Part shown: positions 1-64,000 of the stretch, in pieces
Layout of the letters: the number at the start of each line of letters is the position of its first letter
Position numbering within the stretch: position 1 is the first letter of the stretch
The notes under the pieces: generated by a model
What the model was told of the DNA's origin: nothing
Seen by the model: only the letters and a program-made list of their open reading frames with translations
The model's database searches: none
Source: Chloroflexota bacterium
GTDB lineage: Bacteria > Chloroflexota > Anaerolineae > DTLA01
Assembly: GCA_014874485.1 (NCBI GenBank)
Contig: JADBJK010000074.1
Coordinates: 1 to 64,000, forward strand
DNA length: 64,000 nucleotides
Direction: 5' to 3'
Translations under genes and position numbers: made by a program

Positions 1-117
1 CTCCGCCCGCGGAGAGGAAAGGGGAGGGCCGGGGTGGGGATAGGTGAGGTAGATTCTGCGCGACAACCTAACGACATTGGGTCGTTCTCGCCCCAAAAGG
101 AAATGCACACGGCGCAA
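1..117. repeat. Dispersed repeat family R3, copy 1
   Basis: This sequence recurs at 52580-52693 with only scattered differences. Both copies contain an inverted CTCCGC/GCGGAG core, then GAGGAAAGGGGAGGG, a GGTGAGGTAGATTCTGCGCG segment and a GGAAATGCAC segment near the end. Both copies lie on the plus strand a short distance upstream of a promoter and a gene start (the glycosyltransferase here, pcrA there). The copy may continue to the left beyond the window. Confidence 0.8.
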
Positions 118-125
118 GGCTCACA

Positions 126-154
126 TTGACGAGGTAGGGCGCTCGTGATAAAAT
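126..154 (+). promoter_or_regulatory. Sigma-70-type promoter for the glycosyltransferase/phosphotransferase pair
   Basis: TTGACG at 126-131, a 17-bp spacer and TAAAAT at 149-154. Transcription should start near 161, about 25 bases ahead of the GTG at 186. Confidence 0.7.
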
Positions 155-185
155 CCGCGTTGCAGCCAAGAGTCGGATAGGACCT

Positions 186-1082
186 GTGATAGACCTGTCT
201 GTCGTGATCGTGAACTATAATACGAAGGCGCTCCTGCGCGATTGCCTGCGCTCGGTGCTGGACAGCCGGGGCCTCAACGGCCTGGACGTCATCGTCGTGG
301 ACAACGCTTCCACCGACGGCAGCGCCGACATGGTGCGCGAGGAGTTCCCGCAGGTGCGGCTCATCGCCAGCCCCGTCAACGGCGGGTATTCGTATGCCAA
401 CAATCTGGGCCTGCGGGCGGCGCAGCCTTCGCGCTACTACCTCCTGCTGAACCCCGACACGGTCGTTCCGCCGTCGGCCCTGGCCGACATGGTGGCGTAT
501 ATGGACTCCAAGCCCGACGCCGGAGCGGCCGGGCCGCGGCTTGTCCTGGCCGACGGGAGCCTGGACCTAGCCTGCCGCCGCGGCTTCCCGACCCCGATGG
601 TCTCGCTGTACCGGTTGAGCGGGCTGAGCCGATTGTTCCCCAAGAGCCGGCGCTTCGGCCGCTACAACATGACGTACCTGGACCCCGATGAGGAAGCGGA
701 GGTGGATTCGGTCGTCGGGGCGTTCATGATGGTGCGGGCCGAGGCCATGGAGCAGGCGGGGCTGCTGGACGAGACGTTCTTCATGTACGGCGAGGACCTG
801 GACTGGGCCTACCGCATTCGGCAGAAGGGGTGGAAGGTGTACTACAACCCTGCCGTAACCGTGCTGCACTACAAACGGGCGGCCAGCCGTCATAGCCGCC
901 GCGCCCAGTTTGAGTTCCAGCGCGCCATGTACATCTTCTACCGCAAGCACTACGCGGCCACGACCAACCGCGTGCTCCATGTCCTCATCCTGTGCGGCCT
1001 TGTCCTGCGCGGGGGGCTTCCCATGCTGCGCGAGATTCTGGGCAAGCGCCAGGGTGCGCCCGCAAAGGAGACGCCCGCATGA
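186..1082 (+). CDS. GT2 family glycosyltransferase (rhamnosyltransferase-like)
   Basis: 298-residue inverting GT-A enzyme that probably transfers a sugar to a growing cell-surface glycan at the cytoplasmic face of the membrane. It opens with the GT2 strand [10 protein letters not shown] (residues 5-14), then [10 protein letters not shown], the DxD-type motif LLLNPDT near residue 88, and the acceptor-site motif [10 protein letters not shown] near residue 200. A hydrophobic, basic C-terminus (about residues 258-285) may attach it to the membrane. The start is a GTG soon after the promoter. Its stop overlaps the start of the next gene (ATGA), which indicates translational coupling with the priming phosphotransferase. 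The sugar and acceptor cannot be read from the sequence. Confidence 0.88.
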
Positions 1083-2476
1083 TGAAACGCAGTGAGTGGC
1101 TCCTGAAGGGATTGCTGGTCCTCCTGGACGCATCGCTGGCGGCGCTGGCGTTTTACCTGGCGTACCTGTGGCGGTTGCGCACGGAGAACCCGCCCGCCGT
1201 GAACATCCTGCCTTTCCGCGGGTATGTCGGCATGATGTTCATCCAGGTGGGGTCGCTGCTGACATCGTTCCTGTTCACGCGGCTGTACCACTTGAAGCGC
1301 GGCGTTTCGCGGCTGGACGTGCTGACCTCGCTGGTGGCGGCGGCCTCTATCGGGATTCTGCTCACCAGCGCGTTCACGTCCCTGTTGTACAAGAACGAAC
1401 TGGACTATCCCCGCCTGATGCTGGTGTACTCGTGGGTGCTGACGATACTCCTGGTGGGCATGGGCAGGCTGGCCCACGATGCCCTGGAGAGCCGCCTGCG
1501 GGCGCGCGGCGTGGCTGCGTACAACACGCTCATCGTGGGCACCGGCGAGGTGGGGCGCATGATCCTCAACAAGATTCGCCAGTCGCCCGCGCTGGGGTAC
1601 AGGGTCATCGGCTTCGTGGACGAATCGCCTGCGCAGACCGAGGTGATGGGCGTGCCGGTGCTGGGCACCACCGAAAACCTCCCGCAACTGATAGACCAGC
1701 ACGCCATTGACCAGGTCATCATCGCCATGCCCGAACGCTCGCACCAGGAACTGCTGGAGATCATCGCGCTATGCCAGCGAGGCCGCACGGAGATCAAGGT
1801 CTTCCCCGACGTGTTCCAGATCATCGCGTCGGAGATGAGCATCGGCGACCTGAATGGCCTGCCGCTGCTGACGGTGCGGGACATCGCGCTTCGCGGCTGG
1901 AAACTGACGCTGAAGCGGGCGATGGACATCGTGGGCAGCGCGCTGGCGCTCATCTTCCTCTCGCCCCTCATGCTTTTGGTGGCCGTGCTCATCAAACTGG
2001 AATCGCCCGGCCCGGTGTTCTACGTGCAGGAGCGGGTGGGACTGGATGGCAAGCCGTTCCAACTGCTCAAGTTCCGCACCATGCGCCAGGACGCCGAGGC
2101 CAACGGTCCGGGGTGGACGGTGGCCAACGACCCGCGCCGCACGCGCCTGGGCAAGATTCTGCGGCGCTACTCCATTGACGAGTTGCCCCAGTTCATCAAC
2201 GTCCTCATCGGCGAGATGAGCCTGGTGGGGCCGCGGCCCGAGCGCCCGGTCTATGTGGAGCAGTTCCGCCAGGCCATCCCGCGCTACATGGAGCGCCACC
2301 GCGAGAAGGCGGGCATCACCGGTTGGGCGCAGGTCAACGGCCTGCGGGGCGATACGTCCATCGTGGAGCGCACCAAGTACGACCTGTGGTACATTGAGAA
2401 CTGGTCGCTCTGGCTGGACATCAAGATTCTCCTGCGGACGCTGGTGCACTTCGCGAAGGACGAGAACGCGTACTAG
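1079..2476 (+). CDS. Undecaprenyl-phosphate sugar phosphotransferase (priming glycosyltransferase)
   Basis: 465-residue polyisoprenyl-phosphate hexose-1-phosphate transferase. It moves a sugar-1-phosphate from a UDP-sugar to undecaprenyl phosphate, the first step of capsule, exopolysaccharide or O-antigen assembly. Four N-terminal membrane helices are followed by a Rossmann-like CoA-binding-type domain ([11 protein letters not shown]). Another membrane helix comes near residue 280, then the catalytic domain with [31 protein letters not shown] and [16 protein letters not shown]. The start is the first ATG of ATGATG, inside the stop of the preceding gene. A repeat element begins exactly at its TAG stop. 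It probably primes the glycans built by the 28-41 kb locus. Confidence 0.9.
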
Positions 2477-2693
2477 ACCACAGCAGCCATTGCGAGGGCG
2501 CGGGGTGCCCGTAGGGACAATTCATGAATTGTCCCTACTGAGGCGCGCGGCGCCGAAGAATCTCGCCAACCGAGATGCTTCGCGCGCAATGACAGGTACA
2601 GGTGTCATTGCGAGGGGCGCAGCCCCGAAGCAATCTCCTGGTGTGGGATTGCTTCGCTTCGCTCGCAATGACAAGGGACTGGTCAACCGCTAG
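2473..2693. repeat. REP/MITE-like element H
   Basis: Member of the modular element family. It is bounded by CTAG on both sides (2473-2476 and 2690-2693), and the left CTAG contains the stop codon of the phosphotransferase gene. Imperfect terminal inverted repeats read CTAGACCACAG on the left and CTGGTCAACCGCTAG on the right. The interior has GTCATTGCGAGG/GCAATGAC hairpin arms and the 26-bp palindrome at 2512-2537. Confidence 0.8.
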
Positions 2694-2723
2694 AGGCGGC
2701 GGCCCCAAACGGCGGCGCGCAGT

Positions 2724-2752
2724 TTGACAAATCCGCCAAAACGCATTAGGAT
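2724..2752 (+). promoter_or_regulatory. Promoter of tRNA-Leu
   Basis: TTGACA at 2724-2729, a 17-bp spacer and TAGGAT at 2747-2752, about 12 bases before the tRNA 5' end. Confidence 0.75.
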
Positions 2753-2764
2753 AATAACCGAAGT

Positions 2765-2848
2765 GCCGAAGTGGCGGAATTGGCAGACGCGCTGCGTTCA
2801 GGGCGCAGTGGGCGAACGCCCATGTGGGTTCAAATCCCTCCTTCGGCA
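2765..2848 (+). tRNA. tRNA-Leu (anticodon CAG)
   Basis: Class II tRNA with a long variable arm. The acceptor stem pairs GCCGAAG (2765-2771) with CTTCGGC (2841-2847), with discriminator A at 2848. The anticodon stem CTGCG/CGCAG encloses the loop TTCAGGG, giving anticodon CAG for CUG leucine codons. The D-arm contains GGCAGACGC, and the T-arm is GGGTTCAAATCCC. CCA is not encoded (ACCT follows). A T5 run at 2851-2855 may end transcription. Confidence 0.96.
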
Positions 2849-2878
2849 CCTTTTTGTTTGGCACCGATCTTGAACCAC

Positions 2879-2907
2879 TTGACAGCAGAGCGCGGTGGTG
2901 CTATGGT
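2879..2907 (+). promoter_or_regulatory. Promoter upstream of the septum-protein gene
   Basis: TTGACA at 2879-2884, a 17-bp spacer and TATGGT at 2902-2907. Confidence 0.65.
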
Positions 2908-2946
2908 GTCGGCGTGTGGGGGCGCGGGCGCGTAGGAGGCGGAACG

Positions 2947-3333
2947 GTGAAGAACAGACTCCTGTCTCTCCAACAAATCGTTGCGCTGTTCCTGGTGGCG
3001 TTCGGCGTGCTGACGCTGACGAACCTGGCCAACGACGCGCGTGAACTCCACACCCTGTACCAGCGGGTTGAAATTCTCCAACAGAGCAGGTCGGCACTGG
3101 AGGCCGAGATTGCCGACCTGCGCTCCCAGAAGGAAGCCCTGGCGCGCCCGCACTGGGCCGACGAGGCCGCCAGGAAGTGGCTCCACTGGACGCGGCCCAA
3201 CGAAGTCCTCGTCGTTGTAACCCCATCGGAACCCCGAGGCATCTCCCCTGCGACTTCCGCAGACGCAGACGACAGCACTGCGCCCTCCCACTGGCAGGAG
3301 TGGCTGGCGTATCTTCAAGGTACGAACCCCTAA
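2947..3333 (+). CDS. DivIC/FtsB-like septum formation initiator protein
   Basis: 128-residue bitopic membrane protein. A short cytoplasmic N-terminus precedes one membrane helix (about residues 10-28, IVALFLVAFGVLTLTNLAN). A coiled coil follows (about 33-70), then a variable tail. This is the layout of FtsB/DivIC, which joins FtsL and FtsQ/DivIB in the division complex. The tail includes the typical E-x-x-AR-x-x-L-x-x-x-x-P-x-E pattern (DEAARKWLHWTRPNEVLVVV). A GTG start at 2947 was chosen because it follows AGGAGG; the longer reading frame would run back into the tRNA. Confidence 0.75.
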   Translation: MKNRLLSLQQIVALFLVAFGVLTLTNLANDARELHTLYQRVEILQQSRSALEAEIADLRSQKEALARPHWADEAARKWLHWTRPNEVLVVVTPSEPRGISPATSADADDSTAPSHWQEWLAYLQGTNP

Positions 3334-3421
3334 CCGGTCCGTGGACTGACACAACAATCTTGCGATCGCCGCTGCCGGAGGGCAGGCGGCTGGCGGCATC
3401 GTCGCGCTCGGAGGTGGGGGC

Positions 3422-6322
3422 ATGCGCCGGACATGGGGACTGTCTGTCGTCTTCATGGCGTTGGTCGTGGGTGCACTCCGGCATTCCTTCGCGCTCGCCC
3501 AGTCGCCGCCCGTTGTGCTCAACGAGTATCTTCCCGCGCCCATGAACGTGGACTGGGATGGGGATGGCGTTGCGAACAACCTGGACGAGTGGATAGAGAT
3601 CTTCTGCCTGAGCGACGGGCCGTTTGACCTGGGTGGCTGGATGCTGGACGACATCCGCGATGGCGGGTCTGCGCCCTACGTCATCCCCGCGGGCACCTGG
3701 ATTCAACCCGGCGCCTTCCGGGTGTTCTTCCGCAAGACGACGGGCATTAGCCTGGACAACGCCGGCGACACGGTGCGCCTGTTGCGGCCGGATGGCAGCG
3801 CCGCCGACCAGCACCCGTACTACGCGACGCAGCCCGACGCATCCTACAGCCGCACGGCGGACGGCGGGGGCGTGTGGACGCTCCAGTACCCGCCATCTCC
3901 GGGCGGACCCAACCTGCCTGCGACCGCGACGCCAACCCCGACGATCACCGACACGCCATCGCTGACGCCATCGCGCACCGCGACCTCCACGCGCACGCCC
4001 TCGCCGACGAAGACGCCCACGCCAACCCGGACGCCGACCGCCACCAAGACTGCCTCTCTCACGGCAACGCCCACCCTCACACGGACGCCCTACCCGACCA
4101 CGCTGCACCTGAGCGAAATCATGCCCGCGCCGCGCTGGGTGGACTGGGATGGGGATGGGGTGCCGTCGCCCGACGACGAGTACATTGAGATTTACAATTC
4201 ATCGTGGACGACGGTGGACGTGGGCGGGTGGAAACTGGACGACCGACGCGATGGCGGCTCCAAGGAGTACCGCATCCCGCCCTACACGTTCATCTGGGGC
4301 AAGGGCTATCTCGTCATCTTCAAGAAGCAGTCGGGCATCGCGCTGAACAACGACGGTGATGAGGTTCACCTGTTGCGCCCCGATAACGTCCTGGTGGAGA
4401 AGGTAACCTACGGCAAGGCCGACTACGACCGCGCGTACAGCAAGCAGGCGGATGGGACTTGGACATGGGAGTACGCGCCCTCGCCGGGTGGGCCGAATCT
4501 CGCGGTTACCTGCACGCCCACGGCAACGCCCACGCCGTCGCCCACGCCCACGGAGACCGAGACGCCGCCCCCGACCGAAACCCCGCCTGCCACGCCCGAA
4601 CCGACCGAGACCCCGACCGCGTCGCCCACCAGCACACCCTATCCCGCCACGGTTCGGCTGAACGAAGTCCTGCCCGCGCCTCGTTACGTGGACTGGGACT
4701 CGGATGGCACCGCATCAAGCGAGGATGAATGGATAGAACTGTTCAATTATGGCGAAGCGCCCGTGAACCTCGTCGGCTGGGTCCTGGACGATGCGGCAGA
4801 TGGCGGAAGCACGCCGTGGCAAGTGCCCGCCGACCTGTGGATCCCGCCGGGCGGCTACCTTGTCCTGTTCCAGCGCGACACCGGCCTGGCGCTGAACAAC
4901 GCCGGCGACGCGGTGCGCCTTCTGGGACATGATGGCGCTCTCGTGGACGAGACCCGGTACCCTGCCATGGGCTACGACCGCTCGTGGAGCCTGACCGACG
5001 CAGGCGACTGGACGGCGGACTATCCGCCCTCGCCGGGGCGCGCCAACGTGCCGGGCACTGCAACCCCCACCCGCACGCCAACGGTTACGCGGACGCCATC
5101 GCCCACGCGCACGCCCACCGTTACGCGGACGCCATCGCCCACGCGCACGGCGACCATGACGCGCACCGCCACCGGCACACGGACTTCCACCCGCACCCCG
5201 ACGCCCACGCGCACGGCGACGTTGACCGCCGCGCCAACGCCCACGCCCACCGTTACGCCGACCCCGGACCTGACGGCGCGGGTGGTGCTGAACGAAATCC
5301 TGCCTGCGCCCCACGCCAAGGACTGGGACGGAGACCGGCAGGTGGATTCCAGGGCCGACGAGTGGGTGGAACTGCGGAACCTGGAGGCGCGGGCGGTGGA
5401 TTTGGCGGGGTGGGTGCTGGACGACGTGCCCGACGGCGGCAGCAAACCCTACACCTTGCCGCCCGGCAGCGCGATCCCGCCGGGCGGCTACCTGGTCCTC
5501 TTCGGCCGCCAGACCGGAATCGCGCTGAACAACGACAGCGACACGGTGCGCCTCCTGAGACCCAACGGTGCGCTGGCCGACCAATTCGTGTATAATAAAA
5601 GCCCAGGGTACGACCGGTCCTACAGCCGTGTGCCCGACGGATCGGGGAATTGGACTCGCGAGTGCGAAGTTACGCCGGGGGAGGCCAATCGCCTGCTCCC
5701 TGCGCCGACGCCCGCGTCCGGCCCGCCGTTTATGGATTTGCCCCTGGCGCGAATCCAGGCCGTCGGCGCGCGCATCATCACGCAGGGGCAGTTGACCGCG
5801 CCGCCGGGCACGGCAAGCGAGCGCCTGGTGTTCATCCAGGACAGGGGCGTGGGGCTGGCGGTGTACCTGGCCAAGGGGGAGTACCCGCCGCTGGTAGAAG
5901 GGCAGTGGCTGCGGGCCACCGGCCGTCTGCGCGATTACCACGGCGAACTGCAACTGTACGTGTCGGGCCCCGGCGATTTGCAGGTGTTTGGCCCAGAGGC
6001 TCCCATCGCTCCCGTCCGCATCCAGACCGGCGAGATGGGCGAGGCGTGGGAAGGCAGGCTGGTGGTGATGGTGGGGCGTGTCCTGGACGTAGAGCGCCGC
6101 GCCTTGTGGCTGGATGATGGCACCGGGGCGGCGCGGGTGTACTTCCGCGAGGGCGGCCAGGCGAAGTGGCCCCGAATCGCGCGCGGGAGCGTGGCCCGCG
6201 TCGTGGGCGTGGTCAGCCAGTACGTGCAGCGCATGCCCTACGTGGGCGGGTATCGGCTGCTGGTGCGCACGGATGAGGACCTGGCGGCCGGGCCCGAACG
6301 CCTGCCCGTAACCGGCGAGTAG
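3422..6322 (+). CDS. Secreted four-fold lamin-tail-domain protein with OB-fold C-terminus
   Basis: 966-residue exported protein with a signal peptide (about residues 1-26). Four lamin-tail (LTD, Ig-like) domains begin near residues 31, 228, 410 and 620. Each starts with an NE-x-L-PAP strand followed by an acidic D-W-D-x-D loop and DEW/YIE, resembling a calcium-binding loop. Domains 1 and 2, 2 and 3, and 3 and 4 are joined by Thr/Pro-rich linkers of about 50-75 residues made of TPT/TRTP-type repeats. Residues from about 769 form two OB-fold-like segments, as in exported nuclease-associated proteins. No catalytic nuclease domain and no C-terminal anchor are visible. It is probably a cell-surface or extracellular adhesion or binding protein. 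RBS: GGAGGTGGGGG just before ATG. Confidence 0.8.
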   Translation: MRRTWGLSVVFMALVVGALRHSFALAQSPPVVLNEYLPAPMNVDWDGDGVANNLDEWIEIFCLSDGPFDLGGWMLDDIRDGGSAPYVIPAGTWIQPGAFRVFFRKTTGISLDNAGDTVRLLRPDGSAADQHPYYATQPDASYSRTADGGGVWTLQYPPSPGGPNLPATATPTPTITDTPSLTPSRTATSTRTPSPTKTPTPTRTPTATKTASLTATPTLTRTPYPTTLHLSEIMPAPRWVDWDGDGVPSPDDEYIEIYNSSWTTVDVGGWKLDDRRDGGSKEYRIPPYTFIWGKGYLVIFKKQSGIALNNDGDEVHLLRPDNVLVEKVTYGKADYDRAYSKQADGTWTWEYAPSPGGPNLAVTCTPTATPTPSPTPTETETPPPTETPPATPEPTETPTASPTSTPYPATVRLNEVLPAPRYVDWDSDGTASSEDEWIELFNYGEAPVNLVGWVLDDAADGGSTPWQVPADLWIPPGGYLVLFQRDTGLALNNAGDAVRLLGHDGALVDETRYPAMGYDRSWSLTDAGDWTADYPPSPGRANVPGTATPTRTPTVTRTPSPTRTPTVTRTPSPTRTATMTRTATGTRTSTRTPTPTRTATLTAAPTPTPTVTPTPDLTARVVLNEILPAPHAKDWDGDRQVDSRADEWVELRNLEARAVDLAGWVLDDVPDGGSKPYTLPPGSAIPPGGYLVLFGRQTGIALNNDSDTVRLLRPNGALADQFVYNKSPGYDRSYSRVPDGSGNWTRECEVTPGEANRLLPAPTPASGPPFMDLPLARIQAVGARIITQGQLTAPPGTASERLVFIQDRGVGLAVYLAKGEYPPLVEGQWLRATGRLRDYHGELQLYVSGPGDLQVFGPEAPIAPVRIQTGEMGEAWEGRLVVMVGRVLDVERRALWLDDGTGAARVYFREGGQAKWPRIARGSVARVVGVVSQYVQRMPYVGGYRLLVRTDEDLAAGPERLPVTGE

Positions 6323-6359
6323 CGGTCCGCCGGGACATGTCTTTGGAGGCAAGACCCTT

Positions 6360-7109
6360 ATGGAGCCAGCCCTGACTCCGACCGAGTGGGCGGAGCACTT
6401 TCGGCGGCAGGCCGAATGGACCCGCGCGGCGCGGAACTACCTGTACCGTCGCGCCGACCTGCTGCGCGCCCGCCGTGTGCTAGACGTGGGCTGCGGCACG
6501 GGCGTCATCACCGAGGAGATGGCAACCCGGACGCGGGGGCGCGTCGTGGGGCTGGACATCAACCCCGATTTCCTGCGCCTGCGGGAGGGGAACGGCGCCG
6601 CCTACGTGCTGGGTGATGCTCTGCGCCTCCCCTTCGCCGGCCGCGCGTTTGACGTGGTGGTGGGTCATTTCGTGCTCATGTGGCTGCGGGACCCTCGCCA
6701 GGGCATGGCCGAGATGGTGCGTGTAACCCGCGCGGGCGGCTGGGTGCTCCTCTGCGCCGAGCCGGACTACGGCGCGCGGCTGGACTACCCCGATCTGCCC
6801 CACGCCGCCTGGCACATTGAGGCGCTGCGCCGCGAGGGGGCAGACCCGTTCATGGGGCGCAAACTCCGCGCCCTGTGCGCCGAACAGGGGCTGGACGCCG
6901 AAGTGGGTTGCCTGTCCGCGCCGTGGACGGGCGAGGCCATCCGCGATTCGCTGGACGGCGAATGGGCCACGTTGAGCCGCATCACGCGCGAGTTCGTGAG
7001 CGAGGACGAGCGGCGCGCGGTGCGGGCGCGAGAGGAAGCCGCCATCGCCCGCGGCGAGCGGTTCGTGTTCATGCCGGTCTTCTACGCGGCGGCGCGAGTT
7101 CCCGGCTGA
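6360..7109 (+). CDS. Class I SAM-dependent methyltransferase
   Basis: 249 residues with a Methyltransf_11/25-type fold. Motif I is VLDVGCGTGVI (about residues 40-50), the acidic loop is VGLDINPDFL, motif II is FDVVVGHFVLMWL, and RAGGWVLLCAEPDY follows. The substrate is unknown. The start follows GGAGG. The last 28 bases overlap the 3' end of the convergent hydrolase gene. Confidence 0.82.
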   Translation: MEPALTPTEWAEHFRRQAEWTRAARNYLYRRADLLRARRVLDVGCGTGVITEEMATRTRGRVVGLDINPDFLRLREGNGAAYVLGDALRLPFAGRAFDVVVGHFVLMWLRDPRQGMAEMVRVTRAGGWVLLCAEPDYGARLDYPDLPHAAWHIEALRREGADPFMGRKLRALCAEQGLDAEVGCLSAPWTGEAIRDSLDGEWATLSRITREFVSEDERRAVRAREEAAIARGERFVFMPVFYAAARVPG

Positions 7110-8014
7110 TCGGGCGGGGCGTCCTCGCCGGCCAAAATCGCCTCGGCCACCGCGTCGGGCGCTTCCTCCTGCACATTGTGCCCCGCGCCCGGGACGACCA
7201 CCAGCCGCGCCGACGGCTGCGCTTCGGCCAGCGCCTGCCCCATTGCCACAGGGTTGATGCGGTCGGCCTCGCCCCAGATGACCAGCGTCGGCACGGCCAG
7301 GCCCGCGAGCCGTTCCCGCAGCCCCCGCTGCTGCCCCGGCAACCACAGGGCCAGTCGCCGCAGCGTGGAGAAGAACGCGCGGCGTTGGGCGTCGTCGGCG
7401 ACGCGCTCGTTCACCCGCCGGTACACGAACTCCCGCTCGGACTCCGGCAGGCCATCCAGGTGCGCGTAGTAGGGCTCCAGCGAACGGTACGCCGCGTCGG
7501 CATCCTTCTGGAAGCGGCGGTACAGGTACTCACCCACGCCGGGGATGAGGAAGAGCAGTGTGGCGGCATCCAGTTTCTGCGACGGGGCGAACAGGCTGCC
7601 GCCCACGAGGACCAGGCGCTCCACGCGGTCGGGGCGTTGCAGCGCGGCGAAGTGGGCGATGACCGCGCCCAGGGAATGCCCCACAAGCCCCGCCCGCGCA
7701 ATCCCCATCGCGTCCAGCAGTTCAAGCAGCGCGTCGCAGAAGAACGGCACGGTGTACGCGCGCCGTGGCTTGTCGCTGCGGCCAAAGCCGGGCAGGTCCA
7801 CGGCGATGACGCGGAGCCGCTCCGACAGGTGGGGAAAGACGTAGCGCCACGTGTCGGCCTCGTTTCCCAGGCCGTGGACGAGGACCAACGCCGGGGCTTC
7901 GGCGGGGCCTGCGTCGTACAGGAACAGCGACACCCCGCTCCCCGGAAGCGCCACCCTGCGGGCGTGGGCCTCCAGCGCGGGCCAGGGGGCCATGGTGTGC
8001 GTGTGGGTGCTCAT
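7082..8014 (-). CDS. Alpha/beta-fold hydrolase
   Basis: 310-residue serine hydrolase or esterase. The oxyanion segment is LVHGLGNEAD, the nucleophile elbow GHSLG, the acid in VIWGEADRINP, and the histidine in VPGAGHNVQEEAP, so the complete Ser-Asp-His triad is present. A four-helix lid region lies between the nucleophile and the acid. No signal peptide is seen, so it is cytoplasmic. It lies 40 bp after the ABC exporter on the same strand and is probably co-transcribed with it. The substrate cannot be inferred. Confidence 0.85.
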   Translation of the reverse strand: MSTHTHTMAPWPALEAHARRVALPGSGVSLFLYDAGPAEAPALVLVHGLGNEADTWRYVFPHLSERLRVIAVDLPGFGRSDKPRRAYTVPFFCDALLELLDAMGIARAGLVGHSLGAVIAHFAALQRPDRVERLVLVGGSLFAPSQKLDAATLLFLIPGVGEYLYRRFQKDADAAYRSLEPYYAHLDGLPESEREFVYRRVNERVADDAQRRAFFSTLRRLALWLPGQQRGLRERLAGLAVPTLVIWGEADRINPVAMGQALAEAQPSARLVVVPGAGHNVQEEAPDAVAEAILAGEDAPPDQPGTRAAA

Positions 8015-8054
8015 GCCGACAATCCCTCCTCTCGCCTGCCATCCGGCCCGCTGA

Positions 8055-9830
8055 TCACCGCGTCGCCTGCCGCTCTGGCTCTACCCACAGGGACAGGGCA
8101 TTGCCCTGAATCTCCCACAGGCGGCGGTACAGCCCATCGCGGGCCATCAGTTCCTCGTGGGTTCCCTGTTCCACGATGCGGCTTTCGTCCAGCACCACGA
8201 TCTTGTCGGCGTTCCGAATCGTGGACAGGCGGTGCGCGATGACAATGGTCGTGCGCCCCTCCATCAGCCGCTCCAGCGCCTGCTGGATGAGGGCCTCGGT
8301 CTCGGTGTCCACCGACGACGTCGCCTCGTCCAGGATGAGGATGGGCGCGTCCTTGAGCACCGCCCGCGCGATGGCGAGCCGCTGCCGCTGCCCGCCCGAT
8401 AGTTTCACGCCGCGCTCGCCGATGAGGGTGTCGTACCCATCGGGCAGTTGCGCGATGAACTCGTGGGCGTTGGCGATTTGGGCCGCGCGGATCATCTCCT
8501 GTTCGGTCGCGTCGGGGCGGCCGAACAGGATGTTCTCGCGCACCGTGCCGTGGAACAGGAACACGTCCTGCAGGACGATGCTGATCTGCCGGCGCAGGCT
8601 CTTGAGCGTCAGGTCGCGGATGTCGTGGCCGTCCAGGGTGATGCGCCCCTCGCAGACATCGTAGAAGCGCGGGATGAGGCTCGCCAGCGTCGTCTTGCCC
8701 ACGCCCGTCGGCCCCACCAGCGCGACGACCGACCCGGGTGCGATGTGCAGGTTGATGCCGTCCAGCACCTTGTCGCCAGGGCGGTACCAGAAACTCACGT
8801 TCTCAAAGCGGATTTCGCCGCGCGCCCGCCCCTTGAGTTCCACCGCGTTGGGCCTGTCCACCATGTCCGGTTGCTGGGCCAGGAGTTCGCTCACCCGCTC
8901 CGCGCCCGCCAGCGACTGCTGGACGCTTTCCCACACGCCGCTCATGGCGCGCACGGGCTGGTAGAACATCTCCAGGTACAGGAAGAACGCCACCAGGTCG
9001 GCCAGCGGCAACATCTGCTTCAGCACCAGTTGCCCGCCGAAGTACACCAGCACAATCGTGCCCAGCGACGACGCGAACTCTACGAACGGGTGGAACATGG
9101 CCATCAGGCGCAGGGCGCGGAGCAGCGAGTCGCGGTATTTGACGATGTGCCCCCAGATGTGGGCGGCCTCGGCGTCTTCCCGCGTGAACGCCTTGATCTC
9201 GCGGATGCCCGACAGGTTGTCGTTCAGCGCGGCGTTGAGTTCGCCCAGTTCCACCTGCCGCGCGCGGAACGCCGGCCGCACGTAGCGCGTGATGCCCCGC
9301 ATCGCCAGCGCAATCAGGGGGATGGGGATCATGCTCAAGAGCGTCAACTGCCAACTCATGCTGAGCAGCACCGCGGTTACGCCTACGAACATCAGGACGT
9401 TGACCAGGGCATCGGGCACCGCGTGGGCAATCAACTGCTCCAGCAGGTCCGAGTCGTTGACCACCCGCGACATCAACTGCCCGGTCTGCTTGTCCTCGTA
9501 GAAGCGCAGCGACAGCCGCTGCAGGTGCCGGTACAGGTCGGCACGGACGTCGGCGACCACGTTCCAGCCGGCCACGTGGGCCATGTAACTGCGCAGGAAA
9601 CTGAAAAAGCCCCGCGCCACGAAGACGGCCAGCGCCAGCAGGGCCAGCCGGGTAACGGTGCTCATGGTCTCCGGCCCCGCGCCCGGCTCGGTAACGGCGG
9701 CGATCATCGTCTTGACGATCCACGGCGCGACCAGTTGCACGCCCACCAGGGCCAGCATGCTCGCGATGGTGATGACCAGCGCCCGCGAGTAGCGGCGGGC
9801 GCATCGGAATACGAATCGCAGGGATTTCAC
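8055..9830 (-). CDS. ABC exporter half-transporter (MsbA/LmrA type)
   Basis: 591 residues. The N-terminal six-helix ABC membrane domain covers about 1-320 and the C-terminal ATPase about 340-580. Walker A is GPTGVGKTT, signature LSGGQ, Walker B ILILDEATS, followed by an H-loop in VIAHRLS. Homodimeric exporters of this type move lipids, drugs or peptides outward. RBS GGAGG lies just before the GTG start. A 38-bp element that is duplicated upstream ends immediately before this RBS, so this gene may be locally regulated. The hydrolase follows in the same direction. Confidence 0.88.
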   Translation of the reverse strand: MKSLRFVFRCARRYSRALVITIASMLALVGVQLVAPWIVKTMIAAVTEPGAGPETMSTVTRLALLALAVFVARGFFSFLRSYMAHVAGWNVVADVRADLYRHLQRLSLRFYEDKQTGQLMSRVVNDSDLLEQLIAHAVPDALVNVLMFVGVTAVLLSMSWQLTLLSMIPIPLIALAMRGITRYVRPAFRARQVELGELNAALNDNLSGIREIKAFTREDAEAAHIWGHIVKYRDSLLRALRLMAMFHPFVEFASSLGTIVLVYFGGQLVLKQMLPLADLVAFFLYLEMFYQPVRAMSGVWESVQQSLAGAERVSELLAQQPDMVDRPNAVELKGRARGEIRFENVSFWYRPGDKVLDGINLHIAPGSVVALVGPTGVGKTTLASLIPRFYDVCEGRITLDGHDIRDLTLKSLRRQISIVLQDVFLFHGTVRENILFGRPDATEQEMIRAAQIANAHEFIAQLPDGYDTLIGERGVKLSGGQRQRLAIARAVLKDAPILILDEATSSVDTETEALIQQALERLMEGRTTIVIAHRLSTIRNADKIVVLDESRIVEQGTHEELMARDGLYRRLWEIQGNALSLWVEPERQATR

Positions 9831-9847
9831 GGGAATGCCTCCAAGAT

Positions 9848-9991
9848 GCAGGAACTACGGCGTAAGTTTACCACCAAACCGCAGGTGGGCAAAAGGCGCG
9901 TTCCTGTGCATGCGATGCTCCTCGCAGGTGCGTCGTATATAATGTGCGAAGCAGCAGGAACTACGGCGCAAGTTTAGCACCAAACCGCAGG
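9848..9991. promoter_or_regulatory. Pair of 38-bp direct repeats in the ABC exporter leader
   Basis: Copy 1 is at 9848-9885 and copy 2 at 9954-9991, 106 bp apart, with two mismatches. Read on the minus strand, each contains GTTTGGTGNTAAAC, a GTTT-N6-AAAC dyad. Copy 1 ends only a few bases ahead of the GGAGG and start of the exporter. Between the copies lies an AT-rich TATATAAT sequence at 9936-9943. The layout suggests operator sites or a duplicated leader; no known regulator is recognised. The rest of 9831-10117 shows nothing else. Confidence 0.5.
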
Positions 9992-10117
9992 CAAACCAAG
10001 GGGCGCGGCACAACGGCGAACCGCCAATCAGCGCGATGGACACGGACAGCGATTTCCCAATTCGTGCCTGTTCGTCTCATTCGCGGGCCACGGCCTCTTG
10101 TGTGTGCGACGCTCCCC

Positions 10118-10813
10118 TCACAGCGCCAGATTGTGCACCGCGTGGATCAGGAACGACGGCAACAGGCTGCGCGTCTTGGCGAACACTACGCCCAGCAGCA
10201 TGCCCAGCACCGCCAACGACAGCAGCGCGAGGGCATCGGCCGGCGCGACCGGCTTGCCGGGAACGAGGTAGTGCACGTAGTAATGGTAGAAGCCGAAGAT
10301 CAACCCCGACGCCGCCCACGCCCGCGTGGCCCCCATCGCCGATTCCAGCCGGGTTTGGATCACGCCGCGGAACGTGGCCTCCTCCAGAAACGCAAACACG
10401 ATGCTGTTGGAAACGAACGCCCGCAGGTCAAAGGTGCACCCCCTGCCCTGCACCTGCGGCCATCCCAGGCGCGCTACCAGGTACAGGCCCAGCACGACGG
10501 CGACAAGGATCATCGCCCGCCGATTCTGTGGCAGGCGAAAGCCTATCGCAGACAGGGGCCGTCGGCGCACCATCCACTCCATGACGGGCGGCAAGAGCAC
10601 CAGGAACACCAGGTAGGCGCTGAGCCAGCCAGACCACCAAAGGAACCTGAACCGGACGAATGGCACCATAAGCAGGCCGAAGACCACGAGCGCAACTTCC
10701 AGATACTCGCGCGAGGGCCTGGAAGCGCGGGTAAGCGCAGCCGGGTATCGGCCGCGATGGAGCAGGACGATGAAAATCGTGTGGATGGCGATGAGCGCAA
10801 TGGATGTGCCCAT
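10118..10813 (-). CDS. CPBP family intramembrane metalloprotease
   Basis: 231-residue polytopic membrane protein of the Rce1/CAAX-protease-like (ABI) family. The conserved motifs are LEEATFRGVI (EExxxR), a histidine in GFYHYYVHY, and the final IHAVHN segment. These place the metal-binding glutamates and histidines in the membrane. The target is unknown; bacterial members act on membrane proteins or in self-immunity. It is the last gene of a minus-strand run (HD, LysM, CPBP) with short gaps, and is probably co-transcribed. Confidence 0.83.
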   Translation of the reverse strand: MGTSIALIAIHTIFIVLLHRGRYPAALTRASRPSREYLEVALVVFGLLMVPFVRFRFLWWSGWLSAYLVFLVLLPPVMEWMVRRRPLSAIGFRLPQNRRAMILVAVVLGLYLVARLGWPQVQGRGCTFDLRAFVSNSIVFAFLEEATFRGVIQTRLESAMGATRAWAASGLIFGFYHYYVHYLVPGKPVAPADALALLSLAVLGMLLGVVFAKTRSLLPSFLIHAVHNLAL

Positions 10814-10841
10814 TGGATCACCTCCTTAGGCGTGGCCCGAA

Positions 10842-11849
10842 TCAGTACCACTCCAAATACCGCGTTTCGCCCGCGGGCACGAGGACGGTCCCCTTGCCCG
10901 GCTCCGGCCCTTCCTGCCGCATGAGCAGCACCTGCCAGGTCAGGCGGTGGTCGGTGGCGTCGGCGGGCGGGCGCAGTTCGGCGGGCAGCCGCCATGCGTT
11001 GGCCTTCGTCCACTGTTCGCCAACGACATCGCCGCCCCGGTACACGCGCACCACGTACCATTCGTCGGCGGCCAGCAGCCCCACCGACGCCCATTGCACG
11101 AAGACGTTCGCCGCGTCGCCACGGTACACCGTCCCATCCGGCGGCCACAGGAGGGCGGGCGCAGGGTACGGTGGGCCGGGCGTGGGCGTGTTGGTCGGGC
11201 GGAATGTGGGCGTCGGCAGCGGTGTGGGCGTTCCCGCCGGGATGATGATGGTCTGCCCCACCCGCAGCAGCGACGGGTCTTTGATGTTGTTGCGGCTCAT
11301 CAGCAGGTTGACGCTGGTGTTGAACTTCTTGGCGATGTCCGAAAGGGTGTCGCCCGACTCCACCGTGTACGCCTGCTCGCCGGGGGCCAGTGCGGGCGCG
11401 CCCGTGGCCGATGGCGTGCTCGCGGGCAGCGTCGCCTGGGGTTGCGTCGCCGCCGGTTCCGGCGTCGGCGTTGGGCGCGGGATGATCAACTCCTGCCCGA
11501 TGCGGATGATGGAGTCCGCCTCCAACCCGTTGGCCTCCAGCACGGCGCGCTCCGAGACCCCGTACTGCTTGGCGATGATCCCCACCGACTCGCCCTTTTG
11601 CACGATGTGGATGATGGGTGGCAGCGGCGTGAAGGTCTGGGTGGGCGTCGCCGTGGCCGTGGGCGAGGGCGTGCGCGTCGGGCGTGGCGAGGGCGATGGC
11701 GACTCAACTACGGTCGCCGCCGGCGTGGGCGATGCCACCGTCGGCTGTCCCGCCGCCCTGGGCAGGACCGCCGCCAGCGCGGTCAGGGCCACCAGGGCCG
11801 CCAGCACCAGGGCAATGGGCAAGACCGATTCGCGTTTTCGCGCGTCCAT
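10842..11849 (-). CDS. Membrane-anchored protein with two LysM domains
   Basis: 335 residues. An N-terminal membrane anchor or signal (about 10-30) is followed by a Pro/Thr-rich spacer with PSPSPRPTRTPSP-type sequence. LysM 1 starts HIVQKGESVGIIAKQYGV and LysM 2 starts YTVESGDTLSDIAKKFNT; each ends GQELIIP or GQTIIIP. The C-terminal region after a second Pro/Thr spacer has a PALLWPPDGTVYRG segment, typical of an Ig/FN3-like surface domain. It should bind peptidoglycan outside the membrane. Six bases separate it from the HD gene. Confidence 0.85.
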   Translation of the reverse strand: MDARKRESVLPIALVLAALVALTALAAVLPRAAGQPTVASPTPAATVVESPSPSPRPTRTPSPTATATPTQTFTPLPPIIHIVQKGESVGIIAKQYGVSERAVLEANGLEADSIIRIGQELIIPRPTPTPEPAATQPQATLPASTPSATGAPALAPGEQAYTVESGDTLSDIAKKFNTSVNLLMSRNNIKDPSLLRVGQTIIIPAGTPTPLPTPTFRPTNTPTPGPPYPAPALLWPPDGTVYRGDAANVFVQWASVGLLAADEWYVVRVYRGGDVVGEQWTKANAWRLPAELRPPADATDHRLTWQVLLMRQEGPEPGKGTVLVPAGETRYLEWY

Positions 11850-11855
11850 GTCCCC

Positions 11856-12437
11856 CTAGCCCTGGGCCAGCGAGCCGTCTATGCCCAGCGGGGCGGCGAC
11901 GGACTTCAGGGCCTCAATGACCGTGGCGATGTGTTCGTCCAGCGCCACGCCCAGTTCCGCCGCGCCCTGCTCAATCTCCTCGCGGCTGACGGCGCGCGCG
12001 AAGGCCTTGTCCTTCCACTTCTTGCGGACCGACTTGACCTCCACGTCGGCGATGTTCTTGCTGGGGCGCACCAGGGCCACCGCAATGACCAGGCCAGTGA
12101 GTTCGTCCACGGCGAACAGGGCCTTCTCCATGGGCGTCTCGCGGGGGATGCCGCTGTAGTTGGCGTGGGAGCGCACCGCGCGCACGATTTCCGCGGGCCA
12201 GCCCATGTCCTCCAGCATCTGCGCGCCCGCGAATGGGTGCTCACCCGGCCCCATCGTCGGGTGCTCCTCGTAGTCCACGTCGTGGATGAGGCCCACGATT
12301 CCCCACAGGTCCTCGTCCTCGCCGAACTTGCGGGCGTAGGCGCGCATGGCCGCTTCCACGGCGATGGCGTGCTTGATGTGCTCGGGTTCCTTGTTGTGCT
12401 CGTTGAGCAGCCGCCAGGCTTCCTCTCGTGTTACCAT
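11856..12437 (-). CDS. HD-domain phosphohydrolase
   Basis: 193 residues. The metal-binding HD signature is in KHAIAVEAAM, GLIHDVDYEEHP and RSHANYSG, so the H...HD...H/D set is present near residues 20, 52-53 and beyond. It is a probable metal-dependent phosphohydrolase on nucleotides or similar substrates, in the cytoplasm. The start ATG at 12437 follows a GGGGGTG box. The longer frame would translate the inverted repeat at 12465-12539 and is rejected. Confidence 0.82.
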   Translation of the reverse strand: MVTREEAWRLLNEHNKEPEHIKHAIAVEAAMRAYARKFGEDEDLWGIVGLIHDVDYEEHPTMGPGEHPFAGAQMLEDMGWPAEIVRAVRSHANYSGIPRETPMEKALFAVDELTGLVIAVALVRPSKNIADVEVKSVRKKWKDKAFARAVSREEIEQGAAELGVALDEHIATVIEALKSVAAPLGIDGSLAQG

Positions 12438-12464
12438 GTTCACCCCCAAGGCTTCATGTCTTTG

Positions 12465-12539
12465 CACCGCAGAGTCGCAGAGGACACAGAGGGCACAAAC
12501 CAAATCAACCCCCTCTGCGCTCTCCGCGTCTCTGCGGTG
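12465..12539. repeat. Dispersed inverted repeat (family R2)
   Basis: Two 29-bp arms, 12465-12493 and 12511-12539, pair with about five mismatches. The arms begin CACCGCAGAG and end CAGAGGG. The right arm encodes the last residues of the GT4 gene. A related fragment with CCGCAGAGG and CCCCTCTGCG lies at 58035-58080. Confidence 0.75.
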
Positions 12540-13629
12540 AATCATGCTTCTGCAATTCCTGCGCCACGAATGCCGCGAGTTGCCTCCGAAACTCCTCCAC
12601 GCTGAAGCGGGCGGCATTGGCCCGCAGCACGTCGGCGTCAAACTCCGCCTGCTCGCACCGCGCCACGGCGTCCATCAGCGATTCGGGCGTCTGCTCGGCG
12701 AACAGGATGCCGGTGCGCCCGTGCTGCACGGTGTCCAACGCCCCGCCGCCGGCGAAGGCGATGACGGGCCGCCCCGCCGCCTGCGCCTCCACGGGCGTGA
12801 TGCCGAAATCCTCCAGGCCGGGGAAGATCAGCGCCCGGCACCGCGCCATGTAGTCGCGCACCTGTTCAAGCGGCAGCCGCCCCAGGAAGGTAACGTTGGG
12901 CCGGGCCAGGGCCTCCAGTGCCTTGCGGTCGCGCCCCTCGCCGATGATGACCAGCGGCTTGCCCAGGCGGTTGAACGCCTCCACCGCCAGGTCTATCCGC
13001 TTGTACGGCACCAGGCGCGACACGACGAGATAGTAGTCGTCGTGCTTCGCGGCCGGCTCAAACCGCTCGGTGTGCACCGGCGGGTAGATGACCACCGAGT
13101 CGCGCCGGTAGTATTTGGCAATGCGCTGGCGTACCGCCTCGGAGATGGCGACGAACGCGTCCACGCGGTCCGCCGCCAGCCGGTCCCACATCCGCAACTG
13201 GGCCAGGAACGGCACCAGCGCCGCCTGGGCCGGTTTCCCCAGCCCCTCGCGGCGGATGTAGTTGGCCGTGTCCCACAGGTAGCGCGTGGGCGTCAGGCAG
13301 TAGCAGATGTGCAACGTCTCCGGTGGCGTGATGATGCCGTGGCAGAAGCCGCTCTTGTTGCTGATGACCACGTCGTAGCCCGCGAAGTCAAACCGCTCAA
13401 AGGCCAGCGGGTAGAAAGGCAGGAACACCTGGTGTTTGCGCTTCACCAGGGGCCAGCGGTCAAGGAACGACGTGCGGATGTCCCACTGCCTGTACGCATC
13501 CGGCATCCGTTCGCGCCAGTAGATGGACGTGTAGAGCGGGGCGCCCGGATACATGTCCATCAGGACTTCCAGGACTCCCTCGGCTCCGCCCATCTGGTTC
13601 AGCCAGTCGTGGACAATGGCGACGTTCAC
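12505..13629 (-). CDS. GT4 family glycosyltransferase
   Basis: 374-residue GT-B retaining enzyme. The N-terminal domain starts VAIVHDWLNQMGGAE (acceptor side). The C-terminal domain has VSRLVPYKRIDLAVEAFNRL, VIIGEGRDR and the donor-site motif FPGLEDFGITPVEAQAAGRPVI with its E-x7-E pattern. It probably adds a mannose- or galactose-type sugar to a lipid-linked glycan. The last 13 residues (HDSPQRRGERRGG) are encoded by an inverted repeat element, which has apparently replaced the native stop. It has its own promoter at 13683-13711. Confidence 0.87.
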   Translation of the reverse strand: MNVAIVHDWLNQMGGAEGVLEVLMDMYPGAPLYTSIYWRERMPDAYRQWDIRTSFLDRWPLVKRKHQVFLPFYPLAFERFDFAGYDVVISNKSGFCHGIITPPETLHICYCLTPTRYLWDTANYIRREGLGKPAQAALVPFLAQLRMWDRLAADRVDAFVAISEAVRQRIAKYYRRDSVVIYPPVHTERFEPAAKHDDYYLVVSRLVPYKRIDLAVEAFNRLGKPLVIIGEGRDRKALEALARPNVTFLGRLPLEQVRDYMARCRALIFPGLEDFGITPVEAQAAGRPVIAFAGGGALDTVQHGRTGILFAEQTPESLMDAVARCEQAEFDADVLRANAARFSVEEFRRQLAAFVAQELQKHDSPQRRGERRGG

Positions 13630-13682
13630 GAGTCCCCCTCAGAGACAGGCGCGGGCCCGACTCTCGGCCCGCATCGCGCGGC

Positions 13683-13711
13683 AGTATATCATAACCCACG
13701 GGGCAGGGCAA
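13683..13711 (-). promoter_or_regulatory. Promoter for the GT4-HD-LysM-CPBP run
   Basis: On the minus strand, TTGCCC (13711-13706), a 17-bp spacer and TATACT (13688-13683). It is about 55 bases upstream of the GT4 start. Confidence 0.65.
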
Positions 13712-13826
13712 GCGCGGCGGGGCTTGGTTTCGGCCTCCGCGTTTGTTGGGTGCTGCCGGAAGCGGCCGGTGTACCTCAGCGGCGCATGCGGCCGGTTCAA
13801 CAATGGAGATGGCACCGGAGCAGAGA

Positions 13827-13855
13827 TTGACAGGTGTGCGCCGCCTGGCTACCAT
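13827..13855 (+). promoter_or_regulatory. Promoter for the GNAT acetyltransferase
   Basis: TTGACA at 13827-13832, a 17-bp spacer and TACCAT at 13850-13855, leaving a leader of about 85 bases. Apart from the two promoters, nothing else is seen in the 13630-13946 gap. Confidence 0.55.
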
Positions 13856-13946
13856 TTGGGCAGGGTTCACAGCAAGCGCGGCCGTCGGCCCGTGCCCTTT
13901 GGCGGCCCAGGGCGCAGGCCAGAGGCTGCATCTCGGAGGACTGCCG

Positions 13947-14483
13947 GTGCTGCCGAAGCGGATCACAACGAAAGATGGCAAGACCCTCACGATCCGCCAC
14001 GCACGCGAATCGGACGCCGCCGCCCTCATCCGGCTTCTGGACGAGGTCTTCGCCGAGGAGGCCTTCATGGTGCGCGCGTCGTTCAACCAGACGCCGGAAG
14101 ATGAGCGGGCGTTCATCCGAAGCGTAACGCCGCCCAGCCTGTTCGTGGTGGCCGAGCACAGGGGCGCGCTGGTGGGCTGGCTTTCGCTATTCCGGCTCAA
14201 GGCCGAGTTCTGCCATCACGTGGCCGAACTGGGCATCGGCGTCCGGAAGGACTACCGCGGCGTCGGCGTCGGGCTGGCCCTCATGCGGACGGCCCAGGAA
14301 TGGGCCAAGGCCGTGGGGTTTGAGAAGATCACCCTGGTCGTGCGGGCGTCCAACGCGGTGGCGCGGCGGCTGTACGAGAAGTGCGGTTTCGTGTACGAAG
14401 GTCACCGCATCCGCCAGGTCAAGCGCCGTGGCCAATACGACGACGATTACGTGATGGCGTGGTTCGTGGACGCGGGGCCATGA
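13947..14483 (+). CDS. GNAT family N-acetyltransferase
   Basis: 178 residues. The acetyl-CoA binding motif is VRKDYRGVGVGLALM (R/Q-x-x-G-x-G/A), followed by the C-terminal ARRLYEKCGFVYEG strand-helix typical of RimI/PhnO-like enzymes. The acceptor amine is unknown. The GTG start at 13947 is preferred because CGGAGGA lies just upstream; the frame is open further 5' but that part is unlike the family. Confidence 0.83.
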   Translation: MLPKRITTKDGKTLTIRHARESDAAALIRLLDEVFAEEAFMVRASFNQTPEDERAFIRSVTPPSLFVVAEHRGALVGWLSLFRLKAEFCHHVAELGIGVRKDYRGVGVGLALMRTAQEWAKAVGFEKITLVVRASNAVARRLYEKCGFVYEGHRIRQVKRRGQYDDDYVMAWFVDAGP

Positions 14484-14528
14484 CCCACGGGCCGCGCGGG
14501 TTGGCAGCCCCCGATTCGCCTCGGCCGA

Positions 14529-14876
14529 CTACCCCGCCGCCTGGAGTTCATCCAGCAGCGCGACGGCGCGGCGCAGGTGCGGGATTACGATGGACCCGCC
14601 CACGACCAGCGCCACCGAGAAGACCTCAAACAGTTCCTCGCGGGTAACGCCTTCGCCCACGCAGCGGATGATGTGATAAGCGATGCAGTCGTCGCACCGC
14701 AGCACCATGGATGCCACCAGCCCCAACATCTCTTTGGTCTTGGTGTCCAGCGCGCCCTCGTGGTACGTCTGCGTGTCCAGGGCGAAGAACCGCTTGATGA
14801 CGAGGTTGTCCTCCTCCAGGATGCGCTTGTTCATGCGCTCGCGGAATTGCCGAAACTCCTCCAGCCGACTGCCCAT
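14529..14876 (-). CDS. Carboxymuconolactone decarboxylase-family (AhpD-like) protein
   Basis: 115-residue all-helical protein. The AhpD-type redox motif CDDCIAYH is complete (C61, C64, H68). Such proteins act as disulfide reductants or peroxidase partners rather than decarboxylases. The promoter is immediately upstream. No peroxiredoxin gene is adjacent. Confidence 0.87.
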   Translation of the reverse strand: MGSRLEEFRQFRERMNKRILEEDNLVIKRFFALDTQTYHEGALDTKTKEMLGLVASMVLRCDDCIAYHIIRCVGEGVTREELFEVFSVALVVGGSIVIPHLRRAVALLDELQAAG

Positions 14877-14902
14877 ACGCGCTCCTCGTGCGAAGTTGCG
14901 CT

Positions 14903-14931
14903 AGTCTAGCGCGGGCGCGGCCGTGCGTCAA
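14903..14931 (-). promoter_or_regulatory. Promoter of the AhpD-like gene
   Basis: On the minus strand, TTGACG (14931-14926), a 17-bp spacer and TAGACT (14908-14903), about 25 bases ahead of the start. Confidence 0.7.
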
Positions 14932-15022
14932 AAAAGCGCGGCGGCCGTTGCGGCAACACCATCATCGCAACGGCCACCAGTCAGTAGATGAGGAGTCGTT
15001 CGGCGTCGGGTTGTAGGCGTCC

Positions 15023-16390
15023 CTACACCGCGTTGGACTGGGTGTCCAGGCAGCGGTAGGCGTGCTCCTCCACGTACAGGGGGCAGCCCCCGCCGCACAG
15101 ATCCAGTTCTGGGCAATCCTTGCACTTCTCCTGAATCCACGTGCGGTCGCGCAGGCAGCGGGCCGTCTCGTGGTTCCAGATGGAGTCCCAGTCGTCGGTG
15201 AGGATGTTGCCCAGGGACTTGTAGTAACTCTGGCACGGGATGACGTCGCCGTTGGGCTCCACGCACATGTTGAACTCGGCGGCGGTGCACGTCTTGATGC
15301 CCAGTTCCAGTTTGATGGGGTCCAGTTCGCAGTATTGGGTGGGCGTGTACCAGATGAGGCGCATGCCGTTGCGCGCCGCGGCGTCCTTCACGCGCAGGAC
15401 GATGTCCTGCAACTCGGCCTCGGTGAACCCCGTGCCCACCACCTTCCCCTTGCCCGAGTAGATCATCCCGTTGCACGCGAAGGTGCGGATGCCCAGTTCG
15501 GCCAGGAAGTCTATCGTGTCCCCAATGGTGGGGACGTTGTCGTGGGTGAGGGTGGTGTTGGTGATGACGTACACATCGGCGGCGACGGCGTTGGCGATGC
15601 CTGCCACCGTCTCGGCCCACGCGCCAGAGCAGCCCACCATCTTGTTGTGGATCGCCTCGTCGTGGGATTCCAGCGTGATCTGGATGTGGTCCAGGCCGGC
15701 GTCCAGCAGGCGCTGCAGGTACGCCTTGTCCGCCAGTTTGCGCCCGTTGGTGAGCAGGCCGGTTACCAGGCCCACGTCCTCGGCGTACTGGATGAGTTCC
15801 GGCAGGTCGCTGCGCAGGGTGGCCTCGCCGCCGGTGAAGGTTACGTGGGGCACGCCGATGTCCCACAGGCGGTCAATGACCCGCTTCCACGATTCGGTGG
15901 GCATTTCGGGGAAGTTGCGGTCGCGGGCCACGTAGCAGTGGGGGCAGTCGTCGTTGCACCGGTACGTCAGCGCCAGGTCCATGCGGTACGGGGCCGAAAC
16001 CGGCGTCTTGAACGGGTCAATCCGCTCCACGTCCAGGTACGTGATGGGGCACACGTCATCGGTGCGGGTCATGGTCAGGATCGTATCCCGCAGGCTCTCG
16101 TAGTCCTTGCGGGCCTGCTCCTTGCTGACCCGGTAGCGGCGCGTGATCTCGCGGACGGCCTCTTCGGGGGACTTGTCCTGCAGGATGAGGCGGGCGTACT
16201 CGGTGGCGGTCTGGTTGAGGTGCAGCACCTTGGCGGCGTTGATGATCAGGATGCCGCGCCCGTCCTCCTCCACGCGCAGGTGCAGGCGGAACCGCTCCTC
16301 CTGGCCCGCGGGCGACCGATAATGGTAGATGCCCCTCTGGAGCGGCTTCTGTGGCGTGAACCAATCGCGGATTCTATCTACGATGCCCAT
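15023..16390 (-). CDS. Radical SAM/SPASM peptide maturase with fused PqqD-like N-terminus
   Basis: 455 residues in three parts. The N-terminal domain (about 34-107) is PqqD-like: a winged-helix RiPP recognition element with ILIINAAKVLHLNQTATEY and a helix ending RDTILTM. The radical SAM core has CNDDCPHC (C145, C149, C152 for the 4Fe-4S/SAM cluster) and FTGGEA near 187-190. The C-terminal SPASM-type region carries Cys at 354, 368, 376, 386, 412, 423, 426, 432 and 436, enough for auxiliary Fe-S clusters. Enzymes with this layout (PqqE, AlbA, ranthipeptide maturases) modify ribosomal peptides. The ATG at 16390 lies one base after the stop of the Cys-rich membrane protein. Its RBS, GGAGGAGG, is inside that gene's last codons. 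The likely job is cytoplasmic modification of the neighbouring Cys-Ala tail; this is inference from family and coupling. Confidence 0.85.
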   Translation of the reverse strand: MGIVDRIRDWFTPQKPLQRGIYHYRSPAGQEERFRLHLRVEEDGRGILIINAAKVLHLNQTATEYARLILQDKSPEEAVREITRRYRVSKEQARKDYESLRDTILTMTRTDDVCPITYLDVERIDPFKTPVSAPYRMDLALTYRCNDDCPHCYVARDRNFPEMPTESWKRVIDRLWDIGVPHVTFTGGEATLRSDLPELIQYAEDVGLVTGLLTNGRKLADKAYLQRLLDAGLDHIQITLESHDEAIHNKMVGCSGAWAETVAGIANAVAADVYVITNTTLTHDNVPTIGDTIDFLAELGIRTFACNGMIYSGKGKVVGTGFTEAELQDIVLRVKDAAARNGMRLIWYTPTQYCELDPIKLELGIKTCTAAEFNMCVEPNGDVIPCQSYYKSLGNILTDDWDSIWNHETARCLRDRTWIQEKCKDCPELDLCGGGCPLYVEEHAYRCLDTQSNAV

Positions 16391-16391
16391 G

Positions 16392-18092
16392 CTACCGACC
16401 TCCTCCCGCGCACGCGCACGCGCAGCCCGCGCAGGCGCATGCACACGCGCATGCGCAACCCCCACCGCCACCGCCACTTCTCCAGCGCCCGCTGCTGCTG
16501 GTGCTGGGCGGCGGGGGCGGCGGGTTGGTTACCGACGAGATGCTGCCCGTGAACCGCTCCACGCTGGACACGACGCGGTTGGACAGGCTCTCCACGCCCG
16601 ACACGATGGTGTTGGCGAAGGCCGCGCCGGGGAGCGTGGGCATGGTCGGGGTGCGGCCCGCGTCGCCCGTGGATGTGCGGGGGGCGGATGTGGTCTGCGT
16701 GCCACCCGACGCGGTGCTCGTGCTGGTGGCCCACGGGCGGTAGTAGCCCCACCACCGCGGCAGGAGCACCGGCTCGTCGCCGAAGGTGCGCCCCACCTTC
16801 TTGTTCCAGTCCTCGTCCAGCATGGTCCACTCCAGCCCCTCGTCCAGCCGCTGCGCCTTCACCTCCGGCGTCTCGGCGGCTTCCACCTGCTGCCAGGCCC
16901 GGCTGACCAGGTCCTTGTAGTAGGCCACGGAGTCCTTGCGGCTGAACCCCTTCATCTTCTCGTTCACCGCCTTGACCAGGCCGACCATCATCTGCCGGAG
17001 TTTCTTCTCGTCCAGTTGGTTGTCCACGATGGACGCGAGGAACTCCTTTTCGTAGTCGCGCAGGTCCTCGGGGGCGGGTACGTTGGCCTGCAAGCGCAGC
17101 GGATTGTCGGACAGCACGGTAACCGCGCCCTTCTTCAGCAGGCCGAACAGGATCATGGTCAGGACGCGGTTCAGGGGCGCTTCCAGGAGGAGGGCCGCCT
17201 CCACCGCGGTCAGGCCACGTTTCACGCCCGCGCCCTCCACGCCCACCGTCGGCGGCAGGTACTTCATCTTGCGGACGTTGCCCCTGCGGATGCTGATGGC
17301 CACGAAGGCGATCATTGCCAAGACGCCCAGGATGACGCACATCGGCCCGCTGCACAGGATGTCGGTGATGCTGGTCCCGCCGGCGGCCGGGGGCAGCGGT
17401 TCGGGCGTTACCTTCAGTTCAACCCCGCTCTTGAGGTACTTCTTGGGGAAGGAGACCCCCACCTTGTACGGTTGGCTGGGCGAGGCGTCGGGATATATCC
17501 AGGCGTAGGTTACCCGGTTGTCCACGATGGCGGCGTCGGTAAACTTGGTGTCGTGATAGCGGGATTCCTCGCTGGTTACGCCCTCCGGGAAGTGCACCAC
17601 GATTTCCAGGTGCATGGTCCCGTGGGCGTTGGCGCTGTCGTACCATTGGGGGGTGAACTCCATGCTGGCGTAGTCGGGGTCCGAGGTGTCCTGGAAGACC
17701 ATGTTCCGCACCCGCGCCAGGACGTGGAGCGTGCCCGTGCCGCCGGGTGGGATGGTGAACTTGCCCATGTGGATTTCCACGCCGGGCTTCACATACTCCG
17801 AATGGCGGATGTCCTTGATCTCCACGCCACCCACATCGGCCTTGACCTCGGCCAGGTTGTAGTCGTAGTTGGGCAGGCCGATGTCCACGATGTCTATGGG
17901 GTGCGACCCCGGGTCGGCGGTGAAGGTGATGGTGTAGTCAATCCAGATGGAGCCGTCGTCGTTGATGTACACATGGACGAGGCGCTCGTTCACCTGGAAG
18001 CGGTAGTCCTGCGCGGCGGCAGGGGCCGCGATGAGGACCACCGCCAAGATGACGAGCGCGGCTCGCAATATCCATTTCGGGCCAGTTCGCAT
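16392..18092 (-). CDS. DUF2207-like membrane protein with C-terminal Cys-Ala tail (candidate RSAM substrate)
   Basis: 566 residues. A signal peptide (1-27) is followed by an extracytoplasmic beta-rich domain (about 28-240), one membrane helix (about 247-269) and a cytoplasmic winged-helix-like region (about 285-435). Then come a Ser/Thr/Pro linker with a polyproline run (524-529), a Gly-rich stretch, and a tail of alternating Cys and Ala with Cys at 546, 548, 550, 552, 554, 557, 559 and 561, ending GGGR. DUF2207 proteins often end in Gly-rich low-complexity sequence; the (CA)n tail is unusual. With one membrane span the tail should face the cytoplasm, where the downstream radical SAM enzyme works. 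Alanine codons vary (GCG, GCA, GCC), arguing for selection on the peptide rather than only DNA slippage. Whether the tail is modified is unproven. Confidence 0.78.
   Translation of the reverse strand: MRTGPKWILRAALVILAVVLIAAPAAAQDYRFQVNERLVHVYINDDGSIWIDYTITFTADPGSHPIDIVDIGLPNYDYNLAEVKADVGGVEIKDIRHSEYVKPGVEIHMGKFTIPPGGTGTLHVLARVRNMVFQDTSDPDYASMEFTPQWYDSANAHGTMHLEIVVHFPEGVTSEESRYHDTKFTDAAIVDNRVTYAWIYPDASPSQPYKVGVSFPKKYLKSGVELKVTPEPLPPAAGGTSITDILCSGPMCVILGVLAMIAFVAISIRRGNVRKMKYLPPTVGVEGAGVKRGLTAVEAALLLEAPLNRVLTMILFGLLKKGAVTVLSDNPLRLQANVPAPEDLRDYEKEFLASIVDNQLDEKKLRQMMVGLVKAVNEKMKGFSRKDSVAYYKDLVSRAWQQVEAAETPEVKAQRLDEGLEWTMLDEDWNKKVGRTFGDEPVLLPRWWGYYRPWATSTSTASGGTQTTSAPRTSTGDAGRTPTMPTLPGAAFANTIVSGVESLSNRVVSSVERFTGSISSVTNPPPPPPSTSSSGRWRSGGGGGGCACACACACAGCACACAGGGR
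16401..16410 (-). promoter_or_regulatory. Maturase RBS embedded in substrate codons
   Basis: The minus strand reads GGGAGGAGG just inside the 3' end of the Cys-tail gene. The same bases encode the last glycines of the substrate and act as the Shine-Dalgarno for the maturase ATG at 16390, which gives obligate translational coupling. Confidence 0.7.
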
Positions 18093-18126
18093 GGGGCCAA
18101 CCTCCAGACTCAGCCGACAGGGTCGG

Positions 18127-18495
18127 CTACCACTTCGGTTCTTCCACCATTTGGTACGTTGTGCCGCAATAGGGGCACGAGATGATGATAGCGCCCTCGG
18201 CCAGTTTGATGCTGTCCTTGTCCAGAAGCGCGCCGCAGTTCTTGCATTTCAGGCGCTCCATGGCGATGTCGCCGGACACGTCAATCTTCTGGATGATCTC
18301 CTGTTTCGGCTTCGGTTCACGCATCTTGATGGCGATGATGATGACCACGCCGATGCCGATGAGGACCGCCGCGATGATGAAGTTGCTGATGGCCTGGGCG
18401 ACGGGCCTGCCGTCAAACGCGGCGATGAGGAACAGCACGCCGAACAGGATGGCGATTCCGGCGAAGATGTAGCCGATAATCTTGCCAGCGGACAT
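18127..18495 (-). CDS. Small membrane protein with C-terminal zinc ribbon
   Basis: 122 residues. Two membrane helices (about 6-28 and 36-58) are followed by a charged linker. The C-terminal zinc ribbon has CKNCG and CPYCG about 25 residues apart. Such ribbons often bind proteins or nucleic acids at the membrane. It is the first gene of the operon, 34 bp upstream of the Cys-tail protein, so it is a candidate accessory subunit. The start follows AAGGAGG; the longer frame has no RBS. Confidence 0.78.
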   Translation of the reverse strand: MSAGKIIGYIFAGIAILFGVLFLIAAFDGRPVAQAISNFIIAAVLIGIGVVIIIAIKMREPKPKQEIIQKIDVSGDIAMERLKCKNCGALLDKDSIKLAEGAIIISCPYCGTTYQMVEEPKW

Positions 18496-18534
18496 GTCCT
18501 GCCTCCTTGTGGCGGGATTCGGTACCGTGATGCC

Positions 18535-18563
18535 ATTATAGCGTAGGACCATCGGCGGGGCAA
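18535..18563 (-). promoter_or_regulatory. Promoter of the zinc-ribbon / Cys-tail / radical SAM operon
   Basis: On the minus strand, TTGCCC (18563-18558), a 17-bp spacer and a perfect TATAAT (18540-18535), about 40 bases before the first ATG. No other promoter is seen within the three genes. Confidence 0.7.
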
Positions 18564-18805
18564 AGCCGCCGCGTCAGGATTCGTATACAGGGTTTGTTGG
18601 TCTCTGTCATTCCGGCGTGGCGCGATCTGTCCTCCTCATCCCCCATCCGTTCCTCCCGCGTGCGAGGGGATTCGGCTGACCTCGCAGGTGCGTCGCACAA
18701 GCGAAACGTCTCCGAAACTGCAAATGAGGATGAATATAAAAGTTTATTCGTGTTTATTCGTGGAGATTTGTGGATACTTTACTGAGAATCGGCCGCCGCG
18801 TCCGT
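18564..18805. other. Intergenic region with repeat fragments
   Basis: This divergent gap has no gene. It holds a degraded copy of the CCTCGCAGGTGCGTCGCAC sequence (18680-18699), which is also found in the REP-like elements. An AT-rich GTTTATTCGTGTTTATTCGTGG segment near 18742-18765 contains a repeated TTTATTCGTG unit. Nothing else is recognised. Confidence 0.5.
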
Positions 18806-18834
18806 TTGACTAGCGGGGTGAAGTCGGTTATCCT
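18806..18834 (+). promoter_or_regulatory. Promoter of psuK-psuG
   Basis: TTGACT at 18806-18811, a 17-bp spacer and TATCCT at 18829-18834. The leader of about 30 bases includes GGAGGGAG before the ATG. Confidence 0.65.
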
Positions 18835-18872
18835 TGGGCAGCGGCCGATGAGCGGCGAAGGGAGGGAGCGAC

Positions 18873-19802
18873 ATGGATGAGTATCCACCGGTGGTTGTGG
18901 TGGGCGCGGCGGCAATGGACACCAAGGGCAGGCCCGACAAAGGGCTGAAGCCGGGCACGTCCTGCGAGGGCGACATCCGCATCAGCGTGGGCGGGTCGGC
19001 GCGGAACATCGCCGAGAACCTGGCGCGGCTGGGCGTGCCCACGACGCTCCTCACCGCCGTCGGCAAGGATGGGTCGGGCAGGCGCATCCTGACCCAGGCC
19101 CAGGAGAGCGGCATCAACGTGGACCGCGTCATCATTACCGACGAGTTCCACACCGCCGCCTACATGACCATCTACGACGAGCGGGGCGAGCCGGCCTACT
19201 CCATCCACGACATGGACATCCTGTCCCTCATCACGCCCCAGTACCTGTACTACAACCGCCGCATCATCGCCGAGGCGGCGCTGGTTGCTGTGGATGCCAA
19301 CCTGTCGCCGCGCGCGCTGCGGTCGCTGTTCGCCCTGGCGCGCAAGCACAAGATTCGCGTGTGCGCCGACCCCACAACCACCGGCCTTGCGCCGCGCCTG
19401 AAGCCCTACTTGAGCGAACTGTACATGATCACGCCCAACGCTGCCGAAGCCGAGGTGCTCACCGGCCTGCCTGTTACCAACAAGAGCAAGGCGCTGCGGG
19501 CGGCCAAGGCGTTGGTGTCCATGGGCGTGCGTCTGGCCATCGTTACGCTGGCCGAGAAGGGGCTGTGCTACGCCACCAGCGAGGCCAGCGGGACCCTGCC
19601 CGCCGTGCCGTGCGACATCGTGGACCTGACCGGCGCGGGCGACGCGCTGACGGCCGCCGTCATCTTCGGCCTGCTCAACGAGATGGACGTGGACGACGCG
19701 GTGCGTCTGGGGTTGGCCGCGGCCGCCGCCACCATCCAGTGCAAGGAGTCGGTCTGCCCCGACCTGAGCGTGGACATCCTGTATGAAAGGCTCGTTGTAT
19801 GA
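18873..19802 (+). CDS. psuK: Pseudouridine kinase (PfkB family)
   Basis: 309-residue ribokinase-fold enzyme, expected to phosphorylate pseudouridine to pseudouridine 5'-phosphate with ATP. PfkB signature 1 is VGGSARNIAENLARLG (about residues 33-48). Signature 2 is DLTGAGDALTAAVI, with the catalytic Asp in GAGD. The specificity call rests on psuG, which overlaps it by 4 bp (ATGA). Together they salvage pseudouridine from RNA turnover to uracil and ribose 5-phosphate. Confidence 0.85.
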   Translation: MDEYPPVVVVGAAAMDTKGRPDKGLKPGTSCEGDIRISVGGSARNIAENLARLGVPTTLLTAVGKDGSGRRILTQAQESGINVDRVIITDEFHTAAYMTIYDERGEPAYSIHDMDILSLITPQYLYYNRRIIAEAALVAVDANLSPRALRSLFALARKHKIRVCADPTTTGLAPRLKPYLSELYMITPNAAEAEVLTGLPVTNKSKALRAAKALVSMGVRLAIVTLAEKGLCYATSEASGTLPAVPCDIVDLTGAGDALTAAVIFGLLNEMDVDDAVRLGLAAAAATIQCKESVCPDLSVDILYERLVV

Positions 19803-20698
19803 ATATTCAAGTGTCCCCTGAAGTACAGGCGGCTCTCCGAGCGGGCAAGCCTGTCGTGGCGCTGGAGTCCGCCGTCATCACCCACGGCCTGCCGCGCCCC
19901 CAGAACCTGGAGACTGCCCGCCACCTGGAGCGCGTCGTCCGCGAGCACGGTGCTATCCCCGCGACGGTGGCGGTGCTCGGGGGCAAGCCGTGCGTGGGCC
20001 TGCGCGACGACGAACTCGTGCGCCTGGCCGAAAGCCCTCGCCCGCGCAAGGTGAGCCTGCGAGATCTGGCGGCGTGCGCCGTGGGGGGCGAGGACGGCGG
20101 CACGACCGTGGCCGCGACCATGCACCTGGCGCACGGGGCCGGGATTCGCGTCTTCGCCACAGGCGGCATCGGCGGGGTGCACCGCGGGCAGCCCTTTGAC
20201 GTCTCGGCCGATTTGCCCGCGCTCGCCCGGATTCCGATGGCCGTCGTGTGTTCGGGGGCGAAGAGCATCCTGGACCTGCCGCTCACGCTGGAGTGGCTGG
20301 AGACCTACGGGGTGCCTGTTGTGGGGTACCAGACCGACCGGTTCCCGGCGTTCTACTGCCGCGACAGTGGCCTGCCGGTGGACATCCGCGTGGACACGCC
20401 GGAGGCGCTGTGTGCCTTCGCCCGCGCCCACTGGGAGGCCGGCCTGCCAACGGCGGTGCTGGTGGGCGTACCTGTGCCCGACGACGCGGCGCTGCCCGAT
20501 GCCCTCGTGGAGGAGGCCATCGCGCGGGCGCTGGCCGAAGCCGAGCGGGAAGGCGTGCGCGGGAAGGCCATCACGCCACACCTGCTGGCGCGGGTGGCCC
20601 AGATTACCGAGGGGCGGTCGCTGGGGGCGAATCTGGCGCTGCTGGCCCGCAACGCCGAGGTCGGCGCGAGGCTTGCCGTCTGCCTTGCGCGGGGGTAG
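19799..20698 (+). CDS. psuG: Pseudouridine-5'-phosphate glycosidase
   Basis: 299 residues. It cleaves the C-C glycosidic bond of pseudouridine 5'-phosphate, giving uracil and ribose 5-phosphate. Recognised by family-wide stretches: VALESAVITHGLPRPQNLE near the N-terminus, ATVAVLGGKPCVGL, GGTTVAATM, VFATGGIGGVHRG, VVCSGAKSILDLP and GYQTDRFPAFY. The length is typical. It is translationally coupled to the kinase. A parS site lies about 20 bp beyond its stop. Confidence 0.95.
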   Translation: MNIQVSPEVQAALRAGKPVVALESAVITHGLPRPQNLETARHLERVVREHGAIPATVAVLGGKPCVGLRDDELVRLAESPRPRKVSLRDLAACAVGGEDGGTTVAATMHLAHGAGIRVFATGGIGGVHRGQPFDVSADLPALARIPMAVVCSGAKSILDLPLTLEWLETYGVPVVGYQTDRFPAFYCRDSGLPVDIRVDTPEALCAFARAHWEAGLPTAVLVGVPVPDDAALPDALVEEAIARALAEAEREGVRGKAITPHLLARVAQITEGRSLGANLALLARNAEVGARLAVCLARG

Positions 20699-20718
20699 CG
20701 CGGCGCGGCCTGCTTCAA

Positions 20719-20734
20719 TGTTTCACGTGAAACA
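20719..20734. promoter_or_regulatory. parS centromere site (ParB binding)
   Basis: TGTTTCACGTGAAACA is a perfect 16-bp palindrome identical to the classic chromosomal parS consensus. The palindrome extends one base on each side. It lies in an intergenic gap. ParB spreads from such sites to segregate the origin region; parA and parB are not in this window. Confidence 0.93.
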
Positions 20735-20761
20735 TCGGAGTTTCGGCTCTGGAGTTTGGTG

Positions 20762-20951
20762 TCAATTGCCATTGCGAGGGCACGAAGTGCCCGTAGGGAC
20801 AATTCATGAATTGTCCCTACTGAGGCGCGCAGCGCCGAAGAATCTCGTCAACCGAGATGCTTCGCTTCGCTCGGAATGACGTGAGAAGGCACGTGCGACG
20901 CACCTCCGAGGTCCTTCGCACGTGGGATTGCGTCGCTTCGCTCGCAATGAC
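20762..20951. repeat. REP/MITE-like element I
   Basis: Element of the same modular family, starting near CCATTGCGAGGG and ending GCTCGCAATGAC. It contains the 26-bp palindrome (20794-20819) and a CACGTGCGACGCACCTCCGAGG arm whose second half is imperfect. It lacks clear CTAG borders and may be decayed. Confidence 0.65.
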
Positions 20952-20965
20952 AGTGGGAGGGCGAC

Positions 20966-21883
20966 TTGGAGGGCAAGGGCGAGCCGAGGATCATAGACTA
21001 TGGCGAGAGCACATACAAGCGCGACTTCTGGGGCGAGGGCCGCGAATACGAGGACCGCGCCGAGCGGTTCGCGCTCCAGCGGCTCATCCCCCCGCAGGGC
21101 GCGCGGGTTCTGGAAATCGGCGCGGGGTTCGGGAGGCTGGTCTCCCAGTACCGCCACTTCCGCGAGGTGGTCCTGCTGGACTACTCGGACGACCAACTGC
21201 GCGACGCCCGCCGCACCTGGGGCGACGACGGCTTCCAGTACGTGGCGGCCAACTGGTACCACATGCCCTTCGCCGACGCCTCGTTTGACGCCGTCTTGAG
21301 CGTGCGCGTGCTGCACCACGCCGAGGACCTGCCCGCGCTGATGGACGAAATCGCCCGCGTCCTGGCCCCCGGCGGCATCTACGTCCTGGAGTTCGCCAAC
21401 AAGCGCAATCTCAAGGCCATCGCCCGCTATGTGTTGCGCCGCCAGGCTTGGAATCCCTTTGACCCCCAGCCGGTGGAGTACCATCCCCTGCACTGGGATT
21501 TTCACCCGCGCTGGATGCACGACCTGCTCCGCGCCCGGGGGTTCGCCATTGAGCGGCGGTTGACCGTCTCCCACTTCCGCGCGGAGCCGCTGAAGCGCCT
21601 GGTGCCGGCGAGAGCATTGGCCCGCGCCGACGCCGCGCTCCAGTGGACCGGGCGCTACTTCCAGTTGACGCCCAGCGTGTTCATCCGTGCGCGGGCGCCG
21701 GGTTCGCCGACACCCCCGACGGAGCGACTCGTGTTCCGATGCCCCACGTGCGGGGCTGCTCCGACGCCGGAGGCAGGAGGGCTGCGCTGCGACGCCTGCG
21801 GCGTGGTGTACCCGCTGCGGGACGGGATTTGGATGTTCAAGTCCCCGCAGGCCCTTGTGGGCGGGGAAAGGTCGCACGCCTAA
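20966..21883 (+). CDS. SAM-dependent methyltransferase with C-terminal zinc ribbon
   Basis: 305 residues. The methyltransferase domain (about 45-170) has VLEIGAGFGRLV (motif I), LLDYSDDQL and FDAVLSVRVLHHAEDLPALM. A helical region follows. The C-terminal Trm112/YbaR-like ribbon (about 255-300) has CPTCG and CDACGVVYPLRDGIW. The ribbon may stabilise the enzyme or present a substrate. The TTG start at 20966 is chosen because GGGAGGG precedes it and no better start exists. Its TAA stop lies in the border (CTAA) of the following repeat element. Confidence 0.8.
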   Translation: MEGKGEPRIIDYGESTYKRDFWGEGREYEDRAERFALQRLIPPQGARVLEIGAGFGRLVSQYRHFREVVLLDYSDDQLRDARRTWGDDGFQYVAANWYHMPFADASFDAVLSVRVLHHAEDLPALMDEIARVLAPGGIYVLEFANKRNLKAIARYVLRRQAWNPFDPQPVEYHPLHWDFHPRWMHDLLRARGFAIERRLTVSHFRAEPLKRLVPARALARADAALQWTGRYFQLTPSVFIRARAPGSPTPPTERLVFRCPTCGAAPTPEAGGLRCDACGVVYPLRDGIWMFKSPQALVGGERSHA

Positions 21884-22133
21884 CACTTGACCACGGAGCG
21901 AATTGCCCGTTGTCATTGCAAGCGAAGCGAAGCAATCCCCACGTGCGACGCACCTCCGAGGTGCGTCGCACGTGCCTTCTCACGTCATTCCGAGCGAAGC
22001 GAAGCATCTCGGTTGACGAGATTCTTCGGCGCTTCGCGCCTCAGTAGGGACAATTCATGAATTGTCCCTACGGGCACCGCGCGCCCTCGCAATGACACCC
22101 CACCAAGACTCCCTGTGCGTGTCAGATTGCTAG
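21880..22133. repeat. REP/MITE-like element G
   Basis: Begins CTAACACTTGACCACGG at the stop codon of the methyltransferase and ends in CTAG at 22130-22133. Inside are ATTGCCCGTTGTCATTGC, a long CACGTGCGACGCACC/GGTGCGTCGCACGTG inverted repeat (near 21939-21974) and the 26-bp palindrome (22045-22070). Confidence 0.78.
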
Positions 22134-22154
22134 CACGCGCGCCCCGTCGCGCGT

Positions 22155-22183
22155 TTGACAAGCGCCCGCGCGCCGCGTATAAT
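22155..22183 (+). promoter_or_regulatory. Consensus promoter of the riboflavin-uptake operon
   Basis: TTGACA at 22155-22160, a 17-bp spacer and TATAAT at 22178-22183: both hexamers are perfect. It is about 22 bases before the riboswitch. Confidence 0.85.
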
Positions 22184-22204
22184 GCGGGCAAGTTGAATAC
22201 ACAA

Positions 22205-22350
22205 GGAGCCTTCGGGGCAGGGTGCGGCCTGCAAGTCAGGCCAATTCCCGATCGGCGGTAAGGTCTCGTCGTGGAGACCAAGCCCGCGAGCGCAAGCAGA
22301 TCCGGTGAAAAGCCGGGGCCGACGGTATAGTCCGGAAGGGAGAAGGTTCC
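22205..22350 (+). ncRNA. FMN riboswitch (RFN element)
   Basis: The P1 stem pairs GGAGCCTTC (22205-22213) with GAAGGTTCC (22342-22350), nine base pairs with one G-U. Conserved aptamer blocks are in the expected order: CGGGGCAGGGTG, CCCGATCGGCGGT, AAGCCCGCGAGC, CAGATCCGGTGAAA and GCCGACGGTATAGTCCGG. An optional extra hairpin lies around 22230-22245. FMN binding should favour the downstream terminator and turn the transporter off. Confidence 0.95.
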
Positions 22351-22417
22351 GCGATTGGCAGCGCGCATGCCAGGAAGTTTTCCATGCGCCCTGTCGGTTG
22401 AATTCCTGCCCCGCTGG

Positions 22418-22438
22418 CCCCAAGCCTGTGGGGTTTTT
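22418..22438 (+). terminator. Riboswitch expression-platform terminator
   Basis: Hairpin CCCCA-AGCCTG-TGGGG (22418-22433) followed by T5. The ATG of the permease gene starts only two bases after the T run, and the 3' arm GTGGGG is the only Shine-Dalgarno-like sequence. The same hairpin could therefore control termination and ribosome access. A second hairpin GCGCATG/CATGCGC lies at 22363-22389. Confidence 0.75.
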
Positions 22439-22440
22439 GT

Positions 22441-23241
22441 ATGGCCGAAATCTGTCAACCTCAAGCCAGGCCGAGCCTCGCCGCGAGGCTGCGGAGGCTG
22501 GCCGGCCGCGCGTGTGGTGCACTGGCCGGCGTGCTGGCCTTCATCGCCCTGTGGGGCGGGCTGGTCGCGCTGCTCCGCTATCCGCCGTTCATCCTGCCCG
22601 GGCCGGGCCGCGTCTGGGCGCGGTTCCTGGTAGCCGTCGCCGACGGCTCGCTGTGGTATCACACATCGCTCACGCTGTTTGAAATCTTCGCGGGGCTTCT
22701 GCTCGGCGTGAGCACCGCGACGCTGCTCGGATACGTCATCGCCAAGTCGCCCACGCTGGACCGCATCCTGTCGCCGTACATCGTGGCGGCCCAGGCCGTG
22801 CCCATCGTGGCGCTGGCGCCGCTCCTGGTTATCTGGTTCGGCTTCGGCAGTTTGTCCAAGATTCTAGTCTGCGCCCTCACCCTGTTTCTCCCCGTGCTCA
22901 TCAACACGGCCGTGGGCATCCGCTCGGTGGATCGCAACCTGCGCGAACTGATGCGCTCGCTGGGCGCGTCGCGCTGGCAGACGTTCCGCATGCTGGAGGT
23001 GCCCGCCGCGCTGCCCGTGCTGTTCGGCGGGCTGAAAATCGGCGCCACGCTGTCGGTCATCGGGGCCGTCGTAGGCGAGTTCGTCGGCGCGGACCGAGGG
23101 CTGGGGTTCCTCATCAACCTGGCGCGGGGGCTGTTCGACACGCCCCTGCTGTTCGTTGCGCTGTTCACGCTGGTGGTCATCGCGCTGGCACTCTACGGCG
23201 TGCTCTCGCTGATTGAGGCTGCGCTGCTGCGATATCGGTAA
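22441..23241 (+). CDS. ribX: Riboflavin-type ABC transporter permease (RibX-like)
   Basis: 266 residues with about six membrane helices. The EAA-loop MRSLGASRWQTFRMLEVPAA contacts the ATPase. The family is the SsuC/TauC/ThiX-like binding-protein-dependent permeases. The FMN riboswitch directly upstream, rather than a TPP element, identifies the cargo as riboflavin or a flavin precursor. RibXY systems with this control are known in Chloroflexi. It is the first gene of the three-gene operon. Confidence 0.78.
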   Translation: MAEICQPQARPSLAARLRRLAGRACGALAGVLAFIALWGGLVALLRYPPFILPGPGRVWARFLVAVADGSLWYHTSLTLFEIFAGLLLGVSTATLLGYVIAKSPTLDRILSPYIVAAQAVPIVALAPLLVIWFGFGSLSKILVCALTLFLPVLINTAVGIRSVDRNLRELMRSLGASRWQTFRMLEVPAALPVLFGGLKIGATLSVIGAVVGEFVGADRGLGFLINLARGLFDTPLLFVALFTLVVIALALYGVLSLIEAALLRYR

Positions 23242-23263
23242 CCTAACTCTGGAGGAGGACAAC

Positions 23264-24250
23264 ATGAAGGCATTGCGGTTGGCGTTGGTTTTGATGGTGC
23301 TTCTCGCTTCGCTCATCGTGGCGGGGTGTAGGCCGACTCCCCGCCCTACCCAGGAGATCACCCTGGCGATGGGCTACATCCCCAACGTGCAGTTCGCGCC
23401 GCTGTACGTGGCGGTGAAGAAGGGATACTTCGCCGAGGAAGGCATCCAGGTGAAGTTTGACTACGGCTGGGAGACCGACCTGCTGAAACTGGTGGGCACG
23501 AACGAACTGAAGTTCGCCGTTGCCAGCGGAGACCAGGTCATCCTGGCCCGGTCGCAGGGGCTGCCGGTCGTGTACGTGATGAACTGGTACCGCCGCTATC
23601 CGGTCTCCGTTGCCGCCCTGGCGGACGCGGGAATCCGAACGCCGCAGGACCTGGTCGGCAAGACGGTGGGCATCCCCGCCACCTACGGGGCCAGTTACGT
23701 GGGCTGGCGGGCGCTCCTGTACGCCACCGGCATCAGCCCTGAGTCGGTTACGCTCCAGGTCATCGGCTACGCGCAGGTCCCCGCGCTGTTGGAGAAGCAG
23801 GTGGACGCGGCCGTGTGCTACGTGATGAACGAGCCGGTGCAACTGGCCCAGGCCGGGTATGCCGTGGTGGACATCCCCGTGAGCGACTACATAGACCTGG
23901 TGTCCAACGGGTTCATCACCAATGAGCAGACCATTCAGAAGGAGCCGAACCTGGTGCAGGGCATGGTGCGGGCGGCGTTGCGAGGGCTGCAGTACACCCT
24001 GGACCACCCCGACGAGGCGTTTGAAATCTCGCTGGAGTTCATCCCCGAAATGAAGAGCACCGACATCCCGCTCCAGAAAGCGGTGCTGTACAAGAGCGTG
24101 GAGGTCTGGAAGAGCGACCGCCTGGGCGAGAGCAGCACGGCGGCCTGGCAGGCTTCGGTGGACTTCATGAAGGCCGTGGGGTTGATTCAAGAGGCCCCGG
24201 CGGTCAACCAACTGTTCACCAACCGATTTGTGGAGGGTGCGAAGAAGTAG
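23264..24250 (+). CDS. ribY: Riboflavin-type ABC transporter substrate-binding lipoprotein (RibY-like)
   Basis: 328 residues, NMT1/THI5-like fold. The lipoprotein signal ends SLIVAGC, with the lipidated Cys at about residue 23. The mature start EITLAMGYIPNVQFAPLYVA is typical of ThiY/RibY proteins. It captures substrate outside the membrane. The ATG follows GGAGGAGG, and the gap from the permease is short. The closest well-known relatives bind thiamin precursors, so specificity rests on the FMN riboswitch. Confidence 0.8.
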   Translation: MKALRLALVLMVLLASLIVAGCRPTPRPTQEITLAMGYIPNVQFAPLYVAVKKGYFAEEGIQVKFDYGWETDLLKLVGTNELKFAVASGDQVILARSQGLPVVYVMNWYRRYPVSVAALADAGIRTPQDLVGKTVGIPATYGASYVGWRALLYATGISPESVTLQVIGYAQVPALLEKQVDAAVCYVMNEPVQLAQAGYAVVDIPVSDYIDLVSNGFITNEQTIQKEPNLVQGMVRAALRGLQYTLDHPDEAFEISLEFIPEMKSTDIPLQKAVLYKSVEVWKSDRLGESSTAAWQASVDFMKAVGLIQEAPAVNQLFTNRFVEGAKK

Positions 24251-24252
24251 GG

Positions 24253-25044
24253 ATGGACAAGCCGGGCACATCTTTGGCGAATCCGGCTCCGCGCCCCGCC
24301 CTGGAAGCGATTGACCTGACCAAGACCTACTGCACGTCGCAGGGCGAGGTTACCGCCGTGGCCGCGGTGAACATGCAGGCGGCCCAGGGCGAGTTCGTCT
24401 GCATCGTGGGGCCTTCGGGATGCGGCAAGACCACGCTCCTGCACCTGTTTGCCGGGCTTCTGGAGCCCACGTCCGGGGTCGTGCGCACCAACGGCACCGA
24501 AATCCGCGGGCCTGTGCGCGACATCGGCCTCGTGTTCCAGAACGGCAATCTCATGCCCTGGCGCACGGTGCTGCGCAACGTAACCCTGCCGCTGGAGATT
24601 CAGGGCGTGCCCCTGCGGGAGGCCGAAGACGCCGCCCGTGGGGTGCTGGAGTTGGTGGGCCTGCGCGGGTTTGAGGGCGCCCGTCCGCGCGAACTTTCGG
24701 GCGGGATGCAGCAACGGGTGGCCATCGCCCGCGCGCTGGTCTACGACCCCAAGATTCTGCTGCTGGACGAGCCGTTCGGTGCACTGGATGCGCTGACCCG
24801 CGAGCGGATGAACCTGGAGTTGCAGCGCATCTGGCAGGCGCGGCGCAAGACCGTCATCATGGTAACGCACAACATCCACGAGGCGGTGTTCCTGGGCGAC
24901 CGCGTGCTGGTGATGACGCCCAGGCCGGGGCAGATATGCTCGGAGACGCGCATCCCCCTGCCGCGCCCGCGCGACCTGTCGGTGATGGGCACGCCGGAGT
25001 TCGGCGCGCTGGCCCAGTCCATCCGCGCGGCTATCTATGAGTGA
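24253..25044 (+). CDS. ABC transporter ATP-binding protein of the riboflavin uptake operon
   Basis: 263 residues, SsuB/TauB/ThiZ-type importer ATPase. Walker A is [10 protein letters not shown]-loop [12 protein letters not shown], signature LSGGMQQR, Walker [13 protein letters not shown], and the switch His in [11 protein letters not shown]. It powers the RibX-like permease. It starts two bases after the ribY stop. The 3' end converges on the transglutaminase gene with an 18-bp gap. Confidence 0.87.
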
Positions 25045-25062
25045 AAACGGCTTGGAATCGCG

Positions 25063-27354
25063 CTATAATCGTCCGATGGGCACGCGGGTTACGCGCGGGC
25101 GCGGCTTCGGCGTCAGCGTGGTGCGCAGCCGCTTCCACTGATACACGACGATTTGACGCCGAACCGTCGCCCATGCGCGGCGGATGGCTTCCGTGTCCAT
25201 CGCGGCGTCCCTGTGGGCGCTGAAGCGCTCGCGGTAGTACAGGTTGGCGAAGAGCGCCGTCTCGGCATCGCACCCGCCGACGGTGCGTGCCAGGCGCGTG
25301 GCGAACTCGCGGGGGGTTTCGCTGTCGCCTCTCCGCACGCCTGCCAGCCGCGCCACCCACACCAGGCGCGCGTAGAGCCGCTCGGCCGGCCTCATCCGTC
25401 GCAGGCGCACGGCCCACCAAAGGGCGACGCCCAGGCCAACGAGAAGCGCCAGCGCGCCCGCACCCACGCCCACGGCTCGCCACCCGCTCAGGAACGGGGG
25501 CTGTGGGGCGGTGGGTGTGGCTTCGGGCTGGCCGGTGCCGGCCAACTCGTCCGCGCCGAACTTTGTCTCCTCCTCGTCCTCGCGCAACAGCGGCGGAATG
25601 ACCCCGCCGCCGATCAACCCTTGTGCCTCATCCGTCGGGCGGGCGATGAGCGGCTCCGAGGCCGTCGGCTCAAAGACGATCCACCCGTAGTTGGGGAAGA
25701 AGACCTCGGGCCAGGAGTGGGCATCGGAATACAGCACGACGTAGCCCCGGCGGTTGGCGTCCCAGTTGCCGCTGGTGTACCCCGCGGCGATTCGGGCGGG
25801 TATCCCGATGGCGCGGAGCATCACCACCATGGCCGATGCGTAATAGTCGCAGTAGCCGCTCTTGCTCACGAACAGGAAGTGATCCACCGCGTCCACGCCA
25901 GGCGGCGGGGGGTCCACCGACTGGTTGTACTTGTACTCGCGCCGCAGGTAGGACTCTATCGCCGCGCACGCGTCGTAGGGAGTCGTCGCGTCCGCGGTGA
26001 TTTGGCGAGCCAGGTCCACCACGCGCGAGGGCAGACTTGCCGGCAGGGCCAGGTATCGCTCCAGCACCCACGCCGGGTAGTTGGTGCCTGCTGCGCGAAG
26101 CCGTGCCGCGCTGACCGTCGGTACCGAGGACACGACCGTGTACCCCGCGTTCGGCGAGATGGGACGCAGCGCGCGGACGCTGGAAGGCTCCGCCAGGCCA
26201 GAGACCATCACGCCGCCGCGGCTCATGCCGATGTACGTTACATCGGCTGCCACGGGGATGTCGGCCCAGATGGGCTGGCCCGCCGCGTACACGCGGAACT
26301 CGCCCGACTGGAGCGGCTTCACCGTCTGGGTGATGTCCTGGGCAGCGTCAAAGACCGGCACGGGCCAGTACTCGCCCGCGGGCCAGGTGGCCGAGGCGCG
26401 GTCCGAATTGATCCACCCGCGCCCGGTGTACTCGTCGTACATGGCAGCGCGCCAGTACAGGGGCCGCGGCGCTTGCACCACCATGAACGGCGTGTCGCTG
26501 AGCCGCACCGGCCCGCCCAGCGCCAGCGCCCGCCCGAACGAGACGCCCTCCTGCGCCTGCTGCGACCGCAGGCTGGAGTAGAGCCGCGCCCACTCGTCCT
26601 GCACCCGCTGCCACGGGCGCGAAAAATGGTCCCAGATGTCGCTCCAGCGCGGGCTGGCCAGCGCGTTGGGCAGGAACAGCGCCGACAGAACGATAACTAG
26701 CGACAGGATGACGCCATCGCGGAGAAAATCCCAGGCGATGTCGGGCGAGAAGGCGATGCGGTGCTCTTGCCAGCGCGTTTGCTCGGCCAGGACATGCACC
26801 CGCACGATGAGCAGGAGCGCGCAGAACAGGTACAGGACGAAGTAGATGCCCACGCCGCTGGGCGCATACAGCGAGTTGATGAGGATGATGAGGCCCACGG
26901 GAATGATGGCCGCCCACACCGTCTGCCGCCGGAACGTGAACCAGGTCCCCAGGTAGGCGGCCAGCCACAGGAGAACGCCCAGTTGCAGCACGAAGATCAC
27001 GCCGTCGCCGCTGACCCCCTCGCCCAGCGCCACCGACAGCCACGCGGTGAATCGGTACACCAGCGCCAACATACGCTCCTTCACGGACAGCGCTCCCGGG
27101 AGCACGTTGCTCACGAGGAACACGGTCCAGGCCAGGCCGACGAGGGTGGCGAGGATGTGCGAGACGATGCCGGGGAGCCACCGCTGCTTGGCGAGGATGA
27201 CGCCGAGGGTTACCGCGACGAAGACGACCCAGATGAGCAGGCCGAGGCCGTCGGCCCATTCCGCCGCGCTCAGCGCCCAGACGGCCAGAACGTGGATGAT
27301 CAGGAGCAGGAAGTAGGTGCTCCAGCCTTCTTTCAGCCTCAGCCGTGATCTCAC
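25063..27354 (-). CDS. Transglutaminase-like membrane protein
   Basis: 763 residues. About seven or eight N-terminal membrane helices (1-210) resemble DUF3488/TgpA. An extracytoplasmic domain contains a transglutaminase-like cysteine protease core with SGYCDYYASAMVVMLRAIGI (catalytic Cys), SDAHSWPEVF (His) and an Asp/Glu in GWIVFEPTAS. A further membrane helix and a C-terminal DUF4129-like cytoplasmic domain follow. TgpA-type proteins are linked to envelope functions, and often sit beside a MoxR ATPase and DUF58 protein, which are absent here. A GTG at 27354 after AGGGGGA is the best start. Confidence 0.83.
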   Translation of the reverse strand: MRSRLRLKEGWSTYFLLLIIHVLAVWALSAAEWADGLGLLIWVVFVAVTLGVILAKQRWLPGIVSHILATLVGLAWTVFLVSNVLPGALSVKERMLALVYRFTAWLSVALGEGVSGDGVIFVLQLGVLLWLAAYLGTWFTFRRQTVWAAIIPVGLIILINSLYAPSGVGIYFVLYLFCALLLIVRVHVLAEQTRWQEHRIAFSPDIAWDFLRDGVILSLVIVLSALFLPNALASPRWSDIWDHFSRPWQRVQDEWARLYSSLRSQQAQEGVSFGRALALGGPVRLSDTPFMVVQAPRPLYWRAAMYDEYTGRGWINSDRASATWPAGEYWPVPVFDAAQDITQTVKPLQSGEFRVYAAGQPIWADIPVAADVTYIGMSRGGVMVSGLAEPSSVRALRPISPNAGYTVVSSVPTVSAARLRAAGTNYPAWVLERYLALPASLPSRVVDLARQITADATTPYDACAAIESYLRREYKYNQSVDPPPPGVDAVDHFLFVSKSGYCDYYASAMVVMLRAIGIPARIAAGYTSGNWDANRRGYVVLYSDAHSWPEVFFPNYGWIVFEPTASEPLIARPTDEAQGLIGGGVIPPLLREDEEETKFGADELAGTGQPEATPTAPQPPFLSGWRAVGVGAGALALLVGLGVALWWAVRLRRMRPAERLYARLVWVARLAGVRRGDSETPREFATRLARTVGGCDAETALFANLYYRERFSAHRDAAMDTEAIRRAWATVRRQIVVYQWKRLRTTLTPKPRPRVTRVPIGRL

Positions 27355-27389
27355 CGTATCCCCCTGGTGGCGGCCCGCGCCGCGCACCC

Positions 27390-27631
27390 ACTACTACTTT
27401 ACCACAGGGATTCTTCATAGTCTGTCATTGCGAGGGCGCCCAGCGCCCGTAGGGACAATTCATGAATTGTCCCTACTGAGGTTCGTCAACCGAGATGCTT
27501 CGCTTCGCTCGCAATGACGGGCAGACTTTGTCATTGCGAGGGGCGAAGCCCCGAAGCAATCCCCAGAGCGTGAGATTGCTTCGCTTCGCTCGCAATGACA
27601 ACAGGCAATCTTCCCTGTGGCCACCCACTAG
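27390..27631. repeat. REP/MITE-like element A
   Basis: Left end ACTACTTTACCACAGGGATT and right end CCCTGTGGCCACCCACTAG are imperfect inverted repeats. The right CTAG is at 27628-27631. The interior has GTCATTGCGAGG arms and the 26-bp palindrome (27450-27475). Between this element and the next promoter (27632-27901) no gene or other signal is seen. Confidence 0.78.
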
Positions 27632-27901
27632 ACGATAGAGACGCGCACGGGGTTCCGTTCCATGCGGCCCGACGCGGTTCTATGCCCAATACGCGCCCGC
27701 GCTGCGGCAGGTTCACTCCGCCGAAGATATGAAAATCAACGCTGACAGAATTATTGTAAGCGGATGGACGCAGCCCGTCAAACGAGGCACATGCCGATGC
27801 ACGTCCCGCGCACTCCGAAGCACCTTGGGCTTGCGGCATGGCGAGCGGAGCGACGCAATCGCGCGTGAGGACCCGCCAGGTCGCCCGCACATTCGGGGGC
27901 T

Positions 27902-27930
27902 TTGCCGCGCACGGAACGCGGGATTATAAT
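27902..27930 (+). promoter_or_regulatory. Promoter at the start of the polysaccharide locus
   Basis: TTGCCG at 27902-27907, a 17-bp spacer and TATAAT at 27925-27930, leaving a leader of about 20 bases. Confidence 0.7.
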
Positions 27931-27956
27931 GTGGCCACTCCATCCAGGCTGGCGGT

Positions 27957-30230
27957 ATGATGTTCCGGCGATTCCTGCAACGCTGCCGAGAGCGGCTACG
28001 GCACGCCGATAGGGCGCTCCTGACACTTCTGGCGATTCGGTTCGCGCTGGGGGTGCTGTACAGCGTCGCCGTGCCCCTGTGGGAAGCCCCGGACGAGTGG
28101 GGGCACTACGCCGTCGTGCACTACATCGCCCAGGAGAAGCGGCTGCCTACGCCGGGCCAGTCGCTGGGCGTGGAGTTTGACGAGTCGCAGCAGCCGCCGC
28201 TGTACTACATTCTGGGCGCGCTCGCGGTCTCCGTCGTGGACGCCCGCGACTGGACACCGCCCGCGGTGAACCCTTACGCGCGCACCGGCACCGGCATCGG
28301 CGGGCTGAACATGGCCATCCACACGCCTGAAGAGGCGTTCCCCTACCGCGGGTGGGTGCTGTCGGCCCACCTGGCGCGGCTGGTATCCGTGCTGCTGGCC
28401 ACCCTCACCGTCTGGCTGACCTACCGCATCGCCGCGTTCGTGTCCGACGGCTGCCGCTGGCTGGCCTTGACCGCGGCGGCCATTGTCGCCTTCTGGCCGC
28501 AACTGCTATTCATCGGCAGCGTGATTACCAACGACGTGCTCGTCGTGTCCTGCGCCGCGTGGGTCTTGCTGGCCCTGGTGAAGGTGATGGATTCATGGCC
28601 CCCGCGCGCCGTCCGCGTGCTGGAATTGGCCCTGGCGCTCGGCGCGGCCATGCTGTCCAAACTGACGGCGCTGGGGCTGGTGGCGCTGTTCCCCCTGGTG
28701 ATCCTGGCGCTGGGAATCAAGGCCATACGGAAGCGGGAGTTCGCGGTGCGCTTCTGGGCATCCACGGGGGCGGCGATCCTCGTGGGCCTGGGCGCGGGCG
28801 CGTGGTGGTACATCCGCAACCTGGCGGCGCTCGGCTCGCCCGTCCAGCGCTACCAGCACGTGCTCAAGTCGCTGGGCCTCATCTGGACCGACCCCGCCGA
28901 CCTGGCCATCCGACTCAAACCCGTGGATGTCTGGGGGGCGCTCCGGTACGGCTTCCTGACCTTTACGGCGTCCTTCGGCTGGGGGAATGTGCCTGCGGCG
29001 TGGTGGGTGTACGCCGTGCTCGCTGCGCTGCTCGTGCTGGGCAGCATCGGTGCAGTCGCGTGGCTGGTGCGGCGCGCGGAACCGAAGGTGCGGCACGTGG
29101 GCTGGCTCGCGCTGACCATCGCCTGCGTCATGGCTCCGCCGGTGTATCTGCTCCTGTACAAGGGCACGGAACTCCTGCGGGGGCGGACGATCCTTGCCAT
29201 TCTGCCCCCGCTGGCGATATTCGTAGCGGCGGGAATCGGACACTGGCTACCCTCGGCCTGGAAACAGCGCCTGCCGCCCATTGCAGGGGGCGCGCTTGGG
29301 ATTGTGGCCCTCGCCGTGCCGCTCCTCTACATCGCGCCAGTGTATGCCCCGCCGCCGCTCATCCCCCTTGAACGGCTCGCTGACCTGCCCAATCCCGTGT
29401 ACGTGCGCTTCGGCGAGCAGATGGAACTGCTGGGGTACGAGTACGGCAACCAGGGGCGGTACGCGCCCGGCGACGTGCTGGAGATTCGCGTGTACTGGCG
29501 CGCCCTGGTCAAGATGGAGCGCAACTACACCCTGCGCTGGCAGATTCTGGACGCCGACCGCCAAGCGCACGCCACGTCGGAACTGTATCCAGGCTGGGGG
29601 AACTACGCCACCTCGCTGTGGGAGCCTGGGCAGGTCTTCCGCGACACCTACCGCATCCGCATTCCCGACGACATGCCCTCGCCAGGGATGGGCATCGCGG
29701 CGCTCACGGTAGTGGACGCCGAGAGCGATACCCCGCTGGCCGCCACAGACCCACAGGGGCAATTCCTGGGCCTGCAATTCCGCCTGCGGCCGTTCAAGAT
29801 GGTTGCGGGCATGACCATTCACGCAACCCAGTCCGGGGCCGAGTACGTGCTGGGCGAGAAGATCGCCCTAGTCGCCCGCCAGGCGCAGGTGAATTCCGCC
29901 ACCCATACCGTCTCGCTACGCCTCACGTGGCAGGCGCTGGCGCGGATGGACAAGGACTACGTGGCGTTTATCCACGTGGTGGACGCGAGCGGCCACACCG
30001 TTTGGCAGGTGGACCGTCAGCCGCGCGACGGTGCGTACCCAACAAGCCTCTGGGACGTTGGGGAGATTGTTGAGGATGAAGTCGTCATCAGTGTGCCCGG
30101 CGACGCGGCGTCGCGCACGTATCGGCTGCACCTGGGGGTGTACGACCCCGACACGCAGGAGCGGTTGCTGACGTTTGACCCGTTCGGGCGAAGACTGAAG
30201 GATGACATCATTGTTCTGGCGCTGCCGTGA
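27957..30230 (+). CDS. DUF2142/GT39-like integral membrane glycosyltransferase
   Basis: 757 residues. The first half has about ten to twelve membrane helices. It carries the GT-C style first-loop acid in PLWEAPDEWGHYAVVHYI and the conserved QQPPLYYILGAL. The C-terminal third (about 465-757) is soluble and contains two similar beta-rich segments with YRIR or YRLH and TSLW repeats (ATSLWEPGQVFRDTYRIRIP, then PTSLWDVGEIVEDEVVISVP). GT-C enzymes use polyprenyl-linked sugars outside the membrane. The substrate is unknown. A second DUF2142-like protein lies at 61949. Confidence 0.78.
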   Translation: MMFRRFLQRCRERLRHADRALLTLLAIRFALGVLYSVAVPLWEAPDEWGHYAVVHYIAQEKRLPTPGQSLGVEFDESQQPPLYYILGALAVSVVDARDWTPPAVNPYARTGTGIGGLNMAIHTPEEAFPYRGWVLSAHLARLVSVLLATLTVWLTYRIAAFVSDGCRWLALTAAAIVAFWPQLLFIGSVITNDVLVVSCAAWVLLALVKVMDSWPPRAVRVLELALALGAAMLSKLTALGLVALFPLVILALGIKAIRKREFAVRFWASTGAAILVGLGAGAWWYIRNLAALGSPVQRYQHVLKSLGLIWTDPADLAIRLKPVDVWGALRYGFLTFTASFGWGNVPAAWWVYAVLAALLVLGSIGAVAWLVRRAEPKVRHVGWLALTIACVMAPPVYLLLYKGTELLRGRTILAILPPLAIFVAAGIGHWLPSAWKQRLPPIAGGALGIVALAVPLLYIAPVYAPPPLIPLERLADLPNPVYVRFGEQMELLGYEYGNQGRYAPGDVLEIRVYWRALVKMERNYTLRWQILDADRQAHATSELYPGWGNYATSLWEPGQVFRDTYRIRIPDDMPSPGMGIAALTVVDAESDTPLAATDPQGQFLGLQFRLRPFKMVAGMTIHATQSGAEYVLGEKIALVARQAQVNSATHTVSLRLTWQALARMDKDYVAFIHVVDASGHTVWQVDRQPRDGAYPTSLWDVGEIVEDEVVISVPGDAASRTYRLHLGVYDPDTQERLLTFDPFGRRLKDDIIVLALP

Positions 30231-30240
30231 TGTCGGGCGA

Positions 30241-30269
30241 TTGACACCAACGGGCCTCTTGGCTAAACT
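30241..30269 (+). promoter_or_regulatory. Promoter for the chain-length regulator and downstream genes
   Basis: TTGACA at 30241-30246, a 17-bp spacer and TAAACT at 30264-30269. It probably drives the long overlapping gene run to 40769. Confidence 0.65.
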
Positions 30270-30350
30270 AGCGCGCGCAGGGAGTTGGTTCGGGGCGCAC
30301 CCGGCGCTCCCTGCCTGCCTTGTCTGAACCAACACAGAAAGGATATGCCG

Positions 30351-31589
30351 ATGGACGAAGAACTGGACCTTCGCGCCTTCTTCCTGGCGATGGCCCGCCA
30401 CTGGCGCATCATCGCCATCGTTACCGTGGTGGCCGTAATCGCAGGCGGGTTGCTCGCGCTCCTGTGGCCCCCTGAATACCAGGCCACAGCCACCGTTGCC
30501 GTTACCAAGCCGCGCTACATGCTGGATTTTGACGAGCGGCTGCGGTCCGCGTACGTTGCCAGCGGCGGAACCTTGCCTCTGGGCGTCATCGCCGCAAACG
30601 CGTACACCGCCCTGGCCACCAACGAGTCTCTGGAAACGCGCGTCCTTCAAGAGTTGGGGTGGCGTATGAGCCTGGCGGATTTGGAGGAGCAAATCGCCAT
30701 CAAGGCCGACAGCGGGGTCATCCAATTCACGGGGAAGAATTCCACCCCCGAACACGCGGCGGCGCTCGCCAATGCATGGGCGCAACTGTACACCGAGCAA
30801 CTGAACGCGCTGTTCAGTTCCGCGGCGCCGAACATCAAGGCGCTGGAGGAGCAAGTGAGCACGGCGCACGACGCCCTGCTGCAAGCGGAGCAGGCCCTGT
30901 CGGAGTTCCAGGCCCGCAGCCAAATCACCGCGCTGGAAAAGCAACTGGACGCGGCGTCCACGGCGCTGGCCGACCGGCTGGCGTTGGCCGACCGGCTGGG
31001 CATGCTGGCGGGGGACGCCCGCTCGCTCCAAGTGCGGCTCAAGGTGCAGCCCGCGGACAAGCCGTCGGTGGCCGGCCAGTTCCAGGCGCTGGTGATGGAG
31101 GCGCTCGCCGTCAGCCCGCAAATGAGCATGTCTACGCAATTGCAGTTCAGCGTGTCCGGCGACGCGCTCACGGCGATGACCGCATCCGAACTGGAGGCGT
31201 ATCTGGGGCAGTTCGCGACGGCGCTGGACACGCGCAAGCAGGAAATGGCGCGGGAAGCCGAGGCATTGCCGGCGCAAATCTCGGCCATCCAGCAGCAGTT
31301 GGAAACGCAGCGCAACGAGTACGACCGCCTGTTGCTGGCGCGGGACGTAGCGAGGGATACCTACGAGTCGGTGTCGCGCAAGTTGGATGAGGAGAAGGTG
31401 CAGGCCGCGCTGGAGGAGCCCGAGGTGAAGGTGGTGGGGCAGGCGGCGTTGCCGTCGGAGCCGGCCTGGCCGAAGCCCGCGTTGGTGATGGCACTTGCGC
31501 TGGTGGGCGGCGTGATTCTTGGGGTTCTGGCGGCGCTGGTGGCCGAAGCGCTCCGGCCCCGACGGGGAAGCGGACAGGGGGCTGCTTGA
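30351..31589 (+). CDS. Wzz-like polysaccharide chain-length determinant / co-polymerase
   Basis: 412 residues. The N-terminal membrane helix (about residues 17-39) follows LRAFFLAMARHWRIIAI, and the C-terminal helix (about 380-402) precedes a short basic tail. Between them is a long coiled-coil extracytoplasmic region, with the Pro-rich segment PSEPAWPKPALV before TM2. This is the Wzz/PCP layout. No tyrosine-kinase domain is attached. ATG 30351 has AAAGGA at proper spacing. Its stop overlaps the TTG start of the flippase. Confidence 0.82.
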   Translation: MDEELDLRAFFLAMARHWRIIAIVTVVAVIAGGLLALLWPPEYQATATVAVTKPRYMLDFDERLRSAYVASGGTLPLGVIAANAYTALATNESLETRVLQELGWRMSLADLEEQIAIKADSGVIQFTGKNSTPEHAAALANAWAQLYTEQLNALFSSAAPNIKALEEQVSTAHDALLQAEQALSEFQARSQITALEKQLDAASTALADRLALADRLGMLAGDARSLQVRLKVQPADKPSVAGQFQALVMEALAVSPQMSMSTQLQFSVSGDALTAMTASELEAYLGQFATALDTRKQEMAREAEALPAQISAIQQQLETQRNEYDRLLLARDVARDTYESVSRKLDEEKVQAALEEPEVKVVGQAALPSEPAWPKPALVMALALVGGVILGVLAALVAEALRPRRGSGQGAA

Positions 31590-33157
31590 CGAAGCGAGGC
31601 ATCCTCAAAGCATCGCTTATACAGATGATCTTCAACGCGGTGGCCATCGGCGTCGCGTTCCTCCGCGAGGTGCTGATCGCCAACTACTTCGGCACGGGCA
31701 TGGAGGCCGACGCTTACCTAGTGGCCTACGCGCTTCCCCTGGTGCTGTACACCGTCATGACCACGGTGCTGCCGCTGGTGCTCGTGCCTGCGCTGGAACG
31801 GGCGCGGCCCGATACCGAGGACGGGAAGCGGCTGCTGGCGGGCACCAACACGGTACTGGTGCTGTCGCTGGGGGCGCTCACGGCGGTCATGTGGCTCGGC
31901 GCGCCCGCCATCATCCGCCTGCAAGCGCCCGGCTTTGACGCGCCGACGGCACACCTGGCCGCGGAACTGTTCGGCTTGATGGCCCCCATCGTCCTGCTGC
32001 TTTCGCTGGCGTGGGTTGCGTGCTCGTGGCTTTTCTCCCTCAAGCGATTTGTCCTGCCCGCGCTGGCGAAAGTCATCTTCAACCTGGCGGGCGTGGTTGC
32101 CCTGGTCGCCTTCGCGGCGCGGTACGGCATTCACGCGGCGGCGAGCGGCGTGCTCGTTGGGGCCATCCTGCAGGCGGCGATTCTGATCCCGTCGTGGGTT
32201 CGCGCACGCATGCCCTTCTGGTCGTGGCGCGATGCCCGTTCCCCCCAGGTGCGGGCACTGGTGGGCGCAAGCCTCATCATGATCCCCGTCCAGGCGAACC
32301 TGTACCTGTACCTCATCGTGGACCGTTTTTTGGCGTCCATGCTCCCGCAGGGGACCATCGCCATCCTCAGTTACGCCGACAAGGTGATCAAGGCGTTTTC
32401 GGGTGTTACCATCGCGGCGCTGGGGGTGGTGATCTTCCCCTACCTCGCCGAGATGGCCTCGGTGAATCACCACGACGAACTGGATCGGCTGATTCGTTTT
32501 GCCATACGGCTGACGGCGCTGATCATCCTGCCGGTGCAACTGGGACTCATGGCGGCGGGCCAGCCGCTGGTACGGCTGCTGTTTGAGCGCGGGGCGTTCC
32601 TGCCCGAGGACACGGCGCTGACCACGGTGGCCATGAACTATCAACTCATCGGCCTATTCGCATCGGCGTTGAGCATGGTCTTCTACCGAGTGCTGTTCGC
32701 CTTCCAGCGGTACAAGACGGCACTGGGCGTCTCCGCCATCGCCATCGTCATCAATATCGCCCTCAAGGCGGCGCTGATGCCCGCGCTCGGCTTCATTGCC
32801 ATGCCGCTGGGGACATCCATCGCGGCCACGCTGGAGGTGCTCATCGTGGCGTACGCGCTGCGCCACGACGTGCGCTGCTTCCGCGATGCCGCCGTCTACC
32901 GCGACGTGGGCAAGGTGCTGGCTGCGGCGCTGGCAGGGGGCGCGGCGGCGTATCTCGTGGTGGGCCGCCTGGCGCAGGCGACGGGCATCTGGGCCGCCGC
33001 GTGGGTGCAGGTGTTGGCGCTCGTCGCGGCGTGCGGGGCGGTGTACGTGGTCGCGCTGGCGCTGCTGCGGGTGGAGGACGTGGGCACGGCGGCGCTGGCC
33101 CTGGGTCGGCTGCTGAAGCGGCGGCTGCACCCCGCCGGCGAGGAGGCGCAGGCATGA
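31586..33157 (+). CDS. MurJ/Wzx-type lipid-linked oligosaccharide flippase
   Basis: 523 residues, about 14 membrane helices, MOP superfamily. The N-terminus KASLIQMIFNAVAIGVAFLREVLIANYFGTGMEADAY is cut here by the family's FLREVLIANYFG motif, typical of MurJ (MviN). Surrounding genes point to flipping a polyprenyl-linked glycan rather than lipid II, but both remain possible. The start is TTG in TTGA, overlapping the Wzz stop. The stop overlaps the ligase start. Confidence 0.85.
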   Translation: MTKRGILKASLIQMIFNAVAIGVAFLREVLIANYFGTGMEADAYLVAYALPLVLYTVMTTVLPLVLVPALERARPDTEDGKRLLAGTNTVLVLSLGALTAVMWLGAPAIIRLQAPGFDAPTAHLAAELFGLMAPIVLLLSLAWVACSWLFSLKRFVLPALAKVIFNLAGVVALVAFAARYGIHAAASGVLVGAILQAAILIPSWVRARMPFWSWRDARSPQVRALVGASLIMIPVQANLYLYLIVDRFLASMLPQGTIAILSYADKVIKAFSGVTIAALGVVIFPYLAEMASVNHHDELDRLIRFAIRLTALIILPVQLGLMAAGQPLVRLLFERGAFLPEDTALTTVAMNYQLIGLFASALSMVFYRVLFAFQRYKTALGVSAIAIVINIALKAALMPALGFIAMPLGTSIAATLEVLIVAYALRHDVRCFRDAAVYRDVGKVLAAALAGGAAAYLVVGRLAQATGIWAAAWVQVLALVAACGAVYVVALALLRVEDVGTAALALGRLLKRRLHPAGEEAQA

Positions 33158-34617
33158 CGGCGCAGGCGCGCAGCGGCGAAACGCGGGCCACGCTGCGGAG
33201 TGCGTTACCGCTTGCGGGCCTGGCCGTGCTGGGCCTGGTGGCCGGGGCGGCGGCGCTCCTGGCCTCGCGCAACGGGACGAACTTGGAGGCGTTCGTCGCC
33301 GTACTGGGCGGGCTTGTGGTGCTGACGCTCGCCCTGGTGCGGCCCCGCCTGGTCATCTACGGCCTCATTCTCCTGCTGCCGGTGGAGACCATCGGCCCCC
33401 TGTCGCTGATGCAGAGCAAGGTCATCAAATTGGCGGTGATGGCGGTGCTGCTGGGCGTGGAGGTCGCCCGCCGCTGCGTCCGCCACGATGCGCGGTGGCG
33501 GCGCTCGCCCTACGACCTGTTCATCCTGGCGTTCCTCGCGTCGGCCACGCTGTCCACCATGTTGTCCCGCGATCCCCTGGGCAGCGCGCGGAGCGTGGTG
33601 CAGTCTGCGCTCATCTTCGGGTTCTTCGCCCTCATCGTCAACCGCGTGGAAGGCAGCCGAACGGTGGTGCGGCTCATCTACGCGATGCTGGTTGTGGCCG
33701 CGTTTGTAACCGTGTACGGCATCCTGCAAAAGCAGTTCGGCTACGGCCTGTTCGGGTCGGCGTACATCCGCCAGAAGATCATCACGTACTACGAGATCAT
33801 CGGGCGGCGGCTGTTTTCGGTGTTGAACAACCCCAACGCGCTGGGCGGATACCTGGGCACCATGTTCCCCATCGCGCTGGCTATGCTCCTGCTGGGGAAG
33901 ATACGGTGGTACTGGCGGGCGGCCCTGGCGGGGCTTCTCGCCCTCATGGGGCTGGTCATGCTGTGGGCAGGGTCGCGGGGCGCGCTGATGGGGGTGGCCG
34001 CCGCCGCAGGGGTGATGTTGCTCCTGCTGCGCCGCAACCGCGTTTTTCTCATCCTGCTCGCTCTCATCCTCTTGCTTTCTCTGGCGGGTATTCTGTATAC
34101 TTACCAGCAGGACGCACTGGCGCGTTACCTGCGCCTCTACGACTCGCTGGACGTTACGCTGTCGGGCCGATGGGAAATCTGGCAGACGGCGGTGCAAATC
34201 GCGCGCGACCATTGGCTCACGGGCATCGGGTTCTACACGTGGACGGCGACCTATCCAGAGTACGGCTTGAGTTTCTGGAAGACGGTGGACAACCCGCACA
34301 ACTTGCTGCTGAACATGGCCGTGGAGCAGGGGCTTCCGGGCGTGGTGCTGTACTTCTGGTTCGTGATCCTGTTCCTGGTGTCGTCCCTGCGGTTCGTCGG
34401 GCAGACGCGGCGGGTGGCGTGGGCCTACCCGCTGATGGTGGGCATCCTGGGCGCGGGGGTGAGCCGCATCGTGCACGAAATCTTTGAGGCCGACACGCTG
34501 CTGGGCGTGAGTTCAGTGGCGGAGGTGTTCTGGGCGCTGCTGGCCCTGCAGGTGGTGGCGATGCGCGCCGCCCGCAAGGAGCAGGCCATCCGCGCCGAGA
34601 GCGGAGGAAGGGCATGA
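33154..34617 (+). CDS. O-antigen ligase-like / Wzy polymerase-like membrane protein
   Basis: 487 residues, about 12 membrane helices. The Wzy_C region has the large loop containing SLDVTLSGRWEIWQTAVQ, the conserved HWLTGIGFYTW, and DNPHNLLLNMAVEQGLPG with its essential His. It polymerises or ligates glycan repeat units outside the membrane. It overlaps the genes on both sides by 4 bp. Confidence 0.87.
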   Translation: MTAQARSGETRATLRSALPLAGLAVLGLVAGAAALLASRNGTNLEAFVAVLGGLVVLTLALVRPRLVIYGLILLLPVETIGPLSLMQSKVIKLAVMAVLLGVEVARRCVRHDARWRRSPYDLFILAFLASATLSTMLSRDPLGSARSVVQSALIFGFFALIVNRVEGSRTVVRLIYAMLVVAAFVTVYGILQKQFGYGLFGSAYIRQKIITYYEIIGRRLFSVLNNPNALGGYLGTMFPIALAMLLLGKIRWYWRAALAGLLALMGLVMLWAGSRGALMGVAAAAGVMLLLLRRNRVFLILLALILLLSLAGILYTYQQDALARYLRLYDSLDVTLSGRWEIWQTAVQIARDHWLTGIGFYTWTATYPEYGLSFWKTVDNPHNLLLNMAVEQGLPGVVLYFWFVILFLVSSLRFVGQTRRVAWAYPLMVGILGAGVSRIVHEIFEADTLLGVSSVAEVFWALLALQVVAMRAARKEQAIRAESGGRA

Positions 34618-35783
34618 TTCTGGCCGTCGTTTGGTGGGTGCTTGCCGCCCTGGTCGCCTACACATACGCGGGATATCCAGCGCTGCTGGCCATCCTCGCG
34701 CGCATCCGTCCCAACCCGCCCCTGCGAGCCGACATCCAGCCGAGCGTGTCGCTCATCATCGCCGCCCACAACGAGGAGGCATGCATCCGCGAGAAGTTGG
34801 AGAACTCGCTGGCGCTGGACTACCCCCGCGACAAGTTGGAAATCCTGGTGGCGTCCGACGCATCCACCGACCGCACCAATGACATCGTGGCCGAGTTCGC
34901 GGGGCAAGGCGTGCGGCTCAACGCCGTGCCCGAGAGGCGCGGCAAGTCGTATGCCCAGAACCACACGGTGGAGATGGCAACGGGCGAAGTCCTGGTGTTT
35001 TCGGACGCCAACTCCATGTACGAGCCAGATGCGGTGGCAAAACTGGTGCGGAACCTGGCCGACCCGAACGTGGGGTATGTGAGCGGCGAACTGCGGTACC
35101 GCAAGCCGCGCTCGGCCATCGGCGCGGGCGAGGGGCTGTACTGGCGCTACGAGACCTGGATCAAGCGCAAGGAGAGCGAGACGGGCAACATCATCAACGG
35201 CAACGGCGCCATCTACGCGGTGCCTCGCCGCCATTTCGTGCCCGTGCCTGATCACACCGGCGCGGATCTCTGGCTCCCGCTGACCCAGATTCGCCGAGGG
35301 CTGCGCACCGTGCACGAGCCTGAGGCCGTGGCCTACGAGGAGACCTCCCTCACCGCCGCCGATGAGTACGGCCGCAAGAACCGCAGTGTCGTCCGCGTGC
35401 TCCACGTCCTCACCGAGCACGTGGGCATGCTCAACCCGTTTCGGTACGGCCTGACCTCGGTGAAACTCCTGTCGCATCGGTACTTGCGCTATGTGGTGCC
35501 GTATCTCATCTTGGCCCTTCTGGTGCTCAACGCATTCATGCTGTCGTCGGCCTTCTTCCGCGCTACGATGGGGCTGCAACTGGCGTTCTACGCGGCGGCG
35601 CTGGTCGGCGCGTGGCTGCAGAAGCAGCGCAAGCGCGTGCTCGTATTCTACGTGCCCTACTACTTCTGCGTGGTGAATCTCGCGGCGGTGCAGGGAGCCT
35701 TGCGTTTCCTGCGCGGCGAGCGGGTGCGGGTTTGGGAGAAGGCCGCCACGACGCGCATCCGCACCGACGAGGATGGCTCATGA
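34614..35783 (+). CDS. Membrane-bound GT2 glycosyltransferase
   Basis: 389 residues. One N-terminal helix is followed by a GT-A domain (about 45-270) with VSLIIAAHNEEACI, DASTDRT, the DxD-type VFSDANSMYEPDA and a later catalytic Asp region near DLWLPLTQIRRG. The C-terminus has about three or four membrane helices. The layout matches processive or IcsA/HAS-like GT2 enzymes, though the QxxRW-type motif is weak (KNRSVVR). It overlaps its neighbours by 4 bp. Confidence 0.85.
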   Translation: MILAVVWWVLAALVAYTYAGYPALLAILARIRPNPPLRADIQPSVSLIIAAHNEEACIREKLENSLALDYPRDKLEILVASDASTDRTNDIVAEFAGQGVRLNAVPERRGKSYAQNHTVEMATGEVLVFSDANSMYEPDAVAKLVRNLADPNVGYVSGELRYRKPRSAIGAGEGLYWRYETWIKRKESETGNIINGNGAIYAVPRRHFVPVPDHTGADLWLPLTQIRRGLRTVHEPEAVAYEETSLTAADEYGRKNRSVVRVLHVLTEHVGMLNPFRYGLTSVKLLSHRYLRYVVPYLILALLVLNAFMLSSAFFRATMGLQLAFYAAALVGAWLQKQRKRVLVFYVPYYFCVVNLAAVQGALRFLRGERVRVWEKAATTRIRTDEDGS

Positions 35784-36277
35784 GCGCGCCTTCGGACGAC
35801 CGCACTCTCGTCTCGCGCCCGCGGGCGGCGTGGGCCTCATGGGCGGCGCTGGTTGTGCTGCTCCTGCTGTTGCTCTATCCGTCGCCAGCCTTCCCCTGGT
35901 CGCCGCTGGACACGCAGCCTTCGGCCATCGTGGAGGCCGACTACCGCGAAATCGGCGCGTTCCTCCAGGCCAACACGCCGCCCGATGCGGTGGTCGCGGG
36001 CGATGCCTACTGGCTCATTTCGTGGTACGGCAACCGCACCAGTCTGTGGTTCCCCGTGGACACCGCGGCGCTTGACGAGATTGAGCGACAGTACGTGAAG
36101 GTGGACGCCGTTTTCCTCACGCCGACGTACCTGAATGCGTCGGCGCTGACCAACCCCGTGTGGCGCAACCTGTACGCCAAACCCAAGGCGTTCGGCGAGT
36201 TCACCGTCATCAAGGAGTACGTGAGCACGCACGGGCTGCGGGCGGTGCTGTACCTGAAGCAGGAGCCGCAACGATGA
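35780..36277 (+). CDS. Small membrane-anchored protein resembling the soluble tail of GT39 enzymes
   Basis: 165 residues. One membrane helix (about 21-36, LVVLLLLLLYPSP) is followed by an extracytoplasmic domain with EIGAFLQANTPPDAVVAGDA, AYWLISWYGNRT and FTVIKEYV. This pattern is usual at the C-terminal end of GT39/PMT-type glycosyltransferases. It lies directly before a 388-residue GT39-like gene that lacks such a domain, so the two may form one split enzyme. It overlaps its neighbours by 4 bp at both ends. Confidence 0.68.
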   Translation: MSAPSDDRTLVSRPRAAWASWAALVVLLLLLLYPSPAFPWSPLDTQPSAIVEADYREIGAFLQANTPPDAVVAGDAYWLISWYGNRTSLWFPVDTAALDEIERQYVKVDAVFLTPTYLNASALTNPVWRNLYAKPKAFGEFTVIKEYVSTHGLRAVLYLKQEPQR

Positions 36278-37440
36278 GACGCCGCTGGGAAGTCTGGCTG
36301 CTCGCGGGCATCGTTGCGCTGGTTTCGGCGCTCGCCCTGTACGCCTACGGCGCGCGGGCGTTCACGCGCATCTCGTCGCCCGACGCCATGCGCTACGCTT
36401 CGGTCGCCAGAGCCTACCTGCGCGGCGAGGGGTTCGCCTGGCGGCAGTACCTGCCCTACGAACTGGCCACAGAGGGCTACAACCCCGACAAGCGTTACCC
36501 GCACTTCCTGCACCCGCTGGCGATTGCGGGGGCGATGGCCCTGCTCGGCGAGCGCGACGTGGCGGTGGCGCTGGCGTCTGCCGTGCCGACGGTGCTTGCG
36601 GCGCTCCTCGTGTTCGCGCTGGGTCGGCGGTGGTTTGACGCGCGGGTGGGGCTGGTGGCGGCCCTGGCCTTCGCGCTGGGCGCCGACACGCTGTACTACG
36701 GCTTGTCGGGCCTAACCGAGCCGCTGTTCACGGTGATGCTGCTCCTCGCGGTCGCATGCTATGTGGTGGGCCTGCGCCGCGATGGCTGGGCGGCAGCGGC
36801 CTGGATGGCGGTGGCAGGGGCGGTGCTGGGCCTGGGACAGGCCGTGCGGCCGGTGGGTGTGCTGTACGCATTGCCGTTCGCCGTCGTCGCCCTGGTTGCC
36901 AAAGGCCCGCGATGGCGGCGGACGGGCGCGTTCGTCGTGGGGTTCGCGGCGCTGTTCGCGCTGACGACCTGGGTTGGCGCGGGCCGCTTCCTGCCCGTGG
37001 GCGACCCGTCCTACGGCCTGCTGACCGGAATCGGCGAGTTCAAGGAGAAGTACGACTTCCACCGGATGCTGGCGGTTCCGCCCGACCCCTGGGCCTACGT
37101 GTTCGCCCACTGGACGGACTTCTGGGCGAAGGTGCAGGCGTCGGCCCATCACTATGTCAAGGACATCCTAACCGTTTTGGGCAGCGGGAACGCCGTCGTC
37201 GGGGCGCTGTTCGCGGCATCTTGGCTTGTCCGGTACCGCGACGACGCGCTGTCCGAGGTCCGCCTGCTGGTGCTGCTCCTCATGGCGGCGCAGTTGGGCG
37301 TCAACCTGCTCCTGTGGCCCACCGATCGGTACTTCTTCCCATTCCTGCCGTTCGTGATTCTGTTCGCCAGCGACTACCTGTGGCGCGTCGTGGATACGTT
37401 GCGCGAACTGGCAGGGCAAGAAAGGGTGCAGCAAGCATGA
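36274..37440 (+). CDS. GT39/ArnT-like membrane glycosyltransferase
   Basis: 388 residues, about ten membrane helices. The first periplasmic loop has SSPDAMRYASVARAYLRGEGF, placing the GT-C catalytic Asp, followed by RYPHFLHPLAIAGAM. It probably uses a polyprenyl-phosphate sugar. It is shorter than most GT39 proteins because no soluble C-terminal domain is present; the preceding gene may supply it. ATGA overlaps exist on both sides. Confidence 0.78.
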   Translation: MRRRWEVWLLAGIVALVSALALYAYGARAFTRISSPDAMRYASVARAYLRGEGFAWRQYLPYELATEGYNPDKRYPHFLHPLAIAGAMALLGERDVAVALASAVPTVLAALLVFALGRRWFDARVGLVAALAFALGADTLYYGLSGLTEPLFTVMLLLAVACYVVGLRRDGWAAAAWMAVAGAVLGLGQAVRPVGVLYALPFAVVALVAKGPRWRRTGAFVVGFAALFALTTWVGAGRFLPVGDPSYGLLTGIGEFKEKYDFHRMLAVPPDPWAYVFAHWTDFWAKVQASAHHYVKDILTVLGSGNAVVGALFAASWLVRYRDDALSEVRLLVLLLMAAQLGVNLLLWPTDRYFFPFLPFVILFASDYLWRVVDTLRELAGQERVQQA

Positions 37441-38315
37441 TCAGCGTCGTGATTCCCGCGTACAACGAGGAGCTGGCCATCGGCGACGATTTGCGGGCCG
37501 TGCAGGCGGCGATGGACGGCGCGGGGCTGGAGTACGAGATCATCGTCGTGGACGATGGCTCCACCGACCGCACGGCGGAGATCGCCCGCGGCTTCCCCAA
37601 CGTGCGGGTCATCTCCCACCCGCACAATCGCGGCACGGGCGCGGCGCGCACGACCGGCGTCAAGGCCGCCCGCGGCGACATCATCGTGATGACCGACGCC
37701 GACGGGACGTACCCCAATCACGACATGCCCCGCCTCATCGCCGCGCTGGAAGGGTACGACATGGTCATCGGCGCGCGGAAGAAAGAGGCGGGCACGCTGA
37801 AATGGCTCCGCACGCCGGCCAAGACGTTCATCCGCCTGCTCGCTTCGTACCTCACCGCGACCAAGATTCCGGATTTGAACTCCGGCTTCCGCGCCTTCCG
37901 CAAGGCTCCCGTCATGCGCTTCCTGAACGTCCTGCCCGCGACGCACTCGTGGGTCAGCACCATCACCATCGCGTTCCTCACCAACGGCTACACGGTCAAC
38001 TTCATCCCCATAGACTACTATCCGCGCAAGGGGCGCTCCACGTTCCACCCCCTGCGCGACACGTACAACTACCTCACGCTCGTGGTGCGCGCCATCGTGT
38101 ACTTCAACCCGCTCAAGGTGTTCCTGCCCATCAGCCTGTTCCTGCTGCTGTTCGGTGGCGGCAAGGCGATTTACGACATCATTACGTACAACTGGCACTT
38201 CGCGCCTTCCACCGTTACGCTGATTCTGACGGGGGTACAGGTCGGCGCGCTGGGGATGTTGGCCGATCTCATCGTCAAGCGGCTGAACGGGCCGCAGGGT
38301 GGCGAGGGTGAGTGA
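37437..38315 (+). CDS. GT2 polyprenyl-phosphate glycosyltransferase (DPM1/GtrB-like)
   Basis: 292 residues. The GT-A domain has SVVIPAYNEE, VVDDGSTDRT, VMTDADGTYP (DxD) and LNSGFRAFRKAPVM. It is followed by YPRKGRSTFHPLRD and two C-terminal membrane helices. This family makes polyprenyl-phosphate sugars, the donors used by GT-C enzymes such as its upstream neighbour. Its stop lies inside the following methyltransferase gene. Confidence 0.88.
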   Translation: MISVVIPAYNEELAIGDDLRAVQAAMDGAGLEYEIIVVDDGSTDRTAEIARGFPNVRVISHPHNRGTGAARTTGVKAARGDIIVMTDADGTYPNHDMPRLIAALEGYDMVIGARKKEAGTLKWLRTPAKTFIRLLASYLTATKIPDLNSGFRAFRKAPVMRFLNVLPATHSWVSTITIAFLTNGYTVNFIPIDYYPRKGRSTFHPLRDTYNYLTLVVRAIVYFNPLKVFLPISLFLLLFGGGKAIYDIITYNWHFAPSTVTLILTGVQVGALGMLADLIVKRLNGPQGGEGE

Positions 38316-39060
38316 GTGGAGACGGTTCATCGGCTTGGCGCGGCGGCGCGCCGAATCGCCTGAAGCCTATCGGCGTTTCCAGGTGCAACAGGGCAGGATG
38401 GTGCTCCAGCGCCTGGAGGCGCAGGGGGTGAGCGTCGCGGGCCGCAGGGTGCTGGACTTGGGCTGCGGCCTGGGAGGCTACACGGAGGCGCTGCGCGAGC
38501 GGGGCGCGCGGGTGGTGTCTGCCGACCTGTCGCTCGCGGTGCTGGCGGGGCTGCCGCCCCTGTCGCCGCGGGTCTGCGCCAACGCGCTGGCCCTGCCGTT
38601 TGCCGACGCCGCCTTTGACCTGGTGTTCTGCGCCAGCCTGATAGAGCACGTGCCCGACGGCCTCGCGCTGCTGGAGGAGGCGTGGCGCGTGGTGCGCCCT
38701 GGCGGATACGGGTACGTGAGTTTCCCCCCGTTCTACAGCCCGCGCGGGGGGCACCAGTTCGCGCCGTACCATCTGCTGGGCGAGCGGGTCGCCACGTGGC
38801 TCTACGTGCGCACGCGCGCCCGCCGCATTCCCGCCTGGCAGCGCGGCATCGTGGCGGAGGGAGGCTCGTACAGCCGCGCGTACCACGGGTTCGGGTTGCA
38901 CCGCGTAACGATTGCCGCGGCCAGGCGCTGGGCCGTGCAGGCGGGCTGGCAGGTGGCGTCCCTGTCCACGCGCTTCTCGCCGCTGAACACGGCGGGGTGG
39001 CCGATCGTCGGCGAATTCCTCACCTGGCACGCGGAGTTCCTGCTTCGGAAGCCGGCATGA
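38299..39060 (+). CDS. Class I SAM-dependent methyltransferase
   Basis: 253 residues. Motif I is VLDLGCGLGGYT, then VVSADLSLAVL, FDLVFCASLIEHVPDG and VVRPGGYGYVSFPPF. It resembles methyltransferases of surface-glycan clusters. It overlaps the preceding gene by 17 bp. GTG at 38299 is used; GTG at 38308 is an equally possible start. The stop overlaps the next ATG. Confidence 0.83.
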   Translation: MARVSEWRRFIGLARRRAESPEAYRRFQVQQGRMVLQRLEAQGVSVAGRRVLDLGCGLGGYTEALRERGARVVSADLSLAVLAGLPPLSPRVCANALALPFADAAFDLVFCASLIEHVPDGLALLEEAWRVVRPGGYGYVSFPPFYSPRGGHQFAPYHLLGERVATWLYVRTRARRIPAWQRGIVAEGGSYSRAYHGFGLHRVTIAAARRWAVQAGWQVASLSTRFSPLNTAGWPIVGEFLTWHAEFLLRKPA

Positions 39061-40769
39061 TCCTGTTCATCACGCGCAAGTACCCGCCATCGGTTGGCGG
39101 GATGGAGAAACTGAGTTACGAGATGACCCGCGCGGTGGGGGACATCGTCCCGTCGCGGGTCATCTCGTGGCGCGGACCACGTTGGGGCTGGCCGCTGTTC
39201 GCGGTGCTGGCCTTCGTGCGCGGGCTGTGGGCGTGCACGACCGCGCCCGTCCGCTTCATCCACGTGAGCGATCCGGTGCTGGCTCCGCTGGGCCTGGCGC
39301 TGGCGCGGCTGACGGGGCGGCGCTGGGGCCTGAACGCCCACGGGCTGGACATCCTGTACCCGCGCCGAATCTACCAGGCGGTGGTGCTCCCCTGCGTGCG
39401 CCGCGCCGATGTGGTCATCGCCATCAGCCAGGCGGCGCGCGAGGCTTGCCTTGCCAAGGGCGTGGCCCCCGACCGCTGCCACGTCATCCCCATCGGCGTG
39501 CACGCGCCGGACGAGCCGCCGGACCGCTACCTGGCGCGGGAGCGGCTGCGGCTGGCGCTGGCGTTGGAGTTGCGCGACCGCCCCGTGCTCCTCACCGTCG
39601 GGCGGCTGGTCCCGCGCAAGGGCGTGGCCTGGTTCGTGCGCGAGGTGTTGCCCTTGCTGGCGCGGGTGCACCCGGACGCGATCTACCTCATCGTGGGCGA
39701 CGGGCCCGAGCGGCCCACGGTGCGCCGCATCGTCCGCGAACGGAAGATGCACGAGCGGGTGGTGCTCCTGGGGCGCGTGCCGGATGGCATTCTGGCCGAT
39801 TTGTACGCTGCCGCCACGCTGTTCGTCATGCCCAACGTCCCCGTCCCGGGCGACATGGAGGGGTTTGGCATCGTGGCGCTGGAGGCGGCATCGCGCGGTC
39901 TGCCCGTGGTGGCGTCGCGCCTGGAAGGCATCCCCGACGCCGTGGTGGGCGGCGAGAACGGCGTGCTGGTCCCGCCGCTGGACGCGGAGGCGTGGGCCTC
40001 GGCCATTCACGATCTGCTGGCCGACGGCGCGGCGCGGGCAGACCTGGCGGCGCGGGCGCGCGAGTTCACGCGGTCGCGCTACCGGTGGGATCGCCTGGCG
40101 CGGGAGTACATCCGCGCGTTCGGGATGGAGCCCGAGCGCGGGCAGGCCGAATGGGACGCGGCCTATCTCCACGTTCGGCGCGGCGAGGCCCGCCGACTTC
40201 GCCGCCTGCGCACCTTTGGGTTCGCGCCCGAAGCCCGGATTCTGGACTACGGGTGCGGCGATGGCATCAACACGCGGCTCCTGGCGCGGCTGGGGTGCCA
40301 CCGCGTGGTCAGCATGGACTACTCGCTGCGCCTGCTGCTCGCCGGTAGGCCGCCGCGTCCGGTGGCCGCCGACGGAACACGCATGCCCTTCGCCGATGGC
40401 GCATTTGACGCGGTGCTGGTGGATGGCGTGCTGCACCATCTGGACCCGCAGGCGGCGCTGGCGGAGATTGCGCGCGTGCTGCGCCCTGGGGGGATGCTCG
40501 CGCTGGTGGAGCCGGCGGGGTCGTGGGTGCGGCGCGCGCTGGATGCGTTCACGTTCTCGCCGCTGGGCTCCCTGTGGGCCGAGACGCGCCACCGGCGGGT
40601 GAGCCTGGCGGAGGAGTGGGCCACGTACCAGGCGTGGCTACGGGCGGAGCGCCACCTGCCCGACTGGGTCGCGCAGGCGGGGCTGGAGATTCGCTCCGTG
40701 CGCCGCACGCCGCTGAACGTCCTGCTGGTGGCCGTGCGTTCCGAGACGATTGGCGCGAAACTGGACTAG
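39057..40769 (+). CDS. Fused GT4 glycosyltransferase-methyltransferase
   Basis: 570 residues. Residues 1-360 are a GT4 enzyme: RKYPPSVGGMEKLSYEM, LTVGRLVPRKGVAWFV, IVGDGPERP and the donor motif GDMEGFGIVALEAASRG. Residues about 365-570 are a class I methyltransferase: ILDYGCGDGINTRLL, VSMDYSLRLL, FDAVLVDGVLHHLDP and VLRPGGMLALVEPAG. The two parts are in one frame without an internal stop. The enzyme could add a sugar and methylate it or its neighbour, for example for chain capping. It is the last gene of the overlapping run. Confidence 0.85.
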   Translation: MILFITRKYPPSVGGMEKLSYEMTRAVGDIVPSRVISWRGPRWGWPLFAVLAFVRGLWACTTAPVRFIHVSDPVLAPLGLALARLTGRRWGLNAHGLDILYPRRIYQAVVLPCVRRADVVIAISQAAREACLAKGVAPDRCHVIPIGVHAPDEPPDRYLARERLRLALALELRDRPVLLTVGRLVPRKGVAWFVREVLPLLARVHPDAIYLIVGDGPERPTVRRIVRERKMHERVVLLGRVPDGILADLYAAATLFVMPNVPVPGDMEGFGIVALEAASRGLPVVASRLEGIPDAVVGGENGVLVPPLDAEAWASAIHDLLADGAARADLAARAREFTRSRYRWDRLAREYIRAFGMEPERGQAEWDAAYLHVRRGEARRLRRLRTFGFAPEARILDYGCGDGINTRLLARLGCHRVVSMDYSLRLLLAGRPPRPVAADGTRMPFADGAFDAVLVDGVLHHLDPQAALAEIARVLRPGGMLALVEPAGSWVRRALDAFTFSPLGSLWAETRHRRVSLAEEWATYQAWLRAERHLPDWVAQAGLEIRSVRRTPLNVLLVAVRSETIGAKLD

Positions 40770-40795
40770 AAAAAGTGAGAGAGTTGTGGTATACT
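40767..40795 (+). promoter_or_regulatory. Promoter of the MutL-containing gene block
   Basis: TAGAAA at 40767-40772, a 17-bp spacer and TATACT at 40790-40795. The -35 overlaps the preceding stop codon. Confidence 0.55.
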
Positions 40796-40842
40796 ATATG
40801 TAAATCCCGCGGCGGGAGGCCCATGGGATTTGGGGGTGTGCC

Positions 40843-41100
40843 TTGGCGACCGATGAGCGCGAAGCCCTGATAGAGCGCCTCGTGGCGAAGGTGAGGGCCT
40901 GGGGGCTGGAGGCTCCGGCGGTGTTCCTGCTGGAGTCGCACAGTCCGCTGTCCTTCTTGGGAAGCCAGGCGCTGGTGTTCTTGGAACCCCTGTTCCGCAT
41001 GGCCGGCCAGGGGCGTTTCGCAGAGGACTGGGCCCAGGCGCTGGAAGATCGCGACATCGTGGAGCAGATCGTCCGCCGAATAGAAGCGGACTCGCTGTAG
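40843..41100 (+). CDS. Small helical protein of unknown function
   Basis: 85 residues, not recognised. It is predicted to be mostly helical, with a hydrophobic middle (PAVFLLESHSPLSFLGSQALVF) that could lie at or in the membrane, and acidic ends. It starts at TTG after GGGGGTG. It leads a co-directional block of unassigned genes around a MutL-like protein, with short gaps. Confidence 0.65.
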   Translation: MATDEREALIERLVAKVRAWGLEAPAVFLLESHSPLSFLGSQALVFLEPLFRMAGQGRFAEDWAQALEDRDIVEQIVRRIEADSL

Positions 41101-41118
41101 AGGGCAGGAGATAGGCGC

Positions 41119-41895
41119 ATGGACAGCATCCTGGAACTGCTTGGCAACTCCGGCATCACGGCGACGCAGGCGCTGATGTTCATCCTGCTTCTCCTCGTGT
41201 TGCCCTTGCTGGCGCTGTTCGCCTCGCAGTTGCACGCGGGCAAGCGCATCCCCCTGCGGCCCATCCGCGCCTTTGAGCGCCTGGGAACTTTCATCGGCCA
41301 GAGCGCGGAAACGGGCCAGCCGGTGCACATGTCGCTGGGCGTCGGTGGCATTGTGGACCCCAGCACGGCGGAGAGCCTGGCCGGGCTTGCGCTGATGGAG
41401 CACGTGGCCACTGAAGCCACGGCGTGCGGCGCGCCGCTGACGGTTACGGTCTCGGACCCCACGCTCCTGCCCCTGGCGCAGGATACGTCCCGCAGGGCGT
41501 GGGAAACCCACCCGTACCAGTACCAGGTGCAGGAGCCGGAAGCGCGCATGATCGCCCCCGACGCCACGGCCTACGCGGCGGGCGTGATGGACATCCTGCT
41601 GGGCGAGCGGGTCGCGGCCAACATCATGGTGGGCCGCTTCGGCCCCGAGTACCTGCTCATGGGCGAGACGGGCGTCAAGTGCCGCGTGCCGCAGGTGGTG
41701 GGCGCGGCAGACCCCCAGGTGCTGCCCTTCGTTCACGCGACGGCGGATGACATGCTCCTCGGTGAGGAGATGTTTGCAGTCGGCGCCTACCTGCGCCCGA
41801 GGCCCGTTCACATCGCAAGTCTGCGCGTCCAGGACTGGCTGCGCGTGTTCCTGATTCTGACCATCGTGCTCGGCGTTTTGTTGCGCTCGCTGTAG
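41119..41895 (+). CDS. Membrane protein of unknown function (DUF6754-like)
   Basis: 258 residues. Membrane helices lie at both ends (about 18-36 and 238-256), around a soluble alpha/beta region. Notable segments are SLGVGGIVDPSTAESLAGLA, TVSDPTLLPLAQDT, a YAAGVMDILLGE helix and GRFGPEYLLMGETG. I associate it with a domain of unknown function seen in Chloroflexota; the label needs a profile search. The ATG follows AGGAGATAGG. Confidence 0.68.
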   Translation: MDSILELLGNSGITATQALMFILLLLVLPLLALFASQLHAGKRIPLRPIRAFERLGTFIGQSAETGQPVHMSLGVGGIVDPSTAESLAGLALMEHVATEATACGAPLTVTVSDPTLLPLAQDTSRRAWETHPYQYQVQEPEARMIAPDATAYAAGVMDILLGERVAANIMVGRFGPEYLLMGETGVKCRVPQVVGAADPQVLPFVHATADDMLLGEEMFAVGAYLRPRPVHIASLRVQDWLRVFLILTIVLGVLLRSL

Positions 41896-41909
41896 ATGTG
41901 GAGGACAAG

Positions 41910-42539
41910 GTGAAGGTCAAGTTTGGCCGGAGTCTGGCGATTGCCATCACCATCGGCACAGGGCTTCTCGTCCTGGCGAACTTCTTCGTGCGCAACGAGT
42001 TCCTGCGCCGTGTTCAGCAGACCCTGCTGGACTGGGCGCTGATCCTGGCGGCGGTGGCGTTGCTGCTGGGCGCGGTGAACGTGGTTGCGACGCACCTGCG
42101 CAAAATCCGTGGCAGGCGTCCGGGATGGGTGTACAGCCTGTTCCTGCTGGCGGCCCTGGGCACGGTGGTGCTGCTGGGGTTCTTGGATCCGCGCGGGGTG
42201 GCATCCCCTGCGGTGTCGTGGGTGTTTCTGTACGTGCACGTGCCGTTGCAGGCGACCATCTTCGCCCTGACGGCGTTCTTCATTGCGTCGGCGGCCTACC
42301 GCGCCTTTCGGGTTCGGAGCGTGGATTCCTTCATCATGCTGGTCGCCGGCATCATCGTTCTGCTGGGGCAAGTGCCGCTGGGACAGGCCATCTGGGACCG
42401 CATCGCGGCGGCGAAGGATTGGATTCTGGCCTATCCCAGCACGGGCGGCGCACGGGGCATCATCCTGGGCGTGGCTCTGGGGACCATCCTGACCGGCCTG
42501 CGGGTGCTCCTTGGGATAGACCGGCCACATGTGAAGTAG
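41910..42539 (+). CDS. Polytopic membrane protein of unknown function
   Basis: 209 residues, about six membrane helices, no recognised motif. A helix with LLLGAVNVVATHLRKI is followed by a basic cytoplasmic loop (RGRRPGW). The GTG at 41910 is preferred because GGAGGA precedes it; a GTG at 41898 is in frame but has no RBS. Co-transcribed with the neighbours. Confidence 0.65.
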   Translation: MKVKFGRSLAIAITIGTGLLVLANFFVRNEFLRRVQQTLLDWALILAAVALLLGAVNVVATHLRKIRGRRPGWVYSLFLLAALGTVVLLGFLDPRGVASPAVSWVFLYVHVPLQATIFALTAFFIASAAYRAFRVRSVDSFIMLVAGIIVLLGQVPLGQAIWDRIAAAKDWILAYPSTGGARGIILGVALGTILTGLRVLLGIDRPHVK

Positions 42540-42560
42540 CGCGTGCTTGGGGGAAAGCGC

Positions 42561-44741
42561 ATGATCTACTGTCCAAACTGCGGAACCGCGAACCGAGACG
42601 GGAGCAGTTTCTGCAACCAGTGCGGTCAGAGACTGGGGGGCGGCTCAAAGGCGACGTGCCCGTTCTGCGGCGCGGAAAACCCCATTGAGAACATCTTCTG
42701 CGACGCGTGCGGGGCTAAACTGGCTCCGCTGGTAACCCCGGGCGTGGAAGAGAAAGAAAAGCCCAGCCTGAAGGGGCTTTCGCTCCCGACAAAGCCGGCA
42801 GGGGACGAAGAGGAAGTCCGCGATTCCGAGGCGGCTGTGCCACAAGAGCCATCGGCCCCGGAGGGTGAGGAGGAAATCCCCGACTGGTTGGCGCGCCTGC
42901 GGGCCAGCCTCGGCGACTCGTCCGAGCCGGTCGGGGAGCCGCCCGAGACGGAGGAATTCGCCGCCGAGGTGCCGGGCGAGGGGGCGGAACTGCCAGAGGA
43001 GGAACTGCCCGACTGGTTGCAGGAACTGGGTGTGCCGCCTGTGGGAGAGGTGGGCGAGGAGCAGCTGGCCCCCGCGGCAGAGGAATTCGCGGCCGAGTCC
43101 CTGGACGAAGGGGCGGAACTGCCAGAGGAGGAACTGCCCGACTGGTTGCAGGAACTGGGCGTGCCGCCTGTGGGAGAGGCGGGCGAGGAGCAGCCGGCCC
43201 CCGCGGCAGAGGAATTCGCGGCGGAAGTGCCGGGCGAGGGGGCGGAATTGCCCCAAGAAGAATTCCTGGCGGAGGCCCCGCTCGGTGAGCCACTGGCGGA
43301 AGCACCGGCGGAGCCAGAAGCCGAAGAGGTCGCGCCGCCTGCTGCTACGCCGGCATTGGCCGAGCAGCCGGAGGCCGAAACGCCCGCCGAGGGCATCCCC
43401 GCGCTGTCAGAGGGCGAGCGGCCCGCTCCGGAGGCGGAACCCCTGGCGGCGTGGCTCCAGGAGGAAGGGCCGGTCATCCTGGAGTTGAGCGAGGAGGAGA
43501 TGGCCGAGGAGGGCGAGGGGGCGCCGCCTGCTGTGATGGGGCCTGAAGTCCCCGCCTGGCTGGAGACGCTGGCATCGGGGGCTGCGGTGTTGCCCGAGGA
43601 ACTGGGGCCTGTCCTGGCGACGCCCGGCAAGCCGACGCCCGAGGAAGTCGGTCTTGAGCGCGCGGCCATCCCGTCGTGGCTTGAGGTGTTGAGGCCGGGC
43701 CGCAAGCGGGAGGAAGGGGAGGAAGCGCCCGCAGAGGAACCGGTGGAGACCGAAGGCGTGCTGGAGGGCGTGCGCGGGGCGCTTCGCCTTGTGCCGGACA
43801 TTGACCCAGGCCCCGACCAATTCGTGCGGGCGGTGTCTGCCGCAGCGACCGTTACCCCTGCCCACGCTGAGACGCTGACCCAGGTGCTGGCGCGATCCAC
43901 CGCGTCGTCGGTGAGGCCGCGCACGGTTCCGGTGCCGCGCCGCGAACGAGGGCTGCCGTGGCTGGCGTTCCTGTTGCTGCTGGCGGCGGTGTTGATCCCC
44001 TTGCTTGCGCCTGGGTTGGTGCCGGGCGGTGCGACGGTGCCCTCGGCTCTGTCGGCGAAAGCTTTTGCCACGCAAGTCCAGAACCTCCCGCCCGGGGCGA
44101 AGGTCCTGATCTCGTTTGACTACGACCCCAGCGTTTCCACGGAGTTGGACTGGCCGGTGCGTGAGGTGGTCAAGGACCTCCAGGCCAAAGGTGCGACCTT
44201 GCTCGTCATGAGCACCACGCCGACGGGTCCGGGCCTGGCCGCGCGCATGGGCCTGGCCGACACCGCCACGCTGTTGGGATACCTGCCGGGCCAGGAGATG
44301 GGACTGCAACGCCTGGCGACGAGTTTCTCGGGCGCGTTCCTTGCCGACTACAAGGGGGCAAGGGTGGACGAGGCTGCCCTGGGGGTGCAGTCCCTGGAGG
44401 ACGTGGCGCTGATCATCACCGCTGCATCCTCGCAGGACGCCGTCCGGTGGTGGGTTGAGCAGGTGGGGAGCCGGGTGAACACGCCCATCTGCGCCATTGT
44501 CAGCGGTGCTATTGAGCCTTCGGTGCGGCCCTACTACAGTTCGCGGCAACTGGCCGGCCTCGTGAGCGGATGGGTTGGCGGGCTGGCCTACCGGCAGGCG
44601 GTTTCGCCGGATGCGCCGCTGGAGGCGCAGAGCAAGGCGGCCATTGAAGCCCAGTCGCTGGGCCATCTGGCCATCGTCGTGTTGATTGTGCTCGGCAATC
44701 TCGCCTACTGGGGCAAGCGCCTGTTTGGGGGACGGTCATGA
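42561..44741 (+). CDS. Zinc-ribbon protein with acidic repeats and membrane-anchored domain
   Basis: 726 residues. Two N-terminal zinc ribbons (CPNCG/CNQCG and CPFCG/CDACG, residues 4-50) lead into an acidic Glu/Pro/Ala-rich region. It contains imperfect copies of a unit of about 40 residues carrying EEFAAEVPGEGAELP and EELPDWLQELGVPPVGE. A membrane helix follows near 460-482. A C-terminal extracytoplasmic domain has KVLISFDYDPSVSTELDWPV and DVALIITAAS, then a final helix. Function unknown; it may link cytoplasmic partners to the envelope. The stop overlaps the next start (ATGA). Confidence 0.75.
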   Translation: MIYCPNCGTANRDGSSFCNQCGQRLGGGSKATCPFCGAENPIENIFCDACGAKLAPLVTPGVEEKEKPSLKGLSLPTKPAGDEEEVRDSEAAVPQEPSAPEGEEEIPDWLARLRASLGDSSEPVGEPPETEEFAAEVPGEGAELPEEELPDWLQELGVPPVGEVGEEQLAPAAEEFAAESLDEGAELPEEELPDWLQELGVPPVGEAGEEQPAPAAEEFAAEVPGEGAELPQEEFLAEAPLGEPLAEAPAEPEAEEVAPPAATPALAEQPEAETPAEGIPALSEGERPAPEAEPLAAWLQEEGPVILELSEEEMAEEGEGAPPAVMGPEVPAWLETLASGAAVLPEELGPVLATPGKPTPEEVGLERAAIPSWLEVLRPGRKREEGEEAPAEEPVETEGVLEGVRGALRLVPDIDPGPDQFVRAVSAAATVTPAHAETLTQVLARSTASSVRPRTVPVPRRERGLPWLAFLLLLAAVLIPLLAPGLVPGGATVPSALSAKAFATQVQNLPPGAKVLISFDYDPSVSTELDWPVREVVKDLQAKGATLLVMSTTPTGPGLAARMGLADTATLLGYLPGQEMGLQRLATSFSGAFLADYKGARVDEAALGVQSLEDVALIITAASSQDAVRWWVEQVGSRVNTPICAIVSGAIEPSVRPYYSSRQLAGLVSGWVGGLAYRQAVSPDAPLEAQSKAAIEAQSLGHLAIVVLIVLGNLAYWGKRLFGGRS

Positions 44742-45403
44742 GCGATGTGAGCAATCTCATCGGCATCTGGGTTTCGGCGCTGCTGACGGTCATGGTGCTC
44801 AGTTATCTGCTCGGCGACAATCCGCTGTACCGGCTGGCGGAGCACCTGTTCGTGGGCACCGCGGTGGGCTATGCCGTCCTGGTGGCCTACTACAGCCTGC
44901 TGCGGCCGCGGCTGATTCTGCCGCTGCTCCAGGCCCCGCTGGAGAACTGGACGCTCGTTGTGCCGTTGCTCCTGGCGCTGCTCCTGCTGGCGCGGCTGAA
45001 TCATTCGTGGCGTGGCGCGGGCATGGCGCCCCTGGCGTTCCTGCTGGGCGTCGGCGTTGCGCTGGCCCTCGGCGGCGCGCTGTTCGGTTCCCTTCTCCCG
45101 CAGGTGGAGGGCACGATGCTGTCGGTAAACCCAGCCGATGGGGGTTGGGGCGTGGCGGTCGGCAACCTGGTGCTTGTCATCGGGACGGTGAGCGCGCTGG
45201 CTTACTTCTATTTCACCGGCCAGGGCGACACCGGCTGGGGCCGATTGCGCGCCGGGTTCCTGAAAGCCTGGCGGGGCCTGGGCAAATGGTTCATCATGGT
45301 AACCTTCGGGGCGATATTCGCCAGCACGGTCATGGCCCGGCTGTCTTTGCTCATCGGCCGGTTGCAGTTCCTGATCACCGAGATTCCCAAGACGTTGCGG
45401 TAG
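44738..45403 (+). CDS. Polytopic membrane protein of unknown function
   Basis: 221 residues, about six membrane helices, including LIGIWVSALLTVMVLSYLLG and VGTAVGYAVLVAYYSLL. No family recognised. It is translationally coupled to the zinc-ribbon protein by a 4-bp overlap, so the two probably act together. Its TAG stop is the first bases of repeat element C. Confidence 0.68.
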   Translation: MSDVSNLIGIWVSALLTVMVLSYLLGDNPLYRLAEHLFVGTAVGYAVLVAYYSLLRPRLILPLLQAPLENWTLVVPLLLALLLLARLNHSWRGAGMAPLAFLLGVGVALALGGALFGSLLPQVEGTMLSVNPADGGWGVAVGNLVLVIGTVSALAYFYFTGQGDTGWGRLRAGFLKAWRGLGKWFIMVTFGAIFASTVMARLSLLIGRLQFLITEIPKTLR

Positions 45404-45771
45404 TGTACTCTGCCACAGGGATTCTTGACGGTGTGTCGCTGCGAGCGAAGCGAAGCAATCTCGCGTTCTGGGGATTGCTTCGGGTGCTCCGCACCCTCGC
45501 AATGACAAGGGTGTCATTGCGAGCGAAGCGAAGCAATCTCGCGTTCTGGGGATTGCTTCGGGTGCTCCGCACCCTCGCAATGACAAGAGAGTCGTTGCGA
45601 GCGAAGCGAAGCAATCTCGCGTTCCGGGATTGCTTCGGGTGCTCCGCACCCTCGCGATGACAAGGGTGTCATTGCGAGCGAAGCGAAGCAATCTCGCGTT
45701 CCGGGGATTGCTTCGGGTGCTCCGCACCCTCGCAATGACAACGGGCAATTGTCTCTGTGGTTACGAAGTAG
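45400..45771. repeat. REP/MITE-like element C with tandem core
   Basis: Starts at the stop codon (GTAGTG) and ends GAAGTAGTG. The ends read GCCACAGGGATTC and CTCTGTGGTTACG in inverted orientation. The core is four tandem units of 77-78 bp (starts 45435, 45513, 45591, 45668; end 45741). Each has GCGAGCGAAGCGAAGCAATC and GGTGCTCCGCACCC hairpin arms. Confidence 0.82.
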
Positions 45772-45791
45772 TGCCGGGCTGGGGTTGAGAC

Positions 45792-47540
45792 ATGGCAGAT
45801 AGTTACGCGATAGAGTCCATTCTGGCAGCGGATTGCGGGGCGTCCACCACGCGGGTGTTCCTGCTGGACATGGTGGACGACCAGTATCGGTTTGTCGCCT
45901 GCGGGGAAGCGCCGACCACCATCGCCGCGCCGGGCAACGACATCGTGATCGGCGTCATTCAGGCCATCCGTCAGTTGGAGAGCATCACCGGGAAGCGGTT
46001 TCTGGACGACGAACTGAAACTCATCCGGCCTGAGCGGTCCGATGGTTCGGGCGTGGACGCCTTCGTGGCGACGGTGAGCGCCGGGCCGCCCCTTCGCGTC
46101 GTGCTGGCGGGCCTGGTGCCCGAGATGAGCGTCGCCAGCGCGCGGAAGGCCCTGACGAGGGTCCCCACCCTGCTGGAGGGCACGATCGCGCTGGGCGGCG
46201 ACTCGGACCCCACCGAGCAGATTGACCTGATTCGCCAGATTGCGCCCGATGTGGTCGTGATGGTCGGGGGTACGGAGGGCGGGGCGGTCCAGGCCATCGG
46301 GGCGCTGGCCGACGCCGTGGCCCTGGCGGGCAAGTTGCTGGAGCGCGAGCGCCGCCCGGAGTTGGTGTACGCGGGCAATGTCAACGCCCGCGCGCTCCTC
46401 GCGGAGAAGGTGGCCGGCGTGATCAACTTCCATCCGGTGGACAACGTCCGCCCCCGCCTGGATGTGGAACAGGTCGGCCCGCTCGTGGAGGAACTGGAGA
46501 CGCTGTACGCCGACAGGAAGATGGCGCGGCTGCCCGGGTTTGGCCGCTTGAGCGCGTGGAGTCCCGTTTCCGTGGTACCGGGCCAGCGAGCCTTTGGGCA
46601 GATAGTTCAGTTCGTGGCGGACCAGTACGGCCTCAATGTCCTCGGTGTGGATGTGGGGTCCAGCCAGACCGTGCTCGCCTCGGTGTTGAACGGGGAGTTC
46701 GTCCTGACCGTGGGCAGCGGCTGGGGCGTGGGATTGGGGGCGGCACGCGTTCTGTCCGATGCCTCGGCGTCCGGTGTGTCCCGCTGGGTGATCGGTGAAG
46801 ACGCCTCGGAAAACGAGGTCAAGAGTATCTCGCTGACCAAGGCCATCTACCCCCGCTCGTCGGCCATGGCGGCGCTGGGGGTGGAGGTGGAGCAGGCGCT
46901 GGCCCGCGAGGCGCTGCGCTTGACAGCAGAACGCGCCATGCCGGCCTGGGAGACCGACACCCATCGCCCCTATCCCGACCTGGCGCCGTTCTGGGATGTG
47001 ATCATCTTGTCGGGTGGGTTCCTGCCGCGCCAGGCGAACTTCGCGCAGAGCGCCCTGGTGCTCTTGGACGCGCTGCAACCCATCGGCGTCTGCACCCTGG
47101 TGGTGGACACCATTGGGCTTACGAAGGTGCTGGGCGCGGTCGGGGCCATTCAGCCCATGGCAGCGGCCCAGGTGCTGGAACACGACGCGCTGCTGACCCT
47201 GGGCACGCTCATCTGCCCGGTGGGGACCGCGCGAGAGGGCGACACGGCGCTCCGCGCGCGGCTCACCTACCCCGACAAGCAGGTGTTGAGCCTGGACGTG
47301 CCCTACGGCTCCATTGAGGTGATCCCGCTGGAGGCGGGGCGGAAGGCTACGTTGGAACTGCGCCCCTCGCGGCAGTTTGACATTGGCTGGGGACGCAAGG
47401 GGCGCGGCGCGGTGGCCGAAGTGGACGGTGGGCCGCTGGGGATCGTGATAGACGCGCGCGGCCGGCCGCTGGCGCTGCCCGACGGCCAGGACGAGCGACG
47501 CCGCGTGCTGCAGAAGTGGCGGTGGGACATCGGATATTGA
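45792..47540 (+). CDS. MutL/GlmL-like ASKHA-fold protein
   Basis: 582 residues, glutamate mutase MutL family. Two actin/Hsp70-like nucleotide-binding motifs are seen: ILAADCGASTTRVFLLD (about residues 13-29) and LGVDVGSSQTVLASVL (about 285-300). VVMVGGTEGG and LSGGFLPRQ loops are also present. Known members are thought to be chaperone-like partners of B12-dependent mutases. No mutase subunits are in this window, so the role here may differ. It is followed 31 bp later by the KOW-domain gene. Confidence 0.8.
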   Translation: MADSYAIESILAADCGASTTRVFLLDMVDDQYRFVACGEAPTTIAAPGNDIVIGVIQAIRQLESITGKRFLDDELKLIRPERSDGSGVDAFVATVSAGPPLRVVLAGLVPEMSVASARKALTRVPTLLEGTIALGGDSDPTEQIDLIRQIAPDVVVMVGGTEGGAVQAIGALADAVALAGKLLERERRPELVYAGNVNARALLAEKVAGVINFHPVDNVRPRLDVEQVGPLVEELETLYADRKMARLPGFGRLSAWSPVSVVPGQRAFGQIVQFVADQYGLNVLGVDVGSSQTVLASVLNGEFVLTVGSGWGVGLGAARVLSDASASGVSRWVIGEDASENEVKSISLTKAIYPRSSAMAALGVEVEQALAREALRLTAERAMPAWETDTHRPYPDLAPFWDVIILSGGFLPRQANFAQSALVLLDALQPIGVCTLVVDTIGLTKVLGAVGAIQPMAAAQVLEHDALLTLGTLICPVGTAREGDTALRARLTYPDKQVLSLDVPYGSIEVIPLEAGRKATLELRPSRQFDIGWGRKGRGAVAEVDGGPLGIVIDARGRPLALPDGQDERRRVLQKWRWDIGY

Positions 47541-47571
47541 CGACGCCGAACGAGATGGAGAGCGACGGTTC

Positions 47572-48645
47572 ATGAAGCACTACTGTACCCTCACGCGCGT
47601 TGTGCCGGCGGCACTGGTGCGGCGGGAGCGAATGCTCCCCACCCGCGGGAGGATTGTCGTCGGCATTGACGACCGGGTGGACGCCGTAGACATCATCGGC
47701 CGGTACGAGCGGCCGGGCAAACTTGTGCGCCTGGATGCGCGGACGGCTCTGCGCCTCGGAAACCGCGATGTGTCCGAGTTCGTCAAGAAGCGCGTGGGCG
47801 AAAGCGTCCAGCGGGGCGAGATCATCGCCCTGAAGCCGCGCCTGGGCAATCTGTTTCCCAGGGCCTTGGTGTCGCCCGTGAACGGCTGCCTTGTGGGAAT
47901 GAGCGATTCCCAGATACTCCTGGAGTCGGACACCGAGGAGACCGAAGTCCGGGCGCACATCAGCGGGCGCATTGTCAGCGTGATGCCCGAGCGCGGGGCC
48001 GTGATTGAGACGGCGGCGGCGCTGGTGCAGGGCGCGTGGGGCATCGGCGAGATGTCCCATGGCGTGCTGCGCGCGGTCGCGGAGTCGCCCGAGGACGTCC
48101 TGTCCGAGGACAAGGTGGATGTCTCGTGCCTCGGTGCCATCGTCATCGGAGGCGCAGATGCCACCGAGGAGGGGCTTGTCCAGGTGGGCAAGATGCAGGC
48201 GCGGGGCCTGATTCTGGGTGGGCTGTCGGCCGATCTGCTGGACCGGGTGGTCGCGTTGCCGTTTCCTGTGGTCGTTATGGAGGGATTCGGGCGCTGCCCG
48301 ATGAACCCGTTCGCCTACGAAGTGTTGAAGGCTCATGTTGGGCATGAGGCGGCGCTGGACCCAGGTTGCCCGGACCCGTGGCGGCCCCGGCGGCCCGAGG
48401 TCATCATTCCGGTGCCCGTCTCGTCCGTGGTCGCCTCGGAGTCGCAACCGGAGACGCTTCTGCGGGAGGGGTGCAGGGTGCGGGTCGTGCGGGGAGATCG
48501 CCGGGGCTTGGCCGGCGTGGTAACGGCCCTGCCGGAATACCCGGTCCGATACGATGTCGGCGTATCGTTGCCGAGCGCGGAGATTCAGGCGGACTCGGGC
48601 GACCGAGTGTTGGTGCCCGTGAACAACTTGGAAATCATCGGCTAG
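47572..48645 (+). CDS. Protein of unknown function with barrel-sandwich and KOW-like domains
   Basis: 357 residues. The N-terminal half has a VKKRVGESVQRGEIIALKP hairpin and SPVNGCLVGMSDSQILL, like a biotinyl/lipoyl-type barrel but without the acceptor Lys. The middle is alpha/beta with GAIVIGGADATEEGLVQVG. The C-terminal KOW-like segment has LREGCRVRVVRGDRRGLAG. It may bind the MutL-like partner. The stop codon TAG is part of repeat element B. Confidence 0.68.
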   Translation: MKHYCTLTRVVPAALVRRERMLPTRGRIVVGIDDRVDAVDIIGRYERPGKLVRLDARTALRLGNRDVSEFVKKRVGESVQRGEIIALKPRLGNLFPRALVSPVNGCLVGMSDSQILLESDTEETEVRAHISGRIVSVMPERGAVIETAAALVQGAWGIGEMSHGVLRAVAESPEDVLSEDKVDVSCLGAIVIGGADATEEGLVQVGKMQARGLILGGLSADLLDRVVALPFPVVVMEGFGRCPMNPFAYEVLKAHVGHEAALDPGCPDPWRPRRPEVIIPVPVSSVVASESQPETLLREGCRVRVVRGDRRGLAGVVTALPEYPVRYDVGVSLPSAEIQADSGDRVLVPVNNLEIIG

Positions 48646-48853
48646 TACTTTACCACAGGGGTTCTTGATCGTTTGTCATTGCGAGGGCGCGCAGCGCCCG
48701 AAGCAATCTCATCAGACCGTCATTCTGAGGCGCGAAGCGCCGAAGAATCTCGGCAACCGAGATGCTTCGCTTCGCTCAGCATGACAGATGGAGCGGGCGA
48801 TTGCTTCGCTTCGCTCGCAATGACAACAGGCAATTTTCTTTGAGGTCAAGTAC
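48642..48853. repeat. REP/MITE-like element B
   Basis: CTAG at 48642-48645 contains the upstream stop codon. The left end is CTAGTACTTTACCACAGGGG and the right end is CAATTTTCTTTGAGGTCAAG. The interior has GTCATTGCGAGGGC, CAGCGCCC and GCTTCGCTTCGC hairpin arms. It lacks the 26-bp palindrome. Confidence 0.78.
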
Positions 48854-48894
48854 AGGGCAGAGTTTGGAAACTTGCTGTAAGGAGGGGATTGGCC

Positions 48895-49344
48895 ATGTTC
48901 GCACGAATACTGGAACCAGGGAACAAGCGTCGGCCGTTTGTGATCGCGGCGATTGCGCTGGTGGGGCTGCTCCTGGTGGGGCTGTTGGGCATTGGAATCT
49001 ACTCGCTGCTTCAGAAGGGGGGCGGTGGGGCCGCCGTAGCGCCCACCGAGACGCCGGCGATCTCCACGCCGACGCGGGAGCCTACCCCTCGTCCAACCGC
49101 AACGCGCACCGTGAGGCCGACCAACACGCCGGTGCCTGTGGCCACGGCTGCCGGCACGGAGGAGGCGACGCCCGGCGCCACCGCAGCGCCCACGGAACCC
49201 CCTCCCCCGCCAACCGCAACGCCCGCCCCGACAGGAGCCCAGACCACGCCGAACACCGGCTCCAGCACGTTGATTCTGCTGGCGGCGGTCGCGGTGGCGG
49301 TCCTGCTCGTAGCCGTGCGGCGGGTTCGCACGGCAAGCGGATGA
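48895..49344 (+). CDS. Membrane protein with Thr/Pro stalk and TPNTG-type C-terminal signal
   Basis: 149 residues. An N-terminal membrane helix (about 15-38) is followed by a Thr/Pro/Ala-rich stalk of about 75 residues. The C-terminus reads TPNTGSSTLILL, then a hydrophobic helix and RRVR, the order of a sortase sorting signal (LPxTG-like, but Thr first). No sortase gene is in the window. Without sortase it would span the membrane twice. The ATG follows GGAGGGG. Confidence 0.65.
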   Translation: MFARILEPGNKRRPFVIAAIALVGLLLVGLLGIGIYSLLQKGGGGAAVAPTETPAISTPTREPTPRPTATRTVRPTNTPVPVATAAGTEEATPGATAAPTEPPPPPTATPAPTGAQTTPNTGSSTLILLAAVAVAVLLVAVRRVRTASG

Positions 49345-49465
49345 GCCTGTGCTGCAGCGGTGCTTTGACACGGGGAGGTGCGACGGGCTGGAAACGTGAA
49401 CCCCTGCGCGGGTTTGTCCGTATTGGTCTTGGAAGCGCATTCGCGAGATTGAAGGGAGAGGACAG

Positions 49466-49993
49466 ATGGACATCAAGGGCAAGATCAGTTCCAGTGTAGG
49501 CAAGTTTGAGGAGTTGGCGGGGAAGATACCCGGCTACAAGGGGTACAAGCAGAAGGAACTCCGCCGCGAGGCCGACAAACTGCTCCGCACCACCATCGCC
49601 AACCAGTTGTCAGATTTGCGCATGAAGTTGAGCGGCCTGCAGTTGGACTTCATGAGCGCGGGCAAGTTGTACCTGGTGGACGACCTGGAGCGCGCCGTGG
49701 GCAAGTTGCAGATTCTCATTGACCGCCTCAAGACCGCATCCTACGGCTACGCGGGGCTGTTTGACGCGGTGAAGGTCAAAGAGGACGAGTTGGATGCCCT
49801 CTACGACTACGACCATCAGTTACTCGGTTTTGTGCCGAGGGTGGAGGAAGGCATTAACAACATCGCCACGACGCTGAAGGAAGGCGGCGACCTGGGCGTC
49901 GCCATCGCCGCGCTTGTTACCGTCCTACAGGAGATGGACACGGTGCTGAACCACCGCCAGGAGGCCATCCTCGGCACGGGCGAGACCCAGTAA
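49466..49993 (+). CDS. Coiled-coil protein of unknown function
   Basis: 175 residues, helical. Residues 1-28 are Gly/Lys-rich (KISSSVGKFEELAGKIPG). A basic helix (KQKELRREADKLL) and a heptad-rich region to about 150 follow. No membrane helix. It lies between a membrane protein and an SPFH protein with which it is probably co-transcribed (48-bp gap), so it may assemble with them at the membrane. Confidence 0.68.
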   Translation: MDIKGKISSSVGKFEELAGKIPGYKGYKQKELRREADKLLRTTIANQLSDLRMKLSGLQLDFMSAGKLYLVDDLERAVGKLQILIDRLKTASYGYAGLFDAVKVKEDELDALYDYDHQLLGFVPRVEEGINNIATTLKEGGDLGVAIAALVTVLQEMDTVLNHRQEAILGTGETQ

Positions 49994-50041
49994 GGTTCCG
50001 CTACCCAGGCAAGATTCCAGTAAGGACGAAAGGAGTGTCCA

Positions 50042-51106
50042 ATGGCACGGGTTTTTGATGTAATAGAGTATTTTGACGAGACCGGGCAGGAAATGGTCCA
50101 CCGCATCCCGGAGAGCGGATCGGGCGACTTCCGCATCGGTTCGCAACTCATCGTGCGCGAGAGCCAGGCCGCGGTGTTCTTCCGCGACGGCAAGGCGCTG
50201 GACACGTTCGGCGCGGGGCGTCATACGCTCACGACGGCCAACGTGCCGCTGCTCGTGGACCTGATCGGCAAGGCCTTTTCGGGCCAGACGCCGTTCAAGG
50301 CCGAGGTGTACTTCGTCAACCTGCGCGAGTTCCTTGACCTGAAGTGGGGCACGCCCGAACCCATCACCCTGCCCGACAAGGAACTGGGCATGGTGCGGCT
50401 GCGGGCATTCGGGCAGTTCGCCATGCAGATCACCGACCCGCAACTGTTCGTCAACAAGATCGTGGGCACGCAGGGCATCTACCGCAACTCGCAGATTGAG
50501 AACTACCTGCGGGGCGTGATCGTGTCGCGGATGACCGACGTGCTGGGCGAGTCCAAGGCTTCGCTGCTGGATTTGCCCGCGCTGTACGATGAACTCTCGG
50601 GGGTCATCAAGGCGCGGCTTGCGGACGACTTCCGCGCGCTGGGCATCACGCTCAAGGCCCTGTTCATCAACAACATCAGCCCGACCGAAGAGACCGCCAA
50701 GGCCATTGACGAGCGGGCCGCCATGGGCGCCATCGGCGACATGCAGAAATACCTGCAGTTCAAGGCGGCGCGCGCCATGGGCGACGCGGCAACGGCCGGC
50801 GGCGAGGCGGGCTCGCTGACGGGCGCGGGCGTGGGGCTTGGCGCGGGCGTGGGCATCGGCGCGGCCATGGCCGGGGCCATCTCCGACGCGCTCCGCGCAG
50901 GGCGCGAGGGCCAGGCGGCCGGCGCGGCTGCGGCTGCCGCTCCCACCGTGAAGTGCCCCAACTGCGGCAACATGGTCCCCGCCGGGTCCAAGTTCTGTAA
51001 CGTCTGCGGGCAGAAACTGGTTACCGAGAGCAAGTGCCCCAACTGCGGGGTGGACGTGCCGCCGGGCTCCAAGTTCTGCCCCAACTGCGGCCAGAAACTG
51101 GCCTAG
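50042..51106 (+). CDS. SPFH-domain protein with two C-terminal zinc ribbons (YdjI-like)
   Basis: 354 residues. The SPFH/virion-core-like domain (about 1-235) has VIEYFDETGQEMVHRIP, IVRESQAAVFFRDG and a central FINNISPTEETAKAIDERAA helix. A Gly/Ala-rich linker (255-305) follows, then ribbons CPNCG/CNVCG and CPNCG/CPNCG. B. subtilis YdjI, encoded in the PspA-like ydjFGHI membrane-stress operon, has this layout. It probably oligomerises at the membrane. Its TAG stop lies in the CTAG border of element F. Confidence 0.8.
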   Translation: MARVFDVIEYFDETGQEMVHRIPESGSGDFRIGSQLIVRESQAAVFFRDGKALDTFGAGRHTLTTANVPLLVDLIGKAFSGQTPFKAEVYFVNLREFLDLKWGTPEPITLPDKELGMVRLRAFGQFAMQITDPQLFVNKIVGTQGIYRNSQIENYLRGVIVSRMTDVLGESKASLLDLPALYDELSGVIKARLADDFRALGITLKALFINNISPTEETAKAIDERAAMGAIGDMQKYLQFKAARAMGDAATAGGEAGSLTGAGVGLGAGVGIGAAMAGAISDALRAGREGQAAGAAAAAAPTVKCPNCGNMVPAGSKFCNVCGQKLVTESKCPNCGVDVPPGSKFCPNCGQKLA

Positions 51107-51546
51107 TGGTTGACCGCAGAGTAGATTGCCCGTTGTCATTGCGAGCGAAGCAGGGTAATCTCGTCGGTTCACGTGCGACGCACCTCCCAGGTGCGTCGCA
51201 CGTGCCGCACTCATCTGTCATTGCGAGCGAAGCGAAGCAATCTTACGCTCGGAGATTGCTTCGGGGCTTCGCCCCTCGCAATGACAATCTCCGCCTGTCA
51301 TGCTGATCGAAGCGGGGCAATCTCGTCGGTTCACGTGCGACGCACCTCCCAGGTGCGTCGCACGTGCCGCACTCATCTGTCATTGCGAGCGAAGCGAAGC
51401 AATCTTACGCTCGGAGATTGCTTCGGGGCTTCGCCCCTCGCAATGACAATCTCCGCCTGTCATGCTGAGCGAAGCGAAGCATCTCGGTTGACGAGATTCT
51501 TCGGCGCTTCGCGCCTCAGTAGGGACAATTCATGAATTGTCCCTAC
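51103..51546. repeat. REP/MITE-like element F with internal duplication
   Basis: Starts CTAGTGGTTGACCGCAGAG at the upstream stop codon. A 148-bp segment (51158-51305) is repeated without visible change at 51320-51467, a period of 162 bp. Each copy holds a CACGTGCGACGCACC/GGTGCGTCGCACGTG inverted repeat and GCGAAGCGAAGC arms. The 26-bp palindrome is at 51520-51545. No gene lies in 51107-51649. Confidence 0.82.
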
Positions 51547-51649
51547 TTGTCGGGGCGACTCGCCGAGTCGCCCCTACTTCGGGCGCTGCACACAAAATCG
51601 GGGGAGCCACAGCAGGCTCCCCCGATTGCAGGCGTGGGCATGGCCCTCG

Positions 51650-52375
51650 CTACGGCCCGCCCTCCAGGAAGCAGATCAGCGCGTTGGCAATGCCCTGGGC
51701 GATGGCATCCTGCCGCAGCACCAGGGTCTCGCGGTCCAGGCGCAGGAAGCCGATCTCAATGATGGCACCGGGGGTCTGGGGCGCGATCTCCTTCAGCGCG
51801 TGGTAGTGGAGCATGTCGTTGGTGATGCTCCCCTCGTGGCGCGGCAACTGCGTCGCGGCCTGGTACTCCTTCCACAAGCACGCCACCAGCCGGTCATCCT
51901 GTTCGGGGATGGCGCTGTTCTCCACGCGGGCCACCTTGAACCCCGTAGCGCCCTCAATCGGCTCGCATGAGTCGGCGTGAATGGATAGGAAGGCGTCGGC
52001 CACGTACCCCAGGATGCGAGGCGAGAACTCGGGCAGCAGTTCCACCTCATAGCCGTACCACTCCAGCAGGCCCTTCACCTTGTTGGCGACCGACAGGGTG
52101 ATCTCGGCCTCGGTCAGGCCGTCCTCGCAAACCGCGCCCGAATCGTTCTGCCAGTGGCCGGGGATGATGCCGATCTTCTTGGCGGGCAGGCCCTGGGGCC
52201 GCGGGTGCGGGTGCTGGGCAAGGAATATGGACGTGGGTGTGGGCGTCGGCACGGGAGCGGCAGGCCCCGCGCCGGAAAAGGCGGCAAGGTAAATCAGCGC
52301 GCCGAAGGTTACGGCGAGCGCCCCCAACAGAAATCGCTCGCCCCATTTCAGCCTTTGCTGTATCCTCTCGGTCAA
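51650..52375 (-). CDS. N-acetylmuramoyl-L-alanine amidase (Amidase_3)
   Basis: 241 residues. An N-terminal membrane anchor (about 14-33) and a short Thr/Pro linker precede the zinc amidase domain. Zinc ligands and catalysts are in IIPGHWQNDSGAV (His), DGLTEAEITL (Glu), FLSIHADSC (His) and GAIIEIGFL (catalytic Glu). It cuts the bond between muramic acid and the stem peptide. TTG at 52375 is the chosen start because the promoter at 52413-52441 lies inside the longer frame. The stretch from the start to that promoter contains GGGGGC as a possible RBS. Confidence 0.83.
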   Translation of the reverse strand: MTERIQQRLKWGERFLLGALAVTFGALIYLAAFSGAGPAAPVPTPTPTSIFLAQHPHPRPQGLPAKKIGIIPGHWQNDSGAVCEDGLTEAEITLSVANKVKGLLEWYGYEVELLPEFSPRILGYVADAFLSIHADSCEPIEGATGFKVARVENSAIPEQDDRLVACLWKEYQAATQLPRHEGSITNDMLHYHALKEIAPQTPGAIIEIGFLRLDRETLVLRQDAIAQGIANALICFLEGGP

Positions 52376-52412
52376 GTGGCCTGCCCCCGAAGCGTCGTGC
52401 TCTCGCGGGCTT

Positions 52413-52441
52413 ACTATACCGCAGGGTCGGGCTTTCGTCAA
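52413..52441 (-). promoter_or_regulatory. Promoter of the amidase gene
   Basis: On the minus strand, TTGACG (52441-52436), a 17-bp spacer and TATAGT (52418-52413). Confidence 0.7.
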
Positions 52442-52579
52442 CGCGGGGCGGGTTGACAGGTGCGATGCGCCTCGCATTTGGGGCAAGGCTGCTGCAATGG
52501 GGAGTCTCTTTCGCCGCCTGACGTAGGGCGATGGGCCTGCTTGACCTCACCTAACCCCTCCCACGCCCTCCCCTTTCCT

Positions 52580-52693
52580 CTCCGCGAACGGAGAGGAAAG
52601 GGGAGGGCCGGGGTGGGGATAGGTGAGGTAGATTCTGCGCGACAATCTAACGACATTCGGTCACCCCTGCCCCAAATGGAAATGCACCCCGCG
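52580..52693. repeat. Dispersed repeat family R3, copy 2
   Basis: Near-copy of positions 1-117. Here the preceding bases also form a long inverted repeat, CCCTTTCCTCTCCGC with GCGGAGAGGAAAGGG-type pairing around CGAACG (about 52571-52602). It sits just upstream of the pcrA promoter. Confidence 0.8.
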
Positions 52694-52704
52694 AAAACGG
52701 CCCT

Positions 52705-52733
52705 TTGGAAAAACCGCCCGGCGGTGATACAAT
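52705..52733 (+). promoter_or_regulatory. Promoter of pcrA
   Basis: TTGGAA at 52705-52710, a 17-bp spacer and TACAAT at 52728-52733, with a leader of about 20 bases. Confidence 0.65.
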
Positions 52734-52760
52734 GGGAACACCGCGCACGGGGAGACCCTA

Positions 52761-54956
52761 ATGGACTTGCTAGATGGCTTGAACCCACAACAGAGAGAGG
52801 CCGTGGTCTGGGGGCATGGCCCGGCGCTGGTGCTGGCAGGCCCCGGCAGCGGCAAGACGCGCGTCCTCACCCACCGCGTCGCCTACCTGGTGCGGGAGGT
52901 CGGCGTGGGGGCACGGAACGTCCTGGCCGTTACGTTCACCAACAAGGCCGCCCGCGAGATGAAGGAGCGCCTGGTGCGACTCCTCGGCGCCGAGTGCGAG
53001 GCGCTCACCATCGGCACGTTCCACGCCACCTGCGCCCGCATCCTGCGGCGGGAAGGCGCGCTGCTGGGCTACTCACCCAACTACACCATCTACGATGAGG
53101 ACGACCAGCAGGCGGTGATGAAGAGGGTCATCAAAGAGTTGAACCTGGACGAGAAGGTGTACCGTCCCGGCGCGGTGCTGTCCATCATCTCCAGGGCCAA
53201 GAACGACCTCATCGGCCCGGACGCCTGGACGCCGCGTTCGTACAGGGAAGAGATCATCGGGCGCATTTACCGCCGCTACCAGCAGGCGCTCCGCGAAAGC
53301 AACGCCATGGACTTTGACGACCTGCTGACGAACACCGTTCTCCTGTGGCAGGAGCACCCGGATGTCCTGGAGCGTTACCGCTTGCGCTACTCGCACGTCC
53401 TGGTGGACGAGTTTCAGGACACCAACGCGGCGCAGTACGTGCTGCTGAAGCAACTCGCCGAGGGCCACCGCAATCTGTTTGTCGTCGCCGATGAGGATCA
53501 GTCCATCTACTCCTGGCGCGGGGCCGATTTCCGAAACATCCAGCGGTTCCGCAAGGATTTCCCCGAAGCCCCCACCATCCTGCTGGAGCGCAACTATCGC
53601 TCCATGCAGACGATTCTGGACGTGGCCAATGCGGTCATCTCGCGCAACGTGCAGCGCACCCCCAAGCGCCTGATTACCGACCGCGGCAAGGGCGGGGTTG
53701 TGATCCTCCACGAGGTCTATGACGAGCAAGAGGAGGGCCAGTACGTCGTCGCCGAGATTCAGCGGCTCATCGGCGAGGGCGTCCAGCCTGGCGACTGCGC
53801 CATCATGTACCGCACCAACGCCCAGTCGCGCGCCGTGGAGGAGGCATTCGTGCGGGCGGGGATGCGCTACAAACTGGTGGGGGCCACGCGGTTCTACCAG
53901 CGGCGCGAGATCAAAGACGTGCTGGCCTACCTGCGCATCGTGTACAACCCGGCGGATTCGGCCAGCCTGAACCGCATCATCAACGTCCCGCCGCGGGGAC
54001 TGGGGGCGCAGACGGTGGCGGCGCTGTTCGCATGGGCGGGCGAGCAGGGCGTGTCGGTCTGGGACGCGCTCCACATGCTGCGCGAGGCCGACCAGGGCGG
54101 CGACGTCGCCCACCCCATCGCACCCCGCGCCGTGAAGCCGCTCCTGTCGTTCCTCGCCCTGTGGGAGGGCCTGGTGGAGGATAGCAAGGGGCTGGGCGCG
54201 GCATCCATTCTCAACCTCATCCTGGAGCGCACCAACTACCGCGCCTACCTGGACGATGGCACGGAGGAGGGCCGCGACCGCTGGGACAACGTGATGGAAC
54301 TGCTGAACGTCGCCAGCCAGTACGAGGACATGGAGAATTCGCTCGGCGTGTTCCTGCAGGAGGTCGCGCTGGTGGCCGATGTGGACGAACTGGAGGAACA
54401 GCCCAACGTCCCCGTGCTGCTCACGCTCCACATGGCCAAGGGACTGGAGTTCCCGGTCGTGTTCATCCTCGGCCTGGAGGAGGGCATCCTGCCCCATGTG
54501 CGCTCATCCGATTCGCCAGAGGAGTTGGAAGAGGAGCGGCGGCTGTTCTACGTGGGCATCACGCGGGCGAAAGACCGCCTGTACCTGGTCCGCGCGTTCC
54601 GACGCGCCACGTATGGGCGCAGCGCAGTGGCCGAGCCGTCGCAGTTCCTGCGGGACATCCCGCGGGAACTGACGAGCAGAAAGCCGCGCACGTGGCCGTC
54701 GCGCCCGTCGGTGTCGGTGTCGGCGTTCAGGGGCCAGCCCGCGGCCCAGGCCCCGCGCCGCGAGGAGGAGCGCCCCGCCCGGCCTTCCGCGACGACCTTC
54801 GCCCCGGGCGAGCGAGTCTCGCATCCTGTCTTCGGCGAGGGGATTGTGGTGAAATCCGAACTCCTCGCCGACGACGAGCAGGTAACGGTGGACTTCCCCG
54901 CCAAGGGCGTGAAGACGCTCTTGGCACGCTTTGCGAAACTCCAGAAGGTGCGCTGA
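52761..54956 (+). CDS. pcrA: ATP-dependent DNA helicase PcrA/UvrD
   Basis: 731 residues, SF1A 3'-5' helicase for repair and removal of recombination or transcription obstacles. Motif I is AGPGSGKTRVLTHRV, Ia FTNKAAREMKER, II VDEFQDTN, III DQSIYSWRGAD, IV NYRS, V TLHMAKGLEFPVVF and VI YVGITRAKDRLYL. A Pro/Arg-rich linker (about 640-680) leads to the Tudor-like RNA-polymerase-binding domain (RVSHPVFGEGIVV) found at the PcrA C-terminus. The length is typical. Confidence 0.95.
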   Translation: MDLLDGLNPQQREAVVWGHGPALVLAGPGSGKTRVLTHRVAYLVREVGVGARNVLAVTFTNKAAREMKERLVRLLGAECEALTIGTFHATCARILRREGALLGYSPNYTIYDEDDQQAVMKRVIKELNLDEKVYRPGAVLSIISRAKNDLIGPDAWTPRSYREEIIGRIYRRYQQALRESNAMDFDDLLTNTVLLWQEHPDVLERYRLRYSHVLVDEFQDTNAAQYVLLKQLAEGHRNLFVVADEDQSIYSWRGADFRNIQRFRKDFPEAPTILLERNYRSMQTILDVANAVISRNVQRTPKRLITDRGKGGVVILHEVYDEQEEGQYVVAEIQRLIGEGVQPGDCAIMYRTNAQSRAVEEAFVRAGMRYKLVGATRFYQRREIKDVLAYLRIVYNPADSASLNRIINVPPRGLGAQTVAALFAWAGEQGVSVWDALHMLREADQGGDVAHPIAPRAVKPLLSFLALWEGLVEDSKGLGAASILNLILERTNYRAYLDDGTEEGRDRWDNVMELLNVASQYEDMENSLGVFLQEVALVADVDELEEQPNVPVLLTLHMAKGLEFPVVFILGLEEGILPHVRSSDSPEELEEERRLFYVGITRAKDRLYLVRAFRRATYGRSAVAEPSQFLRDIPRELTSRKPRTWPSRPSVSVSAFRGQPAAQAPRREEERPARPSATTFAPGERVSHPVFGEGIVVKSELLADDEQVTVDFPAKGVKTLLARFAKLQKVR

Positions 54957-54970
54957 AGCCGAAAAGTGGG

Positions 54971-54976
54971 TATAAT
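54971..54976 (+). promoter_or_regulatory. Possible -10 element upstream of the phosphodiesterase gene
   Basis: A perfect TATAAT about 28 bases before the start at 55004. No good -35 is seen at 16-18 bp, so an extra activator or read-through from pcrA may be needed. Confidence 0.4.
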
Positions 54977-55003
54977 ACGAAAAAGCCGCGAGGGGGTATG
55001 TCC

Positions 55004-56755
55004 ATGCGACGACGAGGCGGAGTCATCCTGAGCATCGTTCTGCTGCCTTTGCTGGTGCTCCTGGGCTATTTTGTCATGATGCGGTTCCAGGGTTCCTTTG
55101 AGGGGTTCCGCACGCCTCTGAAGGACGGCCTGCCGCTCCCGGATGCGGCCTCTTCTAGCCCTGTCGTACAACAGGTGGTGTACGTCATCGTGGACGGCCT
55201 GCGCTACGACACTTCGCTGGAGATGCCGTTTCTGAACGGCCTGCGGAAACAGGGCGCGTATGCGGTCATGCACAGCAAACCGCCGTCCTACTCGCAGCCG
55301 TCGTGGACGACGCTGGTAACGGGCGCGTGGCCCGACATCAACGACTGCCCGCCGTTGAACGCGGACTACGAGGACATCAAGCCGTTCGGCGTGGATCACC
55401 TGTTCGCGGTGGTGCGCCGCGCCGGGATGACCAGTGCCGTCGCGGGCTTCAACTGGTGGGAGAAGATGATCCCGCAGGATTTGCTCCAGGCGGGGTTCTA
55501 TGTGGAGGGCGAGGACGATGCCGCCGACCGCGCAGTGCTGGCCAAATCGCTGGAGTTCCTGACGACGGTCCGCCCGAACCTGCTGCTCGTCCACTTTGAC
55601 CAGGTGGACCACGCAGGCCACCTGTACGGCGGCGAGAGCGCCGAGTACCGCCAGGCCGCCTACGCCGTGGACGGCATGATCCAGCAGATTGTGGAGGCTA
55701 TGGACCTGGAGGAGAGCGTGCTGGTCGTCGTCTCGGACCATGGGCACATCAAGCGGGGCGGCCACGGCGGGCACGATGCCGTCGTCCTCAAGGAGCCGTT
55801 TGTGATGGTGGGCAAGGGCGTCGTGCCGGGCAATCTGGGCGACATCCAGCAGACCGACGTGGCGCCCACCATCGCGGCGCTCCTCGGCGCGGCCCCGCCC
55901 TCGGCGACGCAGGGCCACATCCTGCTGGACGCGCTGGACCTCACCGTGGAGCAGAAGACGGAGAAACTCGTCTCCATGGCGCACCAGCGCATCGCCCTGG
56001 GCAACCTGTACCTGGACAGCATCGGCGAGGGGCCGTTGAGCGACGTGGCACCCGGGGATGCCGCCGTCGCCCAGAGTTCCATTGAGGTGCGGAACTACGA
56101 CAGCGCGGCCCAACTGGCCCAATATGCCATTGACCAGGTGGACTCGGAGATGGAAATCGCCACCGAGCACCGCCTGCTGGCCGAGCGTGCCTACCGTCGC
56201 ATCTTCGCCGTTCTCGCCGTGATTCTGCCGCTGTACCTGGTGTACCGCAAGCGGAGCGTGCGGGTGGTGTTCCTGGCGTTTGCGGCGTTGGTATCGCTGG
56301 CCGTCTATCACCTGTACTTCGTGCGGACGGGCAACGTGTATTCGCTCAGCACGATTGTGGGCCTGGACCCGTTCCTGATGGGCACGCTCAAGGGCACAGC
56401 CCTGGGGCTTGGCGTTGGGACGCTCATCGTCGCGGTGCGCCTGTGGGTGGAGAAGGAGCGGTCGTGGCTGAACATCGCCGGGGCCACCTACGGGTTCGTG
56501 TTCCTGACGCTGTACCTCATCGGCATCCAGTTGGCGGTGGCGTACCTGTACAACGGGCTGACCATCACCTGGCACCTGCCCGATTTCGCCCTCGGGTTCC
56601 ACCAGTTCGTGGCGTTCATCCAGTGGGTGGTGGTGGCGGGCATCGGGTTGGTGTTGCCGTTGGTTACGCTGCTGCTCAACGGCGCGCTGCCCCGCCTTGT
56701 CTGGAAGGCCGAGCCGGTGGTGCGGTCGTGGCTCCGTCGTCGTGGCGGGGTGTAG
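55004..56755 (+). CDS. Membrane alkaline-phosphatase-superfamily phosphodiesterase
   Basis: 583 residues. An N-terminal membrane anchor (about 7-24) precedes a type I phosphodiesterase/phosphopentomutase-like domain (about 60-340). Metal and nucleophile motifs are VIVDGLRYDTS, SYSQPSWTTLVTG (Thr nucleophile region), LVHFDQVDHAGH and VVSDHGH. The C-terminal third has about seven membrane helices, as in GPI ethanolamine-phosphate transferases. It may transfer or remove a phospho-headgroup on a lipid or glycan outside the membrane. ATG 55004 fits AGGGGG better than 54998. The TAG stop abuts repeat element D. Confidence 0.8.
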   Translation: MRRRGGVILSIVLLPLLVLLGYFVMMRFQGSFEGFRTPLKDGLPLPDAASSSPVVQQVVYVIVDGLRYDTSLEMPFLNGLRKQGAYAVMHSKPPSYSQPSWTTLVTGAWPDINDCPPLNADYEDIKPFGVDHLFAVVRRAGMTSAVAGFNWWEKMIPQDLLQAGFYVEGEDDAADRAVLAKSLEFLTTVRPNLLLVHFDQVDHAGHLYGGESAEYRQAAYAVDGMIQQIVEAMDLEESVLVVVSDHGHIKRGGHGGHDAVVLKEPFVMVGKGVVPGNLGDIQQTDVAPTIAALLGAAPPSATQGHILLDALDLTVEQKTEKLVSMAHQRIALGNLYLDSIGEGPLSDVAPGDAAVAQSSIEVRNYDSAAQLAQYAIDQVDSEMEIATEHRLLAERAYRRIFAVLAVILPLYLVYRKRSVRVVFLAFAALVSLAVYHLYFVRTGNVYSLSTIVGLDPFLMGTLKGTALGLGVGTLIVAVRLWVEKERSWLNIAGATYGFVFLTLYLIGIQLAVAYLYNGLTITWHLPDFALGFHQFVAFIQWVVVAGIGLVLPLVTLLLNGALPRLVWKAEPVVRSWLRRRGGV

Positions 56756-57131
56756 TACCTTACACGGGGATTCTTGATAGTTCGTCATTGCGAGGGTGCG
56801 CAGCGCCCGTAGGGACAATTCATGAATTGTCCCTACTGAGCGGCGAAGCCGCGAAGAATCTCGTCAACCGAGATGCTTCGCTCGCAATGATAGGCAAAGA
56901 TTGTCATTGCGAGGGGCGAAGCCCCGAAGCAATCCCAGCAGACTGTCATTCTGAGCGGCGAAGCCGCGAAGAATCTCGTCAACCGAGATGCTTCGCTTCG
57001 CTCAGCATGACAGATGAGGCGTGAGATTGCTTCGCTTCGCTCGCAATGACGGATGGGATGTCATTGCGAGGGGCGAAGCCCCGAAGCAATCTCCGGAGCG
57101 TGAGATTGCTTCGCTTCGCTCGCAATGACAG
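56752..57131. repeat. REP/MITE-like element D
   Basis: Starts GTAGTACCTTACACGGGGATTC at the upstream stop codon (first bases). It carries the 26-bp palindrome (56810-56835) and several alternating hairpin arms: GCGAGGGGCGAAGCCCC, GCGGCGAAGCCGC and GCTTCGCTTCGCTC. The right terminus is not of the usual kind; it is followed by a decayed CACCTCGCAGGTG piece. No gene lies in 56756-57199. Confidence 0.72.
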
Positions 57132-57199
57132 TGGGGTTCCGTGCGGCGCACCTCGCAGGTGGTCGCACGCGGAGCCTGGTGGTTTTCGCGGAGTTGGGA

Positions 57200-58030
57200 A
57201 TGCGGATTTTCATCACGGGGTGCAACGGACAACTGGGGCGTAGCCTTGCGCCGCTCCTGGAGGGCGAAATCCTGTGCGGCGCGGACCTGCCCGACTACGA
57301 CATCACCGACGCCCAGGCCATCCGCCGGGCCATCGTGGAGTTCGCGCCACATGTGGTGATCCACGCGGGGGCCTTCACCAACGTGGACGCCTGCGAGACC
57401 GACCCCGACACGGCCTACCGCGTGAACGCCCTGGGCACGCACAACGTGGCGCTGGCTTGCCTGGAGTGCGGCGCGGAGATGGTGCACATCAGCACCAACG
57501 AGGTCTTTGACGGGACGAAGGACGCGCCCTATCTGGAGTTTGACACGCCCAACCCCATCAACACCTACGGTCGCACCAAGTGGGCGGGCGAGCAGTGCGT
57601 GCAGCGGTTTCTGCATCGGTACTACATCGTGCGGACGGCGTGGCTGTACGCGCGCGGCGGCAACAACTTCGTGGCGAAGATTATCAAGGCGGCGGACGAG
57701 CGCGGGGCGCTGAGCGTGGTGAGCGACGAATTCGGCTCGCCCACCTACGCCCCCGACCTGGCCGAGGCCATCGTGAAACTGATCCAGACGCATCACTACG
57801 GCGTCTATCACTTCGTGAACGAAGGCGTCTGCTCGCGGTACGAGTGGGCCGTGCGGATTCTGGAGTTGTCGGGGCGTGGGCATGTGCCCGTGAAGCCGAT
57901 TCACGCGTCGGAGTGGAAGCGGCCGTCCAACCCGCCGCGCTACGCTCCGCTGCGCAACTTCTGCGGCGCGGCGCTGGGCATCACGCTGCGCCCGTGGCAG
58001 GAGGCTCTTGCAGCCTACTTCGCGGAGTAG
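57200..58030 (+). CDS. rfbD: dTDP-4-dehydrorhamnose reductase-like SDR
   Basis: 276 residues, RmlD family. The N-terminal Rossmann motif is FITGCNGQLGRSL. DYDITDAQAI, VIHAGAFTNVDACETD, HISTNEVFDG and the catalytic YGRTKWAGE (YxxxK) follow, then VRTAWLYARGGNNFV. It makes dTDP-L-rhamnose, consistent with nearby rhamnosyltransferase-like GT2 enzymes. rmlA, rmlB and rmlC are not in the window. The ATG at 57200 follows GGAG. Confidence 0.87.
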   Translation: MRIFITGCNGQLGRSLAPLLEGEILCGADLPDYDITDAQAIRRAIVEFAPHVVIHAGAFTNVDACETDPDTAYRVNALGTHNVALACLECGAEMVHISTNEVFDGTKDAPYLEFDTPNPINTYGRTKWAGEQCVQRFLHRYYIVRTAWLYARGGNNFVAKIIKAADERGALSVVSDEFGSPTYAPDLAEAIVKLIQTHHYGVYHFVNEGVCSRYEWAVRILELSGRGHVPVKPIHASEWKRPSNPPRYAPLRNFCGAALGITLRPWQEALAAYFAE

Positions 58031-58034
58031 GTTT

Positions 58035-58080
58035 GCCGCAGAGGGCACAGAGATTCTTAGGAACATGGCCCCTCTGCGTG
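58035..58080. repeat. Fragment of dispersed repeat family R2
   Basis: CCGCAGAGGGCACAGAG and CCCCTCTGCGTGCTC form an imperfect hairpin related to the element at 12465-12539. Confidence 0.5.
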
Positions 58081-58126
58081 CTCTGGGGTGAGCCTGTCTG
58101 CGGCGAAACGATCATTGAGGAGGCAC

Positions 58127-59095
58127 TTGTCCGATCCGAGGGTATCCGTCATCATCCCAAACTGGAACGGCGCGCGGTATCTGGTAACGTGTCTGGACAG
58201 CCTGCGCCGCCAAACCTACACCGACTTTGAGACGATTGTGGTGGACAACGCCTCTACGGACGAGTCGGTGGCGCTGATGGAGCGGGATTACCCGGAGGTG
58301 CGGCTGATTCGGCTGGACGAGAACCGGGGCCTGACCGGCGGCGTCAACGCGGGCATCCGCGAGGCGCGCGGCGAGATCATCGTGCTGTTCAACAACGACA
58401 CCGAGGCCGACGAGAACTGGCTGCGGGAACTGGTCGCAGCACTGGACGCCCATCCCGAAGCGGGCATGGCCGCCACCAAGATGATGCTGTTTGACCGCCG
58501 CAACGTGATTCACTCGGCGGGCGACTACTACCGCACCGACGGCATACCGGGCAATCGCGGCGTGTGGGAGGAGGACGCGGGGCAGTACGATGGCGACATC
58601 TGGGTCTTCGGCCCGTGCGGCGGCGCGGCGGCCTATCGGCGCTCGCTGCTGGACGAAATCGGCCTGTTTGACGAAGACCTGTTCATGTACTGCGAAGACG
58701 TGGACATGGCCTGGCGCGCGCAGTTGGCGGGGCATCGGTGCGTCTTCGCACCCAGGGCGGTCATCTACCACCGGCTCAGCGCCACCGGTGGGGGCAAAAT
58801 CGCCAGTTTCTACACCGGCCGCAACACGATTTACGTGATCGCCAAGGACTACCCAGGCGATTTGCTGAAGAAGCACTGGAAGGATATCATCCGCGCGCAG
58901 TGGAGAGTTGCAAAGGACGCGCTGCGGGCTTGGCGCGGCGAGGCGGCACGGGCGCGGCTGCGGGGCATCCTGGCGGGCATCGGGCGTATCCCGCTGGCGT
59001 TGCGCAAGCGGCGGCACGTGCAGCGCATGCGCAGGGTCTCGCCGGCGTATCTGGAGGCGTTGCTGACGCCCGCGCGAAAACAGGAGAAGGCATGA
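58127..59095 (+). CDS. GT2 family glycosyltransferase (rhamnosyltransferase-like)
   Basis: 322 residues. [24 protein letters not shown], the DxD-type VLFNNDTEAD and DLFMYCEDVDMAWR are present, then a basic C-terminus. It is similar in layout to the enzyme at 186. It probably transfers rhamnose made by the adjacent reductase pathway; this is inference. The start TTG at 58127 follows GAGGAGG. The stop overlaps the next ATG. Confidence 0.85.
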   Translation: MSDPRVSVIIPNWNGARYLVTCLDSLRRQTYTDFETIVVDNASTDESVALMERDYPEVRLIRLDENRGLTGGVNAGIREARGEIIVLFNNDTEADENWLRELVAALDAHPEAGMAATKMMLFDRRNVIHSAGDYYRTDGIPGNRGVWEEDAGQYDGDIWVFGPCGGAAAYRRSLLDEIGLFDEDLFMYCEDVDMAWRAQLAGHRCVFAPRAVIYHRLSATGGGKIASFYTGRNTIYVIAKDYPGDLLKKHWKDIIRAQWRVAKDALRAWRGEAARARLRGILAGIGRIPLALRKRRHVQRMRRVSPAYLEALLTPARKQEKA

Positions 59096-59907
59096 ATTCG
59101 GAAGAGGCCTATTTGACCATTGTCATACCCGCCTACAACGAGGAGAAGCGGCTCCCGGCCAATCTGGAGAAGGTGCTGGCGTTCGTGCAGGCCCAGCCCT
59201 ACGAGACGGAGATCATCATCGTGGACGACGGGAGCACCGACGGGACGGTGGCGGCAGTGCGGGCGTTCGCCGGAAGGCATCCCCGCCTGCGGCTGATTGA
59301 GAACGACCACCGCGGCAAAGCCTACACCGTGCGCACCGGAATGCTGGCCGCCACGGGTCGCTACGTGCTGTTCACCGACGCCGATTTGCCCACTCCGCTG
59401 GAGGAACTGGGCAAGATGTTCGCAGCGATGGAGGCGGGCTACGACGTGGTCATCGGCTCGCGCGAGGGGCTGGGCGCGCGGCGGGTCGGCGAGCCGTGGT
59501 ACCGCCACTTCATGGGGCGCGTCTTCAACTTCGTCGTGCGGCTCGTCGCGCTCCGGCAGTTCCAGGACACCCAGTGCGGATTCAAACTGTTCACCCGCGA
59601 GGCGGCGCACGACCTGTTCCGCCGCCTGCGCCTGTACGGCGACGACGCCAAGCCCGCCAAAGGCGGCACGCTCACCGGCTTTGACGTGGAGGTGCTGTAC
59701 CTTGCCGTCAAGTTCGGCTACAAAGTCAAAGACGTGCCGGTGGAGTGGCACTACGGCGAGAGCAGCAAGGTGCACCCCGTGCGCGAATCCATCCGCATGT
59801 TCCAGGACGTGGTGCGCATTCGGCTGAACGACTGGCGCGGGCGCTATCGCCAGCCGGTGGCGGCCAAAGGGCAGATGGGGGGGCGTCCCCCCGAGGCGCA
59901 CGATTGA
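59092..59907 (+). CDS. GT2 dolichyl/polyprenyl-phosphate sugar synthase-like enzyme
   Basis: 271 residues, ALG5/DPM1-like. TIVIPAYNEEKRLPANLEKV, IIVDDGSTDGT, LFTDADLPTPLEEL (DxD), DTQCGFKLFTREAA and a late VKDVPVEWHYGESSKVHP are present. No membrane helices, so it is peripheral. It should make polyprenyl-phosphate-glucose or -mannose as donor for GT-C enzymes such as the DUF2142-like protein at 61949. Confidence 0.87.
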   Translation: MNSEEAYLTIVIPAYNEEKRLPANLEKVLAFVQAQPYETEIIIVDDGSTDGTVAAVRAFAGRHPRLRLIENDHRGKAYTVRTGMLAATGRYVLFTDADLPTPLEELGKMFAAMEAGYDVVIGSREGLGARRVGEPWYRHFMGRVFNFVVRLVALRQFQDTQCGFKLFTREAAHDLFRRLRLYGDDAKPAKGGTLTGFDVEVLYLAVKFGYKVKDVPVEWHYGESSKVHPVRESIRMFQDVVRIRLNDWRGRYRQPVAAKGQMGGRPPEAHD

Positions 59908-59959
59908 CCGAAAAGAGACCGCCACTAGTCGGCGAGGTGTTTAGGGGAGACTGTCTGTT

Positions 59960-60174
59960 CTAGTACTTCGCCACAGGGGTTCTAGATAGTCTGTCATTGC
60001 GAGGGCGCGCAGCGCCCGAAGCAATCCCAGCAGACTGTCATTCTGAGCGGCGAAGCCGCGAAGAATCTCGTCCACCGAGATGCTTCGCTTCGCTCAGCAT
60101 GACAGATGAGGCGTGAGATTGCTTCGCTTCGCTCGCAATGACAACAGACAATTTTCTCTGTGGTCAACTACTAG
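59960..60174. repeat. REP/MITE-like element E
   Basis: The clearest full-length copy: CTAG at 59960-59963 and CTAG at 60171-60174. The left end is CTAGTACTTCGCCACAGGGG and the right end is CTCTGTGGTCAACTACTAG, inverted to each other. The metG RBS follows directly on the right. Confidence 0.82.
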
Positions 60175-60190
60175 CGAGGAGAAGACGAGC

Positions 60191-61942
60191 ATGACCGAGC
60201 GAATTCATGTCTGCGTGGCCTGGCCCTACGTCAACGGCGACCTGCACCTGGGGCACCTGGCCGGCGCGTATATCCCGTGCGACATCTTCGCGCGCTACCA
60301 GCGGCTGCGGGGGCGCGAGGTGCTGATGGTCTCCGGCAGCGACACCCACGGCACGCCCATCACCGTGCGCGCGGAGGAAGAAGGCATCACCCCCCGCGAG
60401 GTGGTGGATCGCTACCACCCGCGCGACATTGAAGCCTACCTGAAACTTGGCGTGTCGTTTGACCTGTACACGGAGACCGACACCGAGAACCACTGGGCGG
60501 TTACCCAGGACGTGTTCCTGACGCTCCTGCGCAATGGGTACATCTACCGCGACGTGATGGACGCGCTGTACTGCGACCACTGCAAGCGCTACCTGCCCGA
60601 CCGGTACGTGGAGGGCACGTGCCCGTACTGCGGCAATCCCAGCGCGCGAGGCGACCAGTGCGACAAGTGCGGGCGCACGTTGGACGCCGTTCAACTCCTG
60701 GAGCCGCGCTGCCGGTTCTGCGGCCACCGGCCCCGGATACGGCAGACGGAGCACTTCTTCCTGGACTTGCCCAAACTCCGCCGGCCCCTGCTGGAGTGGC
60801 TCAGTGAGGGCAAGGAGCACTGGCGGCCCAACGTGCTCCAGTTCACCCTGAACATGCTGAACGACCCCGAACTGCGGGGGCGGCCCATCACCCGCGACAT
60901 TCCGTGGGGCATCCCCGTGCCGGTGGAGGGGTTTGAGGAGAAGCGCATCTACGTCTGGTTTGACGCCGTCATCGGCTACCTGGCCGCCACGAAGGAGTGG
61001 GCCAAACTCATCGGCGAACCCGAACGCTGGCGCGACTGGTGGCAGGACGCGAACACGCGCAGTTACTACTTCATCGGCAAGGACAACATCCCGTTCCACA
61101 CCGTCATCTGGCCGGGGATGCTCATCGGCTACGGCAACCTGAACCTGCCCTATGACGTGCCCGCCAACGAGTACCTGACGCTGGAAGAGAAGACGCTGAG
61201 CAAGAGCCGCCGCTGGGTTATTGAGGTGCTGGACTTCCTGTCCCGCTACGACCCGGACACGCTCCGCTACATCCTGTCCATCAACATGCCCGAGACGCGC
61301 GACACCAACTTCTCGTGGAGCGAGTACGTGCGCCGCACCAACGACGAATTGGTGGCCACCTACGGCAACCTGGTGCACCGCACCCTGTCCTTCGCACAGC
61401 GCAACTTTGAGGGGCGCGTGCCCGAGCCGGGCGAACTCTCCGACGCCGATGCGGCCATCCTGGCGCGGGCCGATGGCGCGTTCCAGACGGTGGGCGACCT
61501 GCTGGACGGGTGCAAGTTCAAGGCGGCCATCACCGAGGTCATGGCCGTGGCCCACGATGCGAACCGCTACCTGGACGCCAAAGCGCCGTGGTTCCAAATC
61601 AAGACGGACCGCCGCGCCGCCGCCACGACGATTTACACCTGCCTGTGCGTCATCAACGACCTCAAGGTGCTGCTGGCTCCGTTCCTGCCGTTCTCGTCCC
61701 AGCGGCTCCACCACCTGCTGGGGTACGACACCGACATCTTCGGGCGGCAGTACACCGAAGTCGTGCAGGAGGCGACGCGGTCGCATCTGGTGCTGCGCTA
61801 CGACGGGAGCACGCTGGCGGCGCGGTGGGAGCCAAGCCGCGTGCCGCCCGGACAGAAGTTGCCGCCGCCCACGCCGCTGTTCAGCAAAGTGGACGAGAGC
61901 ATCGTGGAGCAGGAACTGGCGCGGATGTCCGGCGGGGCCTAG
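60191..61942 (+). CDS. metG: Methionyl-tRNA synthetase
   Basis: 583 residues, class Ia. The HIGH-type motif is DLHLGHLAG, and the KMSKS equivalent is KTLSKSRRW. The zinc-binding insertion has two knuckles (CDHC/CPYC and CDKC/CRFC). WFDAVIGYL and the anticodon helix bundle VRRTNDELVATYGNLVHR are present. There is no C-terminal tRNA-binding (OB) domain. The ATG at 60191 follows AGGAGAAG. Confidence 0.94.
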   Translation: MTERIHVCVAWPYVNGDLHLGHLAGAYIPCDIFARYQRLRGREVLMVSGSDTHGTPITVRAEEEGITPREVVDRYHPRDIEAYLKLGVSFDLYTETDTENHWAVTQDVFLTLLRNGYIYRDVMDALYCDHCKRYLPDRYVEGTCPYCGNPSARGDQCDKCGRTLDAVQLLEPRCRFCGHRPRIRQTEHFFLDLPKLRRPLLEWLSEGKEHWRPNVLQFTLNMLNDPELRGRPITRDIPWGIPVPVEGFEEKRIYVWFDAVIGYLAATKEWAKLIGEPERWRDWWQDANTRSYYFIGKDNIPFHTVIWPGMLIGYGNLNLPYDVPANEYLTLEEKTLSKSRRWVIEVLDFLSRYDPDTLRYILSINMPETRDTNFSWSEYVRRTNDELVATYGNLVHRTLSFAQRNFEGRVPEPGELSDADAAILARADGAFQTVGDLLDGCKFKAAITEVMAVAHDANRYLDAKAPWFQIKTDRRAAATTIYTCLCVINDLKVLLAPFLPFSSQRLHHLLGYDTDIFGRQYTEVVQEATRSHLVLRYDGSTLAARWEPSRVPPGQKLPPPTPLFSKVDESIVEQELARMSGGA

Positions 61943-61948
61943 CGCCCG

Positions 61949-63526
61949 ATGCGCGCTGGTGGGACGGGAGGTTCGGCGTTGGATTCGCCCAGGGGGGACG
62001 TTCGGGGCCTGGGGCTGGCCGTCATCCTGATCGTGTATGTGCTGGCGGCGGGCCTCTATGCCCTGCGCACGCCCCTGTGGCAGAATCCGGACGAGCCTGC
62101 GCATTTCAACTACATCCGCTACATCTGGGAGGAGCGGCAACTGCCGGTCCTGCAGATGGGCGACTACCCGCACGCCTATCTGGAGGACATCAAGGCGCGG
62201 CGATTCCCCCCGGACATGAGCATTGCCCCCATCCGCTACGAGTTCCACCAGCCGCCGCTGTACTACCTCGTCGCCGCGCCGGTGTACGGCCTGGCGGGGA
62301 GCATCCCGCCGACGACGGGGGCGCAGGGCATCCTCGCGGCCCTGGGCGCGCCGACGAATGGGGAATGGCCCCTGGGCGTCCAGGTGATGGCGCTGCGATT
62401 TCTGTCCATTGTCTTTGGCGTGGGGCTCCTGGTCGTCTGCTACCGATTGGCGCGCCTGATCTTCCCGGACGAGCCCCTGCTGGCGCTGCTGGCGACGGGC
62501 TTCGCTGCCACCATCCCGATGCACGTGGCGATGACGGCGGCGGTGAACAACGACAGCCTCGCCAACCTTCTGCTCGCGCTGGCGGTGCTGCTCATGCTCA
62601 AGGCCATGCGGGCGGAAGGCGCGCGCGCCGTGCGGGCGTGGCTGTGGACGGGCGTGGTTACAGGCTTGGCGATGCTCACCAAGTCCTCAACCTACGTGGC
62701 GATTCCCCTGGCGCTCGCGGCGCTGGCCATGGCCCCTGGGCGGAGCGCCCGCTCGCTCGCTGTTCGCGCCGTGGCGGTCTTCGGGCCGGCGCTCGCGCTG
62801 AACCTGCCGTGGTACATCCGCAACGTGGCGGTGTACGGCGGCGTGGATGTGCTGGGGCTGCAGCGCCACGGCGAGATCGTGCTGGGCCAGCCCACGACGG
62901 CGGAATGGGTGGCGCGGATGGGCTGGGGCGGCCTGGCGCGGGAGTTCATCGCCACCACGTTCCGCAGTTTCTGGGCGCAGTTCGGCTGGATGGGCGTCCT
63001 GGTGGATCAGCGCATCTACCAGGCGCTGGCGCTGGTGTCCCTGCTGGCGGTGGCCGGGCTGTGCCTGTTCCTGCTGCGGGCGGCGGCCAACCGATGGATG
63101 CTGTCGGGGTTCCGGTGGAAGGCCCTGGGGCTTCTGGCGCTGTGGCTGGGACTCACGGGCGCGGCCTATCTGTGGTACAACGTGCAGTTCGTGCAGCACC
63201 AGGGGCGCTACCTGTTTCCGGCGATGCCCGCCATTGCCCTGGGGATGGCGCTGGGCGTGCGCGAGACGTTCCGGCCCACGCGGGCGCGGCTGCTGGCGCT
63301 GGCCAGCGCGTTGGGCATCGCCGCCAGCCTGGCGATGGTGGCGTTCACCGGCCGCGCGTTCAAGACGCTGTCGCTGCTGCTGGGGCTGTCGGCGCTGGGG
63401 TACGTGGTGATCTGGCGGCTTGGCCCCAGGCGGTCGTGGGTGTGGCACGTGGCCGCCTATGGGCTCTTCGTGGCGCTGGACTTCATTTGCCTTTTCGGCT
63501 ATATTGTTCCATACTTCACAGGCTAG
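61949..63526 (+). CDS. DUF2142-like membrane glycosyltransferase
   Basis: 525 residues, about eleven membrane helices. The first loop has LWQNPDEPAHFNYIRYIWE (catalytic-type Asp/Glu), followed by EFHQPPLYYLVAAP, the same landmarks as the 757-residue protein at 27957 but without its soluble C-terminal part. It begins six bases after metG. ATG 61949 is listed; TTG at 61979 has a better RBS (GGGAGG) and may be the true start. Confidence 0.77.
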   Translation: MRAGGTGGSALDSPRGDVRGLGLAVILIVYVLAAGLYALRTPLWQNPDEPAHFNYIRYIWEERQLPVLQMGDYPHAYLEDIKARRFPPDMSIAPIRYEFHQPPLYYLVAAPVYGLAGSIPPTTGAQGILAALGAPTNGEWPLGVQVMALRFLSIVFGVGLLVVCYRLARLIFPDEPLLALLATGFAATIPMHVAMTAAVNNDSLANLLLALAVLLMLKAMRAEGARAVRAWLWTGVVTGLAMLTKSSTYVAIPLALAALAMAPGRSARSLAVRAVAVFGPALALNLPWYIRNVAVYGGVDVLGLQRHGEIVLGQPTTAEWVARMGWGGLAREFIATTFRSFWAQFGWMGVLVDQRIYQALALVSLLAVAGLCLFLLRAAANRWMLSGFRWKALGLLALWLGLTGAAYLWYNVQFVQHQGRYLFPAMPAIALGMALGVRETFRPTRARLLALASALGIAASLAMVAFTGRAFKTLSLLLGLSALGYVVIWRLGPRRSWVWHVAAYGLFVALDFICLFGYIVPYFTG

Positions 63527-63551
63527 GGGCGCGTTCGGCGGAGGTGGAGCG

Positions 63552-63905
63552 GTGGGCTTCTGGGAGCGCGTGCTGAAGGCGGTAACGGGCGGCAAGGGCG
63601 TTGCCGACCCCATGATCTACTGGGTGTACGTGCGGTGCGAGAAGTGCGGCGAGCCGCTGAAGGCGCGCGTGGACCTGCGCAACGAACTGAGCGCCGAGTT
63701 CGGCGAACGGCGCGAGGACACGGTCTATACCACGCGCAAGGTCATCATCGGGAGCGGGCGGTGCCATGCGCCGGTGGAAGTGCGGCTGACGTTTGACTGG
63801 CGGCGCAACCTGCTGCGGCGCGAAATCTCCGGCGGCGCGTTTCTCACGGAAGCCGAATACCAGGCCGAAATCGGCCGTCAGAACTCATCAGGGGAGTCTT
63901 TGTAG
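63552..63905 (+). CDS. Small CxxC protein of unknown function
   Basis: 117 residues. A short amphipathic N-terminus (GFWERVLKAVTGG) is followed by VRCEKCGEPL and a single later Cys in GSGRCHAPVEVRL. A half zinc-ribbon or metal site is possible. GTG start after GGAGGTGGAGC. It sits between the DUF2142-like gene and prs with short gaps. Not recognised. Confidence 0.68.
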   Translation: MGFWERVLKAVTGGKGVADPMIYWVYVRCEKCGEPLKARVDLRNELSAEFGERREDTVYTTRKVIIGSGRCHAPVEVRLTFDWRRNLLRREISGGAFLTEAEYQAEIGRQNSSGESL

Positions 63906-63907
63906 CG

Positions 63908-64000
63908 ATGCCTCGTATTCAGGACAATGCAAAAGGGGAACGGAAGGAAATCTGCGTGTTCAGTGGCCAGGCGCATCGGGCGCTGGCGCTGGAAATTTGC
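63908..64000 (+). CDS. prs: Ribose-phosphate pyrophosphokinase, 5' end only
   Basis: 31 codons before the window ends. The reading after a polar leader, EICVFSGQAHRALALEIC, matches the start of PRPP synthetases (strand plus SGxAH/N..LA). It would make PRPP from ribose 5-phosphate and ATP. It starts two bases after the preceding stop. Confidence 0.72.
   Translation, partial: MPRIQDNAKGERKEICVFSGQAHRALALEIC

Follow-up and report, generated by a model that had tools for sequence, protein, structure and literature searches.

A radical SAM enzyme gene beside a Cys-Ala-tailed membrane protein

The locus lies in a 64,000-nucleotide stretch of contig JADBJK010000074.1 from a Chloroflexota bacterium of the class Anaerolineae (hereafter the window). 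On the minus strand, a gene for a 566-aa membrane protein (P0002; 16392..18092) is followed by one for a 455-aa RRE-radical SAM-SPASM enzyme (15023..16390; P0001 is this protein with one extra N-terminal residue). The junction reads TAG-C-ATG, placing the enzyme start one base past the stop codon of the membrane protein. The membrane protein ends in CACACACACAGCACACAGGGR (residues 546–566; 16395..16457, minus strand), the presumed core, which is invariant in the type A systems described below. A first-pass annotation of this DNA had correctly read both the one-base spacing and the eight tail cysteines at 546–561; in full, the cysteines of P0002 fall at 247, 252, 546, 548, 550, 552, 554, 557, 559 and 561. 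The first gene of the operon (18127..18495, minus strand) encodes a small two-span membrane protein that contains a zinc ribbon, ends in EEPKW, and has homologues in 41 loci.

Profile searches bear out the earlier proposal that the enzyme joins PqqD, radical SAM and SPASM domains, as the Pfam models PqqD (29.9, cut-off 23.4), Radical_SAM (87.8) and SPASM (41.5, cut-off 21.5) all score above cut-off. The PqqD-like RRE domain covers P0001 residues 21–110 (16064..16333, minus strand), and in the AlphaFold model (mean pLDDT 81) its strands followed by three helices give the N-terminal pattern of an RRE. A single CX3CX2C motif, CNDDCPHC, marks the radical SAM domain (15935..15958, minus strand), and the SPASM cysteine motifs (15083..15289, minus strand) take the canonical forms CX9-15GX4C and CX2CX5CX3C. 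The C-terminal cysteine cluster is present as previously noted, with ten cysteines in the last ~100 residues instead of the reported "about nine". None of the NCBIfam maturase equivalogs (PqqE, SkfB, AlbA, mycofactocin and others) reached its cut-off, the best being PqqE at 143.4 versus 381 bits. The closest solved sequences are those of SkfB and PqqE, with SuiB and CteB also matched, and the closest folds are those of SkfB and SuiB, with CteB also matched and the epimerase EpeE well below SkfB and SuiB. Domain order, motifs and similarity support assignment to the RRE-radical SAM-SPASM peptide maturase type.

The membrane protein is signal-anchored and distantly DUF2207- and TIGR04222-like; P0002 itself matched no Pfam or NCBIfam model and no solved sequence. 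Its AlphaFold model (mean pLDDT 78, pTM 0.44) predicts, in order, an outer beta domain, one span, a cytoplasmic helical domain that we read as winged-helix-like, a disordered linker, a helix pair, and a disordered tail. The predicted extracytoplasmic beta domain (residues 28–222; 17427..18011, minus strand) resembles OST1/ribophorin I (VIA-align Z 17.1 to 6ezn_A) and the N-domain of M1 aminopeptidases; we set aside an M1-peptidase function, as the shared fold is that N-domain only. The predicted transmembrane span covers residues 252–271 (17280..17339, minus strand) and, by the positive-inside rule, leaves the C-terminus in the cytoplasm; the helical segment before the tail (residues 489–522; 16527..16628, minus strand) is a candidate leader-like recognition element. 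The protein is conserved along much of its length, the candidate recognition helix moderately so.

Topology prediction supports the earlier suggestion of a tethered tail that faces the cytoplasm. Nearly all homologues are predicted to have one or three spans ahead of the cytoplasmic domain, with positive charges after the last span, and the few two-span predictions reflect weak peaks in short linkers. Given this odd span number and charge distribution, the tail should remain cytoplasmic.

Two enzyme–tail pairings in Anaerolineae

Searching 60 class genomes gave close enzyme homologues in two groups, at 45–98% and 36–39% identity. Membrane proteins of group A end in CACACACAGCACACAGGGR, and those of group B are homologous proteins with a different, equally invariant tail, CHSACHSAC... 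The type B tail pairs with a sister enzyme clade, and a single change on the enzyme tree accounts for the switch between tail types, as would be expected were each enzyme to recognize its own tail. In active enzymes of both types the three radical SAM cysteines and the SPASM-region cysteines are invariant or nearly so, and Cys115 and Cys377 (P0001 numbering) are near-invariant in type A and missing from type B. Type A enzymes are also accompanied by dead radical SAM paralogues (L028:10702-11844, L103:5183-6490 and similar), which form two clades that both lack CX3CX2C and retain the N-terminal region; one clade keeps four SPASM cysteines.

Some loci carry variations on these arrangements. In L099, L100, L102 and L109, tail proteins duplicated in tandem accompany a single enzyme, and a gene matching the B12-dependent methionine synthase activation domain lies between the enzyme and its dead paralogue. 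Distant relatives of the enzyme are encoded by three radical SAM-SPASM genes in tandem at L041:8026-12379 (G022).

The operon is conserved in both types. Type A loci run from the zinc-ribbon membrane protein through the tail protein and the enzyme, often followed by a dead enzyme paralogue, to a methyltransferase, with three families placing the tail protein after the enzyme and paralogue. Type B loci run tail protein, enzyme, coiled-coil protein, zinc-ribbon protein. In the window, the class I methyltransferase lies at 6360..7109 on the plus strand and is the orthologue of the gene after the enzyme in genus-mates; its position directly after the enzyme in genus-mate locus L040 indicates that it was moved here by a local inversion. 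Neighbor families conserved in at least six loci included no MNIO gene.

The claim that no protease lies nearby is not strictly true of the window. An Rce1-like (CAAX-type) protease gene (10118-10813) sits some 4 kb downstream from the enzyme gene and recurs in the genus-mate and in no other locus, but no protease or exporter is conserved in type A loci. About half of the type B operons (nine to ten loci; e.g. L036:6656-8695) have an InhA-like secreted protease gene downstream, which may be synteny only.

The tail is constrained at the protein level

All 23 aligned type A1 proteins share the same last 19 residues. Across the corresponding codons, third positions differ by 55% and first and second positions by 1.3%, the latter at Arg only; residues that stay fixed through so much third-position change indicate that selection acts on the protein. 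An alignment of 39 type A sequences contains the invariant core CACA..CACACAGGGR against a mean column identity of 38% over its whole length, and the type B alignment (16 sequences) is likewise invariant over about 50 residues. This conservation extends across families of the class.

These patterns rule out a chance or low-complexity artefact: synonymous positions are well mixed with residues fixed, and reversed-pattern controls for tails A and B returned zero matches. Apart from the tail, one short ORF at 42085-42270 holds the sole (Cx)4C stretch in the window's ORFs of 60 aa or longer.

The Gly-run codons of the tail (GGA GGA GGT) coincide in part with the enzyme's ribosome-binding site (16380-16410), raising the question of whether GGGR is kept merely because GGAGGAGGT doubles as that site. 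This explanation is ruled out, since GGGR persists, with varying codons, where the tail gene lies after the enzyme.

The tail also appears in an unusual setting in G048, where an ORF encoding a Ser/Thr kinase and an AAA-ATPase (L023:990-4409) adjoins the enzyme and has the pre-tail helix and this Cys-Ala tail at its C-terminus. This ORF is either a true module transfer or an assembly chimera, and the genome carries a normal tail protein elsewhere.

Exact tails occur only in surveyed genomes that encode the enzyme

We surveyed 396 genomes of the class, calling the enzyme at an E value of at most 1e-40, and found it in 108. Exact tail A is present in 43 genomes and exact tail B in 36, every one enzyme-positive, and neither occurs in the 288 enzyme-negative genomes (Fisher p 4e-57, a value that ignores shared descent). 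With a shorter pattern, a variant tail (CACAGCACACACAGGGR) was detected in 22 of the 31 enzyme-positive genomes that lack an exact tail and in none of ten enzyme-negative relatives, the enzyme-negative genomes covered with this pattern. A tail of some type is therefore present in 99 of 108 enzyme-positive genomes. The nine exceptions comprise genomes with contig edges or incomplete assemblies (G007, G156, G224, G354, G127 and G025), two that hold only a paralogue without CX3CX2C (G191 and G374), and G006 (85% complete), in which the enzyme is present and neither tail nor tail protein was found.

The first-pass annotation named a maturase with no Cys-tailed neighbor as grounds for refutation. 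A few families do show this at the locus itself, but they carry the tail gene elsewhere in the genome (G099, G172, G059). In family f5 (G099, G172), family f24 (G059) and genus g12 (G013, G048), the enzyme and the tail protein are encoded on separate contigs and both are retained. The proposed coupling of enzyme and tail is upheld by genome-wide co-occurrence, by these unlinked yet co-retained genes, and by the matched enzyme and tail clades. As is typical of peptide maturases, the enzyme has a dedicated candidate substrate gene, adjacent or co-occurring.

Outside the class, one of 370 sampled genomes of the phylum was enzyme-positive. This genome (G405) is 8% contaminated and holds both a type A and a type B system (L164, L165), through either transfer or contamination. 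A scan of genome contigs matched only a genus-mate. We rejected viral spread of the system, as IMG/VR contained no exact tail and PHROGs gave only general radical SAM matches.

A proposed substrate–enzyme pair and its alternatives

As the tail occurs only in genomes encoding the enzyme, the enzyme very probably alters it chemically while it is attached to the membrane protein. Our main reading, to which we assign a probability of roughly 0.72, is that the two proteins are a substrate–enzyme pair in which the tethered tail is modified, stays on the membrane protein, and probably serves a metal or redox role. The inserted membrane protein would have its beta domain outside, with the winged-helix-like domain, helical segment and Cys-rich tail lying in the cytoplasm. 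There the RRE domain would dock on a recognition element, which is probably the helix that immediately precedes the tail, and the radical SAM/SPASM center would act on tail residues. The chemistry would most likely be Cys-dependent and oxidative, for example an S-Calpha thioether to neighboring Ala or Gly; SkfB, the enzyme's nearest relative, and the constancy of Cys are the grounds for favoring a sactipeptide-type thioether of this kind. The modified tail would stay attached permanently, perhaps as a metal-binding or redox element by analogy with Cys-rich metal sites and MNIO-modified bufferins, with the zinc-ribbon membrane protein and the methyltransferase as putative accessories.

Several observations count against this reading: the substrate would be a 566-aa membrane protein, unlike a short precursor, and one that passes no curated family cut-off; conservation of the candidate recognition helix is only moderate; G006 has the enzyme without the tail; the co-occurrence statistic ignores shared descent; and a conserved Cys tail could bind metal without modification.

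The likeliest alternative, though we consider it unlikely, has the tail unmodified and acting like a metallothionein, as a thiol array for soft metals or an Fe-S cluster, with the enzyme acting elsewhere or using the tail for docking or electron donation. Repeated CXC (type A) and Cys/His (type B) motifs suit metal binding, as is established in metallothionein chemistry, and a zinc-ribbon protein is a conserved neighbor. However, metal binding does not call for 19 invariant residues, GGGR included, in exact order, and the thiol-array explanation leaves the matched enzyme and tail clades, the RRE domain and the retained N-terminal region of the dead paralogues unaccounted for.

It is very unlikely that the enzyme instead epimerizes alternating residues, such as L-Ala to D-Ala in type A, giving the tail a special conformation with no Cys cross-links. 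The strict alternation of the type A tail, the two extra near-invariant cysteines of its enzymes and the presence of EpeE among the fold matches would fit such a reaction, but EpeE ranks well below SkfB and SuiB, and type B has neither simple alternation nor the extra cysteines.

It is likewise very doubtful that the tail belongs to a precursor cleaved, once modified, to release a peptide or cofactor, as happens with PQQ or mycofactocin: the core does sit at the extreme C-terminus, like that of many RiPPs, and an InhA-like protease gene lies in nine to ten type B loci, but type A loci have no conserved protease, the Rce1-like gene of the window is not a conserved neighbor, and conservation covers much of the membrane protein itself. 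Type A shows neither the short, leader-cleaved precursor nor the protease or exporter of a classical RiPP.

Returning to the substrate–enzyme pair, a broader version is tentative, and we hold it at slightly less than even odds. It casts the system as a class-wide, cytoplasm-facing element that is tethered permanently to the membrane and for which the maturase, with a dead paralogue and methyltransferase, would act on an invariant Cys-Ala or Cys-His-Ser-Ala tail to form a protein-bound metal or redox center in place of a released product.

The system points to radical SAM maturases that work on the tails of full-size membrane proteins, rather than on short precursors that are secreted. A substrate held so tightly, with 19 residues identical across many families, implies that the product must be precise. 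Types A and B also provide two parallel tail–enzyme pairs for work on specificity, together with natural dead-paralogue partners.

Comparison with known systems

The enzyme shares the domain order and motifs of SkfB, SuiB, CteB and PqqE, which give its best sequence and fold matches; it differs from them in its identity of about 20%, in reaching no NCBIfam equivalog cut-off, and in having the tail of a large membrane protein as its apparent substrate. Bufferins are MNIO-modified Cys RiPPs for copper. They resemble the present pair as Cys-rich proteins with a dedicated modifying enzyme and a possible metal role, and differ in enzyme class, in their small secreted precursors and in their Cys motifs.

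The tail protein shares with Pfam DUF2207 (PF09972) a signal, an outer beta domain, a span and a cytoplasmic domain. The earlier label "DUF2207-like" is correct by an indirect route: a type B homologue passes the cut-off (25.2 versus 24.4 bits), whereas the window protein and type A have no match. DUF2207 members are not known as maturase substrates. Our literature search on radical SAM enzymes, DUF2207 and Cys-rich tails in Anaerolineae, with most subscription journals and preprints outside its reach, found no description of the pairing.

A close parallel comes from a 2025 survey of MNIO genes, which reported adjacent TIGR04222 (near_uncomplex) membrane proteins with Cys-rich, predicted periplasmic tails; of the candidate MNIO substrates without a signal, these made up about 40% (PMC12452194). 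Both systems have a membrane protein with a low-complexity, Cys-rich C-terminus and an adjoining gene for a peptide-modifying enzyme, and the TIGR04222 domain can be aligned with a type B homologue (E 1.9e-8); type B scores of 34.2 and 17.5 bits fall below the cut-off of 43, and type A has no match. In contrast to the MNIO-linked proteins, the partner here is an RRE-radical SAM-SPASM enzyme, the tail is invariant instead of variable, and it is predicted to be cytoplasmic instead of periplasmic. The scaffold idea is common to both, but enzyme class, tail invariance and predicted topology set the present systems apart. The parallel suggests a single kind of membrane scaffold to which unrelated modifying chemistries have been coupled.
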